Positions 1 to 64,000 of a stretch of DNA of 64,000 nt are shown here, one piece after another. A program made the position numbers and the translations under genes. The first letter of the stretch is position 1. Every line of letters starts with the position of its first letter. This DNA is from Methylopila sp. 73B (GTDB lineage Bacteria; Pseudomonadota; Alphaproteobacteria; Rhizobiales; Methylopilaceae). The notes under the pieces are model-generated. The model worked only from the letters and a program-made list of their open reading frames with translations. It did not search any database and was not told the origin of the DNA. The stretch is from the NCBI RefSeq assembly GCF_000526315.1, contig NZ_JAFV01000001.1, positions 3,722,501 through 3,786,500 of the forward strand, read 5' to 3'.

Positions 1-319
1 TGAGGCCGTAGCTCATCAACCCGCACTCGGCGTCGAGCCAGGAGCCCCGGCGGAGCATCGTTCCGACGATCGGAAGGACGGCGATGCCGTCTTCGGCCAG
101 GTATCCGCCGCCCGTGTAGCGGCGGCGGCCACTCCCGGAGAGCGCGAGGCGCTCCGGCCGCTCGGTTCGAAGCGGATGGCCGTCCGGTCCCGGCCGGATG
201 TCGGCTCCGTCGAGAATCCTCGGCCCGAGCGCGGTCAAGATCGTGTCGAGCCGACCGCGTTGCATCAAAAGAGGCGTGTTGAAGGTCGCGCCGACGATAT
301 GGGCGAGGCTAAGCCGCAT
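1..319 (-). CDS. Phage S49-family peptidase (head maturation protease), N-terminal part only
   Basis: The first 106 codons of a minus-strand gene that runs off the left edge. It starts at an ATG (317-319) that overlaps the end of the portal gene by 11 bp, which indicates translational coupling. The N-terminus (MRLSLAHIVGATFNTPLL, then a GGGYLAEDGIAVLPIVGTM segment) has the look of phage SppA/S49 proteases related to lambda gpC, which cleave capsid scaffold and portal during head maturation. The catalytic Ser and Lys lie beyond the window and cannot be checked. Portal followed by S49 protease is the standard lambda-type order, which supports the call. The major capsid protein would be expected next, outside the window. 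Confidence 0.72.
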   Translation of the reverse strand, partial: MRLSLAHIVGATFNTPLLMQRGRLDTILTALGPRILDGADIRPGPDGHPLRTERPERLALSGSGRRRYTGGGYLAEDGIAVLPIVGTMLRRGSWLDAECGLMSYGL

Positions 320-1886
320 CGGCGTCTTCCCTATCGGCCGGCTCCGGCTTCGACGCCTCGGCCATCGCGCCCGCGTCGCTACCGAACACGAGGCCCGTAT
401 CCTTCGCACGCCTCCGCTCGGCTGCGATCTCCGCGTCAACGTCTTCGACGTCATAGCCGCGCTCGGCCACGACCTGCGTCCGGCTCTTGAACCCGTTGTT
501 CACGGCCTCCGCCTCGGCCTTCACGTCCTTCGCCGGGTCAATCCACTCCTGTCGCGGCGGGAGCCATTCTGCGCCCCAAAGCTCAAGCGGGTCCGCAGCG
601 TGCGATGCCGCATCAACGAACCCGCTAAGAGCGGCGAGGTCGACGAACCGCCGCCAGATGGGTCGGCAAAGCTGAAAAATGAGCGTGTTGTTCTGCCACT
701 GGCTTACGCGGCGGCGAAACCGGATGATGTCGGTCCGGACGTTGGAGAAATTGCCCTTCGTCACGTCGCCGGTCATGTAGGCGTACGGCACGCCGAGGCC
801 CGCCGCGATCTTCGTGAGCGTCCGATACTGGAAAATGTCGTAATTTCCGCCGACGTCGGCTGGCGTGGCGAACTTGATGTCCCTGTCGTCGCCGAGGTCG
901 ATAATCGCGCCCGGCTGCATGCCGGAAATGGTCGGCTCCGGCTGAAAGCCAGCGAGGTTGCTGTCCTCATCCTCGTTGATCTCGCCGAGAACGTTTTCGC
1001 CGCGCCCGATCAAGAACCCGCCGAACATCGAAGCGGTCTTTTTGCGCTCAAGCTCGGCGTCATCGTAGATTTCGAGCGTGAAAAGCTTCACGAGGACACG
1101 CGCAATCCGCGGAACGCCGCGGATTTGGCCGCCCTGGCGGCCGTCGAACACGTGGATGACGTCATCTGCGATCACCCGCACGCGTTGGCGTGAGCCGCCT
1201 AGCCGGTTGCGCTCAGTGTCATAGGGGTGCTCGCGCCAAAAGTGGTACGCGACGCGACGATTCAGGGCGTCGAACTCGATGCCGGCGCGAATGTAGCCGT
1301 TGCCGGCAAGCTCGGCGTTGAAGCTCGAGTCGAGCATCTCGCCCGGGAGTATCTGAAGCTGAAACGGCACGGTGCGCATGTCGTCCGCGCGGCGGTCACG
1401 CATCCGGACAAAGCATTCGCCAGCAAGGTAGACCTCGCGCGCGACCTTCTCTTGCAGGCCGTAAAAGTCCGTGATGCCGTCCGCGTCCGCCTCGTCGGTC
1501 CAATTCCAGAACAGGTCGACGAGCGCGGCGCGCTTGCCGGCGGCCTTGGTCCGCGGTCGCGGCTTGATGCCGTCGCCGACCGAGGCCGACACCCATTCGT
1601 CGACCGCGCTGCCGGCGTAGCCGTCGTTCTCGTAAAGCCAACGCGCCCGAGCGACGAGAGTGGGGCCGGCCGCCTGGATCGCGACGTTGACGTGGTTCTT
1701 TGAGGGGTTGAACCCGCGCAGGCGCCGCCCCTGCCCCGCGGCTTCGAACGTCTCACTCGCCGAGCCTGGCGCGCGAAATGCGCTCATGGCCGACATCGCG
1801 CGCGCCGACGCGCCGGTGGCATCGCCGGAGGACACGCGCACGCGAGGTTTAGTCCCGGAGCCTGAGGTCAGCGACCTTGTGACCAT
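309..1886 (-). CDS. Phage portal protein, lambda gpB family
   Basis: Predicted 525-aa portal protein, the dodecameric ring at the capsid vertex through which DNA is packaged. The lambda-family pattern is visible: an N-terminal GFNPSKNHVN region, a region rich in aromatic and acidic residues around ARWLYENDGYAGSAVDEW, the segment YLAGECFVRMRDRR, then ADDVIHVFDGRQGGQIRGVPRIARVL, and a C-terminal half with GLGVPYAYMTGDVTKGNFSNVRT. The length is normal for the family. The true start may be an internal Met near residue 31 or 34, because the first 30 residues are low complexity and the AGGAG-type signal is poor. A 270-bp non-coding gap precedes it, where lambda-like phages would carry terminase and a head-tail joining protein. 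Its reading frame is intact, so the gene may be functional. Confidence 0.9.
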   Translation of the reverse strand: MVTRSLTSGSGTKPRVRVSSGDATGASARAMSAMSAFRAPGSASETFEAAGQGRRLRGFNPSKNHVNVAIQAAGPTLVARARWLYENDGYAGSAVDEWVSASVGDGIKPRPRTKAAGKRAALVDLFWNWTDEADADGITDFYGLQEKVAREVYLAGECFVRMRDRRADDMRTVPFQLQILPGEMLDSSFNAELAGNGYIRAGIEFDALNRRVAYHFWREHPYDTERNRLGGSRQRVRVIADDVIHVFDGRQGGQIRGVPRIARVLVKLFTLEIYDDAELERKKTASMFGGFLIGRGENVLGEINEDEDSNLAGFQPEPTISGMQPGAIIDLGDDRDIKFATPADVGGNYDIFQYRTLTKIAAGLGVPYAYMTGDVTKGNFSNVRTDIIRFRRRVSQWQNNTLIFQLCRPIWRRFVDLAALSGFVDAASHAADPLELWGAEWLPPRQEWIDPAKDVKAEAEAVNNGFKSRTQVVAERGYDVEDVDAEIAAERRRAKDTGLVFGSDAGAMAEASKPEPADREDADAA

Positions 1887-2158
1887 CGTTCTCGTCTACT
1901 TCCGTTTGGCGCGCATTAAGCGCGAAGTTGAGGCACGACTCAGGGATTATCTCGATGACGGAATTTACCGCCTTTGATCCCATGAGTATCAAGGGTCAGG
2001 TGGTCCTGACTGAGCTTGATCTTGCTGCCGCATCAACTATGCGTTTCGCATATTGCAGTGAAGTATTCAGAAGTTTTGGAGCTAGAAAAAGCCTGCGCGG
2101 CCGCGTTCCCCGCAGCACCCCACCCCTACCGGAGGACCCGCGAAGGGGGCGCACTCCT
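1887..2158. other. Gap between portal and upstream small gene; no gene seen
   Basis: About 270 bp, visibly more AT-rich than its surroundings (especially 2030-2090). Minus-strand frames are closed by stops and no head-tail connector (gpW-like) or terminase fragment could be read. It holds a terminator-like hairpin at its right end and probably the promoter for the portal operon. Confidence 0.5.
2085..2115 (-). terminator. Possible rho-independent terminator after the 67-aa gene
   Basis: Read on the minus strand, CTGCG and CGCAG arms enclose a 13-nt GC-rich loop (itself containing CGCGGCCGCG) and are followed by GCTTTTTC. It lies about 45 bp past the stop codon of the upstream small gene and would separate the early genes from the portal genes. 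Confidence 0.4.
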
Positions 2159-2362
2159 TCAGATTTGAGCGCTATCGGAGTCTTCGATGTCACCGAGGCG
2201 GTCGAAGTCGATGTGATGCCCAAGGCGTCCGAGTTCATCGGAGACCGCGGCGCAACGGTCGACGATCCGCGCGATCTCCTCACCATCGCTGCGGCCCTTC
2301 GCCGTCCTCGCCGCGCTGATCAGCGCGCCAAGCTCCTCGAAAAGATCAACGCTTCTGGACAT
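2159..2362 (-). CDS. Small hypothetical protein of the island (67 aa)
   Basis: I do not recognise this protein. The ATG at 2362 is chosen because a good ribosome site (GAGGAAG) lies just upstream; a longer reading from 2482 would run deep inside the neighbouring gene. It overlaps the end of the upstream 200-aa gene by 17 bp, so it is probably translated with it. The product is acidic, probably helical (begins MSRSVDLFEELGALI), without membrane segments or cysteine pairs beyond one Cys. It is the last gene before a candidate terminator. Confidence 0.55.
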   Translation of the reverse strand: MSRSVDLFEELGALISAARTAKGRSDGEEIARIVDRCAAVSDELGRLGHHIDFDRLGDIEDSDSAQI

Positions 2363-2948
2363 CGGTAGCTTCCTCTTCAAGGCTATTGGCCAAGACAATC
2401 GCCGGATCGGCGTCGCCACGGCGGGGAACCAATAGGTTGCGGCTCTCCGCCTCGCGGATGATGCGCTCTTCGACGATGCCAAGGTCCCGAGCTTCTTCGT
2501 CGAGCCGAACGAGTTCGGCTGCGCGCTCGCCGGCGCTTTTGCCGCCGGCGCTCATTGGAGCCGCGAGAGCGCAGAGGCGGTCTACGACGACGTCAACTCC
2601 AAGGAGCGCCGCCATCATCCCAACCGGATGCGCTTGAGGTGCCGACTGCTGGACGCCGATCACGCCGATAGCCGGCGCGCTGTAAATTTTCATCGGATGC
2701 CAAAGGTCGAAATCGCTGGCCGACCATTCGGGTCTGGTAAGATCGAGGACGCGCATCGCGTCGAACACCTTGCGATGCTCAGCTTCGACGAACGCTGTGA
2801 TCCGATGGCGGATTTCGGAGACGTCTGCTGGCGCGTTCTTAACCGCACGGCGACGTTCGGCGACGTCAGCCAGGCGAGCGCGAAGCGCGACTAGGTCCTC
2901 GCGTGTCCTAAACTGAGCGGGAGGGGTGGCGGCGGGTGAGCGCGCCAT
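2346..2948 (-). CDS. Hypothetical island protein (200 aa)
   Basis: Unrecognised. The start at 2948 (MARSPAATPP) sits one base after the stop of the preceding gene, as expected for an operon; six more codons upstream are possible but overlap that gene. Residues 15-75 look like a charged helical, possibly coiled-coil, segment (RTREDLVALRARLADVAERR). The middle contains a hydrophobic stretch (AIGVIGV, GMMAALLGVDVVVDRL) and the C-terminal third is again acidic and helical. No catalytic motif was seen. Its position between a replication protein and structural genes would suit a phage regulator or packaging accessory, but that is inference. Confidence 0.6.
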   Translation of the reverse strand: MARSPAATPPAQFRTREDLVALRARLADVAERRRAVKNAPADVSEIRHRITAFVEAEHRKVFDAMRVLDLTRPEWSASDFDLWHPMKIYSAPAIGVIGVQQSAPQAHPVGMMAALLGVDVVVDRLCALAAPMSAGGKSAGERAAELVRLDEEARDLGIVEERIIREAESRNLLVPRRGDADPAIVLANSLEEEATDVQKR

Positions 2949-2949
2949 C

Positions 2950-3318
2950 TCAGTCGACCCCCGCAAATTCGCGGATATCGACCGGAGCCTTGTCTTCGAG
3001 GATGTCGACGACGTAGTTGGCGCAGCGGTGAGCGAGGCTCAAGATTGCTGCGTCCTCGTCTCCAGCTTCGTAAGACGAGTGAGCCTCCCGCTCCTGCTGG
3101 TGCAGCCGCTCAACCTCTGCGACCAGAATGCCGTAGGCTTTTTCGTCACGGAGAGGGCTGGCGCCGTATTCGTCGAGGCGGGTCTCGGCGCCAATGCGCT
3201 CATTCCTGATGCGATTGAACCTGGCGTCGTGCCGGATCTTGCGGTCGGTGACCGCGTTGGCCGCGTCGACGAGCCGGCGCGCGCGGTTAAGATCAAGATT
3301 TAGCTTATTTTCTATCAT
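2950..3318 (-). CDS. Hypothetical helical island protein (122 aa)
   Basis: Unrecognised. ATG at 3318 is supported by an AAGGA ribosome site seven bases upstream; the 27-residue extension to 3399 has no such signal. The protein is highly charged and predicted helical (NRARRLVDAANAVTDRKIRH, then AEVERLHQQEREAHSSYEAG) with a short acidic tail. It directly precedes the 200-aa gene with one base between them. Codon use is less GC-biased than in the chromosomal genes to the right, in line with a mobile origin. Confidence 0.62.
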   Translation of the reverse strand: MIENKLNLDLNRARRLVDAANAVTDRKIRHDARFNRIRNERIGAETRLDEYGASPLRDEKAYGILVAEVERLHQQEREAHSSYEAGDEDAAILSLAHRCANYVVDILEDKAPVDIREFAGVD

Positions 3319-3392
3319 GGCTGCATCCTTGTTAAGGTGAGGATGACGCGCCGCGCTGGTCAAATAAATGCTCGAATACAGATTATTTGAGA

Positions 3393-3737
3393 TCAACATT
3401 CGGACAATATCTTACGCAACCGCTCTTCGCTGGGAAAGCGCCCCGCCTCAAGGATTACGAAGAACGTCGCGAGATCAAGATCAAGCGGCATCCCGTTGCT
3501 TCGGTCGCGCTGGAAGCGGCTCGTCGCGTATCTCCGGGCGGCTTTTGCCATCAACGCAGCCGCCGCAGCGTCCGACATAGCCGCGTAGCTCCGCCTGCGC
3601 ACCTGGCGCAGAGCCTCATCGCGAACTGCGACCTTCACCGATGGCCCCGGTGGCCGGCCGCGCGAACGGCGAATATCGGCAGCGGCCGCGGGGTCGCGCT
3701 GACCGCGGAATGGGCGTGTGTCCAATTCGCGCGGCAT
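3393..3737 (-). CDS. Hypothetical island protein (114 aa)
   Basis: Unrecognised. The open frame extends up to 3899, but the upstream part lies in the repeat-rich non-coding stretch and looks non-protein-like (LCPQSILD etc.), so the ATG at 3737 (MPRELDTRPF) is preferred. The middle is basic and arginine-rich (IRRSRGRPPGPSVKVAVRDE), followed by an alanine-rich helix and the segment LDLDLATFFVILEAGRFPS. The basic region could bind DNA. Its 5' end lies inside the TGGACAC repeat cluster, so its transcription may be controlled by whatever binds there. Confidence 0.5.
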   Translation of the reverse strand: MPRELDTRPFRGQRDPAAAADIRRSRGRPPGPSVKVAVRDEALRQVRRRSYAAMSDAAAAALMAKAARRYATSRFQRDRSNGMPLDLDLATFFVILEAGRFPSEERLRKILSEC

Positions 3738-3983
3738 GTCCAAGATGGATTGTGGACACAAATTCTTTTGGGGAATCCGACCGTTAATCGAGTTTACAGG
3801 GGCGTGTCCGGGATCGGTCCTAATTGTGCTCTCTACTTCTTGCCCTACGGACCCTTCCGCCTTCTCGAGCGGTCGTTTCATTGAATATAAGATGGACACG
3901 TGGACACCGAGGCATAAGAGTTTGCTGTTGCTTGGTCTTTCGTGTCCAAGATGGAGCTAGAGGGCGTGGACACGCCTGGACAC
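3718..3983. repeat. TGGACAC/GTGTCCA repeat cluster (candidate iterons of the island)
   Basis: Seven exact copies of the heptamer, in both orientations: GTGTCCA at 3718 and 3942, TGGACAC at 3753, 3893, 3901, 3967 and 3977. Near copies sit at 3736 (ATGTCCA) and 3804 (GTGTCCG). A longer 13-mer, TGTCCAAGATGGA, occurs twice (3737 and 3943). The cluster fills the gap between the primase gene and the next gene, and the last two copies fall inside the primase 3' end. P4-type primase-helicases bind short repeats at their origin, so an origin is the leading reading; an operator is the alternative. Confidence 0.6.
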
Positions 3984-5477
3984 GGTGTCGTCTTTCCATC
4001 GCAATCTGATACCGACATAGGATCGCGACCGGCGCTCAGACCGTCCGCCCTTTGACCTGCCGTTCACGATCTCTGGAAAGGCGGCTCGGAGGGCTCGACC
4101 GAAACTGGTCTGAGTTCCCGGACGCTCCCCTGCAGCCTCAGCCCACGTCCGCCACTCTCGCCAAAGCTCATCGGTTTCGATGCGAGCCTCCGGCTCTCGC
4201 ACGCATTGATCGGCGACGAACTGGGTGATGGGACTCGCGTCTCCCACCATGTCGGAGAGCATCCGCTCTGCCGCTGGCGGCAACGTGAAGCGTCCTCGCT
4301 CTCGGAGCCGCGCAAGCCCGACTGCAGCCCACTCAACGATACCCGGCAGCTCGTCCCGAAAGCGGTTGATCAACGTCGGGTCTTCGCGACCTAGCCAGGA
4401 GCGTTCGAAGACAACCGGAACGGTGCGGTTCGGTAAGGCGCTCGAATCGTCGGCGATCGTGAGCGGCTCGTTCGCCGCATAGACGAGCCGGGCGGTCGGC
4501 GTACCGCTCCAGTCCCCGCGAAATTTTTGCGCGATTGAAGCCCGGTCCTCGCCAGAGAAGGTCAGGAACCGCTCTGCAAGCGCGCCTCGGTCGACCTGCC
4601 GACCGAGCCGCAAATCGGCGATCATCACCAATCGTTTTCCGATAGTCCCGGACAGACCGAACGTCTCGCCAAAGGCCGCAGACGAAACCGTGACCGCTTG
4701 CGCGGGGCCTAAAATTTCGCCCACGATCCGCAGGAAGAGAGATTTTCCAGACCTCGTGCGGCCAATTAAGGCCAAGATTTTTTGGAGGTTACGATCTCCG
4801 GAGATCAAGAGACCGATTACTTCTTGAATATGATCCCGCGACGCTTGATCCGGCCATAGCTCGCGAAGCCACCGGTTCCATTCGATGTGGTCAGTTCGGG
4901 AGTATTTCCAATCACCCGTGCCCGTCGCCATGTAGCGGCGATCGGAAGGCAACAGTTTCCTTCTCCGCAAGTCGAATAAGCCGTTTTTGCAAACGATCAA
5001 ATCTGCCGGCAAAGCATCACCGGACTGAGGTGTGCGCCAGGTGAACGGCTCGACCTCATCGGGGACCCGGACAAGGTCGCTAAGCGCGGCAAGGGTTTCG
5101 GAAATCACCTTTCGGTCGACCGTGAGCAAAGGCGCCCGCGTGTCGTCGCCATTCTTCGCCCGACATTCGACGCGAGCGAGCGCTATGCGAACCGCCGCGC
5201 TCATCTCGCCGTCCGCCGTCTCGCGCCAGTGTGATCCGCCCCAGCGCCACCAGCAGTCGCGCCAGCGTACGACGTCGTCGTCTCCGAAGTGCCGTAAGGC
5301 GATAGCCGCCCAGATAAGGGGAACGCGAGGGACGTCATGCCAGCCTCCAGCGCCGTCATCGAACTGCTCGATGCGCGCGAACGTCCGCAGGCTTGGCGGC
5401 CCTCCTAACGGAGATGCCTTCGGCCCGTCATCCGCTTGCGGGTCGTCGACTGTTTCGGTATGCATTTTGTCGAGCAC
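3957..5477 (-). CDS. Phage/plasmid primase-helicase, P4/D5 family (SF3 helicase)
   Basis: 506 aa. The protein has a D5_N-like region (about residues 120-215, with DLIVCKNGLFDLRRRKLLP) followed by an SF3 ATPase. Walker A is GRTRSGKS with Lys near residue 245, the Walker B-like strand is KRLVMIADLR, and a sensor region reads ARLVYAANEPL. The C-terminus carries a winged-helix-like DNA-binding stretch (about 400-490). Such proteins open the origin and unwind DNA for phages, satellites and plasmids. It is shorter than P4 alpha (about 770 aa); an N-terminal primase domain with its zinc site is not evident, so it may be helicase only. The start is the first ATG, with a second Met at residue 5. The TGGACAC cluster adjoins its 3' end. 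Confidence 0.85.
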   Translation of the reverse strand: MLDKMHTETVDDPQADDGPKASPLGGPPSLRTFARIEQFDDGAGGWHDVPRVPLIWAAIALRHFGDDDVVRWRDCWWRWGGSHWRETADGEMSAAVRIALARVECRAKNGDDTRAPLLTVDRKVISETLAALSDLVRVPDEVEPFTWRTPQSGDALPADLIVCKNGLFDLRRRKLLPSDRRYMATGTGDWKYSRTDHIEWNRWLRELWPDQASRDHIQEVIGLLISGDRNLQKILALIGRTRSGKSLFLRIVGEILGPAQAVTVSSAAFGETFGLSGTIGKRLVMIADLRLGRQVDRGALAERFLTFSGEDRASIAQKFRGDWSGTPTARLVYAANEPLTIADDSSALPNRTVPVVFERSWLGREDPTLINRFRDELPGIVEWAAVGLARLRERGRFTLPPAAERMLSDMVGDASPITQFVADQCVREPEARIETDELWREWRTWAEAAGERPGTQTSFGRALRAAFPEIVNGRSKGGRSERRSRSYVGIRLRWKDDTVSRRVHAL

Positions 5478-5533
5478 TCGCCCTGCTCAGAGTGGAATTT
5501 CGTCTCAGCCCTGCCCGGCGAGACTACTGATTA

Positions 5534-5563
5534 GACGGGCAGTCCTTGCCGGGGCTGCCCGTC
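5534..5563. terminator. Hairpin between zinc-finger gene and primase
   Basis: Perfect 9-bp inverted repeat GACGGGCAG / CTGCCCGTC with a 12-nt loop. It lies in the 97-bp gap between two co-directional minus-strand genes. On the plus strand TTGCTTT follows it; on the minus strand there is no T-run. It may act as a processing or attenuation structure, or as a terminator of antisense transcription. Confidence 0.4.
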
Positions 5564-5574
5564 TTGCTTTGCGA

Positions 5575-6258
5575 TCACCAAAGGGACCCGTGATGGGCAG
5601 CGTGGTGAAGGGCTCTCGCGGCGATCTCAAGCCTGCGCGCCCAACCAACCCTGCCTGCGCCGAGGCCTTTGCCGTGACGACGGGCCACCTCGGCGATAAG
5701 CTCTCGCATCGCGCGCTTACGCTCGTCGGGCTCGGGGAAGTCGTCGAGCCGCTCGCAGAGCGCCATGCGGAAGACGACAGAGCGGCAATAGCGATAGAGG
5801 ATGCCGCGAACGATGCTCTCTTCACGTGAAGTGAGCGCCGACAGACGCTTGTGGCGCATCCACCACGCATGGTCGCGACACCACCAACCGTCGGCCAGGT
5901 GCGAATCCTGCGGAAGCGCTAGCTCCATCGCGATCTCGGGCGGCAGCGCGGATGGAGCATGCCAACGGATGCGATAGTCGCCGGGGGGCGTCTGCCGGCC
6001 ATGGCAGTGCGGGCGCCTGGTAAAGACTTGGGCGTCGAGGCCATGACCGTGCAATCGGCCACAGAACGGGCACCGCAAAGCACCGGAGGGCTGGTCGTCC
6101 TCCTCTATCCATCTCAAGAAGCCGTCGACGACGACGGCATTCGTCGCATCCGCTTCAGCATGCGACCGAGCGATGGCGTCAATCTCGTTCGACGTGAGAG
6201 CGCGGTCGTGTAGGCGTTCGCGCGGGTGCGGCGGCGGAGGAAGAGCCCGGCCGGCCAT
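5575..6258 (-). CDS. Hypothetical island protein with a Cys/His cluster (227 aa)
   Basis: Unrecognised family. Starts two bases after the AlpA-like gene, so the two are probably co-translated. Residues about 60-90 carry CPFCGRLHGHG and a later HCH pair, which resembles a zinc-binding knuckle. Tryptophan-rich segments (WWCRDHAWWMRH) follow, then a helical region with FPEPDERKRAMRELIAEVARRHG. Small zinc-finger proteins between alpA and the primase gene are common in P4-like satellites and can act as regulators, but nothing here proves that role. No membrane segment. Confidence 0.6.
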   Translation of the reverse strand: MAGRALPPPPHPRERLHDRALTSNEIDAIARSHAEADATNAVVVDGFLRWIEEDDQPSGALRCPFCGRLHGHGLDAQVFTRRPHCHGRQTPPGDYRIRWHAPSALPPEIAMELALPQDSHLADGWWCRDHAWWMRHKRLSALTSREESIVRGILYRYCRSVVFRMALCERLDDFPEPDERKRAMRELIAEVARRHGKGLGAGRVGWARRLEIAARALHHAAHHGSLW

Positions 6259-6260
6259 AG

Positions 6261-6470
6261 TCAGGCCGCCGGTTTGGCGTTTTCGGCCAAGAACCGCTGA
6301 AGTTCGTCCGCCATAATGACGGTGCGCCCGCCAATCTTGGTAATGTTGATCTTTTTCTGACGGCGCCAGAGATATACGAGGGCGGTCGACACCGCCAAAG
6401 CTTCGGCGACTTCGTTGATCCGATATGCAATGCGAGGAAGTGCGGAGGAGGAGGAAGTTACGGCATTCAT
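6261..6470 (-). CDS. AlpA/excisionase-like helix-turn-helix regulator (69 aa)
   Basis: Short MerR/HTH_17-type DNA-binding protein. The core reads YRINEVAEALAVSTALVYLW followed by KINITKIGGRTVIM and a C-terminal helix ELQRFLAENA, which is the usual fold of phage AlpA regulators and excisionases. ATG at 6470 is preferred to the longer reading because GGAG lies 8 nt upstream. Directly downstream of the integrase gene on the same strand (78-bp gap). In P4-like elements such proteins control integrase expression and excision; that is the probable role here. Confidence 0.8.
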   Translation of the reverse strand: MNAVTSSSSALPRIAYRINEVAEALAVSTALVYLWRRQKKINITKIGGRTVIMADELQRFLAENAKPAA

Positions 6471-6548
6471 TGTGGCTGCTCCGAATTGATTGAGCGGAGC
6501 ATGTCGGGCGATTTCGATTTGGTCATCGCACAAATGGGTACAGTGCCC

Positions 6549-7790
6549 TTAGCGATGACTCTCCGCGCTTTGGAGGTAATCGGCCCACACCGTCATCAGC
6601 TCCCGCCGCTTCTCAAGCGCGGTCCCCCGGCGGTAAGCCCGCTCGACCGCGTCGCGAAGGGTGTGCGCCAACGCCGCCTCGGCGACCTCTCGCGGGAAGG
6701 TTGTCTGATCGCCGGCCCAATCGCGAAAAGCCGACCTGAAACCGTGGGGGACGGCGTCGACTTTCAGGCGCCGGAGAACCGCGGACAGCGACATGTCAGA
6801 AAGCTCCGCGCCGGAACGAGGGCCGGGGAATATCACGCTGCCGCTATCGCGCTTGAGCGGCTGCACGGCCTCCAACACCGCCATCGCAGCCTCACTAAGC
6901 GGCACGACGTGCTCGGCCGCGGCTTTCATGCGGGCCGGGGGCACGCGCCATAGCCGGGCGTCCATGTCGATCTCGGACCACGTGGCGCCGCGGACCTCGC
7001 CGGAGCGGGCAGCCGTGAGGATGGCGAACTCCACGGCCCGAGCCCCCATCCCAGGCGCAGCGCGCAGCCGGATCATAAACGCGGGCATGTCTGCGTAAGG
7101 CACGGCTGCGTGGTGGCCGCGGGAAAGCTTCGTCCTTTTCGGCAACAGCCGGTCGAGGTGCCCTCGCCAAAGAGCGGGGTTCTCACCGAATCGAAGCCCT
7201 TGAGCTTTTGCGGCCGACAGCACCGCCTCTATGCGCCCCCGGAGCCGGGACGCCGTCTCGGGCTTGGACGTCCAAATAGGCTTGAGCACCTCAAGCACGT
7301 CCGCGGTGCTGATCTCGTCGACTGGCTTGTCGCGGATGGCGACGCAATAGCCCCCATCGGTCAGGTTGCCCGCCGCGTCGCGGACCCGGCTCAACGTCAT
7401 GCCCCACTGCGCGCTGTGCTTCGAGTTTCGCCATGACGGGCTCATCGCGGCGATCAACTCGTCCGCCGCCTCGCCGAATGTTGGTGTCCGCTTGGCCGCG
7501 CGTGACACTTCCTCCGCCTGCCGGCGCCGCTCCTCAATCGGGTCGAGACCGCCCAAAAGCATACGGCGCGCATCAGCGGCCTTTTCCCGAGCTTCGGCCA
7601 GGGTGACGTCTCGCGCCGGGCCAAGGCCCATCTCACGCTGACGCCCCCCATGGCGGTAGATCATCAGCCACGATTTCGAGCCGCTTGGGCTCACGACGAG
7701 GTGCAGATTTCCACCGTCCGCGTAGCGCCCGGCGTCCTTGATTGTCGCCACGGTGCGGGCGGTCAGACGGTTGAGTTCGCGCTTCGCCAT
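6549..7790 (-). CDS. int: Tyrosine recombinase/integrase, P4 type
   Basis: 413-aa site-specific recombinase that integrates and excises the island. The N-terminus has the arm-binding DUF4102 fold (RYADGGNLHLVVSPSGSKSW, then GLGPARDVTLAEAREKA), a core-binding SAM-like domain follows, and the catalytic domain contains TAARSGEVRGATW with Arg near residue 262, HGFRSAFRDWAG (His-x-x-Arg), LAHTLRD and the tyrosine nucleophile in VERAYRRG. All expected catalytic residues are present and the frame is open, so it should be active. The start is the first ATG. Its 5' end faces a tRNA-Ser-like 3' fragment 180 bp away, as usual for integrases that use tRNA genes. Confidence 0.93.
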   Translation of the reverse strand: MAKRELNRLTARTVATIKDAGRYADGGNLHLVVSPSGSKSWLMIYRHGGRQREMGLGPARDVTLAEAREKAADARRMLLGGLDPIEERRRQAEEVSRAAKRTPTFGEAADELIAAMSPSWRNSKHSAQWGMTLSRVRDAAGNLTDGGYCVAIRDKPVDEISTADVLEVLKPIWTSKPETASRLRGRIEAVLSAAKAQGLRFGENPALWRGHLDRLLPKRTKLSRGHHAAVPYADMPAFMIRLRAAPGMGARAVEFAILTAARSGEVRGATWSEIDMDARLWRVPPARMKAAAEHVVPLSEAAMAVLEAVQPLKRDSGSVIFPGPRSGAELSDMSLSAVLRRLKVDAVPHGFRSAFRDWAGDQTTFPREVAEAALAHTLRDAVERAYRRGTALEKRRELMTVWADYLQSAESHR

Positions 7791-8233
7791 CGTGCCTCAC
7801 TGCTGGGGTCTATCGCGCCGACCCCAGCAATGACCCTAGCACAAAACCTCGCTTCCCTTGTCCACCCTTCACGGCGCTTAACCGCGGACCTAAGCTAAGA
7901 TCATGATCTGATGAGATTTTTCGTATGATCTTTGACGCTCCTAACCGTGCTTAAACGGAAGTAGGGCGGACACCCTCTCCGCCATTCCTATCCGTCGACT
8001 TGCTCTTTAGACATTTGATTTAATAGAATAATTCGGCGTAGGCGGGCCCGTTGCCCATCATCGACGCCTGAATGTGCAGTACATTTGGCGACACAAATCG
8101 CAACACCGCTCCTTGAGGGCGACTTGCGTGGCGGCATCGCGGGCCCGATGAAACTCATCCAGCGCCGCTGGTCTGCCCTCTGAGAAGTGGTCCTCCCTGC
8201 GGTAAGGCTTTTGGCCATGTGGAGGACTGTCTG
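7791..8233. other. Island-chromosome junction; no confident gene
   Basis: About 440 bp. It includes the likely integrase promoter (an imperfect GCTGGGGTC...GACCCCAGC inverted repeat at about 7802-7828 could be its operator), AT-rich sequence at 7890-7960, and the candidate attachment site. At 8060-8200 minus-strand fragments such as ALDEFHRARDAATQVALKERCC resemble protein but no credible complete gene can be defined; they may be remnants. Confidence 0.4.
7971..7984 (+). other. attR: Candidate attachment site: tRNA-Ser 3'-end fragment
   Basis: CACCCTCTCCGCCA matches the 3' acceptor strand plus discriminator and CCA of bacterial serine tRNAs (5' partner GGAGAGG). No T-arm, anticodon arm or 5' half lies to its left, so it is only the 3' tail. 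P4-type integrases recombine at tRNA 3' ends and leave such a short copy at one end of the island. The orientation predicts an intact plus-strand tRNA-Ser beyond the left edge of the window. The match is short and also sits in a GGCGGA...TCCGCC hairpin. Confidence 0.4.
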
Positions 8234-8860
8234 ATGTCGAGGAAGAGGCACGCACCTGAAGAGATCGTCGCGAAGCTGCGGCAGGTTGAGGTTCTGACGG
8301 CGCAGGGACGCACGGTCGCGGAGGCGATCCGCTCGATCGGCGTGACCGAGGTCACGTTCTAATCGTTGGCGCACCGAGTATGGCGGCCTGAAGGGCGACC
8401 GGAGCCTGCCCCGGACTTGATCCTGGGTGAGCGCCTGAAGGAGCTCGAGGCCGAGAACGCGCGGCTGCGGCGCGCTGTTTCGACCTGACGCTGGACAAGA
8501 TGATTTTGGCGGCGGCGGCGCGGGGACCCGAAGGGCGGCGTCAGCGAAACTGATCAGCCCCGCTCGTCGCCGCGTCTGCGTCGACCGTGTGAGAGCCAAG
8601 CTCGGCGTGACGGAGCGTCGGGCTTGCCTCGTGCTCGGCCGGCGCCGTCGTCTCGAAGACCGCCTTCATCGAGCCGGGCAGCCCCTGGGAGAACGGCTAT
8701 TGCACGAGCTTCAACGCCTGCCTGCGGGACGAGCTTCTCAACGGCGAGATCTTCACCTCGCTCGCTGAGGCCAAGGCCGTGATCGAAGGCTGGCGGCGGC
8801 ACTACAACGCCCTCCGTCCGCACTCGGCCCTCGGCGGCGCGGCTGCCCCAGCGTTTCCGC
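8234..8860 (+). pseudogene. Decayed IS3-family transposase (orfA and truncated orfB)
   Basis: An IS3-type OrfA begins at the ATG at 8234 (MSRKRHAPEEIVAKLRQVEV, then GRTVAEAIRSIGVTEVTF) but a one-base insertion turns the next Tyr codon into TAA. The rest of OrfA continues in other frames (TEYGGLKGD, LKELEAENARLRRAV, LTLDKMIL). OrfB starts as RRRVCVDRVRAKLGVTERRACLVLG near 8560 and then jumps to KTAFIEPGSPWENGYCTSF and IEGWRRHYNALRPHSALGG, so most of the DDE core is deleted. Clearly inactive. Terminal inverted repeats were not found. Confidence 0.85.
8409..8427. repeat. Short palindromic repeat inside the transposase remnant
   Basis: CCCCGGA-cttga-TCCTGGG, seven-base arms with one mismatch. 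It sits where OrfA coding sequence is interrupted (between GGLKGD and the LKELEAEN segment), so it looks like a small palindromic element inserted into the dead gene. Similar palindromes recur in alphaproteobacterial genomes, but copy number cannot be judged from this window. Confidence 0.35.
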
Positions 8861-9453
8861 GCGGTCGCGATCGTGCAGGCTATGGCCGCCGCCATCGCAG
8901 CCGAGCCAATAGCCCAGCTGCTCCATGCGGCGCGCATATACAGCGGCGGGGGAAACGCCTCGCCCGGCGCGGCGCCGCCTTGAAATATGAGATCCGATAG
9001 CTTCTGGGATCGGGCCCCGAGCGCAAACGGATCCAGCGGAGCGATCCGGATTCGGACCGTGTGACGCAACGTGTCACTGCTGCCGCTCGCTCGCTTGAGC
9101 GCGAAGGAATTCCGCAGCCCATGCTGTTTCGGCGGCGCGAGAGGCGGCGCCACGATCCACTGAGGTCGATGCCGGGCTTGGCGAAGACCGCGCCCGGCCC
9201 AAGCGCCACGCCGCCCCGGCCGATCGTGACGGCGCGACGGGAAGCTCGACGGGCATGGCGCGGTCTCCTTGAGGTACGCCGTGATCCCCGTCGCCCCGAA
9301 TGGGAACTGCGCGACGCCGTACCGGTGACCCTCAGCGCTTTCCAAGCGTCAATCTCTTGAGCTTGCGTGACGGCCGGGCGGCGCGTCGTACGCTCGTTCT
9401 GCGCCGCGCTTGTTGGTCCGCAAACGGATTAATGGGCGGTCGATCGCCACGCG
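8861..9453. other. Decayed region, possible broken minus-strand gene
   Basis: No intact gene is supported. On the minus strand from about 9256, readable pieces (LPV, TIGRGGVALGPGAVFAKPG, then WIVAPPLAPPKQHGLRN and SDTLRHTVRIRIAPLDPF) join only by switching frames, as in an old pseudogene. I cannot name the ancestor. The region separates the mobile DNA from the sigma factor locus. Confidence 0.35.
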
Positions 9454-9480
9454 TGTCGGGGCGGGGCATAGTCGTCCGTC
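9454..9480 (+). promoter_or_regulatory. Predicted ECF42-type promoter
   Basis: TGTCGG at 9454-9459, a 17-bp spacer and CGTC at 9477-9480 lie 25 bp before the DGPF gene. ECF42 sigma factors are reported to use TGTCGA at -35 and CGA/TC at -10, so this may be the autoregulated promoter of the pair. It differs from the consensus by one base. Confidence 0.45.
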
Positions 9481-9504
9481 CTTGGGCGATGAGGGAGGAC
9501 GCCG

Positions 9505-9885
9505 ATGCTCTACGCCATCCTTTGCTACCACCGCGAAGACGTGGTCTGCGCCCGGTCCCGCGAGGAGGACGACGCCGTGATGGCCCGGCTCGCGGTCGTG
9601 CACGAGGACCTGAAGGCGAAAGGCCGGCTGGGTCCTGCGGCCCGGCTGCTGCCGACCACCGCGGCGACCACGCTGCGCAAGGACCAGGACCCGCCCCTGG
9701 TGATCGACGGCCCCTTCGCGGAGACGAAGGAGCAGTTGCTGGGCTTCTATGTCGTCGACTGCGCGGATCTCGACGAAGCGCTCGACACGGCGCGCGCGCT
9801 GGCCAAGGCCAACCCCGGCGGCGCTTACGAGCTCAGGCCGATCGGCCTGTTCTTGCCGGGAAGCGCGGAGCCCACGGGCGGATGA
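9505..9885 (+). CDS. YCII-related (DGPF) protein
   Basis: 126 aa. Small alpha/beta protein of the YCII/DGPF family; the family signature DGPFAE is present near residue 74, preceded by LRKDQDPPLVI and followed by KEQLLGFYVVDCADLDEAL. The start is an ATG with GGGAGG upstream. The stop codon overlaps the start of the sigma factor gene (ATGA), so the two are translationally coupled. DGPF proteins are the standard partners of ECF42 sigma factors and are thought to take part in signalling to them; there is no recognised anti-sigma factor here. The biochemical activity is unknown. Confidence 0.88.
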   Translation: MLYAILCYHREDVVCARSREEDDAVMARLAVVHEDLKAKGRLGPAARLLPTTAATTLRKDQDPPLVIDGPFAETKEQLLGFYVVDCADLDEALDTARALAKANPGGAYELRPIGLFLPGSAEPTGG

Positions 9886-11147
9886 GCGGCGGCGCCATGG
9901 CCTCCGGGGACTGGATCGGCGCGGCGCTCGCCGCCGCCCGTCCGCAGGCGGTCGCGGCGCTGCTCCGACGCTTCCGCGATCTCGACCTGGCGGAGGAGGC
10001 GTTCCAGGAGGCCTGCCTCAAGGCGCTGAAGCACTGGCCGGACAACGGCCCGCCGCGCGATCCCGCGGCGTGGCTGATCTTCGTCGGCCGCAACGTCGCG
10101 GTCGACGCCGTGCGCAAGCGCTCCCGCGAGCAGGAGCTTCCGGAGGAGGACGCGCTGTCGGACCGCGAGGACGCCGAGGCGGCCGCGGCGGAGCGCATCG
10201 ACGGCGCGGACTACCGCGACGACGTCCTGCGGCTGCTGTTCGTCTGCTGCCATCCCGACCTGCCGGCGACGCAGCAGATCGCGCTCGCCTTGCGGATCGT
10301 CTCCGGCCTGTCGGTCCGGCAGATCGCCCGAGCCTTCCTCGTGGGCGAGAGCGCGATGGAGCAGCGCATCACCCGCGCGAAGACGAAGATCGCCCGCGCC
10401 GGCGTGCCCTTCGAAGCCCCCGGAGCGGTGGAGCGCGAGGAACGTCTCGCGGCGGTCGCCGCCATGCTCTACCTCGTCTTCAATGAAGGCTACTCCGCCC
10501 AGGGAACGGAGGCGGACGAGCGCGCGAAGCTGGCCGACGAAGCGATCCGGCTGATGCGGATCCTGCTCCGCCTGTTTCCGGCCGAGCCGGAGATCATGGG
10601 GCTGACGGCGCTGATGCTGCTTCAGCACGCTCGCGCGGCGGCGCGGTTCGATGGAGACGGCGCGGTGGTGCTGCTCGAGGAGCAGGACCGCAGCCGCTGG
10701 AACCGCCCGATGATCGCCGAGGGGCTGGCGCTGATCGACAAGGCGATCCGCCATCGCCGGCCGGGCCCCTATCAGGTGCAGGCGGCGATCGCCGGCCTGC
10801 ACGCCCGCGCCGAGCGGCCGGAGGCGACGGATTGGGGCGGGATCGACGCTCTCTACGCCACGCTGGAGATCATGCAACCGTCTCCGGTCGTCACGCTGAA
10901 CCGCGCCGTCGCGACCTGGAAGGTCGCAGGCGCCGAGGAGGCGCTCGCGATGATCGAGCCCCTTGGCGCGCGGCTCGACGGCTACTTCCATTTTCATGGC
11001 CTGAAGGGCGGCCTGCTGATGCGCCTGGGGCGGGCCGCGGACGCGCGCGAGGCCTTCGGCCGCGCCATAGCTCTGGCTGGCACGCCCGCGGAGGCCGCCC
11101 ACATCCGCGCGCACCTCGACCGGCTGACCAAGGCGCCCGGCGCATAG
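9882..11147 (+). CDS. ECF42-type RNA polymerase sigma factor with C-terminal extension
   Basis: 421 aa, much longer than a simple ECF sigma (about 180 aa). Region sigma-2 covers residues about 10-75 (FRDLDLAEEAFQEACLKALK, then AWLIFVGRNVAVDAVRKRS), sigma-4 covers about 110-170 (LALRIVSGLSVRQIARAFLV), and the rest is the ECF42-specific extension with LVFNEGYSAQG and tetratricopeptide-like helices (LNRAVATWKVAGAEEALAMI). That extension is needed for function in studied family members. ATG at 9882 overlaps the DGPF stop; an alternative Met is five codons later. A much longer upstream reading exists but would overlap the DGPF gene and is not used. Confidence 0.9.
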   Translation: MSGGAMASGDWIGAALAAARPQAVAALLRRFRDLDLAEEAFQEACLKALKHWPDNGPPRDPAAWLIFVGRNVAVDAVRKRSREQELPEEDALSDREDAEAAAAERIDGADYRDDVLRLLFVCCHPDLPATQQIALALRIVSGLSVRQIARAFLVGESAMEQRITRAKTKIARAGVPFEAPGAVEREERLAAVAAMLYLVFNEGYSAQGTEADERAKLADEAIRLMRILLRLFPAEPEIMGLTALMLLQHARAAARFDGDGAVVLLEEQDRSRWNRPMIAEGLALIDKAIRHRRPGPYQVQAAIAGLHARAERPEATDWGGIDALYATLEIMQPSPVVTLNRAVATWKVAGAEEALAMIEPLGARLDGYFHFHGLKGGLLMRLGRAADAREAFGRAIALAGTPAEAAHIRAHLDRLTKAPGA

Positions 11148-11287
11148 CTTCTTAGGAGTTCTTAACTCGGGATGCGCTGGGCGCAGGACTGGTGTGCGAC
11201 GAAAGGCGTAGAAGTCTGGCATGCCACATGCCACATCAGCGTCAACGAAGCGACGCGCTTCACACCCCTTTCCGAAAGGACCGCACC

Positions 11288-11446
11288 ATGTCCACCCTCG
11301 CATCCGCCTCGTCCGGTTCCTCGATCGACGCCGGCTCGTTCTTCGGCCGGATCTTCGCCCGCATCGGGCTGGAGATCTCCGCCTTCTTCAGCGAGCTGCA
11401 CGCGGCGCAGGTCCGCACCAACACGCAGGAGCCCTTCGGCCTCTAA
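11288..11446 (+). CDS. Small protein of unknown function (52 aa)
   Basis: Starts at ATG 11288 with GAAAGGA seven bases upstream. The middle (FFGRIFARIGLEISAFFSELHAAQ) is amphipathic and helical, the N-terminus is Ser/Ala rich, and there is no clear signal peptide. It is followed within 30 bp by a strong terminator, so it forms its own transcript. A good ribosome site plus its own terminator supports a real gene. Function unknown; possible roles (stress-induced or membrane-surface small protein) are guesses. Confidence 0.6.
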   Translation: MSTLASASSGSSIDAGSFFGRIFARIGLEISAFFSELHAAQVRTNTQEPFGL

Positions 11447-11474
11447 GCCCGAACGGTCATGCTGAGACTGCCGA

Positions 11475-11505
11475 AGCGCCGGGCTCCACGCCCGGCGCTT
11501 TTTTT
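11475..11505 (+). terminator. Strong rho-independent terminator
   Basis: Ten-base perfect arms AGCGCCGGGC / GCCCGGCGCT around a 5-nt loop, followed directly by seven T. It ends the transcript of the 52-aa gene. Confidence 0.93.
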
Positions 11506-11639
11506 CGCCGTGTTGAGGACATGATTCCGGAACCAGTCACACCACCGTGCGTTTTTACAGCACGACGGCGCGAAAACGCGAGGCGGGCCGACGCTTCGTC
11601 GCGTCGCCTACATGGCTCATCCGGAAAGGACTGCGAAAC

Positions 11640-11801
11640 ATGACCCCCTTGATCGGCATTCTGATCACCGTCCTGGTGATTTTCCTGGTGCTTTATCTCG
11701 TCGGAATGCTGCCGATCGACGGCCGGGCGAAGCAGATCATCCGGATCATCGTGATCATCATCGGCATTATCTCGCTGCTGAAGTACCTCGCCGTATTTTA
11801 A
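11640..11801 (+). CDS. Small two-helix membrane protein, Thivi_2564-like (53 aa)
   Basis: Two transmembrane helices are evident: residues 4-24 (LIGILITVLVIFLVLYLVGM) and 33-52 (IRIIVIIIGIISLLKYLAVF), joined by a short loop PIDGRAKQ. ATG at 11640 has GGAAAGGA upstream; the 31-codon extension upstream lacks such a signal. The pattern fits the Thivi_2564 family of short inner membrane proteins, whose role is not known. A terminator follows about 30 bp downstream, so the gene is monocistronic. Confidence 0.72.
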   Translation: MTPLIGILITVLVIFLVLYLVGMLPIDGRAKQIIRIIVIIIGIISLLKYLAVF

Positions 11802-11830
11802 GAGCCAAGCGACGACCACTGAAATGACGG

Positions 11831-11858
11831 ACGGCCGGGTTTGACCCGGCCGTTTTCG
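11831..11858. terminator. Rho-independent terminator between the 53-aa gene and galE
   Basis: ACGGCCGGGT-ttg-ACCCGGCCGT, perfect ten-base arms, followed by TTTTCGTTTTC on the plus strand. It lies between convergent genes and mainly serves the 53-aa gene. Confidence 0.88.
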
Positions 11859-11886
11859 TTTTCGATGAGCGAAAGGACGAGCGGCG

Positions 11887-12906
11887 CTAGGACGCCCGGC
11901 GTCGGCCTCTCGTCGCCACGTCGGCGCTGAAGGGCCCGTGCAGACGCTCCCAACCGAAGGCGTGCTCGACGATCGTGTCCAGGTCGTCGTGACTTGGGGC
12001 CCAGCGTAAGGCTTGGCGAATGCGGCGGGCGTCCGCGATCGAAACGAACGGGTCGCCCTCCCGGCGCGGTTTTTCGCGCACGGGGAAGTCCCGACCACTC
12101 ACGCGTTTCACGGCCGCGATCACCTCCCGCACCGAGAAGCCGCCGCCGTAGCCGCAGTTCAGCGTCAGGCTGCCGCCGTCGTTCCGAAGGTGGTCCAGCG
12201 CCGCCACATGCGCGTCGGCGAGATCGGAGACGTGGATGTAGTCGCGCACGCCCGTCCCGTCGGGCGTCGGAAGGTCGACGCCGAGGATGTCGAGGCCGTC
12301 GGTGACGCCGAGCGCCGCGCGGACGGCGAGCGTGATCAGGTTCGTGGCGCCCGGCGCCCGCTGCCCGGTGCGCATCTGCGGGTCGGCGCCCGCCACGTTG
12401 AAGTAGCGCAGGACGACGTAGCGCAGCCGATGCGCGGCCGCGGCGTCCTGCAGGATTCTCTCCGACATCATCTTCGACGCGCCGTAGGGCGACGCGGGAA
12501 CGAGCGGCGCGTCCTCGCGCGTCGGCGTCGGCGGCATGAGCCCATAGACGGCCGCGGTGGAGGAGAAGATGAAGCGGCCGACGCCCCCGCCGACCATCGC
12601 GCTCAGCAGCCGGCGGGTCTTTTCGGTGTTGGCGCCGTATGTCCCGAGCGGGTCGCGCACCGAGTCCGGGACGACGATCTTCGCCGCGAAGTGCGCGACG
12701 GCGTCGATCTGGTGCTTGGCCAGGATCCGGAGCACGAGCGCCTCGTCGCCAACGTCGCCGACGATTAACGGCACGTCGGCCGGCACCGCGCGGCGGGCGC
12801 CCGTGGACAGGTCGTCGAGCACCACCACGGGCTCGCCGCGGTCGCGCAGCGCCAGCACCATGTGGGAGCCGATGTACCCGGCTCCTCCGGTCACGAGAAC
12901 GGTCAT
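11887..12906 (-). CDS. galE: UDP-glucose 4-epimerase
   Basis: 339 aa, extended SDR family. It interconverts UDP-glucose and UDP-galactose for surface polysaccharides. The N-terminal NAD-binding motif is TGGAGYIGS (residues 6-14), the catalytic pair is the Ser/Thr in FSSTAAVYG and the YGASK motif (YxxxK), and the substrate-binding part has RYFNVAGAD and the DYIHVSDLADAH signature. Length is typical. ATG at 12906 is chosen over the 45-codon longer reading because GAGGGA lies just upstream and homologues begin at MTVLVTGG. It stands alone, without other polysaccharide genes, and diverges from the EAL gene. Confidence 0.93.
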   Translation of the reverse strand: MTVLVTGGAGYIGSHMVLALRDRGEPVVVLDDLSTGARRAVPADVPLIVGDVGDEALVLRILAKHQIDAVAHFAAKIVVPDSVRDPLGTYGANTEKTRRLLSAMVGGGVGRFIFSSTAAVYGLMPPTPTREDAPLVPASPYGASKMMSERILQDAAAAHRLRYVVLRYFNVAGADPQMRTGQRAPGATNLITLAVRAALGVTDGLDILGVDLPTPDGTGVRDYIHVSDLADAHVAALDHLRNDGGSLTLNCGYGGGFSVREVIAAVKRVSGRDFPVREKPRREGDPFVSIADARRIRQALRWAPSHDDLDTIVEHAFGWERLHGPFSADVATRGRRRAS

Positions 12907-13072
12907 GCGCTGTCCCTCAGGCGCGAGGCTCGTCGCGCCCGGGATCCTAGGCGCCGTCGCCTTACCGCGAGGTGAAGCGGCGACCGTCTCTTTTCGGGAC
13001 GTCGGGCTAACCAAGGATTCACTCTGTTCGCAGTAAGTCATGTCGTCGGCGTGACGCGCGTGAGGAAATCCG

Positions 13073-15235
13073 GTGGTCGAGACGGGCGTCGCTGAGCGCG
13101 GCGGATGGCGAAGCGGCCTGGCGGCGCGGTTTACGGCGCTGACGGGGCTGCTGCTCGTCGCGCTCGCCGGAGCCGTGGTCGCCTGCGTGTCGTTCGAAAC
13201 CCGCCGCGACGCCGCAGAGCGAAGGGTCGTTGAACTCGCCCGGGACGTGCAGGCCGCCGCCGAGGCGCTCGGCCGCGGAGACGAGGTCCATGCGGTTCTG
13301 AACGCGCTGTCCGCGCGGTCGCATGCGCTCTACGTCACGCTGGACACGCGCGGAGGCGAGACCCTCGTCGCCCTCGCGCCGGCCGCGCCGCCGCCCGAGG
13401 TGACCCGCGACGCCCTGACCGAGACCAGCGGCGATGGGCCTGCGGCCGTCACGGTGGCCGATGGCGCCGCCCACGCCGCCAAGACGGTGGCGCTGAGCGG
13501 CGGCGGGGAAGCGACCCTCGCGGTCGGCGTGTCGCTGACGGACGCCGACGGGGCGGCCGCAGCCGCCGCGTCCCGTGGACTGTTCGCTGCGCTCGCCGTC
13601 CTCCTCGTCGGACTTCCGGCCTTCGCCCTCATCGCGCGCCGCACGTTCAGCCCGCTTCGCGGTCTGGCGCAGGCGATCAGCCGCGTCGACGGCGCGAGCG
13701 CCGAGGTCGACCGCGCGGCGCTCCGCCGCGACGAGATCGGCGACCTTGCGCGCGCGCACCTGACGATGACGCGCGAGGCGTTCCGCAACGTGGCCGCGCT
13801 GCGGCGCGCGGCGTTCGACGATCCTCTGACGCGTCTCTTGAACCGTGATGGGCTGAACCGGCGCCTGTCCGAGGCGCTGCAGGTGGGGCAGGGCGTCGCG
13901 CTGCTCAAGATCGAGGTGGGCGGCCTCGAACGGGTCGCGACCGGCCTTGGGCCCGCCGGCGCCGACGCCGCCGTCCATGGCGCCGCCGACCGCGTTCGGG
14001 AGGCCGCGGCCGAATGGACCCGCCGCGCCCACGCGATCCATGCGCTCGGCGACGACCTCTCCGTTTCCGTCGCCCGCATCGGCGAGGCGGAGTTCGCGTT
14101 GCTCGCCCACGGCGCGGGCGAAGCCGCGGCGGAGGAGCTCGCGCGGTTGACGCTCGCGGCGTTCGAGGCGCCGCTGCGGCTCGACGAGCACCGCGTCGGG
14201 CTGTCGCCCGCGATCGGCGTCGCCTTCGCGCCGCTGCACGGCGACCGCGCCGAAGCCTTGATGCGTTCGGCCGGCGCGGCGCTCGCGGCGGCGAGACTCG
14301 CGCGCGGCCCCGCCGTCCGGATCGCGGGCGCGGAGCTGAACGACCGCGCGTACTCGCGCCTGCGGATCGAGCAAGAGCTCCGGCGGGCGCTGGTGGAGAA
14401 TGAGCTCGAAGTGCATTACCAGCCGCAGCTCGCGCTTGGCGGCGGCCGGGTGATCGGGGCCGAGGCCCTGGTGCGGTGGCGCCATCCCCTCCGCGGCCTG
14501 ATCGCGCCCGGCGAGTTCGTGCCTGTGGCGGAGGAGACCGGTCTGGTCGAGCCGCTCGGCCGCTTCGTGCTGGCCCGGGCCAGCCGGCAGGCGGCGGCGT
14601 GGGCGACCATGGGGATCCCGATCCGCGTCGCGGTCAATGTGTCGCCGCTGCAGTTCCGCAATCCGAGGTTTTCGGAGGCGGCTCTCCAGATCATCCGGGA
14701 GGCGGGCGCCGATCCCAGCCGAATCGAGCTGGAGATCACCGAAAGCGCAGCCATGGCCGACCCGTCCCACGCCGCCCGGGAGCTGGCGCCGCTCAGGAGC
14801 GCAGGGGTGCGGATCGCGATCGACGACTTCGGCACCGGCTATTCGAACTTCGCCGCCCTGACGCAACTGCCGTTCGACGTGCTGAAGATCGACCGCAGCT
14901 TCGTCCGGGACGCGCTCGTGACGCCAGGCGCCCGGGTCGTGGTGGAGGCGGTGCTGGGCCTCGCCCGGAACCTGGACGTCGAGACGGTGGCGGAAGGCGT
15001 CGAGACCGAAGAGCAGCGCGCGTTCGTGACCGCGGGCGGGTGCACGTTTGGACAGGGCTACCTGTTCGGCCGGCCGATGCCCGGCGAGGCGTTCGAAGCC
15101 TGGTACGCGAACCGGCTCGGCGCGGAGCTGCGCGCCGTCGCAGCCGAGGCGCAGGGCCAGCTTTGGGGACGACACGCGGCCGCCCGCGCCGTCATCCCAC
15201 CCTCGTCCGGCTTCGCTCAGCCCGCCGCGTCGTAG
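13073..15235 (+). CDS. Membrane GGDEF-EAL protein, probable c-di-GMP phosphodiesterase
   Basis: 720 aa. Two membrane helices (about 20-42 and 165-190) flank a periplasmic sensor region; a HAMP-like linker follows, then a GGDEF domain (about 245-425) and an EAL domain (about 435-690). The GGDEF signature is degenerate, GEAEF near residue 337, so no cyclase activity is expected, though GTP binding may remain. The EAL domain keeps EAL (about 464), ITESA, DDFGTGYS (about 584), LKIDRSFV (Lys about 605) and AEGVETEEQ, so it should hydrolyse c-di-GMP. The start is GTG at 13073 with GAGGAAAT upstream. In a flagellated organism this could affect the motile-sessile switch. Confidence 0.9.
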   Translation: MVETGVAERGGWRSGLAARFTALTGLLLVALAGAVVACVSFETRRDAAERRVVELARDVQAAAEALGRGDEVHAVLNALSARSHALYVTLDTRGGETLVALAPAAPPPEVTRDALTETSGDGPAAVTVADGAAHAAKTVALSGGGEATLAVGVSLTDADGAAAAAASRGLFAALAVLLVGLPAFALIARRTFSPLRGLAQAISRVDGASAEVDRAALRRDEIGDLARAHLTMTREAFRNVAALRRAAFDDPLTRLLNRDGLNRRLSEALQVGQGVALLKIEVGGLERVATGLGPAGADAAVHGAADRVREAAAEWTRRAHAIHALGDDLSVSVARIGEAEFALLAHGAGEAAAEELARLTLAAFEAPLRLDEHRVGLSPAIGVAFAPLHGDRAEALMRSAGAALAAARLARGPAVRIAGAELNDRAYSRLRIEQELRRALVENELEVHYQPQLALGGGRVIGAEALVRWRHPLRGLIAPGEFVPVAEETGLVEPLGRFVLARASRQAAAWATMGIPIRVAVNVSPLQFRNPRFSEAALQIIREAGADPSRIELEITESAAMADPSHAARELAPLRSAGVRIAIDDFGTGYSNFAALTQLPFDVLKIDRSFVRDALVTPGARVVVEAVLGLARNLDVETVAEGVETEEQRAFVTAGGCTFGQGYLFGRPMPGEAFEAWYANRLGAELRAVAAEAQGQLWGRHAAARAVIPPSSGFAQPAAS

Positions 15236-15355
15236 AGCGCGCAAGGGGGCGGCCGTCACGTCGCCGCGCGCGCATGCGTCATTGAGCCGACACGCCGAAG
15301 CGTCTAGAAGGCGCGGGCCGAACGCCATCTTCGGACCGCGAGGACGCAACGCATC

Positions 15356-16249
15356 ATGACCGCCCCGAACGCTCCCCACGACACCGCCCGGATCCTGGTC
15401 GAGGCGCTTCCCTACATGCAGCGCTACGACGCCGCGACGGTGGTCGTGAAGTACGGCGGCAACGCCATGGGCGATTCCGACGCCGCGCGCTGGTTCGCGC
15501 AGGACGTCGCGATCCTGAAGGAGGTCGGCATCAACCCGGTGGTGGTGCACGGCGGCGGACCGCAGATCGGCCGCATGCTCGACCGGCTCGGCATCAAGAG
15601 CGAGTTCAAGGCGGGCCTGCGCGTCACCGACCAGGCGACCGTCGAGATCGTCGAGATGATCCTCGCCGGCGCGATCAACAAGAACATCGTGGCCTCCATC
15701 AACGCCGAGGGCGGGCGCGCCATCGGGCTGTCGGGCAAGGACGGCGGCATGGTGTTCGCCCGCAAGGTCAGCCGCAGCCTGATCAACCCGGAGACCGGCC
15801 AGGAAGAGGTCGTCGACCTCGGCTTCGTCGGCGAGCCGGCGGAGGTCGACCGCACCGTGCTCGACTGGGCGATCACCTCGGACTTCATCCCGGTCGTCGC
15901 CCCGGTCGCGGGATCGGCCGACGGACGAGAGACCTACAACGTCAACGCCGACACCTTCGCCGGCGCCATCGCCGGCGCGGTCGGCGCCAAGCGCCTCCTG
16001 ATGCTGACCGACGTTCCGGGGGTGCTCGACCGCGACAAGAACCTCATCCAGCAGCTCTCGGTCGAGGAGGCCCGCCGGCTGATCGCCGACGGCACCGTGT
16101 CGGGCGGCATGATCCCGAAGGTCGAGACCTGCATCTACGCCGTCGAGCGCGGCGTGGAGGGCGTCGTCATCCTGGACGGCAAGACCCCGCACGCCGTGCT
16201 GATGGAGCTTCTGACGCCCGGCGGCGCCGGCACGCTGATCACGCGGTGA
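15356..16249 (+). CDS. argB: Acetylglutamate kinase
   Basis: 297 aa, second enzyme of arginine synthesis; it phosphorylates N-acetylglutamate with ATP. Amino acid kinase family features are present: [11 protein letters not shown] near residue 28 (phosphate-binding Lys and Gly), [14 protein letters not shown] (about 62), the arginine-responsive type length and tail, [21 protein letters not shown] (about 195) and [18 protein letters not shown] near the end (Lys contacting phosphate). ATG at 15356. The stop overlaps the GTG start of a small membrane protein gene (GTGA), so these two form an operon, probably with the HAD gene further on. Confidence 0.96.
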
Positions 16250-16578
16250 GCAACGTCGTCGATTTCCGCAAGGCGCAGAAGAAAAAAGCCGAGCCGAAAC
16301 CCACGCCCGGCTCCCCCAAGCGGCGCTCCGTGGCCGAGTTCGCCTTGGCCGTCGGCCTGACGGGCGTGGCCATCTTCCTCGCGCCGACGCTATGGACGGG
16401 CGTCCCGGTCCATCTCCTGGCGGTGGTCAATCTGCTGGTCGCCGCGGTCTACGTGCAGCAGGGTCCGCGGCTGCTCGCAGGCCTCTGGATTGCGCTGTCT
16501 TTCGCGGTCCTTGCGGTCTTCAGCGAGGCGTCGCCGGTGGCCTACGCGCTTGGCGTGGCGTTCGCGACCTTCGGTTGA
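16246..16578 (+). CDS. Small membrane protein downstream of argB (110 aa)
   Basis: Starts with GTG at 16246, overlapping the argB stop by four bases, so it is translated by coupling. The first 30 residues are basic and cytoplasmic ([16 protein letters not shown]). Three hydrophobic helices follow (about 33-52, 56-72 and 78-108). No catalytic motif; family unknown to me. A small membrane gene between argB and the HAD nucleotidase gene appears in other Hyphomicrobiales as far as I recall, but no role in arginine synthesis can be claimed. Confidence 0.7.
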
Positions 16579-16702
16579 GCGCAGGCCCGGCGCAGCCTTG
16601 GAAAAGCCGTGAGGCGGGCCCACCTAAAATCGTTCATGAACGAGCGCCATGCTGTGCGCTCGATCTCGTCATGGACGCCCCTTGAATGACATCCTCGCCC
16701 GC

Positions 16703-17464
16703 ATGAACGACCTGCCTGATCCCGCCGCCGTGGGGCGCCTTGCGGCGCATGCGGTCGTCGCCGAGGCCAAGGGGTTCGACCACGTCGACACCTGGGTGTT
16801 CGATCTCGACAACACGCTCTACCCCGCCTCCGCAGGGCTGTTCTCGCTGATCGACGCCAAGATGACGGCCTTCATCGCCGGCCGCTACGGTATCGACGGC
16901 CTGTCGGCGCGCGCGCTTCAGAAATACTACTACCGCACCTACGGCACGACGCTGCGCGGCCTGATGACGGAGGACGCGCTCGATCCGCACGCCTTTCTCG
17001 CCTTCGTGCACGACATCGACCATTCGGTGCTGACGCCCGCGCCCGACCTTGCGGCCGCGATCGCGCGGCTTCCCGGCCGCCGCTTCGTCCTGACCAACGG
17101 CTCGCGGCGCCACGCCGAGAACGTCGCGGCCAAGCTTGGCCTGCTCGAGCTGTTCGAAGACGTGTTCGACATCGCCGCGGCGAGCTTCGTGCCGAAGCCG
17201 GACCAGTCCGCCTACCAGACGTTTCTGGACCTCCACGGCGTGGAGCCCCGTCGGGCGGCGATGTTCGAGGACCTGTCGAAAAACCTCGTCGCGCCGCATG
17301 CGCTCGGCATGCGGACGGTGCTGGTCACCCCCAAGGCGGGCGAGCCGGACCTTGGCGAGCGGCTGACCGCGGCGGACGACGACCGCCGCGGCCCGCACGT
17401 GGACCACGTGACGGACGATTTGACCGGGTTCCTGTCGGCGCTGGCGCTCGTCGCCGCCGAATAG
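16703..17464 (+). CDS. HAD-type pyrimidine 5'-nucleotidase
   Basis: About 253 aa. HAD motif I is FDLDNTLYP near residue 32 (nucleophile DLDNT), motif II is FVLTNGSRRH, motif III the Lys in FVPKPDQSAY, and motif IV is MFEDLSKNLVAPHALG. These match the SDT1/pyrimidine 5'-nucleotidase subgroup that removes phosphate from UMP or CMP, and its neighbourhood behind argB is common in rhizobia. The start is uncertain: ATG 16703 gives a normal N-terminus, but TTG 16682 or ATG 16649 are possible and no strong ribosome site decides. Confidence 0.88.
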   Translation: MNDLPDPAAVGRLAAHAVVAEAKGFDHVDTWVFDLDNTLYPASAGLFSLIDAKMTAFIAGRYGIDGLSARALQKYYYRTYGTTLRGLMTEDALDPHAFLAFVHDIDHSVLTPAPDLAAAIARLPGRRFVLTNGSRRHAENVAAKLGLLELFEDVFDIAAASFVPKPDQSAYQTFLDLHGVEPRRAAMFEDLSKNLVAPHALGMRTVLVTPKAGEPDLGERLTAADDDRRGPHVDHVTDDLTGFLSALALVAAE

Positions 17465-17582
17465 TCCGCGCGCGTCAGGCTTTGGTCGACCACGCCGCGG
17501 CTTGCGGGGAAGGGCGCGTCTCGTCATCTTGACGCTCCGGCGCCGGCAGAAGCGCCGCCGCCCCCGGGAGCCCCTCGCGACG

Positions 17583-18581
17583 ATGGAAACGCCTACCGAC
17601 TTCGAGGTCGCGGACGACGCGCCGAGCGCGCGGGCGGCCGAGACCGAAGCGATGGTCCGTGCGGCTTGGCTGTACTTCATCGGCGAGATGAACCAGAGCG
17701 AGATCGCCGACCGGCTGGGACTCTCCCGCGTGAAGGTCAACCGGCTGATCGCCGCCGCCCGCAGCGAGGGGGTGGTGGACGTGCGCATCGTCCATCCGTC
17801 GATCGCGCTGATCGAGCTCGAAAACCGGATGTGCCACGCCTACAAGCTCGATTCGTGCCGGGTCGTCCCGGCCGCGGGGGAGGGCGGCGAGTCCGAGATC
17901 GACAAGCGGTTCGTCGCCATCGCCGCCGCCGAGACGCTGGCCCGCGGCGTGGCGCAGAAGCCGGACGGCGTGTTCGCGCTGTCCTGGGGCACGACCATGG
18001 CCGCCGTCGCCCACGCCTACCGTGGGGCCCGCGCGCCGCGCGCCCGCTTCGTGTCGGTCATGGGATCGCTGACCCGCAAGGCGGCGTCCAACCCCTACGA
18101 GGTCGTCCACCGCATCGCAGAGCGCACCGGCGGGGAGGGCTACTTCATTCCGGCCCCCTATCTCGCCGACACCATGGCGGACCGCGAGGTGCTGATGGCG
18201 CAGCGCACGGTGCGGACATCGCTCGACCTCGCCCGCTCCGCCGACCTCGCCATGAGCGGCGTCACCGAAGCCACGCCGAACTCCTTTCTCGTCGCGCAGA
18301 AGCTCGTGACCATCGAGGAGCTGGAGGACTGCCGGGCGAACGGCGCGGTCGGCTCCTTCGCCGGCCTGTTCTTCGACCGCGACGGCCGCTTCGTGGACTG
18401 CGACGTCAACCGCCGCCGGGTCGGCGTGTCGGGCGAAACCTTCCGCGGGCTGAACACCGTCGGGATCGCCGCCGGCCGCTCCAAGATCGAATCCGTGCTG
18501 GCGGCGCTCCGGGGCGGCGTGTTCCGCCACCTCGTCACGGATGAGACGGTCGCGCGGGGCCTGCTCGCCGAGGCGGGGTGA
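17583..18581 (+). CDS. SorC/DeoR-type transcriptional regulator
   Basis: 332 aa. N-terminal helix-turn-helix at about residues 35-60 (QSEIADRLGLSRVKVNRLIA) followed by a sugar-binding SorC domain with SWGTTMAAVAHAY (about 140), the GEGYFIPAPYLADT segment and GVTEATPNSFLV. SorC regulators sense phosphorylated sugars or polyols and control the matching catabolic genes. ATG 17583 follows a GGGAG-type site. No sugar transport or catabolism operon is adjacent: the only close neighbour is a convergent thiamine-diphosphate enzyme ending 10 bp away. Its target is therefore unknown. Confidence 0.88.
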   Translation: METPTDFEVADDAPSARAAETEAMVRAAWLYFIGEMNQSEIADRLGLSRVKVNRLIAAARSEGVVDVRIVHPSIALIELENRMCHAYKLDSCRVVPAAGEGGESEIDKRFVAIAAAETLARGVAQKPDGVFALSWGTTMAAVAHAYRGARAPRARFVSVMGSLTRKAASNPYEVVHRIAERTGGEGYFIPAPYLADTMADREVLMAQRTVRTSLDLARSADLAMSGVTEATPNSFLVAQKLVTIEELEDCRANGAVGSFAGLFFDRDGRFVDCDVNRRRVGVSGETFRGLNTVGIAAGRSKIESVLAALRGGVFRHLVTDETVARGLLAEAG

Positions 18582-18590
18582 GCGCTCGGA

Positions 18591-20273
18591 TCAGCCGCGC
18601 GCGGCCAGCGCCTTCGCCCGAATGGCGCTGAGCGTCGTCGTCGGCGAGATCGCCTCCGGATCGAGCTTCACGTGGATCAACGCCGGCCGACCGGCGGCCC
18701 GCGCCTCGGCGAAGGCCGCTGCGAAGGCGCCCCGCTCGGAGACGGTGAAGCCCGCCGCGCCGTAGGCGCGGGCAAGCGCCGCGAAGTCGGGGTTCTCCAG
18801 CGCCGTGCCGAACGGCGCGCCGGGGTATTCCCGCTCCTGATGCATGCGGATCGTGCCGTACTGGCCGTTGTCGACGACCACCACAACGATCGCCAACCCG
18901 TATTGGGCGGCGGTCGCAAGCTCCTGGCCCGTCATCAAGAAACAGCCGTCGCCCGCGAACGCCACGACCTCGCGGTCCGGAAACAGCCGCTTCGCCGCGA
19001 CGGCGGCCGGCACGCCGTATCCCATCGAGCCGGACGTCGGGGCCGCCTGGGAGCCATAGGCCCGGAAGCGGTGGAAGCGGTGGACCCAGGTGGCGTAGTT
19101 GCCGGCGCCGTTGCAGATCACCGCGTCCGCCGGCAGGGCGCGCAGCGCCTGCACCACCTCGTCCATCTGAACGGCGCCAGGATGTTCGGCGGCCGCCTCC
19201 GACCACGCGAGGTAGTCGGCGTGGGCCGCCGGCGTGTCGTCCTCCCAGGCGATCCGGTTCGGCGGCTGGACGCCTTCGAGCGCCGCGGCGAAGGCGTTGG
19301 GGGAGGCGTTGATCGCAAGGGCTGGCTGGTAGACGCGACCGAGCTCCAGCGGGTCGGCGTGCACATGCACGAGCGTCTGCCGCGGGGTGGGGATTTCAAG
19401 CGCGGTGTACCCCTGGCTTGGCATCTCGCCAAGGCGGCCGCCGATGAGCAGCACGAGGTCCGCCTCCGTCACCCGCGCGAGCAGGGCCGGATTCGGCCCG
19501 ATCCCGAACTCGCCCGCATAGGAGGGGTGATCGGCTGGAAACAGCATCTGTCGGCGGAAGGTGACGGACACCGGCAGTTTGAACCGCTCCGCGAAGCGGG
19601 CGAGACTTTGCGCCGCCTTCGCCGACCAGCGCCCTCCGCCGACCAGCGCGATCGGGCGCTTCGCCGCCCAGAGCAGTTTCTGAAGCTGCGCCATGTCCGC
19701 GAGGCCGGGCCAGGTCTCGGCGGGAAAGACGGCGGCGGCGTCGGCGACCGTGGCGGTCTCCGTCAGCATGTCCTCCGGCAGCGCGATCACGACCGGCCCG
19801 GGGCGTCCTTGAGTCGCTGTGCGGATGGCGCGCGCGATCAGCTCGGGGATCCGGGCGGGGTCGTCGATCTCCACCGCCCATTTCGCGAGGCCGGCGAAGG
19901 TCTCGCGGTAGTCGAGCTCTTGAAACGCCTCGCGGCCGCGGAATCCGCGCTCGACCTGTCCCACGAACAGCAGCAGCGGCGTCGAGTCCTGCATGGCGAC
20001 GTGCAGGCCGCTGGCGGCGTTGGTCGCGCCGGGGCCCCGGGTGACGAAGCAGACGCCGGGCCTGCCCGTGAGCCGCCCGGCCGCGTCCGCCATCATGGCG
20101 GCGCCGCCCTCCTGCCGGCAGGTGATGAAGTCAAAGCCGCCGCCGGCCCGCATGGCCTCCAGCACGGCGAGGTAGCTTTCGCCCGGCACCCCGAAGGCGG
20201 TCGTCAGCCCGTTCGCGCGCAGGGCGTCGACGAGGATTTCCGCGCCCGTGCGCGGCTGTGCGGACGCAAGCAT
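18591..20273 (-). CDS. Thiamine-diphosphate-binding enzyme, acetolactate synthase-like
   Basis: 560 aa. Three-domain TPP enzyme: PYR domain (about 8-175, with GVPGESYLAVLEAM and the conserved Glu in CRQEGGAAMMADAAGRLTG), central domain (about 195-325, RPIALVGGGRW) and PP domain (about 375-540) with the cofactor motif GDGCFLM...DNGQYGT. The closest style is the catabolic or orphan acetolactate synthase/benzoylformate decarboxylase group; no small regulatory subunit is nearby, so a biosynthetic ilvB role is unlikely. The substrate cannot be deduced. The start is the first ATG. It converges on the SorC gene with 9 bp between them. Confidence 0.85.
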   Translation of the reverse strand: MLASAQPRTGAEILVDALRANGLTTAFGVPGESYLAVLEAMRAGGGFDFITCRQEGGAAMMADAAGRLTGRPGVCFVTRGPGATNAASGLHVAMQDSTPLLLFVGQVERGFRGREAFQELDYRETFAGLAKWAVEIDDPARIPELIARAIRTATQGRPGPVVIALPEDMLTETATVADAAAVFPAETWPGLADMAQLQKLLWAAKRPIALVGGGRWSAKAAQSLARFAERFKLPVSVTFRRQMLFPADHPSYAGEFGIGPNPALLARVTEADLVLLIGGRLGEMPSQGYTALEIPTPRQTLVHVHADPLELGRVYQPALAINASPNAFAAALEGVQPPNRIAWEDDTPAAHADYLAWSEAAAEHPGAVQMDEVVQALRALPADAVICNGAGNYATWVHRFHRFRAYGSQAAPTSGSMGYGVPAAVAAKRLFPDREVVAFAGDGCFLMTGQELATAAQYGLAIVVVVVDNGQYGTIRMHQEREYPGAPFGTALENPDFAALARAYGAAGFTVSERGAFAAAFAEARAAGRPALIHVKLDPEAISPTTTLSAIRAKALAARG

Positions 20274-20327
20274 CGGCTGGCCCCTGAACCGCCGCGTCGA
20301 GGGGGACGCGACTCATCGGAGGTTGTT

Positions 20328-20588
20328 TTAGCCGTTTTCGGTGGACGACGTCGTCCGGGAACGACGGGGCGCTACCGACCTAAACGCGCTCTCGCCCGCC
20401 AACTCCATGGAGCGCCGGGCGGCGAACGCGCGATAGAGATCGATCTCGATCGGCGAGGCCGCGCACTCCGGAACCGCCGCGGAGGCGGCGAGGGCGCCCT
20501 GTGGGCGCCAAGTTCGGATCGGATGATCTCGCGCGAAAAGCCGCTCCGCGAGCTCCTCGACGGCGTGTGGCGGTAGCTCGGAGTCCAT
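20328..20588 (-). CDS. Small hypothetical protein (86 aa)
   Basis: Begins MDSELPPHAVEELAERLFAR with a clear GGAGGGC ribosome site, which supports it being real. It is soluble, with one tryptophan-containing motif (DHPIRTWRPQGAL) and a positively charged C-terminus (RSVAPRRSRTT). Family not recognised. It lies alone between the TPP enzyme gene and the dksA terminator on the same strand, and could be the first gene of a two-gene transcript with the TPP enzyme (54-bp gap). Confidence 0.5.
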   Translation of the reverse strand: MDSELPPHAVEELAERLFARDHPIRTWRPQGALAASAAVPECAASPIEIDLYRAFAARRSMELAGESAFRSVAPRRSRTTSSTENG

Positions 20589-20712
20589 GCGCCCTCCATC
20601 TCGGACGTTTCCGTCATGGAAACGCGGGCGCCGGACATCGGTTGCGCGGAACCGCGCGGCATGGTGAACGCGGGGTTAATCGCTGGCGACACTTGGGGTG
20701 CGGACAGCCCAT

Positions 20713-20747
20713 GAAAAAAGGCTCCGGCGTTGCGCCGAAGCCTTTTT
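20713..20747. terminator. Bidirectional terminator downstream of dksA
   Basis: GGCTCCGGCG-ttg-CGCCGAAGCC (one mismatch), with a seven-A run on its left and five T on its right, so it can stop transcription in both directions. It lies 27 bp after the dksA stop codon. Confidence 0.9.
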
Positions 20748-20773
20748 GCCGTCGCCCGCCGAGCGGCGGCTCG

Positions 20774-21190
20774 TCAGTCGTCGCGGTAGACCTTCTCCCG
20801 GCGCTCGTGGCGCTCCTGGGCCTCGATCGACAGCGTCGCGATCGGGCGCGCTTCGAGGCGGCGGAGAGAGATCGGCTCGCCGGTCTCCTCGCAGTAGCCA
20901 TAGGACCGGTCGTCGATCCGTTCGAGCGCCGCGTCGATCTTGGCGATCAGCTTGCGCTGGCGGTCGCGGGCGCGAAGCTCGATCGCGCGATCGGTCTCCG
21001 ACGACGCGCGGTCGACGATGTCGGGGTGGTTCTGGTTCTCGTCCTGCAGGTGCTCGAGCGTCTCGCGGCTCTCGCGCAGGATCTCCTCTTTCCAGTCCAG
21101 CAGCTTGTTCCGGAAGTAGACGCGCTGCCGGTCGTTCATGAACGGCTCGTCCTCGGACGGCCGGTAGTCGGTTGCCAAATCGACGCTCAT
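20774..21190 (-). CDS. dksA: RNA polymerase-binding transcription factor DksA
   Basis: 138 aa. Acts in the RNA polymerase secondary channel with ppGpp to adjust transcription in the stringent response. A long coiled-coil with the DxxDxA-like tip region (DIVDRASSETDRAIELRARDR, read as two helices) is followed by the globular end GYCEETGEPISLRRLEARP. The four-cysteine zinc finger of E. coli DksA is reduced to a single Cys (positions C-T-S-A instead of C-C-C-C), as in rhizobial DksA proteins, so it should not bind zinc. Start ATG 21190. Convergent terminator downstream; fliX lies 165 bp upstream on the same strand. Confidence 0.94.
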   Translation of the reverse strand: MSVDLATDYRPSEDEPFMNDRQRVYFRNKLLDWKEEILRESRETLEHLQDENQNHPDIVDRASSETDRAIELRARDRQRKLIAKIDAALERIDDRSYGYCEETGEPISLRRLEARPIATLSIEAQERHERREKVYRDD

Positions 21191-21356
21191 TGATCAGCCT
21201 CTGGCGTTGCCGCTCGCAGGGTCCCGATGGCGCGGAATATAGCCATCCGACCACCCGACGACAATCACGGATTTTTCAGCGAACTATCTGATATTTAACA
21301 CGTTTTCCGAAGTACGGGAAAACCCTGACGCTGGATCATGCACAAACTGCGCCGTT

Positions 21357-21767
21357 TCAGCCCCGCCGTTTGGCGAGTTCGACCCGCACGCGCAGGTCGA
21401 TGGCGGCGAGCGTCTCGTCGAGCCCGGGGTCGCCGGTGCGCTCCCGACCGCCGTCCAGCCGCGCGGACATCATCGTGAGCGCGCGGTCGTCGACGCGGCC
21501 CTCGAGCAGCGCGAGCTTCAGCTCGTCCAGCGAGTCGAGCAGACCCCGGCCGCGCTTCACCGCCTTCCTGCGCCGCTCGGTCGGCGTCTCGATCATCTCC
21601 TGGAGCGCGATGAGGGCGTCGAGAGACGGCGCGGCGCGGAGGGGCGCCGCCCCTCGCGCGGCCTCGGCGCCCTGGGCGTCGGGCAGGCGGAACGCGCCGC
21701 CCGCCGCGGGCGTCCGTTGACCGCTCATCGGCGACGCCGTCGCCCGCCCCAGACCATCGACCCGCAT
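21357..21767 (-). CDS. fliX: Flagellar assembly regulator FliX
   Basis: 136 aa. FliX is an alphaproteobacterial protein which, in Caulobacter, links early flagellar assembly to activation of later genes through FlbD and helps rod/ring assembly. The N-terminus MRVDGLGRA and the C-terminal region RGRGLLDSLDELKLALLEG and LDETLAAIDLRVRVELAKR fit the family well. It is transcribed away from flgI; the shared 240-bp intergenic region carries a CtrA-type box and a dyad element. The start ATG is at 21767. Confidence 0.9.
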   Translation of the reverse strand: MRVDGLGRATASPMSGQRTPAAGGAFRLPDAQGAEAARGAAPLRAAPSLDALIALQEMIETPTERRRKAVKRGRGLLDSLDELKLALLEGRVDDRALTMMSARLDGGRERTGDPGLDETLAAIDLRVRVELAKRRG

Positions 21768-21827
21768 CGTCGCCCGCCTCAGCGTCCGGATCTCGCCCGG
21801 CTCCTGAGCGATCGTGCCGAATTATGC

Positions 21828-21842
21828 TTAACCGCCGGTTAA
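21828..21842. promoter_or_regulatory. CtrA-type box between fliX and flgI
   Basis: TTAA-CCGCCGG-TTAA, the exact TTAA-N7-TTAA pattern bound by phosphorylated CtrA in alphaproteobacteria. It lies 61 bp before fliX and about 170 bp before flgI, so it could serve either direction. The sequence is a near-perfect palindrome. Confidence 0.7.
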
Positions 21843-21846
21843 CCGG

Positions 21847-21867
21847 GCGGCAAAAAATGCCGGGCGG
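21847..21867. promoter_or_regulatory. GCGGCA-N5-TGCCGGGCGG dyad element
   Basis: Lies four bases past the CtrA-type box. The core GGCA-N5-TGCC is an inverted repeat. The same 16 fixed bases with the same 5-bp gap recur upstream of flgB (48208-48228), again next to a CtrA-type box. Not a sigma-54 site by spacing. Confidence 0.55.
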
Positions 21868-22010
21868 GGGTTGCTTCTTGCCGGGCCGGATGGGGCGCCC
21901 GCGGTCGCGCAGACTGGCGACGCGCCAAGAGCCGCAACGTTTTTCGGCCGCGGCACGGTCCTCGCATCGCAAGCGGCGCCAGACCGTCCCCGTCAGGGTC
22001 CCACGCCGCG

Positions 22011-23258
22011 ATGCCCCGTTCCGCCCGTTCGTTCACAGCTCTCGCCGCCGCTCTCGCCATGGGGCTGGCGCCGCTCGCCCCGGCGCAGGCGGCGGACCCG
22101 GCCGAGGGCGTGGCGGTGCGCGGCGTCAGGGCGGAGCGGATCGCGCGCGCCGAGACGGCGAGGCCCGCGGAGCCGCGCGCCAACCCCTCCGTCGACATCG
22201 GTGGGCGCGGGGGCGCGACCTCCCGGATCAAGGATCTCACCGACGTCGAGGGCGTGCGCGAGAACCAGCTGGTCGGCTACGGGCTCGTGGTCGGCCTGAA
22301 CGGCACCGGCGACAGCCTCAACGCCGCGCCCTTCACCAAGCAGAGCCTGCAGTCGATGCTGGAGCGGCTCGGCGTCAACACCCGCGGCGCGACGCTGCGC
22401 ACCAAGAACGTCGCGGCCGTCATGGTCACCGCCAACCTGCCGGCTTTCGGCACGCAGGGCACCCGCATCGACGTCACGGTCTCCGCGCTCGGCGACGCCA
22501 CCAGCCTGCAGGGCGGCACCCTCATCGTCACCCCGCTGATGGGCGCGGACGGCGAGGTCTATTCGGTCGCGCAAGGGTCGGTCGCCGTCATCGGCTTCAA
22601 CGCGCAGGGCGAGGCGGCGCAGGTGGTGCGCGGCGTGCCGACGACGGGCCGCATCTCGAACGGCGGCCTGATCGAGCGCGAGATCCCCTTCACGCTGGCG
22701 AACCAGACGACGATCCGGCTCGCGCTGCGCAATCCCGACCTCACCACCGGCCGGCGCATCGCCTCGGCGATCAACGCCTTCATCGGCCCCAACGTCGCCG
22801 AGCCGATCGATCCCGCAACGGTCGCCCTGAACGTCCCCAAGGCCTACCACGGCAAGATCATCCAGCTGCTGACCGAGGTGGAGCAGCTCCGGGTCGAGCC
22901 GGACCAGATCGCCAAGATCGTCATCGACGAACGCTCAGGGATCATCGTGATGGGCCAGGACGTGCGCGTCTCGACCGTCGCGGTGGCGCAGGGCAACCTC
23001 ACCGTGACCATCACCGAGGATCCGATCGCGAGCCAGCCGGAGCCGTTCTCGAACGGCGAGACCGTGGTGACGCCCCGGACGACGGTGTCCGTCGACACCG
23101 ACGCCAACCGCCGCCTCGCGGTGCTGCGCGAAGGCGTGAACCTCAGGCAGCTGGTCGACGGGCTCAACGCCATCGGCGTCGGCCCGCGCGACCTGATCGC
23201 GATCCTTCAGGCCATCAAGGCCGCCGGCGCCCTGCAGGCCGAAATCGAGGTGATGTGA
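22011..23258 (+). CDS. flgI: Flagellar P-ring protein FlgI
   Basis: 415 aa including a cleavable signal peptide (residues 1-27, ending APAQAA). Forms the P ring in the peptidoglycan layer around the flagellar rod. Family motifs: SRIKDLTDVEGVRENQLVGYGLVVGL (read in two parts), TLRTKNVAAVMVTANLP, GTRIDVTVSALGDA, SLQGGTLIVTPL and the C-terminal LRQLVDGLNAIGVGPRDLI. Length includes an unusual 35-residue linker after the signal peptide (ADPAEG to NPSVDIGG). Start ATG 22011. The stop overlaps the start of the rod protein gene. Confidence 0.96.
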   Translation: MPRSARSFTALAAALAMGLAPLAPAQAADPAEGVAVRGVRAERIARAETARPAEPRANPSVDIGGRGGATSRIKDLTDVEGVRENQLVGYGLVVGLNGTGDSLNAAPFTKQSLQSMLERLGVNTRGATLRTKNVAAVMVTANLPAFGTQGTRIDVTVSALGDATSLQGGTLIVTPLMGADGEVYSVAQGSVAVIGFNAQGEAAQVVRGVPTTGRISNGGLIEREIPFTLANQTTIRLALRNPDLTTGRRIASAINAFIGPNVAEPIDPATVALNVPKAYHGKIIQLLTEVEQLRVEPDQIAKIVIDERSGIIVMGQDVRVSTVAVAQGNLTVTITEDPIASQPEPFSNGETVVTPRTTVSVDTDANRRLAVLREGVNLRQLVDGLNAIGVGPRDLIAILQAIKAAGALQAEIEVM

Positions 23259-23572
23259 TGACCGCAGCCGCGCCCGCCGCCGGGGCCTCAGTCTCCGCCG
23301 CGCCGACCGCCTACGCCGCGCATCCGCAGGCGAAGGCGGCCTCGAAGCTCGACGCCGCGGCCCAGGATTTCGAGGCCGTGTTCCTCACCCAGATGATGCA
23401 GGCCATGTTCACCGACGTCGGCGAGGAGGGCCCGCTCGGCGGCGGCGTGGGAACGGACGCCTACCGCTCCATGCTCGCGGACCAGTACGGCCGGAACATC
23501 GCCGCCTCCGGCGGGATCGGCATCGCCGCCCAGGTCCGCTCCGAACTCCTGTCCCTCCAGCAAGGGTCCTGA
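23258..23572 (+). CDS. flgJ: FlgJ-type rod-binding protein (CheL-like)
   Basis: 104 aa, equal to the N-terminal rod-binding half of enterobacterial FlgJ; the muramidase half is absent, as usual in alphaproteobacteria. The conserved core is AAQDFEAVFLTQMMQAMF followed by DAYRSMLADQYGRNIAASGGIG. It caps or scaffolds rod assembly. The ATG overlaps the flgI stop (TGATG), giving tight coupling. The first 35 residues are Ala/Pro rich. Confidence 0.9.
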   Translation: MTAAAPAAGASVSAAPTAYAAHPQAKAASKLDAAAQDFEAVFLTQMMQAMFTDVGEEGPLGGGVGTDAYRSMLADQYGRNIAASGGIGIAAQVRSELLSLQQGS

Positions 23573-23577
23573 CGCCG

Positions 23578-24060
23578 ATGCTGTCTCGCCGCCGTTCCGT
23601 TCCCGCCGTCGCCAGGCCGCAACTCACCATCGAGGAGGCGGCGGAGCGGCTCGCCCGGATGTCGCAGACGGTGGCGCGCCTCACGGCGGTGATCGTCGAG
23701 GAGACCTCCCTGCTGAAGGCCGGCAAGTACGTCGCCGCGAGCGCCCTCGAGGCCCGCAAGGGCGAGCTGTCGAGCCGCTACGTGATGGACGTGGGCGCCG
23801 TGAAGGCGAGCGCGGACTCGGTCGCGGCGCAGCCCGCGGAGGTTTTGGAGGAGGCCGAGGCGCTTCACCTCGCCTTCCGCCAGGCGCTCGACGAAAACCT
23901 CGCGGTGCTCAGCGTCGCGCGGTCGGTCGCCGAGAACCTGATGCGCGGCGTCGCGCAGGAGCTCGCGGCCCGAAACGCGCCCACGACCTACGACGCGCGC
24001 GGCGGCGCCTATGGCCGTCCGGCGGCCGCCGCCCCCATGACTTTGTCGCGCCGAAGCTGA
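23578..24060 (+). CDS. FlgN-like flagellar export chaperone
   Basis: 160 aa. Predicted long helical protein; residues 15-135 form heptad-like helices (IEEAAERLARMSQTVARLTA, VIVEETSLLKAGKY) characteristic of FlgN, which keeps hook-associated proteins soluble before export. The C-terminal 25 residues are Gly/Ala/Tyr rich and disordered. It starts five bases after flgJ, so it belongs to the flgI-flgJ operon. Sequence conservation in this family is low, so the name rests on context and on the LKAGKYVAASALEARK motif. Confidence 0.75.
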   Translation: MLSRRRSVPAVARPQLTIEEAAERLARMSQTVARLTAVIVEETSLLKAGKYVAASALEARKGELSSRYVMDVGAVKASADSVAAQPAEVLEEAEALHLAFRQALDENLAVLSVARSVAENLMRGVAQELAARNAPTTYDARGGAYGRPAAAAPMTLSRRS

Positions 24061-24112
24061 GTTTTTAAGCGAAGTTTTAACGGCTCGCGGGCCCGCGCGT
24101 TAACCCAACCTC

Positions 24113-24127
24113 CTAACGCGGCCTTAA
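24113..24127 (+). promoter_or_regulatory. CtrA-type box before the FlaG-like gene
   Basis: CTAA-CGCGGCC-TTAA, one base from the TTAA-N7-TTAA pattern, 67 bp upstream of the start codon. Further TTAA half-sites occur just upstream (24066-24102). Confidence 0.5.
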
Positions 24128-24194
24128 CACGCCGTCCGCTATGACTCTGGACACGCGGTCAATTCGTCCGCGCATTCGGAGCAGGGAGGACGCG

Positions 24195-24500
24195 ATGGAT
24201 GCCGCAATCGGTACGCTGAACTCGTCCGCCGTGACCCGCGCGGCGCCCGTCATGGAGACGGCCGAGCGGAGCTCGCAGCCCAGTCCTTCTCCGAAGCCGC
24301 CGGCGGCCTCGCCCGAACTCGCGAGCGAGCGACGCATCGATCTCGACTACGAGACCGGCAGTTTGATCTACCGGATGATCGACGTGACGAGCGGCGTGAC
24401 CGTTCGGCAAACCCCCGACGAGGCCCGTCTCAAGCTGCGCGCCTACATCGACGGGATCGACGCGCCGCGGTCCGATCCGAGCGTCCAGCGCCTGGCCTGA
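24195..24500 (+). CDS. FlaG-like flagellar protein (101 aa)
   Basis: Starts at ATG 24195 behind GGGAGGA. The N-terminal half is low complexity and proline-rich; the C-terminal half (RIDLDYETGSLIYRMIDVTS, then GVTVRQTPDEARLKLRAYID) has the layout of FlaG domains, where a short beta sheet is followed by an E-x-x-x-L helix. FlaG affects filament length in other bacteria. The position between flgN-like and flaF genes supports a flagellar role. The similarity is modest, so a hypothetical flagellar protein is the safe name. Confidence 0.55.
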   Translation: MDAAIGTLNSSAVTRAAPVMETAERSSQPSPSPKPPAASPELASERRIDLDYETGSLIYRMIDVTSGVTVRQTPDEARLKLRAYIDGIDAPRSDPSVQRLA

Positions 24501-24651
24501 CGCCGTCGAGCCGGCCGACGCTTCCTTCACGCTGACGGCTGTTTCCGTTCCGCAGGCCGATCCCGGCGCCGTACCTTGGGCTCGAGAGCCATCGCGAGGC
24601 GCGCCGGCCTTGTCGGGGGAGGGGCGCCAGACGCTTCCTGCGCCGGCGGCC

Positions 24652-25011
24652 CTAGTTCTTGAGGCCTTCGGCGACGTTGCGGTTGATCGAGATGAGGGCG
24701 GTCATGCCGGCGGCCTCCGGGTTGATCTCGATCCGCGACGAGCGGTTCAGCGAGAACAGCGCGATGCGCCGCAGGTTGGCCTTGGTCTCGGCGTCGAGCG
24801 GGTTTTCCGCCCGCATCACGCTGCTCAGGAAGATCGTCCAGAGTTTCCGGTTAAACGTCGCCGCCTCACGCGCCGCCTTGCGGTCGAACGGCTCGGTGTT
24901 CTGGATGGCGGTGAAACGGGCGGCGGCCCTCAGAAGAAGCTGCGCGTCGCGCTCACGCGGGTTCGCCGTCCTCTGCGCCATCCGAGCGTACGCCTGCGCG
25001 CCGTTCTGCAT
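24652..25011 (-). CDS. flaF: Flagellar biosynthesis regulator FlaF
   Basis: 119 aa. FlaF works opposite FlbT in flagellin translation and secretion in alphaproteobacteria. Motifs: AYARMAQRTANPRERDAQLL at the N-terminus, RKLWTIFLSSVM in the middle and LFSLNRSSRIEINPEAAGMT with LISINRNVAEGL at the end, all typical. The start at 25011 (MQNGAQAYARM) overlaps the flbT 3' end by 59 bp; a start at 25032 is also possible. Confidence 0.92.
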   Translation of the reverse strand: MQNGAQAYARMAQRTANPRERDAQLLLRAAARFTAIQNTEPFDRKAAREAATFNRKLWTIFLSSVMRAENPLDAETKANLRRIALFSLNRSSRIEINPEAAGMTALISINRNVAEGLKN

Positions 25012-25387
25012 GCTCGAAGATTCCCTTTTCATGCGCGACCAAGTTCCGCGCCTCACGGAAAGCTTTGTAAAGCGATCCCGTTAAAACGTGGTTATTGATC
25101 CGGTCGACGATCGGAAGCATGCTCGGCGCCGCGCGCACGGCGTCACGCGTAAGCGTCGTGTAGATCTTAGCGACTTTGTCGATTGATCCGGACAGATACA
25201 TCATCTGAACCGCGTAGTAGATGCGCTTCGCGGGCGTATCGGCGTCCTTTTCCTTCAGGATGTCGCGCTCCCGCAGCACGGGATCGGAGCCGTCGATCAG
25301 GAGCTGGGTGCGCGCCGCGCCGTTGGTGACGACCGAGCGGCCGATAACGATCCGCTCGCCGGGCTTCAGTTCGACTTTCAGGGTCAT
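24953..25387 (-). CDS. flbT: Flagellar biosynthesis repressor FlbT
   Basis: 144 aa. In Caulobacter FlbT binds the 5' leader of flagellin mRNA and promotes its decay until the hook is finished. The sequence starts with the usual LKVELKPGERIVIGRSVVTN and has RIYYAVQMMYLSGSI and LYKAFREARNLVAHE. It lies 88 bp downstream of flagellin 1 on the same strand and overlaps flaF, so the order fliC-flbT-flaF is that of many Hyphomicrobiales. The leaders of the three flagellin genes next door are the probable targets. Confidence 0.93.
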   Translation of the reverse strand: MTLKVELKPGERIVIGRSVVTNGAARTQLLIDGSDPVLRERDILKEKDADTPAKRIYYAVQMMYLSGSIDKVAKIYTTLTRDAVRAAPSMLPIVDRINNHVLTGSLYKAFREARNLVAHEKGIFEHAERRAGVRSDGAEDGEPA

Positions 25388-25427
25388 GGCAACCTCTCGT
25401 CCAAGCGACGAGGCCCCAAACGACGAG

Positions 25428-25450
25428 CGGCGGAACCAGAGGTCCCGCCG
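25428..25450 (-). terminator. Hairpin after flagellin 1
   Basis: CGGCGGAACC and GGTCCCGCCG arms (one mismatch) with a 3-nt loop, just past the flagellin 1 stop. No long T-run follows on the minus strand. Similar GC-rich hairpins follow the other two flagellin genes, so it may be a 3' stabiliser rather than a full terminator. Confidence 0.5.
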
Positions 25451-25475
25451 TTTCGTCTCCGAGCCCGCGCCGCGC

Positions 25476-27011
25476 CTACTGCAGCAGCTGGAGAACCGCG
25501 GATTCCTGCTGGGTCGAAATCGACAGCGAGGAGACGATGAGCGACTGGCGGGTCTGCAGGGTCGCCAGGTTCGCCGCTTCCTCGTTCGTGTCGGCGCCCG
25601 TCAGCGCCAGCGCGCCGTCTTCGAGGGTGCCGATCATGCTCTTGGTGAAGTCCTCGCGGGTCTGCACGATCTGCAACTGCGAGCCGAACTTGGCGGACTG
25701 GTCCTCGACCGTCTGCATCGCGGCCTCGATCCGGTCGATCACCGAGTTGATCGACGCCGAGTCGTAGAAGTCTTCCGCGCTGATGCTGTCGAGGCCAAGG
25801 CCTTCGGCGCTGAACTCGACGCCCTTGACCTCGAGCTGCGAGCTGCCGCTCTCGTTGAAGACGATGGAAAGGTCGTCGCCGTTCAGGAGGTTGACGCCGT
25901 TGTAGTCCGAGTCCTGGGCGAGCTTCAGGATCTCCTCGAGAGCCGAGTTGTAGTCGTCGGCGTAGTTGGAGCGAACTTCCGCGGCGCTCTGGTCGAGCAC
26001 CGGCGCCGAGAAGGCGCCGGATGCGAAGGCCGCGGCGGCCCCTATCGCGCTGCCGGTCGCGACCTTGGGCACGGAGTTCGCGATCGCGTTCGTGGTCTCG
26101 AACACCAGCTGGGCGTCGTCGTCGCCCTCGTTGTCGACCGACGCCTGAAGCTGGACGTCGTTGGTCTTCAGCCAGCTGTTCAGCTCGTCGATGGTGTCGA
26201 CGTTGTCGGCGCCCTTCGAGGAGGCGAAGGTGACGGTCTTCAGCGCCCCGTACTTGTCGGCGAAGGTGAGCGTGGTGTCCTTCAGCGCGCTCGCGCCGGA
26301 GGTGGTCGTTGCAAGCGTGCCGTTGGTCGAGGACACGGAGGTCGTGGTGGCGCCGTCGGCGATCAGGCCGAGCGAGTCGAGCAGCGTGGAGCTGCCCCCG
26401 ATGTTGATGTCGTCGCCGCTCTCAAGCTCGAACTCCAGCACGCCCGCATTGTCGGTGACGCTGAGGCCGGTGATGTTGAGCGAGTCGATCTTGGTCTTGA
26501 CCTGGGCCGCCGTGTCGTTGGCCGAGATATTGACCGTCGCGCCGTTGACCGTGAGCGCGCCGCCGGAGTGGGTGGCGTCCGTCGCTTCGACGCCGGCGAA
26601 GGTCGTCGAGACCGCCGCCGTCGTGGTGTCGTTCGAGAGCAGGTTGTCGCCCTGCAGCCCGCTCATCACCACCGATTTCAGCTGGGCCTTGGTGTCGACC
26701 GCGAGTTCGGACTGCTGGGCGGAGCGCGCCGTGGACTTCAGCGATTCGAGGATGTCGCTGATGCCCTTTATGCCGTTGTCCGCCGCTTCGAGCGTCTGGA
26801 CCGAGTTCGACACGTTGTCGAGCAGGGTGCCGAGATCGCCGGAGCGTCTTTCCAGCGACTTCGCCGTGAAGAAGCTCGAGGGGTTGTCGAGGGCCGAATT
26901 GACCTTCTTGCCCGTCGAGAGACGTTCTTCGGTGCGATTGAGCAGTTCGGTCGTCGACTGCATCGTGCGCAGATTGGACCGGACTGCGGAGTTAAGAGCG
27001 ATGTCGGCCAT
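25476..27011 (-). CDS. fliC: Flagellin 1 (diverged copy)
   Basis: 511 aa. D0/D1 ends are conserved with the two other flagellins: N-terminal LNSAVRSNLRTMQSTTELLN and LSTGKKVNSALDNPSSFFTA, C-terminal ADTNEEAANLATLQTRQSLI ending in LQLLQ. The variable centre (about residues 140-400) is rich in Thr, Ser, Asp and Ala, contains no cysteine and differs strongly from the other copies. Exported by the flagellar type III system, without a signal peptide. Start ATG 27011 with GGAG upstream. A CtrA-type box lies about 65 bp upstream. flbT and flaF follow on the same strand. Confidence 0.95.
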   Translation of the reverse strand: MADIALNSAVRSNLRTMQSTTELLNRTEERLSTGKKVNSALDNPSSFFTAKSLERRSGDLGTLLDNVSNSVQTLEAADNGIKGISDILESLKSTARSAQQSELAVDTKAQLKSVVMSGLQGDNLLSNDTTTAAVSTTFAGVEATDATHSGGALTVNGATVNISANDTAAQVKTKIDSLNITGLSVTDNAGVLEFELESGDDINIGGSSTLLDSLGLIADGATTTSVSSTNGTLATTTSGASALKDTTLTFADKYGALKTVTFASSKGADNVDTIDELNSWLKTNDVQLQASVDNEGDDDAQLVFETTNAIANSVPKVATGSAIGAAAAFASGAFSAPVLDQSAAEVRSNYADDYNSALEEILKLAQDSDYNGVNLLNGDDLSIVFNESGSSQLEVKGVEFSAEGLGLDSISAEDFYDSASINSVIDRIEAAMQTVEDQSAKFGSQLQIVQTREDFTKSMIGTLEDGALALTGADTNEEAANLATLQTRQSLIVSSLSISTQQESAVLQLLQ

Positions 27012-27066
27012 CGGGAGGCTCCAGGAACGACGCGTCGCACAAGGCGTTTGACGGTGAACATAGTCC

Positions 27067-27095
27067 GTTAACCTTAATCAGGAGTTAAGGTTAAC
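27067..27095. promoter_or_regulatory. CtrA-type box within an 11-bp inverted repeat, upstream of flagellin 1
   Basis: GTTAACCTTAA and TTAAGGTTAAC arms surround TCAGGAG. The inner bases give TTAA-N7-TTAA (27074-27088), and each arm adds a further outer TTAA half-site, so up to four half-sites are arranged symmetrically. It begins 56 bp before the start codon. Confidence 0.72.
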
Positions 27096-27282
27096 GGCCT
27101 GCTAAACACGTCGCGTCGATCCGGCGCCTCTTCTCGCCGGGCTTGAATTTACTTCTATTTCAATTGGTTGCGCCCGGATCGCGGTTCGGGCGTCGCTCCG
27201 TGACGTTTCACGTCGTTAGAGAATTGCGACCGTCGCGCGCCAGAGAAGACATCGCCCGAATCAGCGGTCGGAAACGCCGATA

Positions 27283-27308
27283 GCGGCAGGAGCCGAAGCT
27301 CCCGCCGC
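27283..27308 (-). terminator. Hairpin after flagellin 2
   Basis: GCGGCAGGAGC-cgaa-GCTCCCGCCGC, eleven-base arms with one mismatch, 29 bp past the flagellin 2 stop. The minus strand shows only a weak T-stretch afterwards. Nearly the same hairpin follows flagellin 3. Confidence 0.6.
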
Positions 27309-27336
27309 CGGGCCGTCCGCGAAGAGCGAAGCGCGA

Positions 27337-28827
27337 TTACTGGATCAGCTGGAGGACGTTCTGTTCCTGGCTGGTGGAGATCGAGAGCGAGGAGGTGATC
27401 AGCGACTGGCGGGTCTGCAGGGTCGCCAGGTTCGCGGCTTCCTCGTTGGTGTCGGCGCCGGTGAGGGCGTAGGAGCCGTCCTCGAGGGTGCCGATCATGT
27501 CCTTGGTGAAGGACTCGCGGGTCTCGACCACCGAGAGCTGCGAGCCGAGGCGCGAGGACAGGCTGTCGAGCGAGTTGAGCGCGTCGTTCAGTTTGCCGAC
27601 GACCTTTTCGATCTTCGAGGAGTCGAGGAAGTTCTCGATGTCGATGTCGTCGAGCGAGAGCACGTCCATGATGTCGACGCCGCCGATCTCCAGCTTGGAC
27701 GAGCCGTCTTCGTTGAAGGTCACCGACAGGTCGTCGCCGTTGAGCAGGTTGACGCCGTTGTAGCTGGCGTCCTTGGCGAGCTCCGCGATCTGGGACTTCA
27801 GGTCGTTGTAGTCGTTGACGTAGTCTTGGCGGGTCGACTTGCCGTCATCGTCGAGAACCGCCTCGGCAGTCGTCGAGGCGCTGGAGGCGAGGTCGAACAC
27901 TTCGCCGGCGGCCGCGGTGCCGTCGGTGCTCACCGCCGTGCCGCCGATCGCCAGATCGGCCGAGCCATAGGCGTTGGTGGTCTCGATCGTCAGCTTGCCG
28001 TCGCTGGTGAGCGAAGCCTTCGCGTTGGAGTCGGCAAGCGCCTTGTTCAGTTCCTCGAGCGAGCTGACTTCGCCGTCGCCGTTGCCGAAGGTGATCGTCG
28101 CCTTCGAGCCGTCGCCGACGGTGACTTCGAGCGTCTTGCCGGTGAGCCCGGACTCGGAGTTGGTCGTGCCGGAGGTGAGGCCGAGCGCCGTCAGGGTCGC
28201 GGCGGTCGAGCCGGAGCCGACGTCGATCGTCTCGCCGGCCTTGGCCGAGAGCTGCAGCTTGCCGTCGTCGCCGAGCTTGGCGGTGACGCCGGTGTCGGCG
28301 GTTTTGGCGTTGATCTTATCGACGACGTCCGAACCTTCGTCGGCGGCGGCGATCGCGATGGTCTCGCCGTTGATGACCAGGTTGCCGGCGTCGCCGGCGG
28401 CGGCGGTGAAGGCCGAGAGGTCGGCCGTGCCGGCCACTTCGGCGCCGTCGCCGAGCAGGTTGGCCGAACTCGCGCCGGTGATGGCGCCCGAGGTGAAGCT
28501 CGCCTTGGCGGCGATCGCCGAGTCGGACTGCTGGGCCGAACGGGCGGTCGACTTCATCTGGGTGACGAGGTCGGAGATCGCCGAGATGCCGTTGTCCGCG
28601 GCTTCGATGGTCTGGACCGACGACGCGACGCTGTCGAGCAGGTTGGAAAGGTCGCCGGCGCGGCGGTCGAGCGACTGGGCGGTGAAGAAGCTCGAGGGGT
28701 TGTCGAGGGCCGAGTTGACCTTCTTGCCGGTCGAGAGGCGCTCCTCGGTCCGGGCCATCAGATCGGTGGTGGACTGGAGGGTGCGGAGGTTCGACCGGAC
28801 GGCCGAATTGAGCGTGACGTCAGACAT
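27337..28827 (-). CDS. fliC: Flagellin 2
   Basis: 496 aa, the same length as flagellin 3 and very similar to it. Begins MSDVTLNSAVRSNLRTLQST and ends QEQNVLQLIQ. The centre has the repeat-rich D2/D3-like region (LTALGLTSGTTNSESGLTGK, FGNGDGEVSSLEELNKALAD) shared with flagellin 3. Differences cluster in a short window before the C-terminal D1 helix (about residues 398-430, e.g. VLSLDDIDIENFLDSSKIEK). Start ATG 28827 is preceded by GGAG; the longer reading is rejected because all three flagellins share this N-terminus. CtrA-type box about 75 bp upstream. Confidence 0.95.
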   Translation of the reverse strand: MSDVTLNSAVRSNLRTLQSTTDLMARTEERLSTGKKVNSALDNPSSFFTAQSLDRRAGDLSNLLDSVASSVQTIEAADNGISAISDLVTQMKSTARSAQQSDSAIAAKASFTSGAITGASSANLLGDGAEVAGTADLSAFTAAAGDAGNLVINGETIAIAAADEGSDVVDKINAKTADTGVTAKLGDDGKLQLSAKAGETIDVGSGSTAATLTALGLTSGTTNSESGLTGKTLEVTVGDGSKATITFGNGDGEVSSLEELNKALADSNAKASLTSDGKLTIETTNAYGSADLAIGGTAVSTDGTAAAGEVFDLASSASTTAEAVLDDDGKSTRQDYVNDYNDLKSQIAELAKDASYNGVNLLNGDDLSVTFNEDGSSKLEIGGVDIMDVLSLDDIDIENFLDSSKIEKVVGKLNDALNSLDSLSSRLGSQLSVVETRESFTKDMIGTLEDGSYALTGADTNEEAANLATLQTRQSLITSSLSISTSQEQNVLQLIQ

Positions 28828-28900
28828 TTCAGGGCTCCTGTTCTGGGAGACTTCGATTGGCCTCGTCCTGAGGCGCACCCGGAAAATCGGCCGTCGGCGC

Positions 28901-28915
28901 TTAAGCGGGGGTTAA
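28901..28915 (-). promoter_or_regulatory. CtrA-type box upstream of flagellin 2
   Basis: TTAA-GCGGGGG-TTAA, exact TTAA-N7-TTAA, 74 bp before the start codon, followed within two bases by another TTAAC half-site. Confidence 0.7.
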
Positions 28916-28989
28916 AGTTAACTGGCCTCCTCCGGTCCCCGCCGGATTTCAAAAGTCATGGTTACGGAATGGTTTCGCCAACGCCGAAC

Positions 28990-29015
28990 GCGGCGGGAGC
29001 CGGAGCTCCCGCCGC
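28990..29015 (-). terminator. Hairpin after flagellin 3
   Basis: GCGGCGGGAGC-cgga-GCTCCCGCCGC, perfect eleven-base arms, 26 bp past the stop. Almost identical to the hairpin after flagellin 2, so it was duplicated together with the gene. Confidence 0.65.
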
Positions 29016-29040
29016 TGGTCGGTCGGTCAGGATGGGTCGA

Positions 29041-30531
29041 TCAGCGCAGCAGCTGGAGGACGTTCTGTTCCTGGCTGGTGGAGATCGAGAGCGAGGAGGT
29101 GATCAGCGACTGGCGGGTCTGCAGGGTCGCCAAGTTCGCGGCTTCCTCGTTGGTGTCGGCGCCGGTGAGGGCGTAGGAGCCGTCCTCGAGGGTGCCGATC
29201 ATGTCCTTCGTGAAGGACTCGCGGGTCTCGACCACCGAGAGCTGCGAGCCGAGGCGCGAGGACAGGCTGTCGAGGTTGTCGAGAGCCGAACCGAGAGTGT
29301 CGATCACGTCGTCGATCTTGGACGAGTCCAGGAAGTCGTCGATCGAGATGTCGCTCAGGCCGATCTTCTCCATGATGTCGACGCCGCCGATCTCCAGCTT
29401 GGACGAGCCGTCCTCGTTGAAGGTCACCGAGAGGTCGTCGCCGCTGAGCAGGTTGACGCCGTTGTAGCTGGCGTCCTTGGCGAGCTCCGCGATCTGGGAC
29501 TTCAGGTCGTTGTAGTCGTTGACGTAGTCCTGGCGAACCGACTTGCCGTCGTCGTCGATCACCGCCGAAGCGGTGGCGGCGGCGGTGGAGGCGAGGTCGA
29601 ACACTTCGCCGGTCGCGGCCGAGCCATCGGTGCTGACCGCCGTGCCGCCGATCTCGAGGTCCGCCGACGCGTAGGCGTTGGTGGTCTCGATCGTCAGCTT
29701 GCCGTCGCTGGTGAGCGAGGCCTTGGCGTTCGCGTCGGCGAGCGACTTGTTCAGCTCGTCGAGCGAGCTGACTTCGCCGTCGCCGTTGCCGAAGGTGATC
29801 GTCTTCTTCGAGCCGTCGCCGACGGTGACTTCCAGCGTCTTGCCGGTGAGTCCGGACTCGGAGTTGGTCGTGCCGGAGGTGAGGCCGAGCGCCGTCAGGG
29901 TCGCGGCCGTCGAGCCGGAGCCGACTTCGATCGTCTCGCCGGCCTTGGCCGAGAGCTGCAGCTTGCCGTCGTCCCCGAGCTTGGCGGTGACGCCGGTGTC
30001 GGCGGTCTTGGCGTTGATGGCGTCGACGACGTCCGAGCCTTCGTCGGCGGCGGCGACCGCGATGGTCTCGCCGTTGAGCACCAGGTTGCCCGCGTCGCCG
30101 GCGGCGGCGGTGAAGGCCGAGAGGTCGGCCGTGCCGGCCACTTCGGCGCCGTCGCCGAGCAGGTTGGCCGAGCTGGCGCCGGTGATGGCGCCCGAGGTGA
30201 AGCTCGCCTTGGAGGCGATCGCCGAGTCGGACTGCTGGGCGGAACGCGCGGTGGACTTCATCTGGCTGACGAGGTCGGAGATGGCCGAAATGCCGTTGTC
30301 CGCCGCTTCGATCGTCTGGACCGAGGACGAGACGTTGTCGAGCAGGGTGCCGAGATCGCCGGCGCGACGGTCGAGCGACTGGGCCGTGAAGAAGCTCGAG
30401 GGCTCGTCGAGGGCCGAGTTGACCTTCTTGCCGGTCGAGAGGCGCTCCTCCGTCTGGGCCATCAGGTCGGTGGTCGTCTGGAGGGTGCGGAGGTTCGACC
30501 GGACGGCCGAATTGAGCGTGACGTCAGACAT
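29041..30531 (-). CDS. fliC: Flagellin 3 (near-identical paralogue of flagellin 2)
   Basis: 496 aa. Tandem duplicate of flagellin 2: the same start MSDVTLNSAVRSNLRTLQ, the same central region (LTALGLTSGTTNSESGLTGK) and an end of QEQNVLQLLR. The differing residues are concentrated at about 395-430 (IGLSDISIDDFLDSSKIDDV) and at a few central positions. Upstream sequence includes a CtrA-type box with one changed base and a leader that shares the stretch CAGGACGAGGC with flagellin 2. Multiple flagellins are usual in rhizobia, where filaments are heteropolymers. Confidence 0.95.
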   Translation of the reverse strand: MSDVTLNSAVRSNLRTLQTTTDLMAQTEERLSTGKKVNSALDEPSSFFTAQSLDRRAGDLGTLLDNVSSSVQTIEAADNGISAISDLVSQMKSTARSAQQSDSAIASKASFTSGAITGASSANLLGDGAEVAGTADLSAFTAAAGDAGNLVLNGETIAVAAADEGSDVVDAINAKTADTGVTAKLGDDGKLQLSAKAGETIEVGSGSTAATLTALGLTSGTTNSESGLTGKTLEVTVGDGSKKTITFGNGDGEVSSLDELNKSLADANAKASLTSDGKLTIETTNAYASADLEIGGTAVSTDGSAATGEVFDLASTAAATASAVIDDDGKSVRQDYVNDYNDLKSQIAELAKDASYNGVNLLSGDDLSVTFNEDGSSKLEIGGVDIMEKIGLSDISIDDFLDSSKIDDVIDTLGSALDNLDSLSSRLGSQLSVVETRESFTKDMIGTLEDGSYALTGADTNEEAANLATLQTRQSLITSSLSISTSQEQNVLQLLR

Positions 30532-30605
30532 GTAAGGCTCCTGTCCTAGGAGACTGCGGGATACGCCTCGTCCTGAAGCGCATCGGGACACTCGGGCTCG
30601 GGGGG

Positions 30606-30620
30606 CTAACCGGAAGTTAA
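30606..30620 (-). promoter_or_regulatory. CtrA-type box upstream of flagellin 3
   Basis: CTAA-CCGGAAG-TTAA on the plus strand (one base off TTAA-N7-TTAA), 75 bp before the start codon, the same distance as in flagellin 2. Confidence 0.55.
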
Positions 30621-30735
30621 TTCGACCCGAGAAGCGCCGAAGCAACGCGATGAATCAAATTGGATGGTTACGAGAATATGTGAATCAAACCGAAGATGAT
30701 TGCCGCTGATGGTTTCCAACGATTCATGATGTACG

Positions 30736-30776
30736 CGCGTTAACCACAGCGCACCCCAAGACCTATGGTTAACGCG
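30736..30776. repeat. Inverted repeat CGCGTTAACC / GGTTAACGCG
   Basis: Perfect ten-base arms at 30736-30745 and 30767-30776, separated by 21 bp. Each arm contains a GTTAAC hexamer like those in the CtrA-type boxes, and another TTAAC lies at 30786. The spacing does not fit TTAA-N7-TTAA. It is about 205 bp upstream of flagellin 3 and could be an upstream operator. Confidence 0.4.
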
Positions 30777-30867
30777 GTGGTAGCCTTAACGGGGTGCGAA
30801 CGAGCATGCCGTGGCGGCGAACCTCTGAGTTTGAAGGCCGCGCGCCGCGCGGAGGCGCCCGCGATGC

Positions 30868-30895
30868 AAAAAGGCCCGCCGGGGAGGCGGGCCTT
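30868..30895 (-). terminator. Rho-independent terminator of tal
   Basis: AAGGCCCGCC and GGCGGGCCTT arms with a 5-nt loop; read on the minus strand the stem is followed by TTTTTGC. Located 36 bp after the transaldolase stop. Confidence 0.9.
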
Positions 30896-30930
30896 GCGAG
30901 GTCTTGGCGGTACGGCGGAAGCGGTTGCTG

Positions 30931-31587
30931 TTACTCGATGGTCTGGCCGGTCTGGGACCAGTCCGCGACGAACTGGTCGAGCCCCTTGTCGGTCAGAGGG
31001 TGCTTCACCAGCCCCTTGATGACGGCCGGCGGGATCGTCGCCACGTCCGCTCCCGCAAGCGCTGCGAACTTCACGTGGTTGCTGTTGCGGAGCGAGGCCG
31101 CGAGGATCTCCGTGCCAAGCTCCGGATAGTTGTCGAAGATCGTGCGGATGTCCTGGATCAGCTCCATGCCGTCGATCCCGGTGTCGTCGAGCCGTCCGAC
31201 GAAGGGGGAAACGAAGGTCGCGCCCGCCTTCGCCGCAAGCAGGGCCTGCACGGCGCTGAAGCACAGCGTGACGTTGACCATCGTGCCCTCGTCCGCGAGC
31301 GTGCGGCAGACCTTCAGGCCGTCCAAGGTCAGCGGCACCTTGACCGTGACGTTGTCGGCGATCTTCGCGAGAATGCGCCCTTCGCGCAGCATGCCGTCGT
31401 AGTCCAGGGCGGCGACCTCGGCCGACACCGGACCTTCGACGATCTCGCAGATCTCGGCGATCACCTCCTTCATCGGGCGGTTCGCCTTGAGCATCAGGGA
31501 CGGATTCGTCGTCACGCCGTCCAGAAGACCGGTCGCGGCGAGCTCGCGGATCTCATTCACGTCCGCGGTGTCGACGAAAAATTTCAT
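30931..31587 (-). CDS. tal: Transaldolase (TalC/fructose-6-phosphate aldolase-like subfamily)
   Basis: 218 aa, the short TalC/FSA type. Sequence begins [20 protein letters not shown] with the catalytic-barrel motif [12 protein letters not shown], the active-site Lys in NVTVKVPLT (near residue 86), [19 protein letters not shown] and [11 protein letters not shown]. Transfers dihydroxyacetone units in the pentose phosphate pathway; whether it acts as transaldolase or as F6P aldolase cannot be told from reading. The start at 31587 is certain from the conserved N-terminus. Divergent from priA, as in other Hyphomicrobiales. Confidence 0.92.
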
Positions 31588-31781
31588 TGAAAATGGCCTC
31601 TTCGAGTGCGTTGGGCGCCGACGCGCCCCTGAAAGGGAAGTGGGCTCCCCCGGCGCCGTTGCAAGGCGAGCCTGCGGGACCCTCCCGCCCGCCGGGCGGG
31701 GGTCGCGGCGCTTGACGGCGTGCGCGCAGGGGGGAGAAGAGGGCGTCCCCCGCACCGCCCGAGGCCCCGCTCATTTCCATC

Positions 31782-33953
31782 TTGGCCCCCGCCACCGTCG
31801 AGGTTCTGCTGCCGGTCGGGCTCGACCGCGCGCTGACCTACGCCGTGCCGGAGGGCGTCACGGTCGGTCCGGGCGCGCTGGTGGTCGCGCCGCTCGGCCG
31901 CCGGCTGGAGCTCGGCGTCGTCTGGGACGGCGCGCCGCCGCAGGTCGACGCCGCCCGGCTGAAGACGCTGGAAGGCGTCGTCGACGCCCCGCCGGTGTCG
32001 GAAGCGATGCGGCGCTTCGTCGACTGGATCGCGGAGTACACGCTCGCGCCGCGCGGCCAGGTGCTGCGGATGGCGCTCCGCGGGCTCGATCTCGGCGCGG
32101 CCGAGCCGAAGCCAAAGATCGGCGTCCGCGCCACGGGGCAGGCCCCGTCCCGCCGCACCCCGGCCCGCGACAAAGCGCTCGCCGCAGCCGCCGACGGCCG
32201 CATCCGCGCGAAGGCCGAACTCACGGAGGCCGCGGGCGTCTCGGTCTCGGTCGTCGACGGGCTCCTCGCCGACGGCGCGCTGGAGGCGGCGCCGCTGCCG
32301 CCGCCTCCGCGTCCGCCGCAGCCCGACCCCTACCAGCCGGGACCGCCGCTCTCCGAGGCGCAGGCGGCGGCCGCCAACGCCCTCGCCGCGCTCGCCGGGG
32401 CCCGTCGGTTCCACGTGGCGCTCGTCGACGGGGTGACCGGCTCGGGGAAGACGGAGGTCTATCTCGAGGCGGTCGCGGCCGCGCTCAAGGCCGGCCGGCA
32501 GGCGCTGGTGATGGCGCCCGAGATCGCGCTGACCGGCGCGCTGCTCGACCGCTTCGCGGCCCGCTTCGGCGCGCGCCCCGCCGTCTGGCACGCGAGCGTG
32601 GGCGACAAGCGGCGGTCGGCCGTGCGCCGGGGCGTCGCCTCCGGCGAGATCCGCGTGGTGGTGGCGGCGCGCTCGGGGCTCTTCCTGCCCTTCGGCGACC
32701 TCGGCCTCATCGTCGTGGATGAGGAGCACGACGCCTCCTACAAGCAGGAGGAGGGCGTCTTCTACAATGCGCGCGACATGGCGGTGTTACGCGGGCGCTT
32801 CGAGCAGGCGGCCGTCGTGCTCGCCTCGGCGACGCCGTCGCTCGAGAGCCGCGTCAACGCCGAACGCGGCCGCTACGCCAAGCTCGCGCTGCCCGACCGC
32901 TTCGGCGGCCGCGCCTTGCCGCGGATCGAGGCGATCGACATGCGGACGGCCGGCCCGCCGCGCGGCCAGTGGCTCGCGCCGAAGCTGGTCTCCGCGATGA
33001 CCCAGACGCTCGCGGCCGGCGAACAGACGCTGCTGTTCCTCAACCGGCGGGGCTATGCGCCGCTGACGCTCTGCCGCGCCTGCGGCCACCGCATGAAGTG
33101 CCCGAACTGCTCGGCCTGGCTCGTCGAGCACCGGTTCCAGGCGCGGCTCGTTTGCCACCACTGCGGCCACACCGGCCCGACGCCCCGGTCCTGCCCGTCC
33201 TGCGGGACCGCCGACGCGCTGGTGGCCTGCGGGCCGGGCGTCGAGCGCATCCGCGACGAGGCGCAGGCGCGGTTTCCCGAGGCCCGGATCGCGATCCTGT
33301 CGAGCGACCTGATCGCGGGCGGCGAGGCGCTGCGCGCGGAGCTCGACGCCATCGCCAGGGGCGACGTGGACATCGTGGTGGGCACGCAGATGGTGACCAA
33401 GGGCCACAATTTTCCGAATCTCACCCTGGTCGGCGCCGTCGACGCCGATTTCGCGCTGGGCGCGGCCGACCCGCGGGCGGGCGAGCGCACCTTTCAGATT
33501 CTCGAGCAGGTCGCCGGCCGGGCCGGCCGCGGCGACCGTCCCGGCCGCGCGCTGCTGCAGACCCACGAGCCCGAGCACCCCGTGATTAAGGCGCTGGTGG
33601 CCGCCGATCGTGAGGGCTTCTACCGCGTGGAGACGGCGGCGCGCCAGGCGGCCGGCATGCCGCCGTTCGGCCGGCTCGCCGCCCTCATCGTCTCCGGCGC
33701 GACCCGCGAGGCCGCCGAGGCGCACGCCCGCGTCCTCGCCCGCGCGGCCCCCAAAGCCGAGGGAGTGCGGGTGCTTGGGCCGGCCGAGGCGCCGCTCGCG
33801 ATGGTCCGCGGCCGGCACCGCATGCGCCTCCTGGTTCAGGCCGGCCGGGAGGTCGACGTGCCGGCCTATCTCCGCGCCTGGCTCGCCGCCGCGGGGCCGC
33901 CGCGGGGCGGCGTGCGGGTCGCGGTCGACGTCGATCCCCAAAGCTTCGTGTGA
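31782..33953 (+). CDS. priA: Primosomal protein N' (replication restart helicase PriA)
   Basis: 723 aa. Superfamily 2 helicase that reloads DnaB at stalled forks. The N-terminal DNA-binding domain (about 1-100, PVGLDRALTYAVPEG) is followed by the helicase core: Walker A VTGSGKT (Lys about 223), DEEH box (about 313), SATPS, and motif VI with QVAGRAGRG. Eight cysteines in CRACGHRMKCPNC and CHHCG...CPSCG bind two zinc ions. Start taken as TTG at 31782, since the ORF has no better ATG before the conserved N-terminus. Followed by the atpHAGDC operon. Confidence 0.95.
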   Translation: MAPATVEVLLPVGLDRALTYAVPEGVTVGPGALVVAPLGRRLELGVVWDGAPPQVDAARLKTLEGVVDAPPVSEAMRRFVDWIAEYTLAPRGQVLRMALRGLDLGAAEPKPKIGVRATGQAPSRRTPARDKALAAAADGRIRAKAELTEAAGVSVSVVDGLLADGALEAAPLPPPPRPPQPDPYQPGPPLSEAQAAAANALAALAGARRFHVALVDGVTGSGKTEVYLEAVAAALKAGRQALVMAPEIALTGALLDRFAARFGARPAVWHASVGDKRRSAVRRGVASGEIRVVVAARSGLFLPFGDLGLIVVDEEHDASYKQEEGVFYNARDMAVLRGRFEQAAVVLASATPSLESRVNAERGRYAKLALPDRFGGRALPRIEAIDMRTAGPPRGQWLAPKLVSAMTQTLAAGEQTLLFLNRRGYAPLTLCRACGHRMKCPNCSAWLVEHRFQARLVCHHCGHTGPTPRSCPSCGTADALVACGPGVERIRDEAQARFPEARIAILSSDLIAGGEALRAELDAIARGDVDIVVGTQMVTKGHNFPNLTLVGAVDADFALGAADPRAGERTFQILEQVAGRAGRGDRPGRALLQTHEPEHPVIKALVAADREGFYRVETAARQAAGMPPFGRLAALIVSGATREAAEAHARVLARAAPKAEGVRVLGPAEAPLAMVRGRHRMRLLVQAGREVDVPAYLRAWLAAAGPPRGGVRVAVDVDPQSFV

Positions 33954-34234
33954 CGCCCCGCGACCGCCGCGACGGTGTGACATCGTGTCGACGGTCTTCC
34001 CCAAAGCGGAGGGCCCATAGGCTCATCGCTATGTTCTTGGCGCGATAGAGTTTTTGTGAGCTTCGCCACAAGTGCGCCACGATGTTGCGCGCTTGGAGGA
34101 GGCATGTTAGTCAACCGCCGTCTCGCGAGGCCCTCGGTCCCGCGACATGGTTCAAGTCTGACCGTTAAGGTCGGCATTTCCGGGAGGTTGCGGAGCGTCG
34201 CTCCGGTTTCAGCCCTAGGCTCCAACCAGCGAGA
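33954..34234 (+). promoter_or_regulatory. Leader region of the atp operon
   Basis: About 280 bp without a confident gene. Two small hairpins are seen near the end: GACC-gttaa-GGTC (34161-34173) and CGGAGC-gtc-GCTCCG (34192-34206). A frame with a good GGAGGAGG site starts at ATG 34104 but its product looks random. The region probably holds the promoter and a structured leader for atpH. Confidence 0.4.
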
Positions 34235-34803
34235 GTGCGCTCGGTGGCAGGTAAAGACACCATCGTGTCCGGAATGGCGGGACGCTACGCGTCCGCCCTG
34301 TTCGATCTCGCCGTCGAGGCGGGACAGGTCGACGCCATCGCGGCGGACCTCGAGAGGCTGTCGGCTCTGATCGCCGAAAGCGACGACCTGCGTCGCCTGA
34401 TCAAGAGCCCGGCCTTCTCGGCCGACGAGCAGGAGAAGGCGATCGCGGCGGTGCTCGACAAGGTCGGCGTCGCCAGCCTCACCTACAATTTCGTGAAGCT
34501 CGTGGCCCGCAACCGGCGCCTGTTCGCGATCGAAAGCATGATCCGCGGCTACAAGGCGCTCGTCGCGACCTCGAAGGGCGCGATCAGCGCCGAGGTCACG
34601 GTGGCGGAGCCGCTGTCGGACGGCCACCGCGCCGCGCTCACCCAGGCGCTGGCCGACGTGACCGGCAAGACGGTCGACTACGACGTCAAGATCGATCCCA
34701 AGATCCTCGGCGGCATCATCGTGCGGCTCGGCAGCCGCATGGTCGACGCGTCGCTTAGAACCAAGCTCAACGCCATTAAACTTGCGATGAAAGAGGTCGG
34801 CTG

Positions 34804-34804
<1 letters not shown>
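34235..34804 (+). CDS. atpH: ATP synthase F1 subunit delta
   Basis: About 189 aa. Connects the F1 head with the b-subunit stalk. The N-terminal domain has [19 protein letters not shown] and the C-terminal domain [19 protein letters not shown] and [20 protein letters not shown], all characteristic. The exact start is unsure: GTG 34235, GTG 34244, GTG 34265 and ATG 34274 are in frame and no ribosome site is decisive. The stop overlaps the atpA start (ATGA-like overlap at 34802-34804), so atpH and atpA are coupled. Confidence 0.94.
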
Positions 34805-36333
<1,529 letters not shown>

Positions 36334-36363
36334 GAGCTCGGTCAAGGGAGTCCGGGCCACGTC

Positions 36364-38692
<2,329 letters not shown>

Positions 38693-38791
38693 TCGCCTGA
38701 CGTCGACGGCGCCGGTCTCTGCCCGGCGCCCGATCGAGCGCTATAACGAAAGCGACGCGCGCGTGGCGCGGCGCTTCCAGGGTAGAGTTCG

Positions 38792-39040
38792 ATGAACAGC
38801 AAAGTGCTATTTCTTCTGATCGGTCTCGTGGTCGGCGGTCTCGCCGGTTGGTTGACCCGGCCCCAGGCGGCCGAAGTCAGCTTCCTCGGCCTCAAGGTCG
38901 AGGTGCAGGGCGATCAGGCCGCCGCGCCGGGCGACAAGACGCTCACCACCGGCCAGGCGCAGCATGTTGGCGTGTGCGCCCTGATCGGCGCGCTTCTCGG
39001 GTTCGGCGTCGGCTTCATGGCCGACCGTCGCCGGGCGTGA
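38792..39040 (+). CDS. Small membrane protein between atpD and atpC (82 aa)
   Basis: I do not recognise this family. Two hydrophobic helices: residues 5-21 (VLFLLIGLVVGGLAGWL, ending in a TRP) and 58-76 (HVGVCALIGALLGFGVGFM). The loop between them is hydrophilic (EVSFLGLKVEVQGDQAAAPG). Ends in the basic MADRRRA. It begins 99 bp after atpD and ends 21 bp before atpC, in the same direction. Most bacteria have atpC directly after atpD. A role in assembling or anchoring the ATP synthase is possible but unproven. Confidence 0.65.
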   Translation: MNSKVLFLLIGLVVGGLAGWLTRPQAAEVSFLGLKVEVQGDQAAAPGDKTLTTGQAQHVGVCALIGALLGFGVGFMADRRRA

Positions 39041-39061
39041 CGGACGAGAGAGAACGTGACA

Positions 39062-39463
39062 ATGGACAGCTTCCCCTTCGAGCTCGTGTCGCCTGAGAAG
39101 CTGCTGGTCTCGGAAGAGGTCCAGCATGTGGTCGTGCCGGGCTCCGAGGGCGAGTTCGGCGTGATGGCGCACCACGCGCCGTTCATGACCACGCTGAAGC
39201 CGGGCGTCGTGAAGGTCTACAAGACCGAGGGCGGCGAGCCGGAGAAGCTGTTCGTCAGGGGCGGCTTCGCCGACGTCAACGCCAAGGGCCTGACCATTCT
39301 CGCGGACGAGGCCACGCCGCTGGCCGAGATGGGCGTCGATCGCATCGACGAATTGATCGCCGACGCCGAGGAAGATCTCGCGGACGCCTCCACCGACGAC
39401 GACAAGCTGAAGGCGGAGCTGCGGCTCGTGCGCCTGAGGGAGACCAAGGCGGTCTACTTCTGA
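39062..39463 (+). CDS. atpC: ATP synthase F1 subunit epsilon
   Basis: 133 aa. Part of the rotor and a regulator of ATP hydrolysis. The N-terminal beta-sandwich is clear ([59 protein letters not shown]) and the C-terminal helical hairpin is present ([20 protein letters not shown]). ATG 39062 (MDSFPFEL) is preferred over GTG 39056; a GAGAGAA site lies upstream. Last gene of the operon before a terminator. Confidence 0.97.
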
Positions 39464-39489
39464 GAGCGCGTCGCCTCCGACGCTTTCGA

Positions 39490-39523
39490 ACGGCCGGGCT
39501 CAGTCCTGGCCGTCTTCGTTTTC
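39490..39523 (+). terminator. Terminator of the atp operon
   Basis: ACGGCCGGG-ctcagt-CCTGGCCGT (one G-T pair), followed by CTTCGTTTTC. Located 27 bp after atpC. Confidence 0.75.
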
Positions 39524-39571
39524 GGGCGGCGATCCGGTGCCCGAAGTCCTTGCCGCGTCAGGCGCCGGGGG

Positions 39572-40996
39572 TCACAGCCCCGACATCTCCCGCGCGTGGG
39601 CGTCGAGCCGCCGGATCGTCTCGGCCATATCGGCCTCCGTCGCCTCGGGGTGAAGCGCGCAGATCCGGAGCGCGGGCCGTCCGTTCACGCGCGTGGCGCC
39701 TACCGCGGCGAAGCCCTCGACGAGCAGACGGGCGGCGGCTCGCCTCATGGCGGCTTCGGCGACCTCTCGTGACAGCGCCTCGGGCGCGTAGCGGAAGGTG
39801 ACGACGCCGAGCTGCGCCGGGGTCGCGATCTCCCAGCCGGGCGTGGCGCGCACCGTCCGCTCGGCGGCCTCGGCCAGCCGGAATGCGTGCTCGATCGCGG
39901 CGCCGACCGCGTCGAGCCCCATGACCTGCAGCGTCAGCCAGAGCTTCAGCGCCCGCGCGGGACGCGTGAGCTCCGGCCCGAGGTCCCAGAAGTCGGGTCC
40001 TTCCGATCCGGCGTCGTCGAGATAGGCCGCCTCGACGCCGAAGCTCGCGGCGAGCCGCGCCGGATCGCGCGCCAGCAGCATGCCCGTCCCGTAGGTCTGG
40101 AACAGCCACTTGTGCGCGTCCCAGGCGACGCTGTCCGCGCGCTCGATCCCAGCCAGCAACCCGCGCTTCGCGGGGCTGAGCGCGATCGAGGCGCCGTAGG
40201 CGCCGTCGACATGGAGCCAGAGGTTCTCGCGCGCGGCGATCTCGGCGAGCTCGGGCAGGGGATCGATCGCCCCGACGTTGGTGGAGCCCGCGGTCGCGAT
40301 CAGCAGGAAGGGCGTGAGGCCCGCCGCGCGATCGACGGCGATCTGGGCCGCGAGCGCATGCGCGTCCATCCGGAGCGCCGCGTCGACCGGCGTCACGCGG
40401 ATCTGGCGGTCGAGCAGGCCCACGATCCGAAGCGCGCGCGCGACCGAAACGTGGGTTTCCGCGGAGACATAGGCCACGCCGTCGCCGCGCGCCGCGGGCG
40501 CGAGCTTGGCGTCGCGGGCCGCGACGGCGGCGGCGAGGTTCGCCATGGAGCCGCCGGAGACGAACAGCCCGCCGGCGCCTTCGGGGAGGCCCAGCGCCTG
40601 GGCGAGCCACCGGATCAGCGCGCGTTCGACCGCGGCGGGCCCCTCCGCCTGGCGGCGCGCGCCGAGATGCGGGTTGTGCAGCGAGGTCAGCGCGTCGGCG
40701 AGCCAGGCGATGGGCGACACCGGGCTCGGAACGAAGGCGAAGAAGCGGGGGTGGTCGGTGCGGGCGCGGGCCGCGAGCACGACGTCGCGCAGCTCGTCGG
40801 CGACCTCGCCGAGCGGGCGGCCGGCGGCGGGGACGCCGCCTGCGACGAGCCGCGCCAGCGCCTCCGGCGAGCCGGCGCTCGCGACGGGCTCCGCCGCGCG
40901 GCCCGCCGCGCGGGCGAGAACGTCGGCGGCGACGCCGTCGAAGGCCTCCGACAGCGCCCGGGGGTCGGGACGGAACGGAGAGGGGCGGTCGAACAT
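39572..40996 (-). CDS. PLP-dependent decarboxylase, group II (aromatic amino acid type)
   Basis: 474 aa. Fold-type I enzyme of the aromatic-L-amino-acid/glutamate decarboxylase family. The cofactor lysine is in DAHKWLFQTYGTG (Lys about 296), preceded by LWLHVDGAYGASI (Asp and Ala stacking on PLP) and ATAGSTNVGAIDPL. LFVSGGSMANLAA binds phosphate. N-terminal PHLGARRQAEGPAAVERAL matches the family dimer region. The substrate cannot be assigned; tyrosine, tryptophan or phenylalanine are likely. Stands alone, 38 bp downstream of a CBS-domain protein gene on the same strand. Confidence 0.88.
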   Translation of the reverse strand: MFDRPSPFRPDPRALSEAFDGVAADVLARAAGRAAEPVASAGSPEALARLVAGGVPAAGRPLGEVADELRDVVLAARARTDHPRFFAFVPSPVSPIAWLADALTSLHNPHLGARRQAEGPAAVERALIRWLAQALGLPEGAGGLFVSGGSMANLAAAVAARDAKLAPAARGDGVAYVSAETHVSVARALRIVGLLDRQIRVTPVDAALRMDAHALAAQIAVDRAAGLTPFLLIATAGSTNVGAIDPLPELAEIAARENLWLHVDGAYGASIALSPAKRGLLAGIERADSVAWDAHKWLFQTYGTGMLLARDPARLAASFGVEAAYLDDAGSEGPDFWDLGPELTRPARALKLWLTLQVMGLDAVGAAIEHAFRLAEAAERTVRATPGWEIATPAQLGVVTFRYAPEALSREVAEAAMRRAAARLLVEGFAAVGATRVNGRPALRICALHPEATEADMAETIRRLDAHAREMSGL

Positions 40997-41034
40997 CGGG
41001 CCGGCCCCTTCAGGGCCTCATGGATGCGCGGGGG

Positions 41035-42366
41035 TCAGATCCCGGCGCCGGCGGGCGTGGTCCCGGCTTCGCTTTGGCGCGTGCGGAACATCAGCTTGTC
41101 CACGCGGGGGCCGTCCATGTCGATCACTTCGATCGTCCAGCCGCCGATGTCGATGGTGTCGCCCTCGACCGGGATGCGGCCCAGCTCGGCGATCACGAGG
41201 CCCGCCGCGGTGTGGAACTCGCCTTGGCTGTCGGCGGGGATGTTGAAGGCGAAGGTGTCCGTCACCGAATCGAGCGAGGCGCGGCCGTCCACCATGTAGG
41301 TGCCGTCCTCGCGGCGGCGGATGTCCTTGTCGTCGGCGGTCTCGTGCTCCTCGGGCAGCGCGCCTGCGATCGCGCCCAGCACGTCGTGCGAGGTGACGAT
41401 GCCCTCGAAGCCGCCGAACTCGTCCACCACGAAGGCGGTGGAGGAGGGCTGCGTCTTGAACAGCTCGAGCAGGCTGAGCGCGGAGGCGCCCTCCGGCACG
41501 TAGAGCGGATTGCGCACCTCGGAGGCGACCTCGAACGCGCCGCCCGCGAGCAGCTTCGACAGCACGTCCTTCTTGTGCAGGATGCCGACGGGGTCGTCGA
41601 TCGAGCCGTCCTTGCCGACGACGAGCCGCGAGAACGGGCTTTCCGACAGCTCGGTCTTGATGGTCTCGAGGTCGTCCGTCAGGTCGACCCAGAAGACGTC
41701 GCGGCGCGGCGTCATGATGGAGCGCACGGGGCGGTCGGCGAGCCCGAGCACGCCCTCGATCATGCGCTTCTCCACCGGCTCGATCGAGCCCGCGGCGACG
41801 CCCTCGGCGATCACGCTGCGGACCTCCTCCTCGGTGACGTTGCTGCCGTCCTGCTCCTTGACGCCGAGAAGCCTGAGCACGAGGCTCGAGCTCGCGCCCA
41901 GCGCCAGCACGAAGGGCTTGCCGACGAGCGCGAGGATCCGCAGCGGCCCCGAGCAGATCGCCGCGATGGATTCCGGGTCGGCGAGCGCGATGCGCTTCGG
42001 CACCAGCTCGCCGAAGATCAGCGAGCAGTAGCCGATGCCGAACACCACGAGGCCGGTCGAGATCGGCCGGGCGTAGGTGTCGAGCGGCGTCGAGGCCTCC
42101 AGGAAGATCGCGAGCGGATCGGCGAGCGCGGCTTCGCCGACCACGCCGGTGAGGATCGCGATCAGCGTGATGCCGATCTGGACGGAGGAGAGGAAGCTGC
42201 CGGGATCCTCCGAGAGGATCAGCGCGCGCGCCGCCCCGGCGCTTCCCTGGTCGGCCATCATCTTGAGACGGGGACGCCGGGCGGACACGACCGCGAGCTC
42301 CGACATGGCGAAGAAGCCGTTCAGGAGGACGAGGCCCACGAGAACGACGATTTCGAGGATTGGCAT
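41035..42366 (-). CDS. CorC/HlyC-type hemolysin-family membrane protein
   Basis: 443 aa. DUF21 membrane domain with several hydrophobic helices (about 1-200, starting MPILEIVVLVGLVLLNGFFA), two CBS domains (about 215-330, with VRSIMTPRRDVFWVDL and GIVTSHDVLGAIAG) and a C-terminal CorC/HlyC domain (about 355-430, DIGGWTIEVIDMDG). Such CNNM/CorC proteins are linked with magnesium or cobalt transport; the hemolysin label is historical. Start ATG 42366. It may form a two-gene unit with the decarboxylase, though the functions look unrelated. Confidence 0.9.
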   Translation of the reverse strand: MPILEIVVLVGLVLLNGFFAMSELAVVSARRPRLKMMADQGSAGAARALILSEDPGSFLSSVQIGITLIAILTGVVGEAALADPLAIFLEASTPLDTYARPISTGLVVFGIGYCSLIFGELVPKRIALADPESIAAICSGPLRILALVGKPFVLALGASSSLVLRLLGVKEQDGSNVTEEEVRSVIAEGVAAGSIEPVEKRMIEGVLGLADRPVRSIMTPRRDVFWVDLTDDLETIKTELSESPFSRLVVGKDGSIDDPVGILHKKDVLSKLLAGGAFEVASEVRNPLYVPEGASALSLLELFKTQPSSTAFVVDEFGGFEGIVTSHDVLGAIAGALPEEHETADDKDIRRREDGTYMVDGRASLDSVTDTFAFNIPADSQGEFHTAAGLVIAELGRIPVEGDTIDIGGWTIEVIDMDGPRVDKLMFRTRQSEAGTTPAGAGI

Positions 42367-42532
42367 GAAGGGTCCGGGCGCTTGGCGGACGAGACGTCCG
42401 TCGGTCGCCGCGGAGTATAGAGCGTCGGGGGCCCGCCGTCATGGGCATGGAGGCCGCGCCGTCGTCGCGCCCGGTCCGCCGACGCGATCGTGACCACTTC
42501 ACAGTCGCGTGCGTTCCAGCCAAGATTCGGGA

Positions 42533-42883
42533 ATGCCTGATTCGATCGCCCGCCTGCACGCCGCAGTCTGCGCCGTCCGCGACGGCCGCAACGTCGGATC
42601 GCGCACAGGCAAGCTCTACCGCGAGGGCGTCCCGAAGATGGCGAAGAAGGTCGTCGAGGAGTCGGCCGAGGTCGCGATCGAGGCCGCCGCCGGGCAGCGC
42701 GAGGCCGTGGTGCGCGAAAGCGCCGACCTGCTCTACAACCTCGTGGTGCTCTGGACGGCGGTCGGCGTCGACCCCGAGGACGTCTACGCCGAGATGGACC
42801 GCCGGGAACGGCTCTACGGCATCGCCCAGAAGCTGCCGAAGGACGCGCTCCGCGCCCGCCCGAAACGCGCCGTCCGCGGCTGA
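42533..42883 (+). CDS. hisE: Phosphoribosyl-ATP pyrophosphatase
   Basis: 116 aa. Second step of histidine synthesis, PR-ATP to PR-AMP. All-alpha fold of the MazG-like superfamily; motifs SRTGKLYREGVPKMAKKVVE, EESAEVAIEA (metal-binding Glu) and ESADLLYNLVVLW are conserved. ATG 42533 matches the family start. The gene is alone here; in many Hyphomicrobiales hisE follows hisB-hisH-hisA-hisF, so it has been separated from them. It converges on tonB with only 4 bp between the stops. Confidence 0.93.
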   Translation: MPDSIARLHAAVCAVRDGRNVGSRTGKLYREGVPKMAKKVVEESAEVAIEAAAGQREAVVRESADLLYNLVVLWTAVGVDPEDVYAEMDRRERLYGIAQKLPKDALRARPKRAVRG

Positions 42884-42887
42884 TCGG

Positions 42888-43793
42888 TCAGCGGACCGAG
42901 AACGAGACCGGGATCGTAAAGGCCTTCGACGCGCCGGGCATGTCGGCCGGCATCGGCGGGAAGTTCGCGCGCCGCACCATGGCCTGAAGCTCGGCGTCCA
43001 GCAGCGGGTGCCCGGCGCTGGAGACGATCCTGACGCTCCCTACGGAGCCGCTGCGACTGATGGTGAAGGCCACCACGCCGCGGCCTCGCACGCGCTGGCT
43101 CAGCAGCGAGGGCGGATAGCGCTTCGCCGCAGCGACGAGGGCCTGAATCCGGCGCGTGTAGTCCGTGGACGCCGCGCTCGCCGCCGCGCCGGCCGAGTTC
43201 GAGGCCCCTCCGGCGCCGCCCGCCGTCTGGCGGGTGGGCGCCGGCCGGGCGCGTTCGCGCACCGGCGCCTCGCGCGGCTCAGGCTTCGGGACCGGCCTGC
43301 GGGCGACCTTCGGCTTCGGTTCGGGCTTCGGTTCCGGCCGCTCCTCGCGCGCCGTCACGGTCTCCTCCGGCGGAAGGGCGACCGTGGGCGTCACATCGGG
43401 CCGCGTCTCCGCCAGCTCGACGGGTTCGTCGAGCGGCTCAAGGGGCTCGGGCGGCGTTTCTTCCGCCGTCACGGCGTCCGGATCCGGCGGGACGACCTCT
43501 TCGGCGGTCAGCTCCTCGAGCGCCTCCGGCTCCATGGCGTCGGTCGCGGTCTCCTGACCCTGGACCTCGTTGGCGGCCGCCGCGACCTCCGGAGCGGTCG
43601 CGCCGGAGGGCGGCGGCACGAGGTCCATCTCGATCGCCGGCTGGGTCTCGAGCCCGGACGTCTGCGGGGCCGAGCGCAGCAGCAACCCCGCCCCGGCGTG
43701 CAGAGCGAGCACGGCGACGCCCGCGAACGCCCAGCGTGCGACGCCCGGCCGGTCCTGCGCGGCCGTAAGCGTCAGCGCCTCAGCGCCCGCCAT
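42888..43793 (-). CDS. tonB: TonB-family energy transducer
   Basis: 301 aa. Spans the periplasm and passes energy from ExbB-ExbD to outer membrane receptors. One N-terminal membrane helix (about 22-40, FAGVAVLALHAGAGLLL), a long Pro/Glu-rich rigid segment (about 50-190, with repeated PEP and EPLEPLDEPV) and a folded C-terminal domain (about 205-301: YTRRIQALVAAAKRYPP, RGRGVVAFTISRSGSV, ANFPPMPADMPG). ATG 43793 overlaps exbD by 14 bp. Last gene of a four-gene operon. No outer membrane receptor is present in the window. Confidence 0.92.
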   Translation of the reverse strand: MAGAEALTLTAAQDRPGVARWAFAGVAVLALHAGAGLLLRSAPQTSGLETQPAIEMDLVPPPSGATAPEVAAAANEVQGQETATDAMEPEALEELTAEEVVPPDPDAVTAEETPPEPLEPLDEPVELAETRPDVTPTVALPPEETVTAREERPEPKPEPKPKVARRPVPKPEPREAPVRERARPAPTRQTAGGAGGASNSAGAAASAASTDYTRRIQALVAAAKRYPPSLLSQRVRGRGVVAFTISRSGSVGSVRIVSSAGHPLLDAELQAMVRRANFPPMPADMPGASKAFTIPVSFSVR

Positions 43794-44220
43794 CGCCCCC
43801 GACGCTTTCCAGCGCGACCAGGGCGATCTTCAGATAGCCCGCCTTGCGCATGTCGTTCATCACGGTGGTCAGTTCGCCGTAGGGCACGGTCTTGTCGGCG
43901 CGCAGGAACACGCGCTGCTCGTGGTCGCCGTTGGTGGCCTGCGCCAGGGCGGGGCCGAGGCCGCCGGGCGGCACGGTCTCGTTGCCGATCGCGAGCGAGA
44001 GGTCCGATTTCACGGTGAGGTAGACCGGCTTGTCCGGGCGGGGCTGCGGCTTGGCCGTCGAGGCGGGAAGGTCGACGCCGACGTCGACGGTCGCGAGCGG
44101 CGCCGCCACCATGAAGATGATCAGCAGCACCAGCATCACGTCGATGAACGGCGTGACGTTGATCTCGCTGTTCTCGGCGAGGTCGTCGCCGGAGGAGCCG
44201 TGGTCGAGCTTCGCGGCCAT
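43780..44220 (-). CDS. exbD: Biopolymer transport protein ExbD
   Basis: 146 aa. N-terminal cytoplasmic region with SEINVTPFIDVMLVLLIIFM: the Asp in the membrane helix carries the proton (family motif). A periplasmic domain with ASTAKPQPRPDKPVYLTVK, VFLRADKTVPYGELTTVMND follows. Forms the proton channel complex with ExbB and drives TonB. Overlaps tonB by 14 bp and lies 6 bp after exbB. Confidence 0.94.
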   Translation of the reverse strand: MAAKLDHGSSGDDLAENSEINVTPFIDVMLVLLIIFMVAAPLATVDVGVDLPASTAKPQPRPDKPVYLTVKSDLSLAIGNETVPPGGLGPALAQATNGDHEQRVFLRADKTVPYGELTTVMNDMRKAGYLKIALVALESVGGDGGR

Positions 44221-44226
44221 GGGGCG

Positions 44227-45176
<950 letters not shown>

Positions 45177-45180
<4 letters not shown>

Positions 45181-45608
45181 TTGCCGAACTCCACGTCCTT
45201 GACCTTGGATGAGGTCGCGATCAGCCCGAGGCAGTCCGCCTCGCCGCTGCAGGCGGTGACGTCGTTCAGCAGCACGCGGCCGACGGCGTCGCAGCCCAGA
45301 TCGGTCGCCTCGAACAGCTTCACGCTGGTCTTGGACGCGCGCAGCGGTCCCGCCTCCACCGCGAGGCGACGGGCGATCACGCCTTGCTTGTCGAAGAACA
45401 CGAGGTCGAGCTTGAGGCTGTCCAGCGCCTTCTCGGCCTCGTTCTTGATGACCATGGAGACGCGACAGGCGTTGTCGCGCGGCTCGAGCCGGTTGAGCTC
45501 GACCGACACCGTCGGCGCGGCGGAGGCCGCCTGCGCGACGCCGAGGGTCGCCGCGGCGACGAAAACCGTCCGTAGGGACGCGGCGCGCCCAAAACCGATC
45601 AGCGACAA
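45177..45608 (-). CDS. Secreted hypothetical protein, first gene of the exbB-exbD-tonB operon
   Basis: 143 aa. Signal peptide at residues 1-27 (basic start GFGRAASLR, hydrophobic TVFVAAATLGVAQA, cleavage near ASA). The mature part has four cysteines (DNACRVSM, DLGCDAVG, TACSGEADCLG), consistent with disulfides in the periplasm. The start is TTG 45608 because GGAGGT lies six bases before it; a frame start at 45623 would put that site inside the coding region. A protein of this kind often precedes exbB in Hyphomicrobiales; its function is not known to me. Confidence 0.75.
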
Positions 45609-45623
45609 CGTCTGACCTCCCAA

Positions 45624-45897
45624 CGATGCTTAATGACTGCGACGTCTGGCGGAATAAGCCGAGCGCGCGGTCACTTCAAGACAGGCCGCATCAATTGATA
45701 ACTGTTCCAATTTCAGGGAAAGCCCGACCATTCGACTTATGTTGTCGGCGATTGCAGCTTTGGAGAGGAGGCTGATCGGAATACCGCGCGCCCGATCGGA
45801 GCACGCTCAGGCGATGGATCGGGTGGTCGTTCGGGCCGGATCGGAAGCGTCGCCGGTGAGCGCGGCGTGGACGTCGCTCATGTCGCGCGGAACGACG
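45624..45897. other. Gap between the tonB operon and fliP; no gene
   Basis: About 270 bp containing the likely promoter of the exbB operon (AT-rich at 45690-45740) and the end of the fliP transcript. No gene, strong hairpin or recognised operator seen. A GCATCAATTGATAACTG stretch (45687-45703) has an internal palindrome (TCAATTGA). Confidence 0.4.
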
Positions 45898-46653
45898 CTA
45901 GCCGCCGTAGCTCTGCACCAAGCTGCCCGCGACGAGGCTCCAGCCGTCGACCAGCACGAAGAAGATCAGCTTGAAGGGCAGCGAGACGATCGCCGGCGGC
46001 AGCATCATCATGCCCATGGACATGAGCACCGAGGCGACCACGAGGTCGATCACCAGGAAGGGAACGAACAGCAGGAAGCCGATCTCGAAGGCGCGCCGCA
46101 GCTCCGAGATCATGAAGGACGGGACCAGCACCCGCAGGGAGACCGCCTCCGGCCCCTCCGGCGCAGGCTCCCGCGAGAGGTCCTGGAACAGCCGCAGGTC
46201 CTTCTCGCGCACGTGAGCCAGCATGAAGGTCCGGAACGGCGCGACGCCGCGCTGGAAGGCTGTGGCGTCGTCGATCTGGTCGGCGAGGCGGGGAACGACC
46301 GCCTGATCGTAGGCCGTCTGGAACGTCGGGGCCATGACGAAGGCGGTGAGGAACAGGGCGAGCGCCGTCACCACCGTGTTGGGCGGGGCGGTCTGCGTGC
46401 CGATCGCCGTGCGCAGCAGCGACAGCACCACGACGATCCGGGTGAAGCAGGTCACCATCACCAGGATCGACGGCGCGAGGCTGAGGACCGTGATGAGGGC
46501 GACGAGCTGAAGCGCGCGTTCGCTGACGCCGCCGCCCTGGCCGAGATCGAGCGTGATCGCCTGCGCCGCCGCGGGCCCCGCGGCGAGCGCCGTCAGCGCC
46601 GCAGCGATTCCCGCCGCGCGGCGGAGGCGCGGCGCTCCGGCGGGCGGGATCAC
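45898..46653 (-). CDS. fliP: Flagellar type III export protein FliP
   Basis: About 251 aa. Core subunit of the export gate (FliP5-FliQ4-FliR1). Signal peptide (RLRRAAGIAAALTALAAG, cleavage near AAAQA), then four membrane helices with family motifs LVALITVLSLAPSILVMVTC, FTRIVVVLSLLRTAIGTQ, PPNTVVTALALFLTAFVM and SVLMSMGMMMLPP. The start is probably GTG 46653; the frame stays open to 46761, which would overlap fliO, but that part has no FliP features. Downstream of fliO on the same strand. Confidence 0.93.
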   Translation of the reverse strand: MIPPAGAPRLRRAAGIAAALTALAAGPAAAQAITLDLGQGGGVSERALQLVALITVLSLAPSILVMVTCFTRIVVVLSLLRTAIGTQTAPPNTVVTALALFLTAFVMAPTFQTAYDQAVVPRLADQIDDATAFQRGVAPFRTFMLAHVREKDLRLFQDLSREPAPEGPEAVSLRVLVPSFMISELRRAFEIGFLLFVPFLVIDLVVASVLMSMGMMMLPPAIVSLPFKLIFFVLVDGWSLVAGSLVQSYGG

Positions 46654-46693
46654 CGGCGTCGGCCAGGGAGCGGCACGGGCGTCCCCGCCGGCG

Positions 46694-48037
46694 TCAGGAC
46701 TTGGGTTTCGCGCCGAGGTCGCGGCCGAGCAGGCTCGCCATCTCCGCCTCGAGCGCCGCAAGCGGATCTTCGTCCTTGGCGGGCTTCGGCGCCGCCGGGG
46801 CGGGGCGGGCCTCCGGCTTCACGCTCAGCGTCGGGGCCTGACCCATGGCGCCCGGGAACGGCTTCGCCGGCGCGGGCTTCGGAGCCTCGACCGCGACGCC
46901 CGGCGCGGGCTTCGTCGCAGGCGCCAGCGTCACCTCCGGCGCGGCGCCGGTGCGGGGCTGGTCGATCTTCGGTTCCGGCGCGTCGCCGCCCGAGGGCTCT
47001 TCCTTGGACGCGCGGGCCGCAAGCTTGGCGGCGATCCGGGCCTCACGGCCCGAAAGCTCCTCGGCGCCGTTCGGCTCCGCCGGCGGGGCGGCAGGAGCCG
47101 CGGGGGCGGGAGCAGGCGTAGGAGCGGAGGCCGGCGCCGGAGCCGAGGCAGGCGCGGCGACCGGGGTGACGGGGCGCTTCAGCGCCGCGGCGAGCCGGTC
47201 CGCGAGCTCGCTGGAGCGGGCTTCGCGCGGCGCGGGTCCGGTCACGATCGGCTGCGGCGCCGGGCGAACCGGGCCGGGGACCACAGGCTGGGGACCCGTG
47301 GGCGCCGCCGAGGCGGGCTGGGGCGCGGCGGGCTGGGGCGTCGTGGGCCTGACGGCCACGGGCGTCGGAACCGGCTGCGGCCGGGGCGGCTCAGCCACGC
47401 CGGGCTTTGCGGGCGCGACTGGCTCGGACTTCGGAGCCTCGCCCTTCGGCGCATCGGCCGGACGCGCGACCGGCTGCACGACGGGGATGGGGGCGGGCGT
47501 CGGCCGCACGGCGGGGGCGGCGTCGCGAACGGGCTGGATCGCAGGCGCCTCGACGCGGGGCGGCTCGGCGCGCGTGGGCTCGGGACCGCGCACGGGCTGG
47601 GTCTGCGGGCGCTCCGCGGCCACGACCGGGGCGGGGCGGGGGGGAACCGGCTGGCCTTGGGCGGGCGTCGGCTGGGGCGGGGTCGTCCGGGTCGGGGGCG
47701 CGTCGAACGACGGCTCGCGCTGGGCGTTGGGGCCGCCCGGCGAGCGCAAGATGCCGCTCTCGACCACCACGTCGTTCGGACCGCCGATGAGGACGAGATG
47801 CTCGACGTTGTCGCGGCGCACGATCACCAGGCGGCGGCGGCCGTCGACCGCCAGTACGTCCAGGACTCCGAGGCGCGGCTGGCGCGACCGGCCGCTCGCC
47901 GACATGCCGCTGAGCCGCTTGCCGCCGAGACGGCGGATCAGCCAGGTCACAATCAGGAGGAGCAGGATGAAGCCCGCGAAGAACAGGACAAATTTGATGG
48001 GCGTCGGAACGTCGAAGCCGAAAAGCTGATCGAACAC
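46694..48037 (-). CDS. fliO: FliO-type flagellar protein with a very long proline-rich tail
   Basis: 447 aa, against about 100-140 aa for ordinary FliO. Residues 1-95 match FliO: one membrane helix (PIKFVLFFAGFILLLLIVTW), then RQPRLGVLDVLAVDGRRRLV and IVRRDNVEHLVLIGGPNDVV. The following ~350 residues are disordered and made of Pro, Ala, Arg, Thr and Val with many PxP motifs. FliO scaffolds FliP assembly. Starts with GTG 48037. fliP follows, and flgB lies on the opposite strand across a promoter region with a CtrA-type box. Confidence 0.85.
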   Translation of the reverse strand: MFDQLFGFDVPTPIKFVLFFAGFILLLLIVTWLIRRLGGKRLSGMSASGRSRQPRLGVLDVLAVDGRRRLVIVRRDNVEHLVLIGGPNDVVVESGILRSPGGPNAQREPSFDAPPTRTTPPQPTPAQGQPVPPRPAPVVAAERPQTQPVRGPEPTRAEPPRVEAPAIQPVRDAAPAVRPTPAPIPVVQPVARPADAPKGEAPKSEPVAPAKPGVAEPPRPQPVPTPVAVRPTTPQPAAPQPASAAPTGPQPVVPGPVRPAPQPIVTGPAPREARSSELADRLAAALKRPVTPVAAPASAPAPASAPTPAPAPAAPAAPPAEPNGAEELSGREARIAAKLAARASKEEPSGGDAPEPKIDQPRTGAAPEVTLAPATKPAPGVAVEAPKPAPAKPFPGAMGQAPTLSVKPEARPAPAAPKPAKDEDPLAALEAEMASLLGRDLGAKPKS

Positions 48038-48184
48038 GCGGGTCTACCTCGGTCTCAGTAAGCCAGTCGGGGCGGCGCGCCCGTGAGTTCGCGCGCAACG
48101 GCGGCCAGACTGGAACACAAGCCCGCGACGAACGCACCCCTCATAGACAAAGTCACGCCGAAGGTGAATGGAAACTTAACGCCG

Positions 48185-48199
48185 TTAACAGTCCGTTAA
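48185..48199. promoter_or_regulatory. CtrA-type box between fliO and flgB
   Basis: TTAA-CAGTCCG-TTAA, an exact TTAA-N7-TTAA, with another TTAA half-site at 48176. About 90 bp before flgB and 150 bp from fliO. Located in front of the flgB-to-cckA gene run. Confidence 0.72.
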
Positions 48200-48207
48200 C
48201 CATGCAA

Positions 48208-48228
48208 GCGGCAGTTTTTGCCGGGCGG
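48208..48228. promoter_or_regulatory. Second copy of the GCGGCA-N5-TGCCGGGCGG dyad
   Basis: Same fixed bases as the element at 21847-21867 and the same 5-bp gap (GTTTT here). Eight bases from the CtrA-type box, about 60 bp before the flgB start. Probably a shared flagellar promoter or operator element. Confidence 0.55.
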
Positions 48229-48286
48229 ACGCGCATTTCGCGACCCTGGGATGGCCCGGGCCGCCGCCGCGAGCGGGAAACGGACC

Positions 48287-48670
48287 GTGACGACGAGCGT
48301 CGAGCCGCCGCTGATGGCGGCGCTGAAGACCAAGATGCGGTGGCACGAGGCGCGCCAGGCCGTGCTTGCGGAAAACGTCACCAACGCCTCGACCGTGGGA
48401 TATCAGGCCCACGACCTCCGCCCGGTCGAAGCTGAGGACGGCGGCGTCGGCGTCGCCCGGACCGCGCAGGGGCACATGACGCTGGCCTCCAGCGCCGGCG
48501 TCGACCGCGACGAGAGCCGCACGACCTTCGAGCGCACGCCGGACGGCAACTCCGTCGTGCTCGAAGAGCAGATGATCAAGGCGGCCCAGAACCAGATGGA
48601 CCACCAGATGGCGGCGACCCTCTACGCCAAGAGCCTCGGCCTGCTGCGCACCGCGCTCGGCAGGGGCTGA
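48287..48670 (+). CDS. flgB: Flagellar proximal rod protein FlgB
   Basis: About 127 aa. Rod subunit; motifs VEPPLMAALKTKMRWHEARQ and LAENVTNASTVGYQAHDLRP at the N-terminus and the C-terminal rod helix EEQMIKAAQNQMDHQMAATL, YAKSLGLLRTALG. The start is set at GTG 48287 from the family N-terminus and GGGAAACGGA upstream; an ATG at 48251 would add 12 residues. First gene of the flgB-flgC-fliE-fliQ-fliR-flhB run. Confidence 0.92.
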   Translation: MTTSVEPPLMAALKTKMRWHEARQAVLAENVTNASTVGYQAHDLRPVEAEDGGVGVARTAQGHMTLASSAGVDRDESRTTFERTPDGNSVVLEEQMIKAAQNQMDHQMAATLYAKSLGLLRTALGRG

Positions 48671-48693
48671 GCGCCTTTCAGGGACACCGTCCG

Positions 48694-49104
48694 ATGGACC
48701 TCAACCGCGCGATCGGCGTCGCCGCCTCCGGCCTCAAGGCCCAGGCCGGCCGCATGCGGATCATCGCCGAAAACCTCGCCAACGCGGACTCGGTCGCCTC
48801 GACGACCGGGACCGAGCCCTACCGGCGCAAGCTGCCGACCATGCGGCCGGAGTTCGACCGCGAGCTCGACGCCCAGGTCGTGGCGCTCGGCCGGGTCGAG
48901 CGCGACCGCAGCGAGTTCAGGATCCGGAACGAGCCGGGCAACCCGCTGGCCGACGCCGCCGGCAACGTGCGCCTGCCCAACGTCGATCCGCTGATCGAGC
49001 AGATGGACATGCGGGAAGCCCAACGGAACTACGAGGCGAACCTCAACATGGTGGGCTCCGCCCGCCGCATGATCGCCCGCACCCTCGACATCCTGCGCGC
49101 CTGA
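48694..49104 (+). CDS. flgC: Flagellar proximal rod protein FlgC
   Basis: 136 aa. Rod subunit with the family start (LNRAIGVAASGLKAQAGRMR, IIAENLANADSVASTTGTEP) and C-terminal rod helix (MDMREAQRNYEANLNMVGSA). ATG 48694, 23 bp after flgB. Length normal. Confidence 0.96.
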   Translation: MDLNRAIGVAASGLKAQAGRMRIIAENLANADSVASTTGTEPYRRKLPTMRPEFDRELDAQVVALGRVERDRSEFRIRNEPGNPLADAAGNVRLPNVDPLIEQMDMREAQRNYEANLNMVGSARRMIARTLDILRA

Positions 49105-49124
49105 CGCCCGGAGCCTAGACGCCC

Positions 49125-49436
49125 ATGACCTCGCCGCTCGCCGCCGCCAACGCCTACTCCAGCCTGTCCGGCATCATCGCCGGAGGGGCGCCGGTCCGCC
49201 CCGGAGCGGGCGCGGACGCCAACGCCTTCGGCGACCTGCTGGAGAAGTCCCTCAGCGGCTTCGCCGAGCAGGGCCGGCAGACCGACGCCAAGGCGATGCA
49301 GGCGGTGCAGGGACGCGGCGACGTGGTCGACGTGGTCACCGCCGTCGCCGAGAGCGAACTCGCCCTCCAGACTCTCGTCAGCGTCCGCGACAAGGTGATC
49401 GCGGCCTACGACGAAGTCATGCGCATGCCGATCTGA
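49125..49436 (+). CDS. fliE: Flagellar hook-basal body protein FliE
   Basis: 103 aa. Joins the MS ring to the rod and is exported first. C-terminal motif VVDVVTAVAESELALQTLVS, VRDKVIAAYDEVMRMPI is conserved. The N-terminal third is low complexity as usual. ATG 49125, 20 bp after flgC. Confidence 0.96.
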   Translation: MTSPLAAANAYSSLSGIIAGGAPVRPGAGADANAFGDLLEKSLSGFAEQGRQTDAKAMQAVQGRGDVVDVVTAVAESELALQTLVSVRDKVIAAYDEVMRMPI

Positions 49437-49459
49437 CGGCCGGGACCAGGACGCGATCC

Positions 49460-49726
49460 ATGACCAGCGCCGAAGTGCTCGACGTCGCCCGCGACGCCCT
49501 CTGGACCATCCTGAAGGTGGGCGGCCCGCTGATGGCGGTGACGCTGATCGTCGGCGTCGTGGTCTCGCTGGTGCAGGCGCTGACGCAGATTCAGGAGATG
49601 ACGCTGGTCTTCGTGCCGAAGATACTGGCGCTGTTCGGCGCGATGATTCTGGCGCTGCCCTTCATGGGCGACGCCCTCGCCGGGCACATGGCGCGGCTCG
49701 CGGGACGCATCGCCTCCGGCGGTTGA
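49460..49726 (+). CDS. fliQ: Flagellar type III export protein FliQ
   Basis: 88 aa, two membrane helices (ILKVGGPLMAVTLIVGVVVS and ILALFGAMILALPFMGDAL) linked by LVQALTQIQEMTLVFVPKI, the hallmark of FliQ. Part of the export gate with FliP and FliR. ATG 49460, 23 bp after fliE. Confidence 0.97.
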   Translation: MTSAEVLDVARDALWTILKVGGPLMAVTLIVGVVVSLVQALTQIQEMTLVFVPKILALFGAMILALPFMGDALAGHMARLAGRIASGG

Positions 49727-49754
49727 CGACGCCGGCCCCGAAAGCCTTCGGACC

Positions 49755-50516
49755 ATGACGATCGAGCTCCTCCCGGCGAACGTCGCGGCCTTCATCCTGA
49801 TCCTCGCCCGGGTCGGCGCGCTGGTGATGCTGATGCCGGCGCTCGGCGAGGAGAACGTGTCGCCCCGGTTCCGCCTCACGATCGCGGCGCTGCTCGCCTT
49901 CGTGTTCTGGCCCTTCGCGCGCCCGCTCTACGACATCCGGCCCGACGACCCGCTGAACCTGCTGCTGCTGCTCGCCTCCGAGATCGCGGTCGGGCTGGTG
50001 CTGGGCGTCACCGCGCGCTTCGTGATGTCGTCGCTGTCGACCGCCGGCTTCATCATCGCAAACCAGCTCGGCCTCGGCTTCGTCACGACGGTCGATCCGA
50101 CGCAGGGCCAGCAGGGCGTGGTGGTCGGCACCTTCCTGACGCTGGTCGGCGTCGCGCTGATCTTCGCCACCGACCTGCACCATCTCGCGATCGGCGCCAT
50201 CGCCGGCAGCTACGACGCGTTCCGGCCGGGCGTTCTGCCCCAGACGGGCGACGCCGCGAAGCTCGCGATGGACGCGGCCGCCGGCGCCTTCAGGATCGGC
50301 GTGCAGCTCTCGGCGCCCTTCCTCGTCTTCGGCCTGGTGTTCAACCTCGGGCTCGGCGTGCTGTCGCGTCTGATGCCGCAGCTGCAGGTGTTCTTCATCG
50401 CGACGCCGCTGACGCTGATCGCGGGCTTCGCGCTGCTCGCGCTCGTGGTGGGCGTGCTGATGAGCGTGTTCCTCGGCGACGTCGGCGAGACGCTCCGCCG
50501 GCTCTCGGGCGGCTGA
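49755..50516 (+). CDS. fliR: Flagellar type III export protein FliR
   Basis: 253 aa with about six membrane helices. N-terminal ILARVGALVMLMPALGEENV, middle FVMSSLSTAGFIIANQLGLG and FLTLVGVALIFATDLHHLAI, C-terminal NLGLGVLSRLMPQLQVFFIA with TPLTLIAGFALLAL are conserved. Single-copy cap of the export gate. ATG 49755, 28 bp after fliQ. Confidence 0.97.
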   Translation: MTIELLPANVAAFILILARVGALVMLMPALGEENVSPRFRLTIAALLAFVFWPFARPLYDIRPDDPLNLLLLLASEIAVGLVLGVTARFVMSSLSTAGFIIANQLGLGFVTTVDPTQGQQGVVVGTFLTLVGVALIFATDLHHLAIGAIAGSYDAFRPGVLPQTGDAAKLAMDAAAGAFRIGVQLSAPFLVFGLVFNLGLGVLSRLMPQLQVFFIATPLTLIAGFALLALVVGVLMSVFLGDVGETLRRLSGG

Positions 50517-50526
50517 GGGCCGGGCG

Positions 50527-51588
50527 ATGGCGGAGAGCGAGGGCGGCGAACGCACGGAAGAGCCGACGCGCAAGAAGCTCGAGGACGCGCTCAAGCGCGG
50601 CGACGTCGCCAAGAGCCAGGAGATCAACGTCTGGTTCAGCCTCGCCGCGGCGACGCTCGCGATCTCGATCTTCGGCGACGGCGCGGCGGCCAGCCTGACC
50701 GCGACGCTCACGCACTTCATCTCCGAGCCGCACCGCTACGCGGTCGACGGCGTCTCGCTGACGACCATGGCCGGGGGCCTCGGCCTCGCCGTCGCCGCGG
50801 CGCTCGCGCTGCCCATGCTGTGCCTGATGCTCGCCGCGATCGCCGGCAACATGGTGCAGCACAGCCTGGTGTTCACCGCCGAGACGCTGGTTCCGAAGTT
50901 CTCGAAGATCTCGCCGATGGCGGGCGCGAAGCGGCTGTTTTCGGCCGAGAGCCTCGTCAACTTCGTGAAGGGCCTGCTGAAGCTCGCGATCGTCGGCGCG
51001 GTGATCTGGTCGGTGATCTGGCCCGAGCGCGCCAAGGTCTCGGCGCTGATCGCGGGCGATCCCGCGGGCCTGCTCGTCGTGCTGAAGAGCCTGTCGCTCA
51101 ACGTGCTTGTGTCGGCCGTCGCGGTCTTCGCGCTGATCGCGCTGGGCGACTACATGTGGCAGCGCTGGCGCTGGCGCGAGCGCCTGATGATGACGAAGCA
51201 GGAGATCCGCGACGAGCACAAGCAGCAGGAGGGCGACCCGCACATCAAGGCGCGGATCCGCCAGCTCCGCATGCAGCGCTCGCGCAAGCGCATGATCGCG
51301 CAGGTGCCGACGGCGACGGTGGTAATCGCAAACCCGACCCACTACGCGGTGGCGCTGAAGTACGAGACCGGCATGGCCGCGCCGGTCTGCGTGGCGAAGG
51401 GCGTCGACGGGCTCGCGCTGCGCATCCGCAAGATCGCCGAGGAGGCCGGCGTCGAGGTGGTAGAGAACCCGCCGCTCGCCCGCTCGCTGCACGCCGCGAT
51501 CGAGGTCGACAAGGAGATCCCCTCCGAGCACTACAAGGCCGTCGCCGAGGTCATCGGCTTCGTCCTGCGCAAGCGGGGGCGGCGGTGA
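50527..51588 (+). CDS. flhB: Flagellar type III export switch protein FlhB
   Basis: 353 aa. Substrate-specificity switch. Four membrane helices in residues 30-210 and a cytoplasmic autocleavage domain with the NPTH site (VVIANPTHYAVALKYETGM, near residue 265), then AEEAGVEVVENPPLARSLH. The N-terminus has the usual EKTEEPTxKKL motif (ERTEEPTRKKLEDALKRGDV). ATG 50527, 10 bp after fliR. The stop overlaps a 43-codon frame that in turn overlaps cckA. Confidence 0.97.
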   Translation: MAESEGGERTEEPTRKKLEDALKRGDVAKSQEINVWFSLAAATLAISIFGDGAAASLTATLTHFISEPHRYAVDGVSLTTMAGGLGLAVAAALALPMLCLMLAAIAGNMVQHSLVFTAETLVPKFSKISPMAGAKRLFSAESLVNFVKGLLKLAIVGAVIWSVIWPERAKVSALIAGDPAGLLVVLKSLSLNVLVSAVAVFALIALGDYMWQRWRWRERLMMTKQEIRDEHKQQEGDPHIKARIRQLRMQRSRKRMIAQVPTATVVIANPTHYAVALKYETGMAAPVCVAKGVDGLALRIRKIAEEAGVEVVENPPLARSLHAAIEVDKEIPSEHYKAVAEVIGFVLRKRGRR

Positions 51589-51716
51589 GGCCTGACGCCG
51601 GCCTCCGGCTCTTCTTGCAACCGGCCGCCGCCGCCGTCATCGTCGCGGCGACGTCGGCCGCCGGGCGAATCGAGGGCGCCCCGGCCGTTCCCCGCCGCCG
51701 ACGCGAGGTCCCATGA
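51585..51716 (+). CDS. Possible 43-aa coupling ORF between flhB and cckA
   Basis: GTG at 51585 overlaps the flhB stop (GTGA), and the TGA at 51714 overlaps the cckA start (ATGA). The product is short, with a hydrophobic middle (AAAAVIVAATSAA) and an Arg-rich end (PRRRREVP). It may only pass ribosomes from flhB to cckA rather than make a functional protein. No family recognised. Confidence 0.3.
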   Translation: MRPDAGLRLFLQPAAAAVIVAATSAAGRIEGAPAVPRRRREVP

Positions 51717-54238
51717 GCACGCTCGCCGAAGGAAGCCCGATGTCCGCCGAACCCCCGATCGACCGCAGCGGCCGCTCGGGCTCCGTCGGGCTCGTGGTGC
51801 TGCTCGCCGCGGCGCTCGTCGGCGCGGCGCTCGCGCTGTCGTTCCTCAACGGCGAGGCCGCGCAGCCCTGGATCCTCGCGCTGCTCGCGGGACTTTCCGT
51901 CATCGGCGTGTTCGCGCTGTTCGCGGGCGCCGTCGGCCTGATCCAGTTCGCGAGCCGCGGCGGCCGCGACGACCTGGGCGGCGCCATCGCCGCGACCAGC
52001 GACGAAGGCGTGTTGGTGACCGACGGCGGCGGCCGCATCGTGTTCGCGAACGAGGCCTATCTCGACCTCACCCGCGCCGACGGCCCCGCGGGCGCGCGCA
52101 CTGTGGAACGCGTGTTCGCCGGCAACGCCGACGTGGCGGAGGCGATCTACCGGCTCTCGCAGGCCGCCCGCGGCGGCAAGCGCGCCTCGGAGGAGGCCCG
52201 CGTCACCCTGCCGGACGGGCGCGGCGCATGGTTCCGCATCGGCGTGCGGCCGGTGGAGCGCAAGGGCGGCCGCGGCGTCGAGACGATCTGGACCCTCGAC
52301 GACGTGACGCGCGAGCGCGAGCAGCACGAGAACGTGTTCCAGGAGCTGCAGCACGCGGTCGACTTCCTCGACCATGCGCCGGCCGGCTTCTTCGCCGCCC
52401 GCGGCGACGGCGCGATCGTCTACATGAACGCGACGCTCGCGGGCTGGCTCGACCAGGACCTGACCCAGGTCGGCGCCGGCGCGCTCACGCTGGGCGACGT
52501 GCTCGCCGGCGACGGCGCGGCGCTGGTCGCCGCCGTGCCGCCGAAGCCGGGCGCCATCGCCACCGAAATCATCGACGTCGACCTCAAGACCCGCGGCGGG
52601 CGCTCGCTGCCGGCCCGCCTGCTGCACGCGGTCGCCTGGGCGGTCGACGGCACGCCCGGAGCTTCGCGCACGCTGGTGCTCGACCGGGGCCCCGGCGCCG
52701 ACGTCTCGGAGCCGCTGCGCGCGGCCGAGGTGCGGTTCGCGCGCTTCTTCAACAACACGCCGCTCGCGATCGCGACCGTCGACGCGCGCGGCGGCGTCGA
52801 GCGCACCAACGCGCCCTTCGCCAAACTCTTCGGCGAGCGCCTGAAGGACGCCTCCGGCGACCGCTCGATCTACGCCGGCCTCGCCGGCGAGCGCGACCGC
52901 GCGGCGCTCGAGGCGGCGATCGCGGCGGCGGCCGGCGGCGCGGGCGACGTCGCCCCCGTCGACGTGACCCTGCCGGGCGACGGCGGCCGCTCCGCCCGCC
53001 TGTTCGTGACGCGGGTGGACGACGCCGAGGGCGGCGAGGCCGCCGTGGTCTACGCGCTCGACACCACCGACCAGCGCGCGCTGGAGGCCCAGTTCGCCCA
53101 GAGCCAGAAGATGCAGGCGGTCGGCCAGCTCGCCGGTGGCGTGGCGCACGACTTCAACAACGTGCTGACCGCGATCATCGGCTACTCCGACCTGCTGCTC
53201 GCGAACCACCGGCCGACCGACCCGTCCTTCCAGGACATCATGCAGATCAAGCAGAACGCGAACCGGGCCGCGAGCCTCGTCCGCCAGCTGCTGGCCTTCT
53301 CCCGCCGCCAGACCCTGCGGCCGCAGGTGATCGTTCTGGGCGACGTGCTGGCGGAGCTGCGCATGCTGCTCGGCCGGCTGGTGGGCGAAAAGGTGAAGCT
53401 CGAGCTCGTCCACGGCCGCGACTTGTGGCCGGTGAAGGCGGACCTGAACCAGTTCGAGCAGGTGATCATCAACCTCGTGGTCAACGCCCGCGACGCGATG
53501 GCCGACGGCGGGACCGTGACGATCCGCACCCGCAACGTCACCGCGGCCGAGGTCTCGGCCTTCGGCCATCGCGGGCTGCCGCCGGCGGACTACGTGATGA
53601 TCGACGTGGACGACACCGGCTCGGGCATCCCGGAAGAGATCCTCGACAAGATCTTCGAGCCGTTTTTCTCGACCAAGGAGGTCGGCAAGGGCACGGGTCT
53701 CGGGCTCTCCACCGTCTACGGCATCGTCAAGCAGACCGACGGCTACGTCTTCGCGCTGTCGGAGCCCGGCGAGGGCGCGACCTTCCGCATCTTCCTGCCG
53801 CGGCACGTCGCGACCGAGGTGGAGGAGGCCAAGCCCGCCGCGATCGCCGCGGCGCCGCAGGACATGACGGGGCGCGGAACCGTGCTGCTGGTGGAGGACG
53901 AGGACGCGGTGCGCGCCTTCGGCGCCCGCGCGCTGGCCTCGCGCGGCTACGACGTCATCGAGGCGCGCTCCGGCGTCGAGGCGCTGGAGCAGATGGAGAA
54001 GCACGGCAGCGCGGTCGAGCTCGTGGTCTCCGACGTCGTCATGCCGGAGATGGACGGGCCCTCCCTGCTGCGCGAGCTGCGCAAGAAGCAGCCGGACCTG
54101 AAGATCATTTTCGTCTCCGGCTACGCCGAGGACGCCTTCAAGAAGAACCTGCCCGACGGCGAATCGTTCGCCTTCCTGCCGAAGCCGTTCACGCTGAAGC
54201 AGCTGGTGCAGGCCGTGAAGGACACGATGGGCGCCTGA
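51713..54238 (+). CDS. cckA: Hybrid sensor histidine kinase CckA
   Basis: 841 aa. Cell-cycle kinase that phosphorylates ChpT, which passes phosphate to CtrA. Two N-terminal membrane helices (about 25-45 and 53-76), PAS domains (about 90-170, 205-330, 340-455), the HisKA domain with the phosphorylated His in [12 protein letters not shown] (His about 479), an ATPase domain ([33 protein letters not shown]) and a receiver with Asp about 774 ([12 protein letters not shown]) and Lys about 824. Domain order and sequence match CckA. ATG 51713 sits at the end of the flagellar gene run, so it is probably co-transcribed with flgB-flhB. The first PAS copies are diverged. Confidence 0.95.
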
Positions 54239-54300
54239 GGGCGCTCCATCGGCCGCCCGCGCTCAAGATCATGGGGTTCCGGCCGATCTCGGCACAAGAT

Positions 54301-54322
54301 GTTCCTATTGCGTTCTGAGAAC
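54301..54322 (+). promoter_or_regulatory. SOS box (LexA site) upstream of recA
   Basis: GTTC-CTATTGC-GTTC (54301-54315), the alphaproteobacterial LexA pattern GTTC-N7-GTTC, immediately followed by GAGAAC so that GTTC-tga-GAAC also forms a palindrome. It lies 64 bp before the recA start, indicating damage-inducible recA. Confidence 0.85.
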
Positions 54323-54385
54323 AAAGAAAGTACAAAAGGCTCCGTTGAAGGCCCGCCGCGGGCCGTGCCATAAGGAGCCAGAGCG

Positions 54386-55465
<1,080 letters not shown>

Positions 55466-55647
55466 GAGCGGCGGCCGCGCCCTGGCGACGCCGCGGCGCG
55501 GCCTTTCTGGACAGGCGCGCGACGCCGCGCTTAATGTGCCGCCGCGCCCCGCAGCCCGATGGTCCCGCGACCTCGCCGCATGACGGGGCGCCGGCCGTTT
55601 TCCGGTCGCCTGTCCCGAACGCGAACGGCGAGCACCTCCGAAATCCC

Positions 55648-58295
<2,648 letters not shown>

Positions 58296-58299
<4 letters not shown>

Positions 58300-58778
58300 G
58301 CCCCGCCGGCGGCGTCTCGGTCCGCCGCGGCGGACTTGAGGACGTCGCCACGGTCCACGCGCTGGTAAGTGGCGCGTTCGGCGAAGTGGGGCCGGTTGAG
58401 CCGCCGCTTTCGGCCTTGCGGGAAACCGTCGACACCCTCACGGCGCGGCTCGACGGCGACGAATTCCTGCTAATCGCGGAGGCGGACGGCGCGGTGGTCG
58501 GTTGCGCCTTCTGCGCGCCCCAGGACGACGCGGTCTATCTCGGCCGAGTGGCGGTCGACGCCTCGGCGCGCGGCCGCGGCGTGTGCCGCGCGCTGGTCGG
58601 CGAGGCGGAAGCTCTGGCGCGCGAGTTCGCGCGCGTCCGGCTGACCTTGAAGGTGCGGGCCTCTATGCCGCAGAACATCGACGTGTTCCGGCGCCTCGGC
58701 TTCACGATCACCGCCGAGGCCCGGCACGAGGGCTACGACCGCACGACCTATTACGTGCTGGAGAAGCCGCTGGGCTAA
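58296..58778 (+). CDS. GNAT-family N-acetyltransferase
   Basis: 160 aa. Acetyl-CoA-dependent transferase. The CoA-binding motif A is [20 protein letters not shown] (R/Q-x-x-G-x-G/A form at about 87-106) and the C-terminal strand-helix is [20 protein letters not shown]. Starts with GTG at 58296 overlapping the alaS stop (GTGA). Its substrate cannot be inferred. Confidence 0.88.
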
Positions 58779-58971
58779 GGGGCGGCGGCGGCGTCGCTCA
58801 CGTGGCGGCCCGCCCGGACGGGCCCCTGGGCCCGCCGGGAGCGGCTCTCAACCGGCGGGTCGACGACCGCGCTGCGCTTCGGCTGGAATGACGGCGGGGT
58901 TTAGCGCCCCGACAATCCCCAAGACAGCTCTCAGGTCCCGGCAGGAAACCGAGTCCCGCCAGCCGGGAGCC

Positions 58972-60279
<1,308 letters not shown>

Positions 60280-60358
60280 GGCGTTCAGGCCTCCGGGCGT
60301 CGGATGGCGCTGCCTTAGCACATCCGCGCTGGGCGTCACGCGTTTCCGGCTGTCGCGC

Positions 60359-61177
60359 TCAGTCCTCGGCGAGAGGTTTCAGCACCGTCCGCTTGCGGCC
60401 CTCCGGTCCCGGCCGGCCTTCGACCAGCGCCGAGACGACGCCGTGGAGGGTCTGCAGGTCCTGCTTGGTCGGCTCCATGCGCTGGATCATGTTGCGGAGG
60501 TTGATCACCATCGAGGCGGTCTTCGACGGCGAGCGGAAGAAGCCGGCCTCGCGCAACTCGCCTTCGATGTGCGCGAACAGCGCCACCAGTTCGGCGTGGC
60601 TGCCGGCGGGCGAGCGGGTCGGCATATCGAACGGCGCGGCGCCGCCGGTCGCGGCCTTGAACCATTCGTAGCCGACGAGCAGCACGGCTTGGCTGAGATT
60701 GAGGCTGGCGTAGGCCGGGTTGACTGGAAAGGTCATCACGCGGGCCGCGAGCGCCACCTCCTCGTTTTCGAGCCCGTTGCGCTCGCGGCCGAACATCACG
60801 CCGGCGCGGCCGCCGCCGCCGATATGCGCCGCGAGCCGGGCGGCGGCCTCGGCCGGCGCGTCGACGGGCTTCGCCTGGCCGCGTTCGCGCGCGGTGGTGG
60901 CGATCACGAGGTCGAGGTCGGCGAGGGCGTCCTCCAGCCGCTCGAAATGGACAGCGGCGTCCAGCACGTAGTCCGCACCGGCGGCGAAGGCGCGGGCGGA
61001 GGGGTCGTCGGTGGTTCCCGGCGCGCCGACGATCCGGAGCTCCGCCAGTCCGAAGTTCGCCATGGCGCGGGCGACCGAGCCGACGTTCTGCGCGAGCTGC
61101 GGCGCTACGAGGATGACCGCGGGCCCGGCGGGCAACGCTGCGGCGAGGGCTGATTTGGTGTGGTCGGTTCCGGCCAT
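60359..61177 (-). CDS. trmJ: tRNA (cytidine/uridine-2'-O-)-methyltransferase, TrmJ/TrmH family
   Basis: 272 aa. SpoU-type knotted methyltransferase. Motifs: PQLAQNVGSVARAMANFGL (motif 1), VMFGRERNGLENEEVALA (motif 2) and NPAYASLNLSQAVLLVGYEW (motif 3), which form the SAM-binding knot. TrmJ modifies position 32 of some tRNAs. The C-terminal ~80 residues are helical and end KPLAED. Start ATG 61177. Divergent from no neighbour: purB lies 79 bp downstream on the same strand. Confidence 0.9.
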   Translation of the reverse strand: MAGTDHTKSALAAALPAGPAVILVAPQLAQNVGSVARAMANFGLAELRIVGAPGTTDDPSARAFAAGADYVLDAAVHFERLEDALADLDLVIATTARERGQAKPVDAPAEAAARLAAHIGGGGRAGVMFGRERNGLENEEVALAARVMTFPVNPAYASLNLSQAVLLVGYEWFKAATGGAAPFDMPTRSPAGSHAELVALFAHIEGELREAGFFRSPSKTASMVINLRNMIQRMEPTKQDLQTLHGVVSALVEGRPGPEGRKRTVLKPLAED

Positions 61178-61241
61178 GGCGTCACAAGCGGTTCGGGCGA
61201 GGGCGTCGCCTTAACACGACGGCCGTCGCTTTGCGCGGGCT

Positions 61242-62435
61242 TCAGTCCCGCCCGTCGTCGAACACGGCGAAGGCGAGCGCCGCCAAGGGGATCAGCGCGC
61301 CGGCGATCGCGACCGCCGGCCAGCCCCACGTCGTCATCAGGGGGCTGACGAGCGCCGAGCCGGCGGCGCCGCCCAGGAACAGCATGGCGATGTAGAGCCC
61401 GTTCAGCCGGCCGCGCGCCGTGTCGTCCAGGCTGTAGATGGCGCGCTGGCCGAGCAGCATGTTGATCTGGACGCCGACGTCCACGACGACGGCGCCGAAC
61501 AGCAGGGCCGCGACGCCGCCCCAGCCGTCGAGGCCGGCGACCGCGAAGCCGACGGCGGCGATGACGAGCGCCGCGAGTGTGCCGGGCCGGGTCAGGCCGG
61601 CGTCGGCGAGCCTGCCGGCCCAGGGCGCGACCAGCGCGCCGGCGGCGCCCGCCAGGGCGAACAGGCCGATCCAGCTGTGCGACCAGCCGTAGGTCTCGGC
61701 AAGCCGCATGGGGACCGCGGTCCAGAACAGGCTGAACACGGCGAACATGCAGGCCTGGTAGGCGGCGCGCCGCCGCAGCACCCGGTGGCGCTTCAGCAGC
61801 GTCAACATGGAGCCGAGGAAGGCTCCGTAGGACATGCCGCCCTGCGGCGCGCGCGACGGCACATAGGCGCGCAGCACGACGGCGATCGCCACCATCAGCG
61901 CCGCCGAAAGCCCGAACACCGCGCGCCATCCCGCGACGTCCGCGAGCACGCTCGCGACGGGCCGGGCGAGCAGGATGCCGAGCAGCAGGCCGCTCATCAC
62001 CGTGCCGACCGTCTGCCCCCGGGTTTCCGCAGGCGCGGCGTTCGCCACGATCGGCAGCAGCATCTGCGCGGCGGTGGAGGCGACGCCGACCGCGAAGGAG
62101 GCGGCGAAGAACGCCGCGCCGGACGGGGCGAGGGCGGTCGCGGCGAGCGCCAGCGCCGCGGCTCCGAGCGTCAGGGTGAGCAGGCGGCGGGTCTCGGTGA
62201 GATCGACCAGCGGCGCGAGCAGGATGAGCCCGACGCCGTAGCCGATCTGTGTAAGCGAGACCACGCCGCTCGCAGCGGAGGGCGCCAGCGCGAGATCGCG
62301 GGCGATCAGGTCCACCAGCGGCTGCGCGTAATAGAGGTTGGCGACGATCGCGCCGCAGGCGATGGCCGCGAACAGCACGAGCTTCTGGTCGGCCGCAGGC
62401 GCGGCGCCGTCGGCCGTTTCGGCGACGTTCGTCAT
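61242..62435 (-). CDS. MFS transporter (drug/solute exporter type)
   Basis: 397 aa with about twelve hydrophobic helices. Motif A-like loop [20 protein letters not shown] after helix 2, and [20 protein letters not shown] between helices 4 and 5. This resembles the YgaY/YfcJ-like exporter group with the N-terminal [20 protein letters not shown] segment. The substrate is unknown. ATG 62435 with GGAGAG upstream. It is divergent from icd and 64 bp upstream of trmJ on the same strand. Confidence 0.88.
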
Positions 62436-62624
62436 GACGCTCTCCTCGAGGGCAGGAGCGCAGTTCTAGCGTTCGCAAATGCGAAAGCCACGCGCGTTTC
62501 GCGCGGCGCTCCCTTGCGTTTCCGAGGCGTCGCCTTCTTCCGCAGCGCGGCCGGCGATGGTAGATGTCCGGCGACCCGCCGCTGCGCCAAAGCGCCGCGC
62601 CTCACTGCGAAAGGCTGTCCGCCC

Positions 62625-63836
62625 ATGTCGAAGATCAAGGTCGCCAACCCCGTCGTCGAGCTCGACGGCGACGAGATGACGCGGATCATTTGGCAGTACA
62701 TCAAGGACAAGCTGATCCACCCCTATCTGGACGTCGACCTGCACTACTACGACCTCGGCGTCGAGAACCGGGACGCCACCGAGGACAAGGTGACGGTCGA
62801 GGCCGCCGAGGCGATCAAGACGCACGGCGTGGGCGTGAAGTGCGCGACCATCACCCCCGACGAGCAGCGCGTCGAGGAGTTCAAGCTCAAGAAGATGTGG
62901 CGCTCGCCGAACGGCACGATCCGCAACATCCTCGGCGGCGTGATCTTCCGCGAGCCGATCATCTGCAAGAACGTGCCGCGGCTGGTGCCGGGCTGGACGC
63001 AGCCGATCGTCGTCGGCCGCCACGCCTTCGGCGACCAGTACCGCGCGACCGACTTCAAGTTCCCGGGCAAGGGCAAGCTGACGATCAAGTTCGTCGGCGA
63101 GGACGGCCAGACCATCGAGCATGAGGTGTTCGACGCGCCAGGCTCCGGCGTCGCCATGGCGATGTACAACCTCGACGACTCGATCCGCGACTTCGCCCGC
63201 GCCTCGCTGAACTACGGCCTCAACCGCGGCTTCCCGGTCTACCTCTCCACCAAGAACACGATCCTCAAGGCCTACGACGGCCGGTTCAAGGACATCTTCC
63301 AGGAGGTCTACGAGGCCGAATTCAAGGACCAGTTCGCCGCCAAGAAGATCTGGTACGAGCACCGCCTGATTGACGACATGGTGGCCTCGGCGCTGAAGTG
63401 GTCCGGCGGCTACGTTTGGGCCTGCAAGAACTACGACGGCGACGTGCAGTCCGACACGGTGGCGCAGGGCTTCGGCTCGCTCGGCCTGATGACCTCGGTG
63501 CTGACGACGCCGGACGGCCGGGTCATGGAGGCGGAAGCCGCCCACGGCACCGTCACCCGCCACTACCGCGAGCACCAGAAGGGCAAGGCGACGTCCACGA
63601 ACTCGATCGCCTCGATCTTCGCCTGGACCCGCGGCCTCGGCCACCGCGCCAAGCTCGACGACAACGCCGAGCTCAAGCGCTTCGGCGAGACGCTGGAGAA
63701 GGTCTGCGTGGACACGGTCGAGAGCGGGTTCATGACGAAGGACCTGGCGCTGCTCGTCGGCGACCAGCAGACCTGGCTTACGACCACGGGCTTCCTCGAC
63801 AAGATCGACGCCAATCTGCAGAAGGCGATGGCCTGA
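62625..63836 (+). CDS. icd: NADP-dependent isocitrate dehydrogenase
   Basis: 403 aa. Homodimeric, eukaryote-like class II IDH: decarboxylates isocitrate to 2-oxoglutarate with NADP. N-terminus [20 protein letters not shown], substrate Ser and Arg in [20 protein letters not shown], metal-binding Asp in [20 protein letters not shown] and NADP contact in [17 protein letters not shown] are conserved. Start ATG 62625. Length normal. A terminator follows 25 bp later. Confidence 0.97.
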
Positions 63837-63861
63837 ACTCACGCGTTCCGCGCAAAACAAA

Positions 63862-63890
63862 ACGGGCGGCCCAAGGGCCGCCCGTTTTCG
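63862..63890. terminator. Bidirectional terminator after icd
   Basis: ACGGGCGGCC-caag-GGCCGCCCGT, perfect ten-base arms, with TTTTCGTTT on the right and AAAACAAA on the left. It serves icd and the convergent gene at the window's end. Confidence 0.93.
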
Positions 63891-63908
63891 TTTCGACGCG
63901 AGGTCGAC

Positions 63909-64000
63909 CTAGCGGTCGCCACGCTCCCGACCGCCGCCGCGCTCGCCGCCGCCACGTTCGCCGCCGCCTCCGCGGCCGCCACGATCAAACCCGCCCCGAT
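63909..64000 (-). CDS. RGG-rich C-terminal tail of a gene running off the right edge
   Basis: The last 30 codons before a TAG at 63909. The reading is RGGFDRGGRGG followed by repeats of GGERGG and ends RERGDR. Such tails bind RNA and occur on DEAD-box RNA helicases and other RNA-binding proteins. The rest of the gene is outside the window, so its identity is open. Confidence 0.6.
   Translation of the reverse strand, partial: RGGFDRGGRGGGGERGGGERGGGRERGDR

Follow-up and report, generated by a model that had tools for sequence, protein, structure and literature searches.

The closest described counterparts of the locus reported here are the replication origins of small phage satellites. PICI origins, as described in PMC6092414, lie immediately 3' of rep and consist of two iteron sets that flank an AT-rich region, and a PICI rep-ori segment supports a plasmid. 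For the SaPI origins, PMC9894130 describes repeats in opposite orientation that load two head-to-head helicase hexamers, and compares the SaPI origin with the origins of SF3-helicase DNA viruses (SV40 T-antigen). The window analysed here is a 64-kb stretch of Methylopila sp. 73B DNA in which a 266-bp segment, positions 3718-3983 (unstranded), carries seven exact TGGACAC/GTGTCCA copies and two one-mismatch copies in both orientations. This array consists of new repeat letters on an already known layout, and it is very probably the replication origin of a satellite-like island of ~15.08 kb that is organised on the PICI/P4 plan with repeat letters of its own. A first-pass annotation of this DNA had proposed an island origin with a repeat unit not known from described satellites; the origin reading is supported by the low genome-wide density of the heptamer and by repeat clusters beside 49 of 63 related helicase loci (p≤0.05), and the novelty extends to the letters but not to the layout.

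The copies listed in that annotation were all recovered on recounting. Exact copies start at 3718, 3753, 3893, 3901, 3942, 3967 and 3977 and the one-mismatch copies at 3736 (ATGTCCA) and 3804 (GTGTCCG), while the longer word TGTCCAAGATGGA is present twice, at 3737 and 3943. The whole 64-kb window holds 11 exact TGGACAC, seven of them in 3718-3983, and the mean count in 100 dinucleotide shuffles of the window is 3.63. Counted across the 4.38-Mb genome the heptamer is not dense elsewhere (208 exact copies, about one per 21 kb), a density at which ~0.013 copies are expected per 266 bp; the chance expectation of 0.03 given at first was thus of the right order of magnitude. In 20,000 dinucleotide shuffles of 3718-3983 itself, the top 7-mer counted on both strands reached four copies in seven shuffles and never exceeded four, against the seven observed. 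The tight pair GTGGACAC-N(1-30)-TGGACAC has one occurrence genome-wide.

The individual copies fall into two facing groups at the end of a helicase gene (3957-5477, minus strand), whose stop codon occupies 3957-3959. The array had been placed next to a primase; it does adjoin the helicase gene, but two repeats, the first of the array (3967-3983), are part of the gene's last codons, and the others are 3' of the gene. In the helicase-proximal half, outer iterons at 3967-3973 and 3977-3983 (plus strand, 10 bp spacing) are followed by an inverted single iteron at 3942-3948 (minus strand, 25 bp to the outer pair and 41 bp to the inner pair), a spacer at 3908-3941 (53% A+T) and an inner pair at 3893-3899 and 3901-3907 (plus strand, 8 bp spacing), giving spacings of 10, 25, 41 and 8 bp. 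A central gap of 82 bp (3811-3892, 50% A+T), the candidate melting region, separates this half from the distal one. There, a single inner iteron at 3804-3810 (minus strand, GTGTCCG, one mismatch, its partner missing) precedes a spacer at 3760-3803 (55% A+T), an exact inverted single iteron at 3753-3759 (plus strand) and outer iterons at 3736-3742 (one mismatch) and 3718-3724 (exact), both on the minus strand; from the lone inner iteron the spacings are 51, 17 and 18 bp, so that the distal half is incomplete. The A+T rise is modest, with 50-55% in the spacers and gap against 37% in the part of the island inside the window.

From the array, its place 3' of the helicase gene, its recurrence with other letters at homologous genes and the spacing it shares with phage P4, we infer an origin that would work as follows. 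The C-terminal domain of the D5/SF3 helicase, probably a winged helix, would bind the TGGACAC iterons, which form two half-sites in opposite directions around the 82-bp gap. The helicase-proximal half-site is complete (outer pair, inverted single, inner pair) and the distal one partly degenerate; one hexamer would be loaded on each, and the two head-to-head hexamers could then melt the A+T-richer spacers and the gap. Replication would presumably start after excision of the island.

The proposed initiator is a 506-aa helicase of the D5_N/DUF5906 (SF3) type by Pfam, scoring 45.4 bits for D5_N (cut-off 22.4) and 40.7 bits for DUF5906 (cut-off 27.6), with no primase catalytic domain matched by Pfam. 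At its C-terminus a Pox_D5 match of 20.9 bits falls just below the 21.4 cut-off, and an RFX match is also sub-threshold; the domain outlined by these two matches covers residues about 411-492 (codons 4002-4247, minus strand). P4 alpha likewise matches D5_N, DUF5906 and Pox_D5. The sole solved structure with a sequence match at E≤0.1 is 7ola (E 9.4e-8), the SaPI5 primase-helicase, and a profile of 42 C-terminal segments built without P4 gave weak matches to RFX1, primase C962R and 7ola (E 0.001-0.006). A structure search with an alignment containing P4 alpha had found 1ka8, the P4 alpha domain; this result was circular and was set aside, 1ka8 being absent from the matches once P4 was removed. 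The AlphaFold model of the helicase is poor overall (mean pLDDT 56), and the fold matches therefore support the helicase family only. Within the model, residues 421-490 form helices and strands in winged-helix order with block pLDDT of 57-91 against the model mean of 56; the C-terminal domain is probably a winged helix.

The surrounding island is delimited by an exact 14-bp repeat, CACCCTCTCCGCCA, of the 3' end of tRNA-Ser(CGA). One copy lies at 7971-7984 of the window (plus strand) and the other at genome position 3715405, at the 3' end of the tRNA-Ser(CGA) gene (genome 3715329-3715418); the repeat thus defines an island of ~15.08 kb (genome 3715405-3730484) within which the window begins and which ends, on the right, at 7984. 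Reading from that end, family matches identify a tyrosine integrase (6549-7790, minus strand) and an AlpA-like HTH_17 regulator or excisionase (6261-6533, minus strand), followed by a 227-aa protein with a CPFCG motif (5575-6258, minus strand), the D5-type helicase and the array. Beyond the array, leftward, come four small ORFs of 114, 149, 206 and 107 aa, the 114-aa one taken from the ORF list (3393-3737, minus strand, start inside the array), and then a lambda-type portal protein (309-1886, minus strand, family match). An S49 head protease, a 630-aa tape-measure protein, an AlpA/HI1420-like regulator and a HicB-like protein lie further left, and all of these named genes are on one strand. 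The HicB-like and AlpA/HI1420-antidote-like proteins on the island's left side (L037 7615-8512) are possibly a toxin-antitoxin or regulatory pair.

Set against the described satellites, the array shares with the PICIs its position immediately 3' of an SF3/D5 helicase gene, which is where PMC6092414 places their origins, and its repeat sets likewise stand in opposite orientation around an A+T-richer stretch. The island, too, has the PICI layout: it is small and tRNA-integrated, with int, AlpA, rep and ori in one direction and the 14-bp att repeat at tRNA-Ser(CGA). Its likeness to the two-set PICI arrangement is less clear, the distal set being incomplete and the gap and spacers reaching only 50-55% A+T against 37%. 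Its repeat letters are different, its helicase has no matched primase domain and it carries portal, head protease and tape-measure genes; PICIs enter this comparison by their published description. The likeness to origins of the SV40 T-antigen type is one of proposed logic, opposite sites for two head-to-head self-loading hexamers. By analogy, the array in all likelihood works like PICI and SaPI origins.

The missing inner iteron of the distal half could also mark the array as a relic, once the origin of an element that has since decayed and stopped replicating. The island proteins scanned gave no match to a major capsid protein or a large terminase, and debris resembling an insertion sequence seems, by eye, to sit outside the right end. 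The reading frames of the helicase, integrase and AlpA are nevertheless open, the att repeat is exact over 14 bp, and two related islands of the same genus keep the tape-measure gene (82% and 50% identical at the protein level), pointing to a lineage that is being maintained. A relic is for these reasons unlikely, and a functional origin remains the preferred reading. A TerS homologue, which some PICIs have, was likewise without a match among the proteins scanned from this island; phrog_57 TerS was found in both sister islands, those of genomes G012 and G011.

These sister islands allow the array to be followed together with its neighbours. That of G012, from the same genus, has the same gene order: integrase (63%), AlpA, the 227-aa protein (34%), helicase (46%, the closest homologue), array, a 114-aa homologue (36%) and the two next proteins. 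Its array is CGGACAC x7, and five of its hits are spaced 11/24/41/8 against 10/25/41/8 in the proximal half of the window's array, with further hits around those five, for example one 10 bp before the inner pair; the array regions as a whole are 53% identical. Exact att repeats in the G012 island were limited to chance-like 13-14-bp matches, and none was chosen. A short patch, AGCACAAT, in the central gap (3811-3892) is common to the aligned window and G012 (L032) arrays, and may be a further conserved origin element or a product of chance. The island of G011 resembles the window's in its tape-measure DNA (88% over 1,564 bp), its 227-aa protein (57%) and its 114-aa homologue (32%, E 3.5e-6). 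Its initiator (L134 6708-8720) belongs to another family, phrog_35358, with an AAA-like P-loop and weak further matches to primase families, one of which is also matched by the window's helicase; the two proteins share only a 45-residue P-loop match. The G011 array, GCGGAAC, which differs from that of the window, again stands where its initiator gene ends at the 3' side. Initiators other than D5 helicases may thus also carry 3' iteron arrays.

The far end of the array overlaps the ATG (3735-3737) of the 114-aa ORF, and the first-pass annotation had allowed for an operator of the 114-aa protein. In the operator reading, this protein or a different regulator of the island, for instance AlpA, would control the leftward genes from the repeats, and the overlap with the helicase end would be incidental. 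Besides the start codon inside the array, this alternative can draw on the 114-aa homologues that also follow the arrays of G012 and G011, on an SRGRPPG stretch in the protein, which we take to resemble an AT-hook, and on the 32-36% identity among the homologues, at which specificity may have changed along with the repeats. The protein, however, gave no match in family searches, and nine sites spread across 266 bp with P4-like spacing are more than an ordinary operator has. In the locus flanks covered by tblastn at E≤1e-3, only G012 (L032 and overlapping copies) matched the 114-aa protein, yet arrays lie 3' of most helicases; homologues outside those flanks would have escaped this search. A separate tblastn of the G011 island at E≤1e-3 does not list the 114-aa homologue there, although a 58-bp DNA match falls at its place. 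Six loci with 114-aa matches were examined, and an initiator plus array stands upstream in three (the window, G012 and G011). The matches in G040 (p=0.225), G303 (p=1.0) and G129 (p=0.68) have no cluster, those in G303 and G129 containing stops. In G011, moreover, array and initiator differ together from those of the window, which favours an origin over an operator. We regard the operator as very unlikely, and the origin is again the reading carried forward.

Whether arrays of this kind recur was assessed across helicase homologues collected from 25 of 150 related genomes and from 53 of 397 genomes of the order (E≤1e-10). This gave 63 loci, comprising 60 places from the order survey and three more from the relatives survey, with the window included and without collapsing for relatedness. 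In each, a 560-bp segment spanning the gene's 3' end, from -60 to +500 of the stop, was scanned for the commonest 7-mer on both strands against 199 dinucleotide shuffles. On this same uncollapsed set, 40 of the 63 loci have a heptamer cluster directly 3' of the helicase gene at p≤0.01, and 49 have one at p≤0.05. The controls gave 0/63 and 1/63 at these two thresholds for coding segments, 1/61 and 3/61 for the interval 600-1160 bp downstream, and 0/35 at both for the 5' flank. No cluster was found in 14 of the 63 loci, and a laxer one-mismatch 8-mer scan recovered one of these at p≤0.05. Four loci (L022, L025, L026 and L030) had been dropped before the count as fragments or C-terminal-only matches; on a first k-mer look L025 has a cluster, L022 and L030 have none and L026 has only a G+C-rich low-complexity one.

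The annotation had suggested that related islands should carry the same repeat beside homologous primases, and that its absence beside close homologues would speak against an origin. Clusters do recur, as in G012, but their letters differ from one locus group to another (CGGACAC, GGCTGAC, GATGCGC, TGTCACA, AACCCTCGC, AACTGTC, GCCTCCC and others), and absence is confined to single cases such as G330, which is among the closer helicase homologues and has no cluster. AACCCTCGC is an iteron shared by D5-helicase loci from several families of the order (L013, L077, L021, L024, L028, L094, L095, L096 and others), and its letters are more conserved than those of the window's subgroup. One genome (G386) has two helicase loci, L074 and L075, with near-palindromic TGTCACA iterons, several of them 10 bp apart.

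Beyond these genomes, the window helicase as a query found no close relatives in genome_contigs or viral_contigs, and a three-row alignment found one match in genome_contigs, in Bauldia litoralis (Hyphomicrobiales; the G032 locus again, also when tested alongside the IMG/VR loci), and none in viral_contigs. An array is present in 14 of 15 IMG/VR loci related to two of these helicases; the loci are not independent, six being near-identical among themselves and one the same as its query. Large terminase genes lie near the helicase on two of these contigs (47-48 kb), and the layout is therefore not confined to satellites. Among 11 named phage records, hand-picked from two match lists and not random, arrays were found in Paracoccus phage Pthi1, Bacillus phage phi105, Lacticaseibacillus phage R18.1 and Pseudanabaena phage Pan4 (p=0.005 each) and in Methanoculleus virus L4768 (p=0.015); the other six, Rhizobium phage RR1-A, Salmonella phage 9NA, Vibrio phages 13VV501A and 1.032.O, Streptomyces phage Yara and Flyfo podovirus Tbat2_2, have none. 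Taken with the named phages, the IMG/VR contigs point to a wider occurrence of iteron arrays 3' of such helicases than the published statement on them conveys.

The letters of these arrays vary and their spacing recurs. The commonest distance between adjacent same-strand iterons is 9 bp, and many arrays consist of outer iterons, one inverted iteron, about 40-55 bp, an inner pair, a gap and then the mirror image. For counting, a module was defined as an inner pair 8-11 bp apart with an inverted iteron 38-56 bp outward, limits that were set after the arrays and P4 had been seen. Of the 49 loci with clusters, 48 entered the test, one having fewer than four non-palindromic iterons. At least one module is present in 30 of these 48, compared with means of 20.1 for shuffled strands and 10.2 for random positions, and two facing modules in 12 of 48, compared with means of 0.94 and 0.10; the gap between facing modules is 54-92 bp. 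The window is outside these 12 because its distal half lacks one inner iteron. Between +40 and +280 after the stop, the 49 loci have an A+T content 0.07-0.14 above the locus mean; in the 12 double-module loci it is 53% and 63% in the spacers and 49% in the gap, against 36% for the loci.

The same spacing is found in phage P4, which was not among the 48 loci. In the P4 record (NC_001609), the annotated type 1 repeats are spaced 10/11/22/43/10 at ori1 and 9/43/18/14, twice, at crr, and both sites fit the module; this match is a description and not a blind prediction, since the module limits were chosen after the arrays and P4 had been seen. Our scan applied to P4 finds the repeat 3' of alpha at p=0.005 (coding control 0.035). 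The window's array resembles P4 in having short iterons in both orientations and in the distances within a half-site: from the inverted single to the inner pair it is 41 bp in the window and 43 bp in P4, and the members of the inner pair are 8 bp apart in the window and 9-10 bp in P4. Like the array, crr lies 3' of a helicase gene whose families are common to both. In P4, however, type 1 repeats occupy two separate places and crr consists of two direct 120-bp repeats, whereas both halves in the window are together, inverted and 3' of the helicase gene; zinc-ribbon and Toprim domains are a further feature of P4 alpha. The letters differ as well, TGGACAC in the window against TGTTCACC/GGTGAACA in P4. 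Reading TGGACAC as P4-type letters was tried and not used as evidence, the likeness to GGTGAACA being loose in either orientation.

The P4 arrangement raises the further alternative that the array is an incompatibility, copy-control or partition site and that replication starts elsewhere, much as ori1 lies apart from crr. P4 does supply a precedent, its record showing type 1 repeats both at crr, the cis required region for replication 3' of alpha, and at a distant origin. PICI origins are by contrast compact and 3' of rep in the account given in PMC6092414, and the 15,081-base slice containing the island has, besides the array, one further single exact TGGACAC and hence no second cluster of the exact repeat to act as an ori1. 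A copy-control or partition site is accordingly very unlikely, in our judgement, and the array itself is retained as the origin.

The D5/SF3 helicases of satellites and temperate phages could share a single half-origin module, made up of outer iterons, an inverted single and, about 40-55 bp on, an inner pair with 8-11 bp spacing, in which spacing is kept and letters are free, P4 ori1 and crr being separated or tandem copies of it; we advance this idea tentatively, judging its chances to be appreciable yet short of even. If true, geometry and not repeat letters would be the conserved hexamer-loading code, compact origins would hold the module as an inverted pair, and the initiator would travel between islands together with its array, as a single cassette. 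A search that lay mostly outside the subscription literature found no paper on a half-site geometry common to P4 and PICIs.

The pairing of helicases with iteron letters was examined in 39 of the 40 loci with p≤0.01, one having been dropped for a short frame. Iteron similarity tracks overall helicase relatedness (r=0.63, 39 loci). Beyond that relatedness, the letters are predicted no better by the C-terminal domain (partial r 0.09, Mantel p=0.094, 39 loci) or by the presumed recognition helix (partial r -0.10, p=0.97), and the comparison therefore does not show which domain reads them.

These results extend the range of helicase-adjacent iteron origins of the PICI type to include an uncharacterised satellite-like island, many loci in its order that encode D5 helicases, and the two terminase-bearing IMG/VR contigs. 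With dozens of natural helicase/iteron pairs in which letters differ and spacing recurs, origin recognition and double-hexamer loading become testable by swaps, including the question of whether a helicase accepts foreign letters or only its native spacing. Origin finding in such elements could begin with a search of the 300 bp behind the D5 helicase gene.

Several smaller features of the window and its relatives deserve mention. Beside the right att site, positions 8200-8900 resemble, by eye, the broken remains of an IS3-type transposase. A tRNA-Ser of 76 bases that ARAGORN reports at 14133-14208 is probably a false positive; it lies within a long open frame (13073-15235). A tape-measure protein of ~630 aa is encoded in three related islands of the same genus, at L037 9624-12955 (genome 3719623-3722954), L032 12242-15873 and L134 10757-13759. 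Scanned proteins of these three islands gave no match to a major capsid protein or large terminase; a head maturation protease lies beside the tape measure in the window's island and in that of G012, and TerS-like proteins occur in G012 and G011. The three islands may belong to a lineage of satellites that encode a tape measure of their own.
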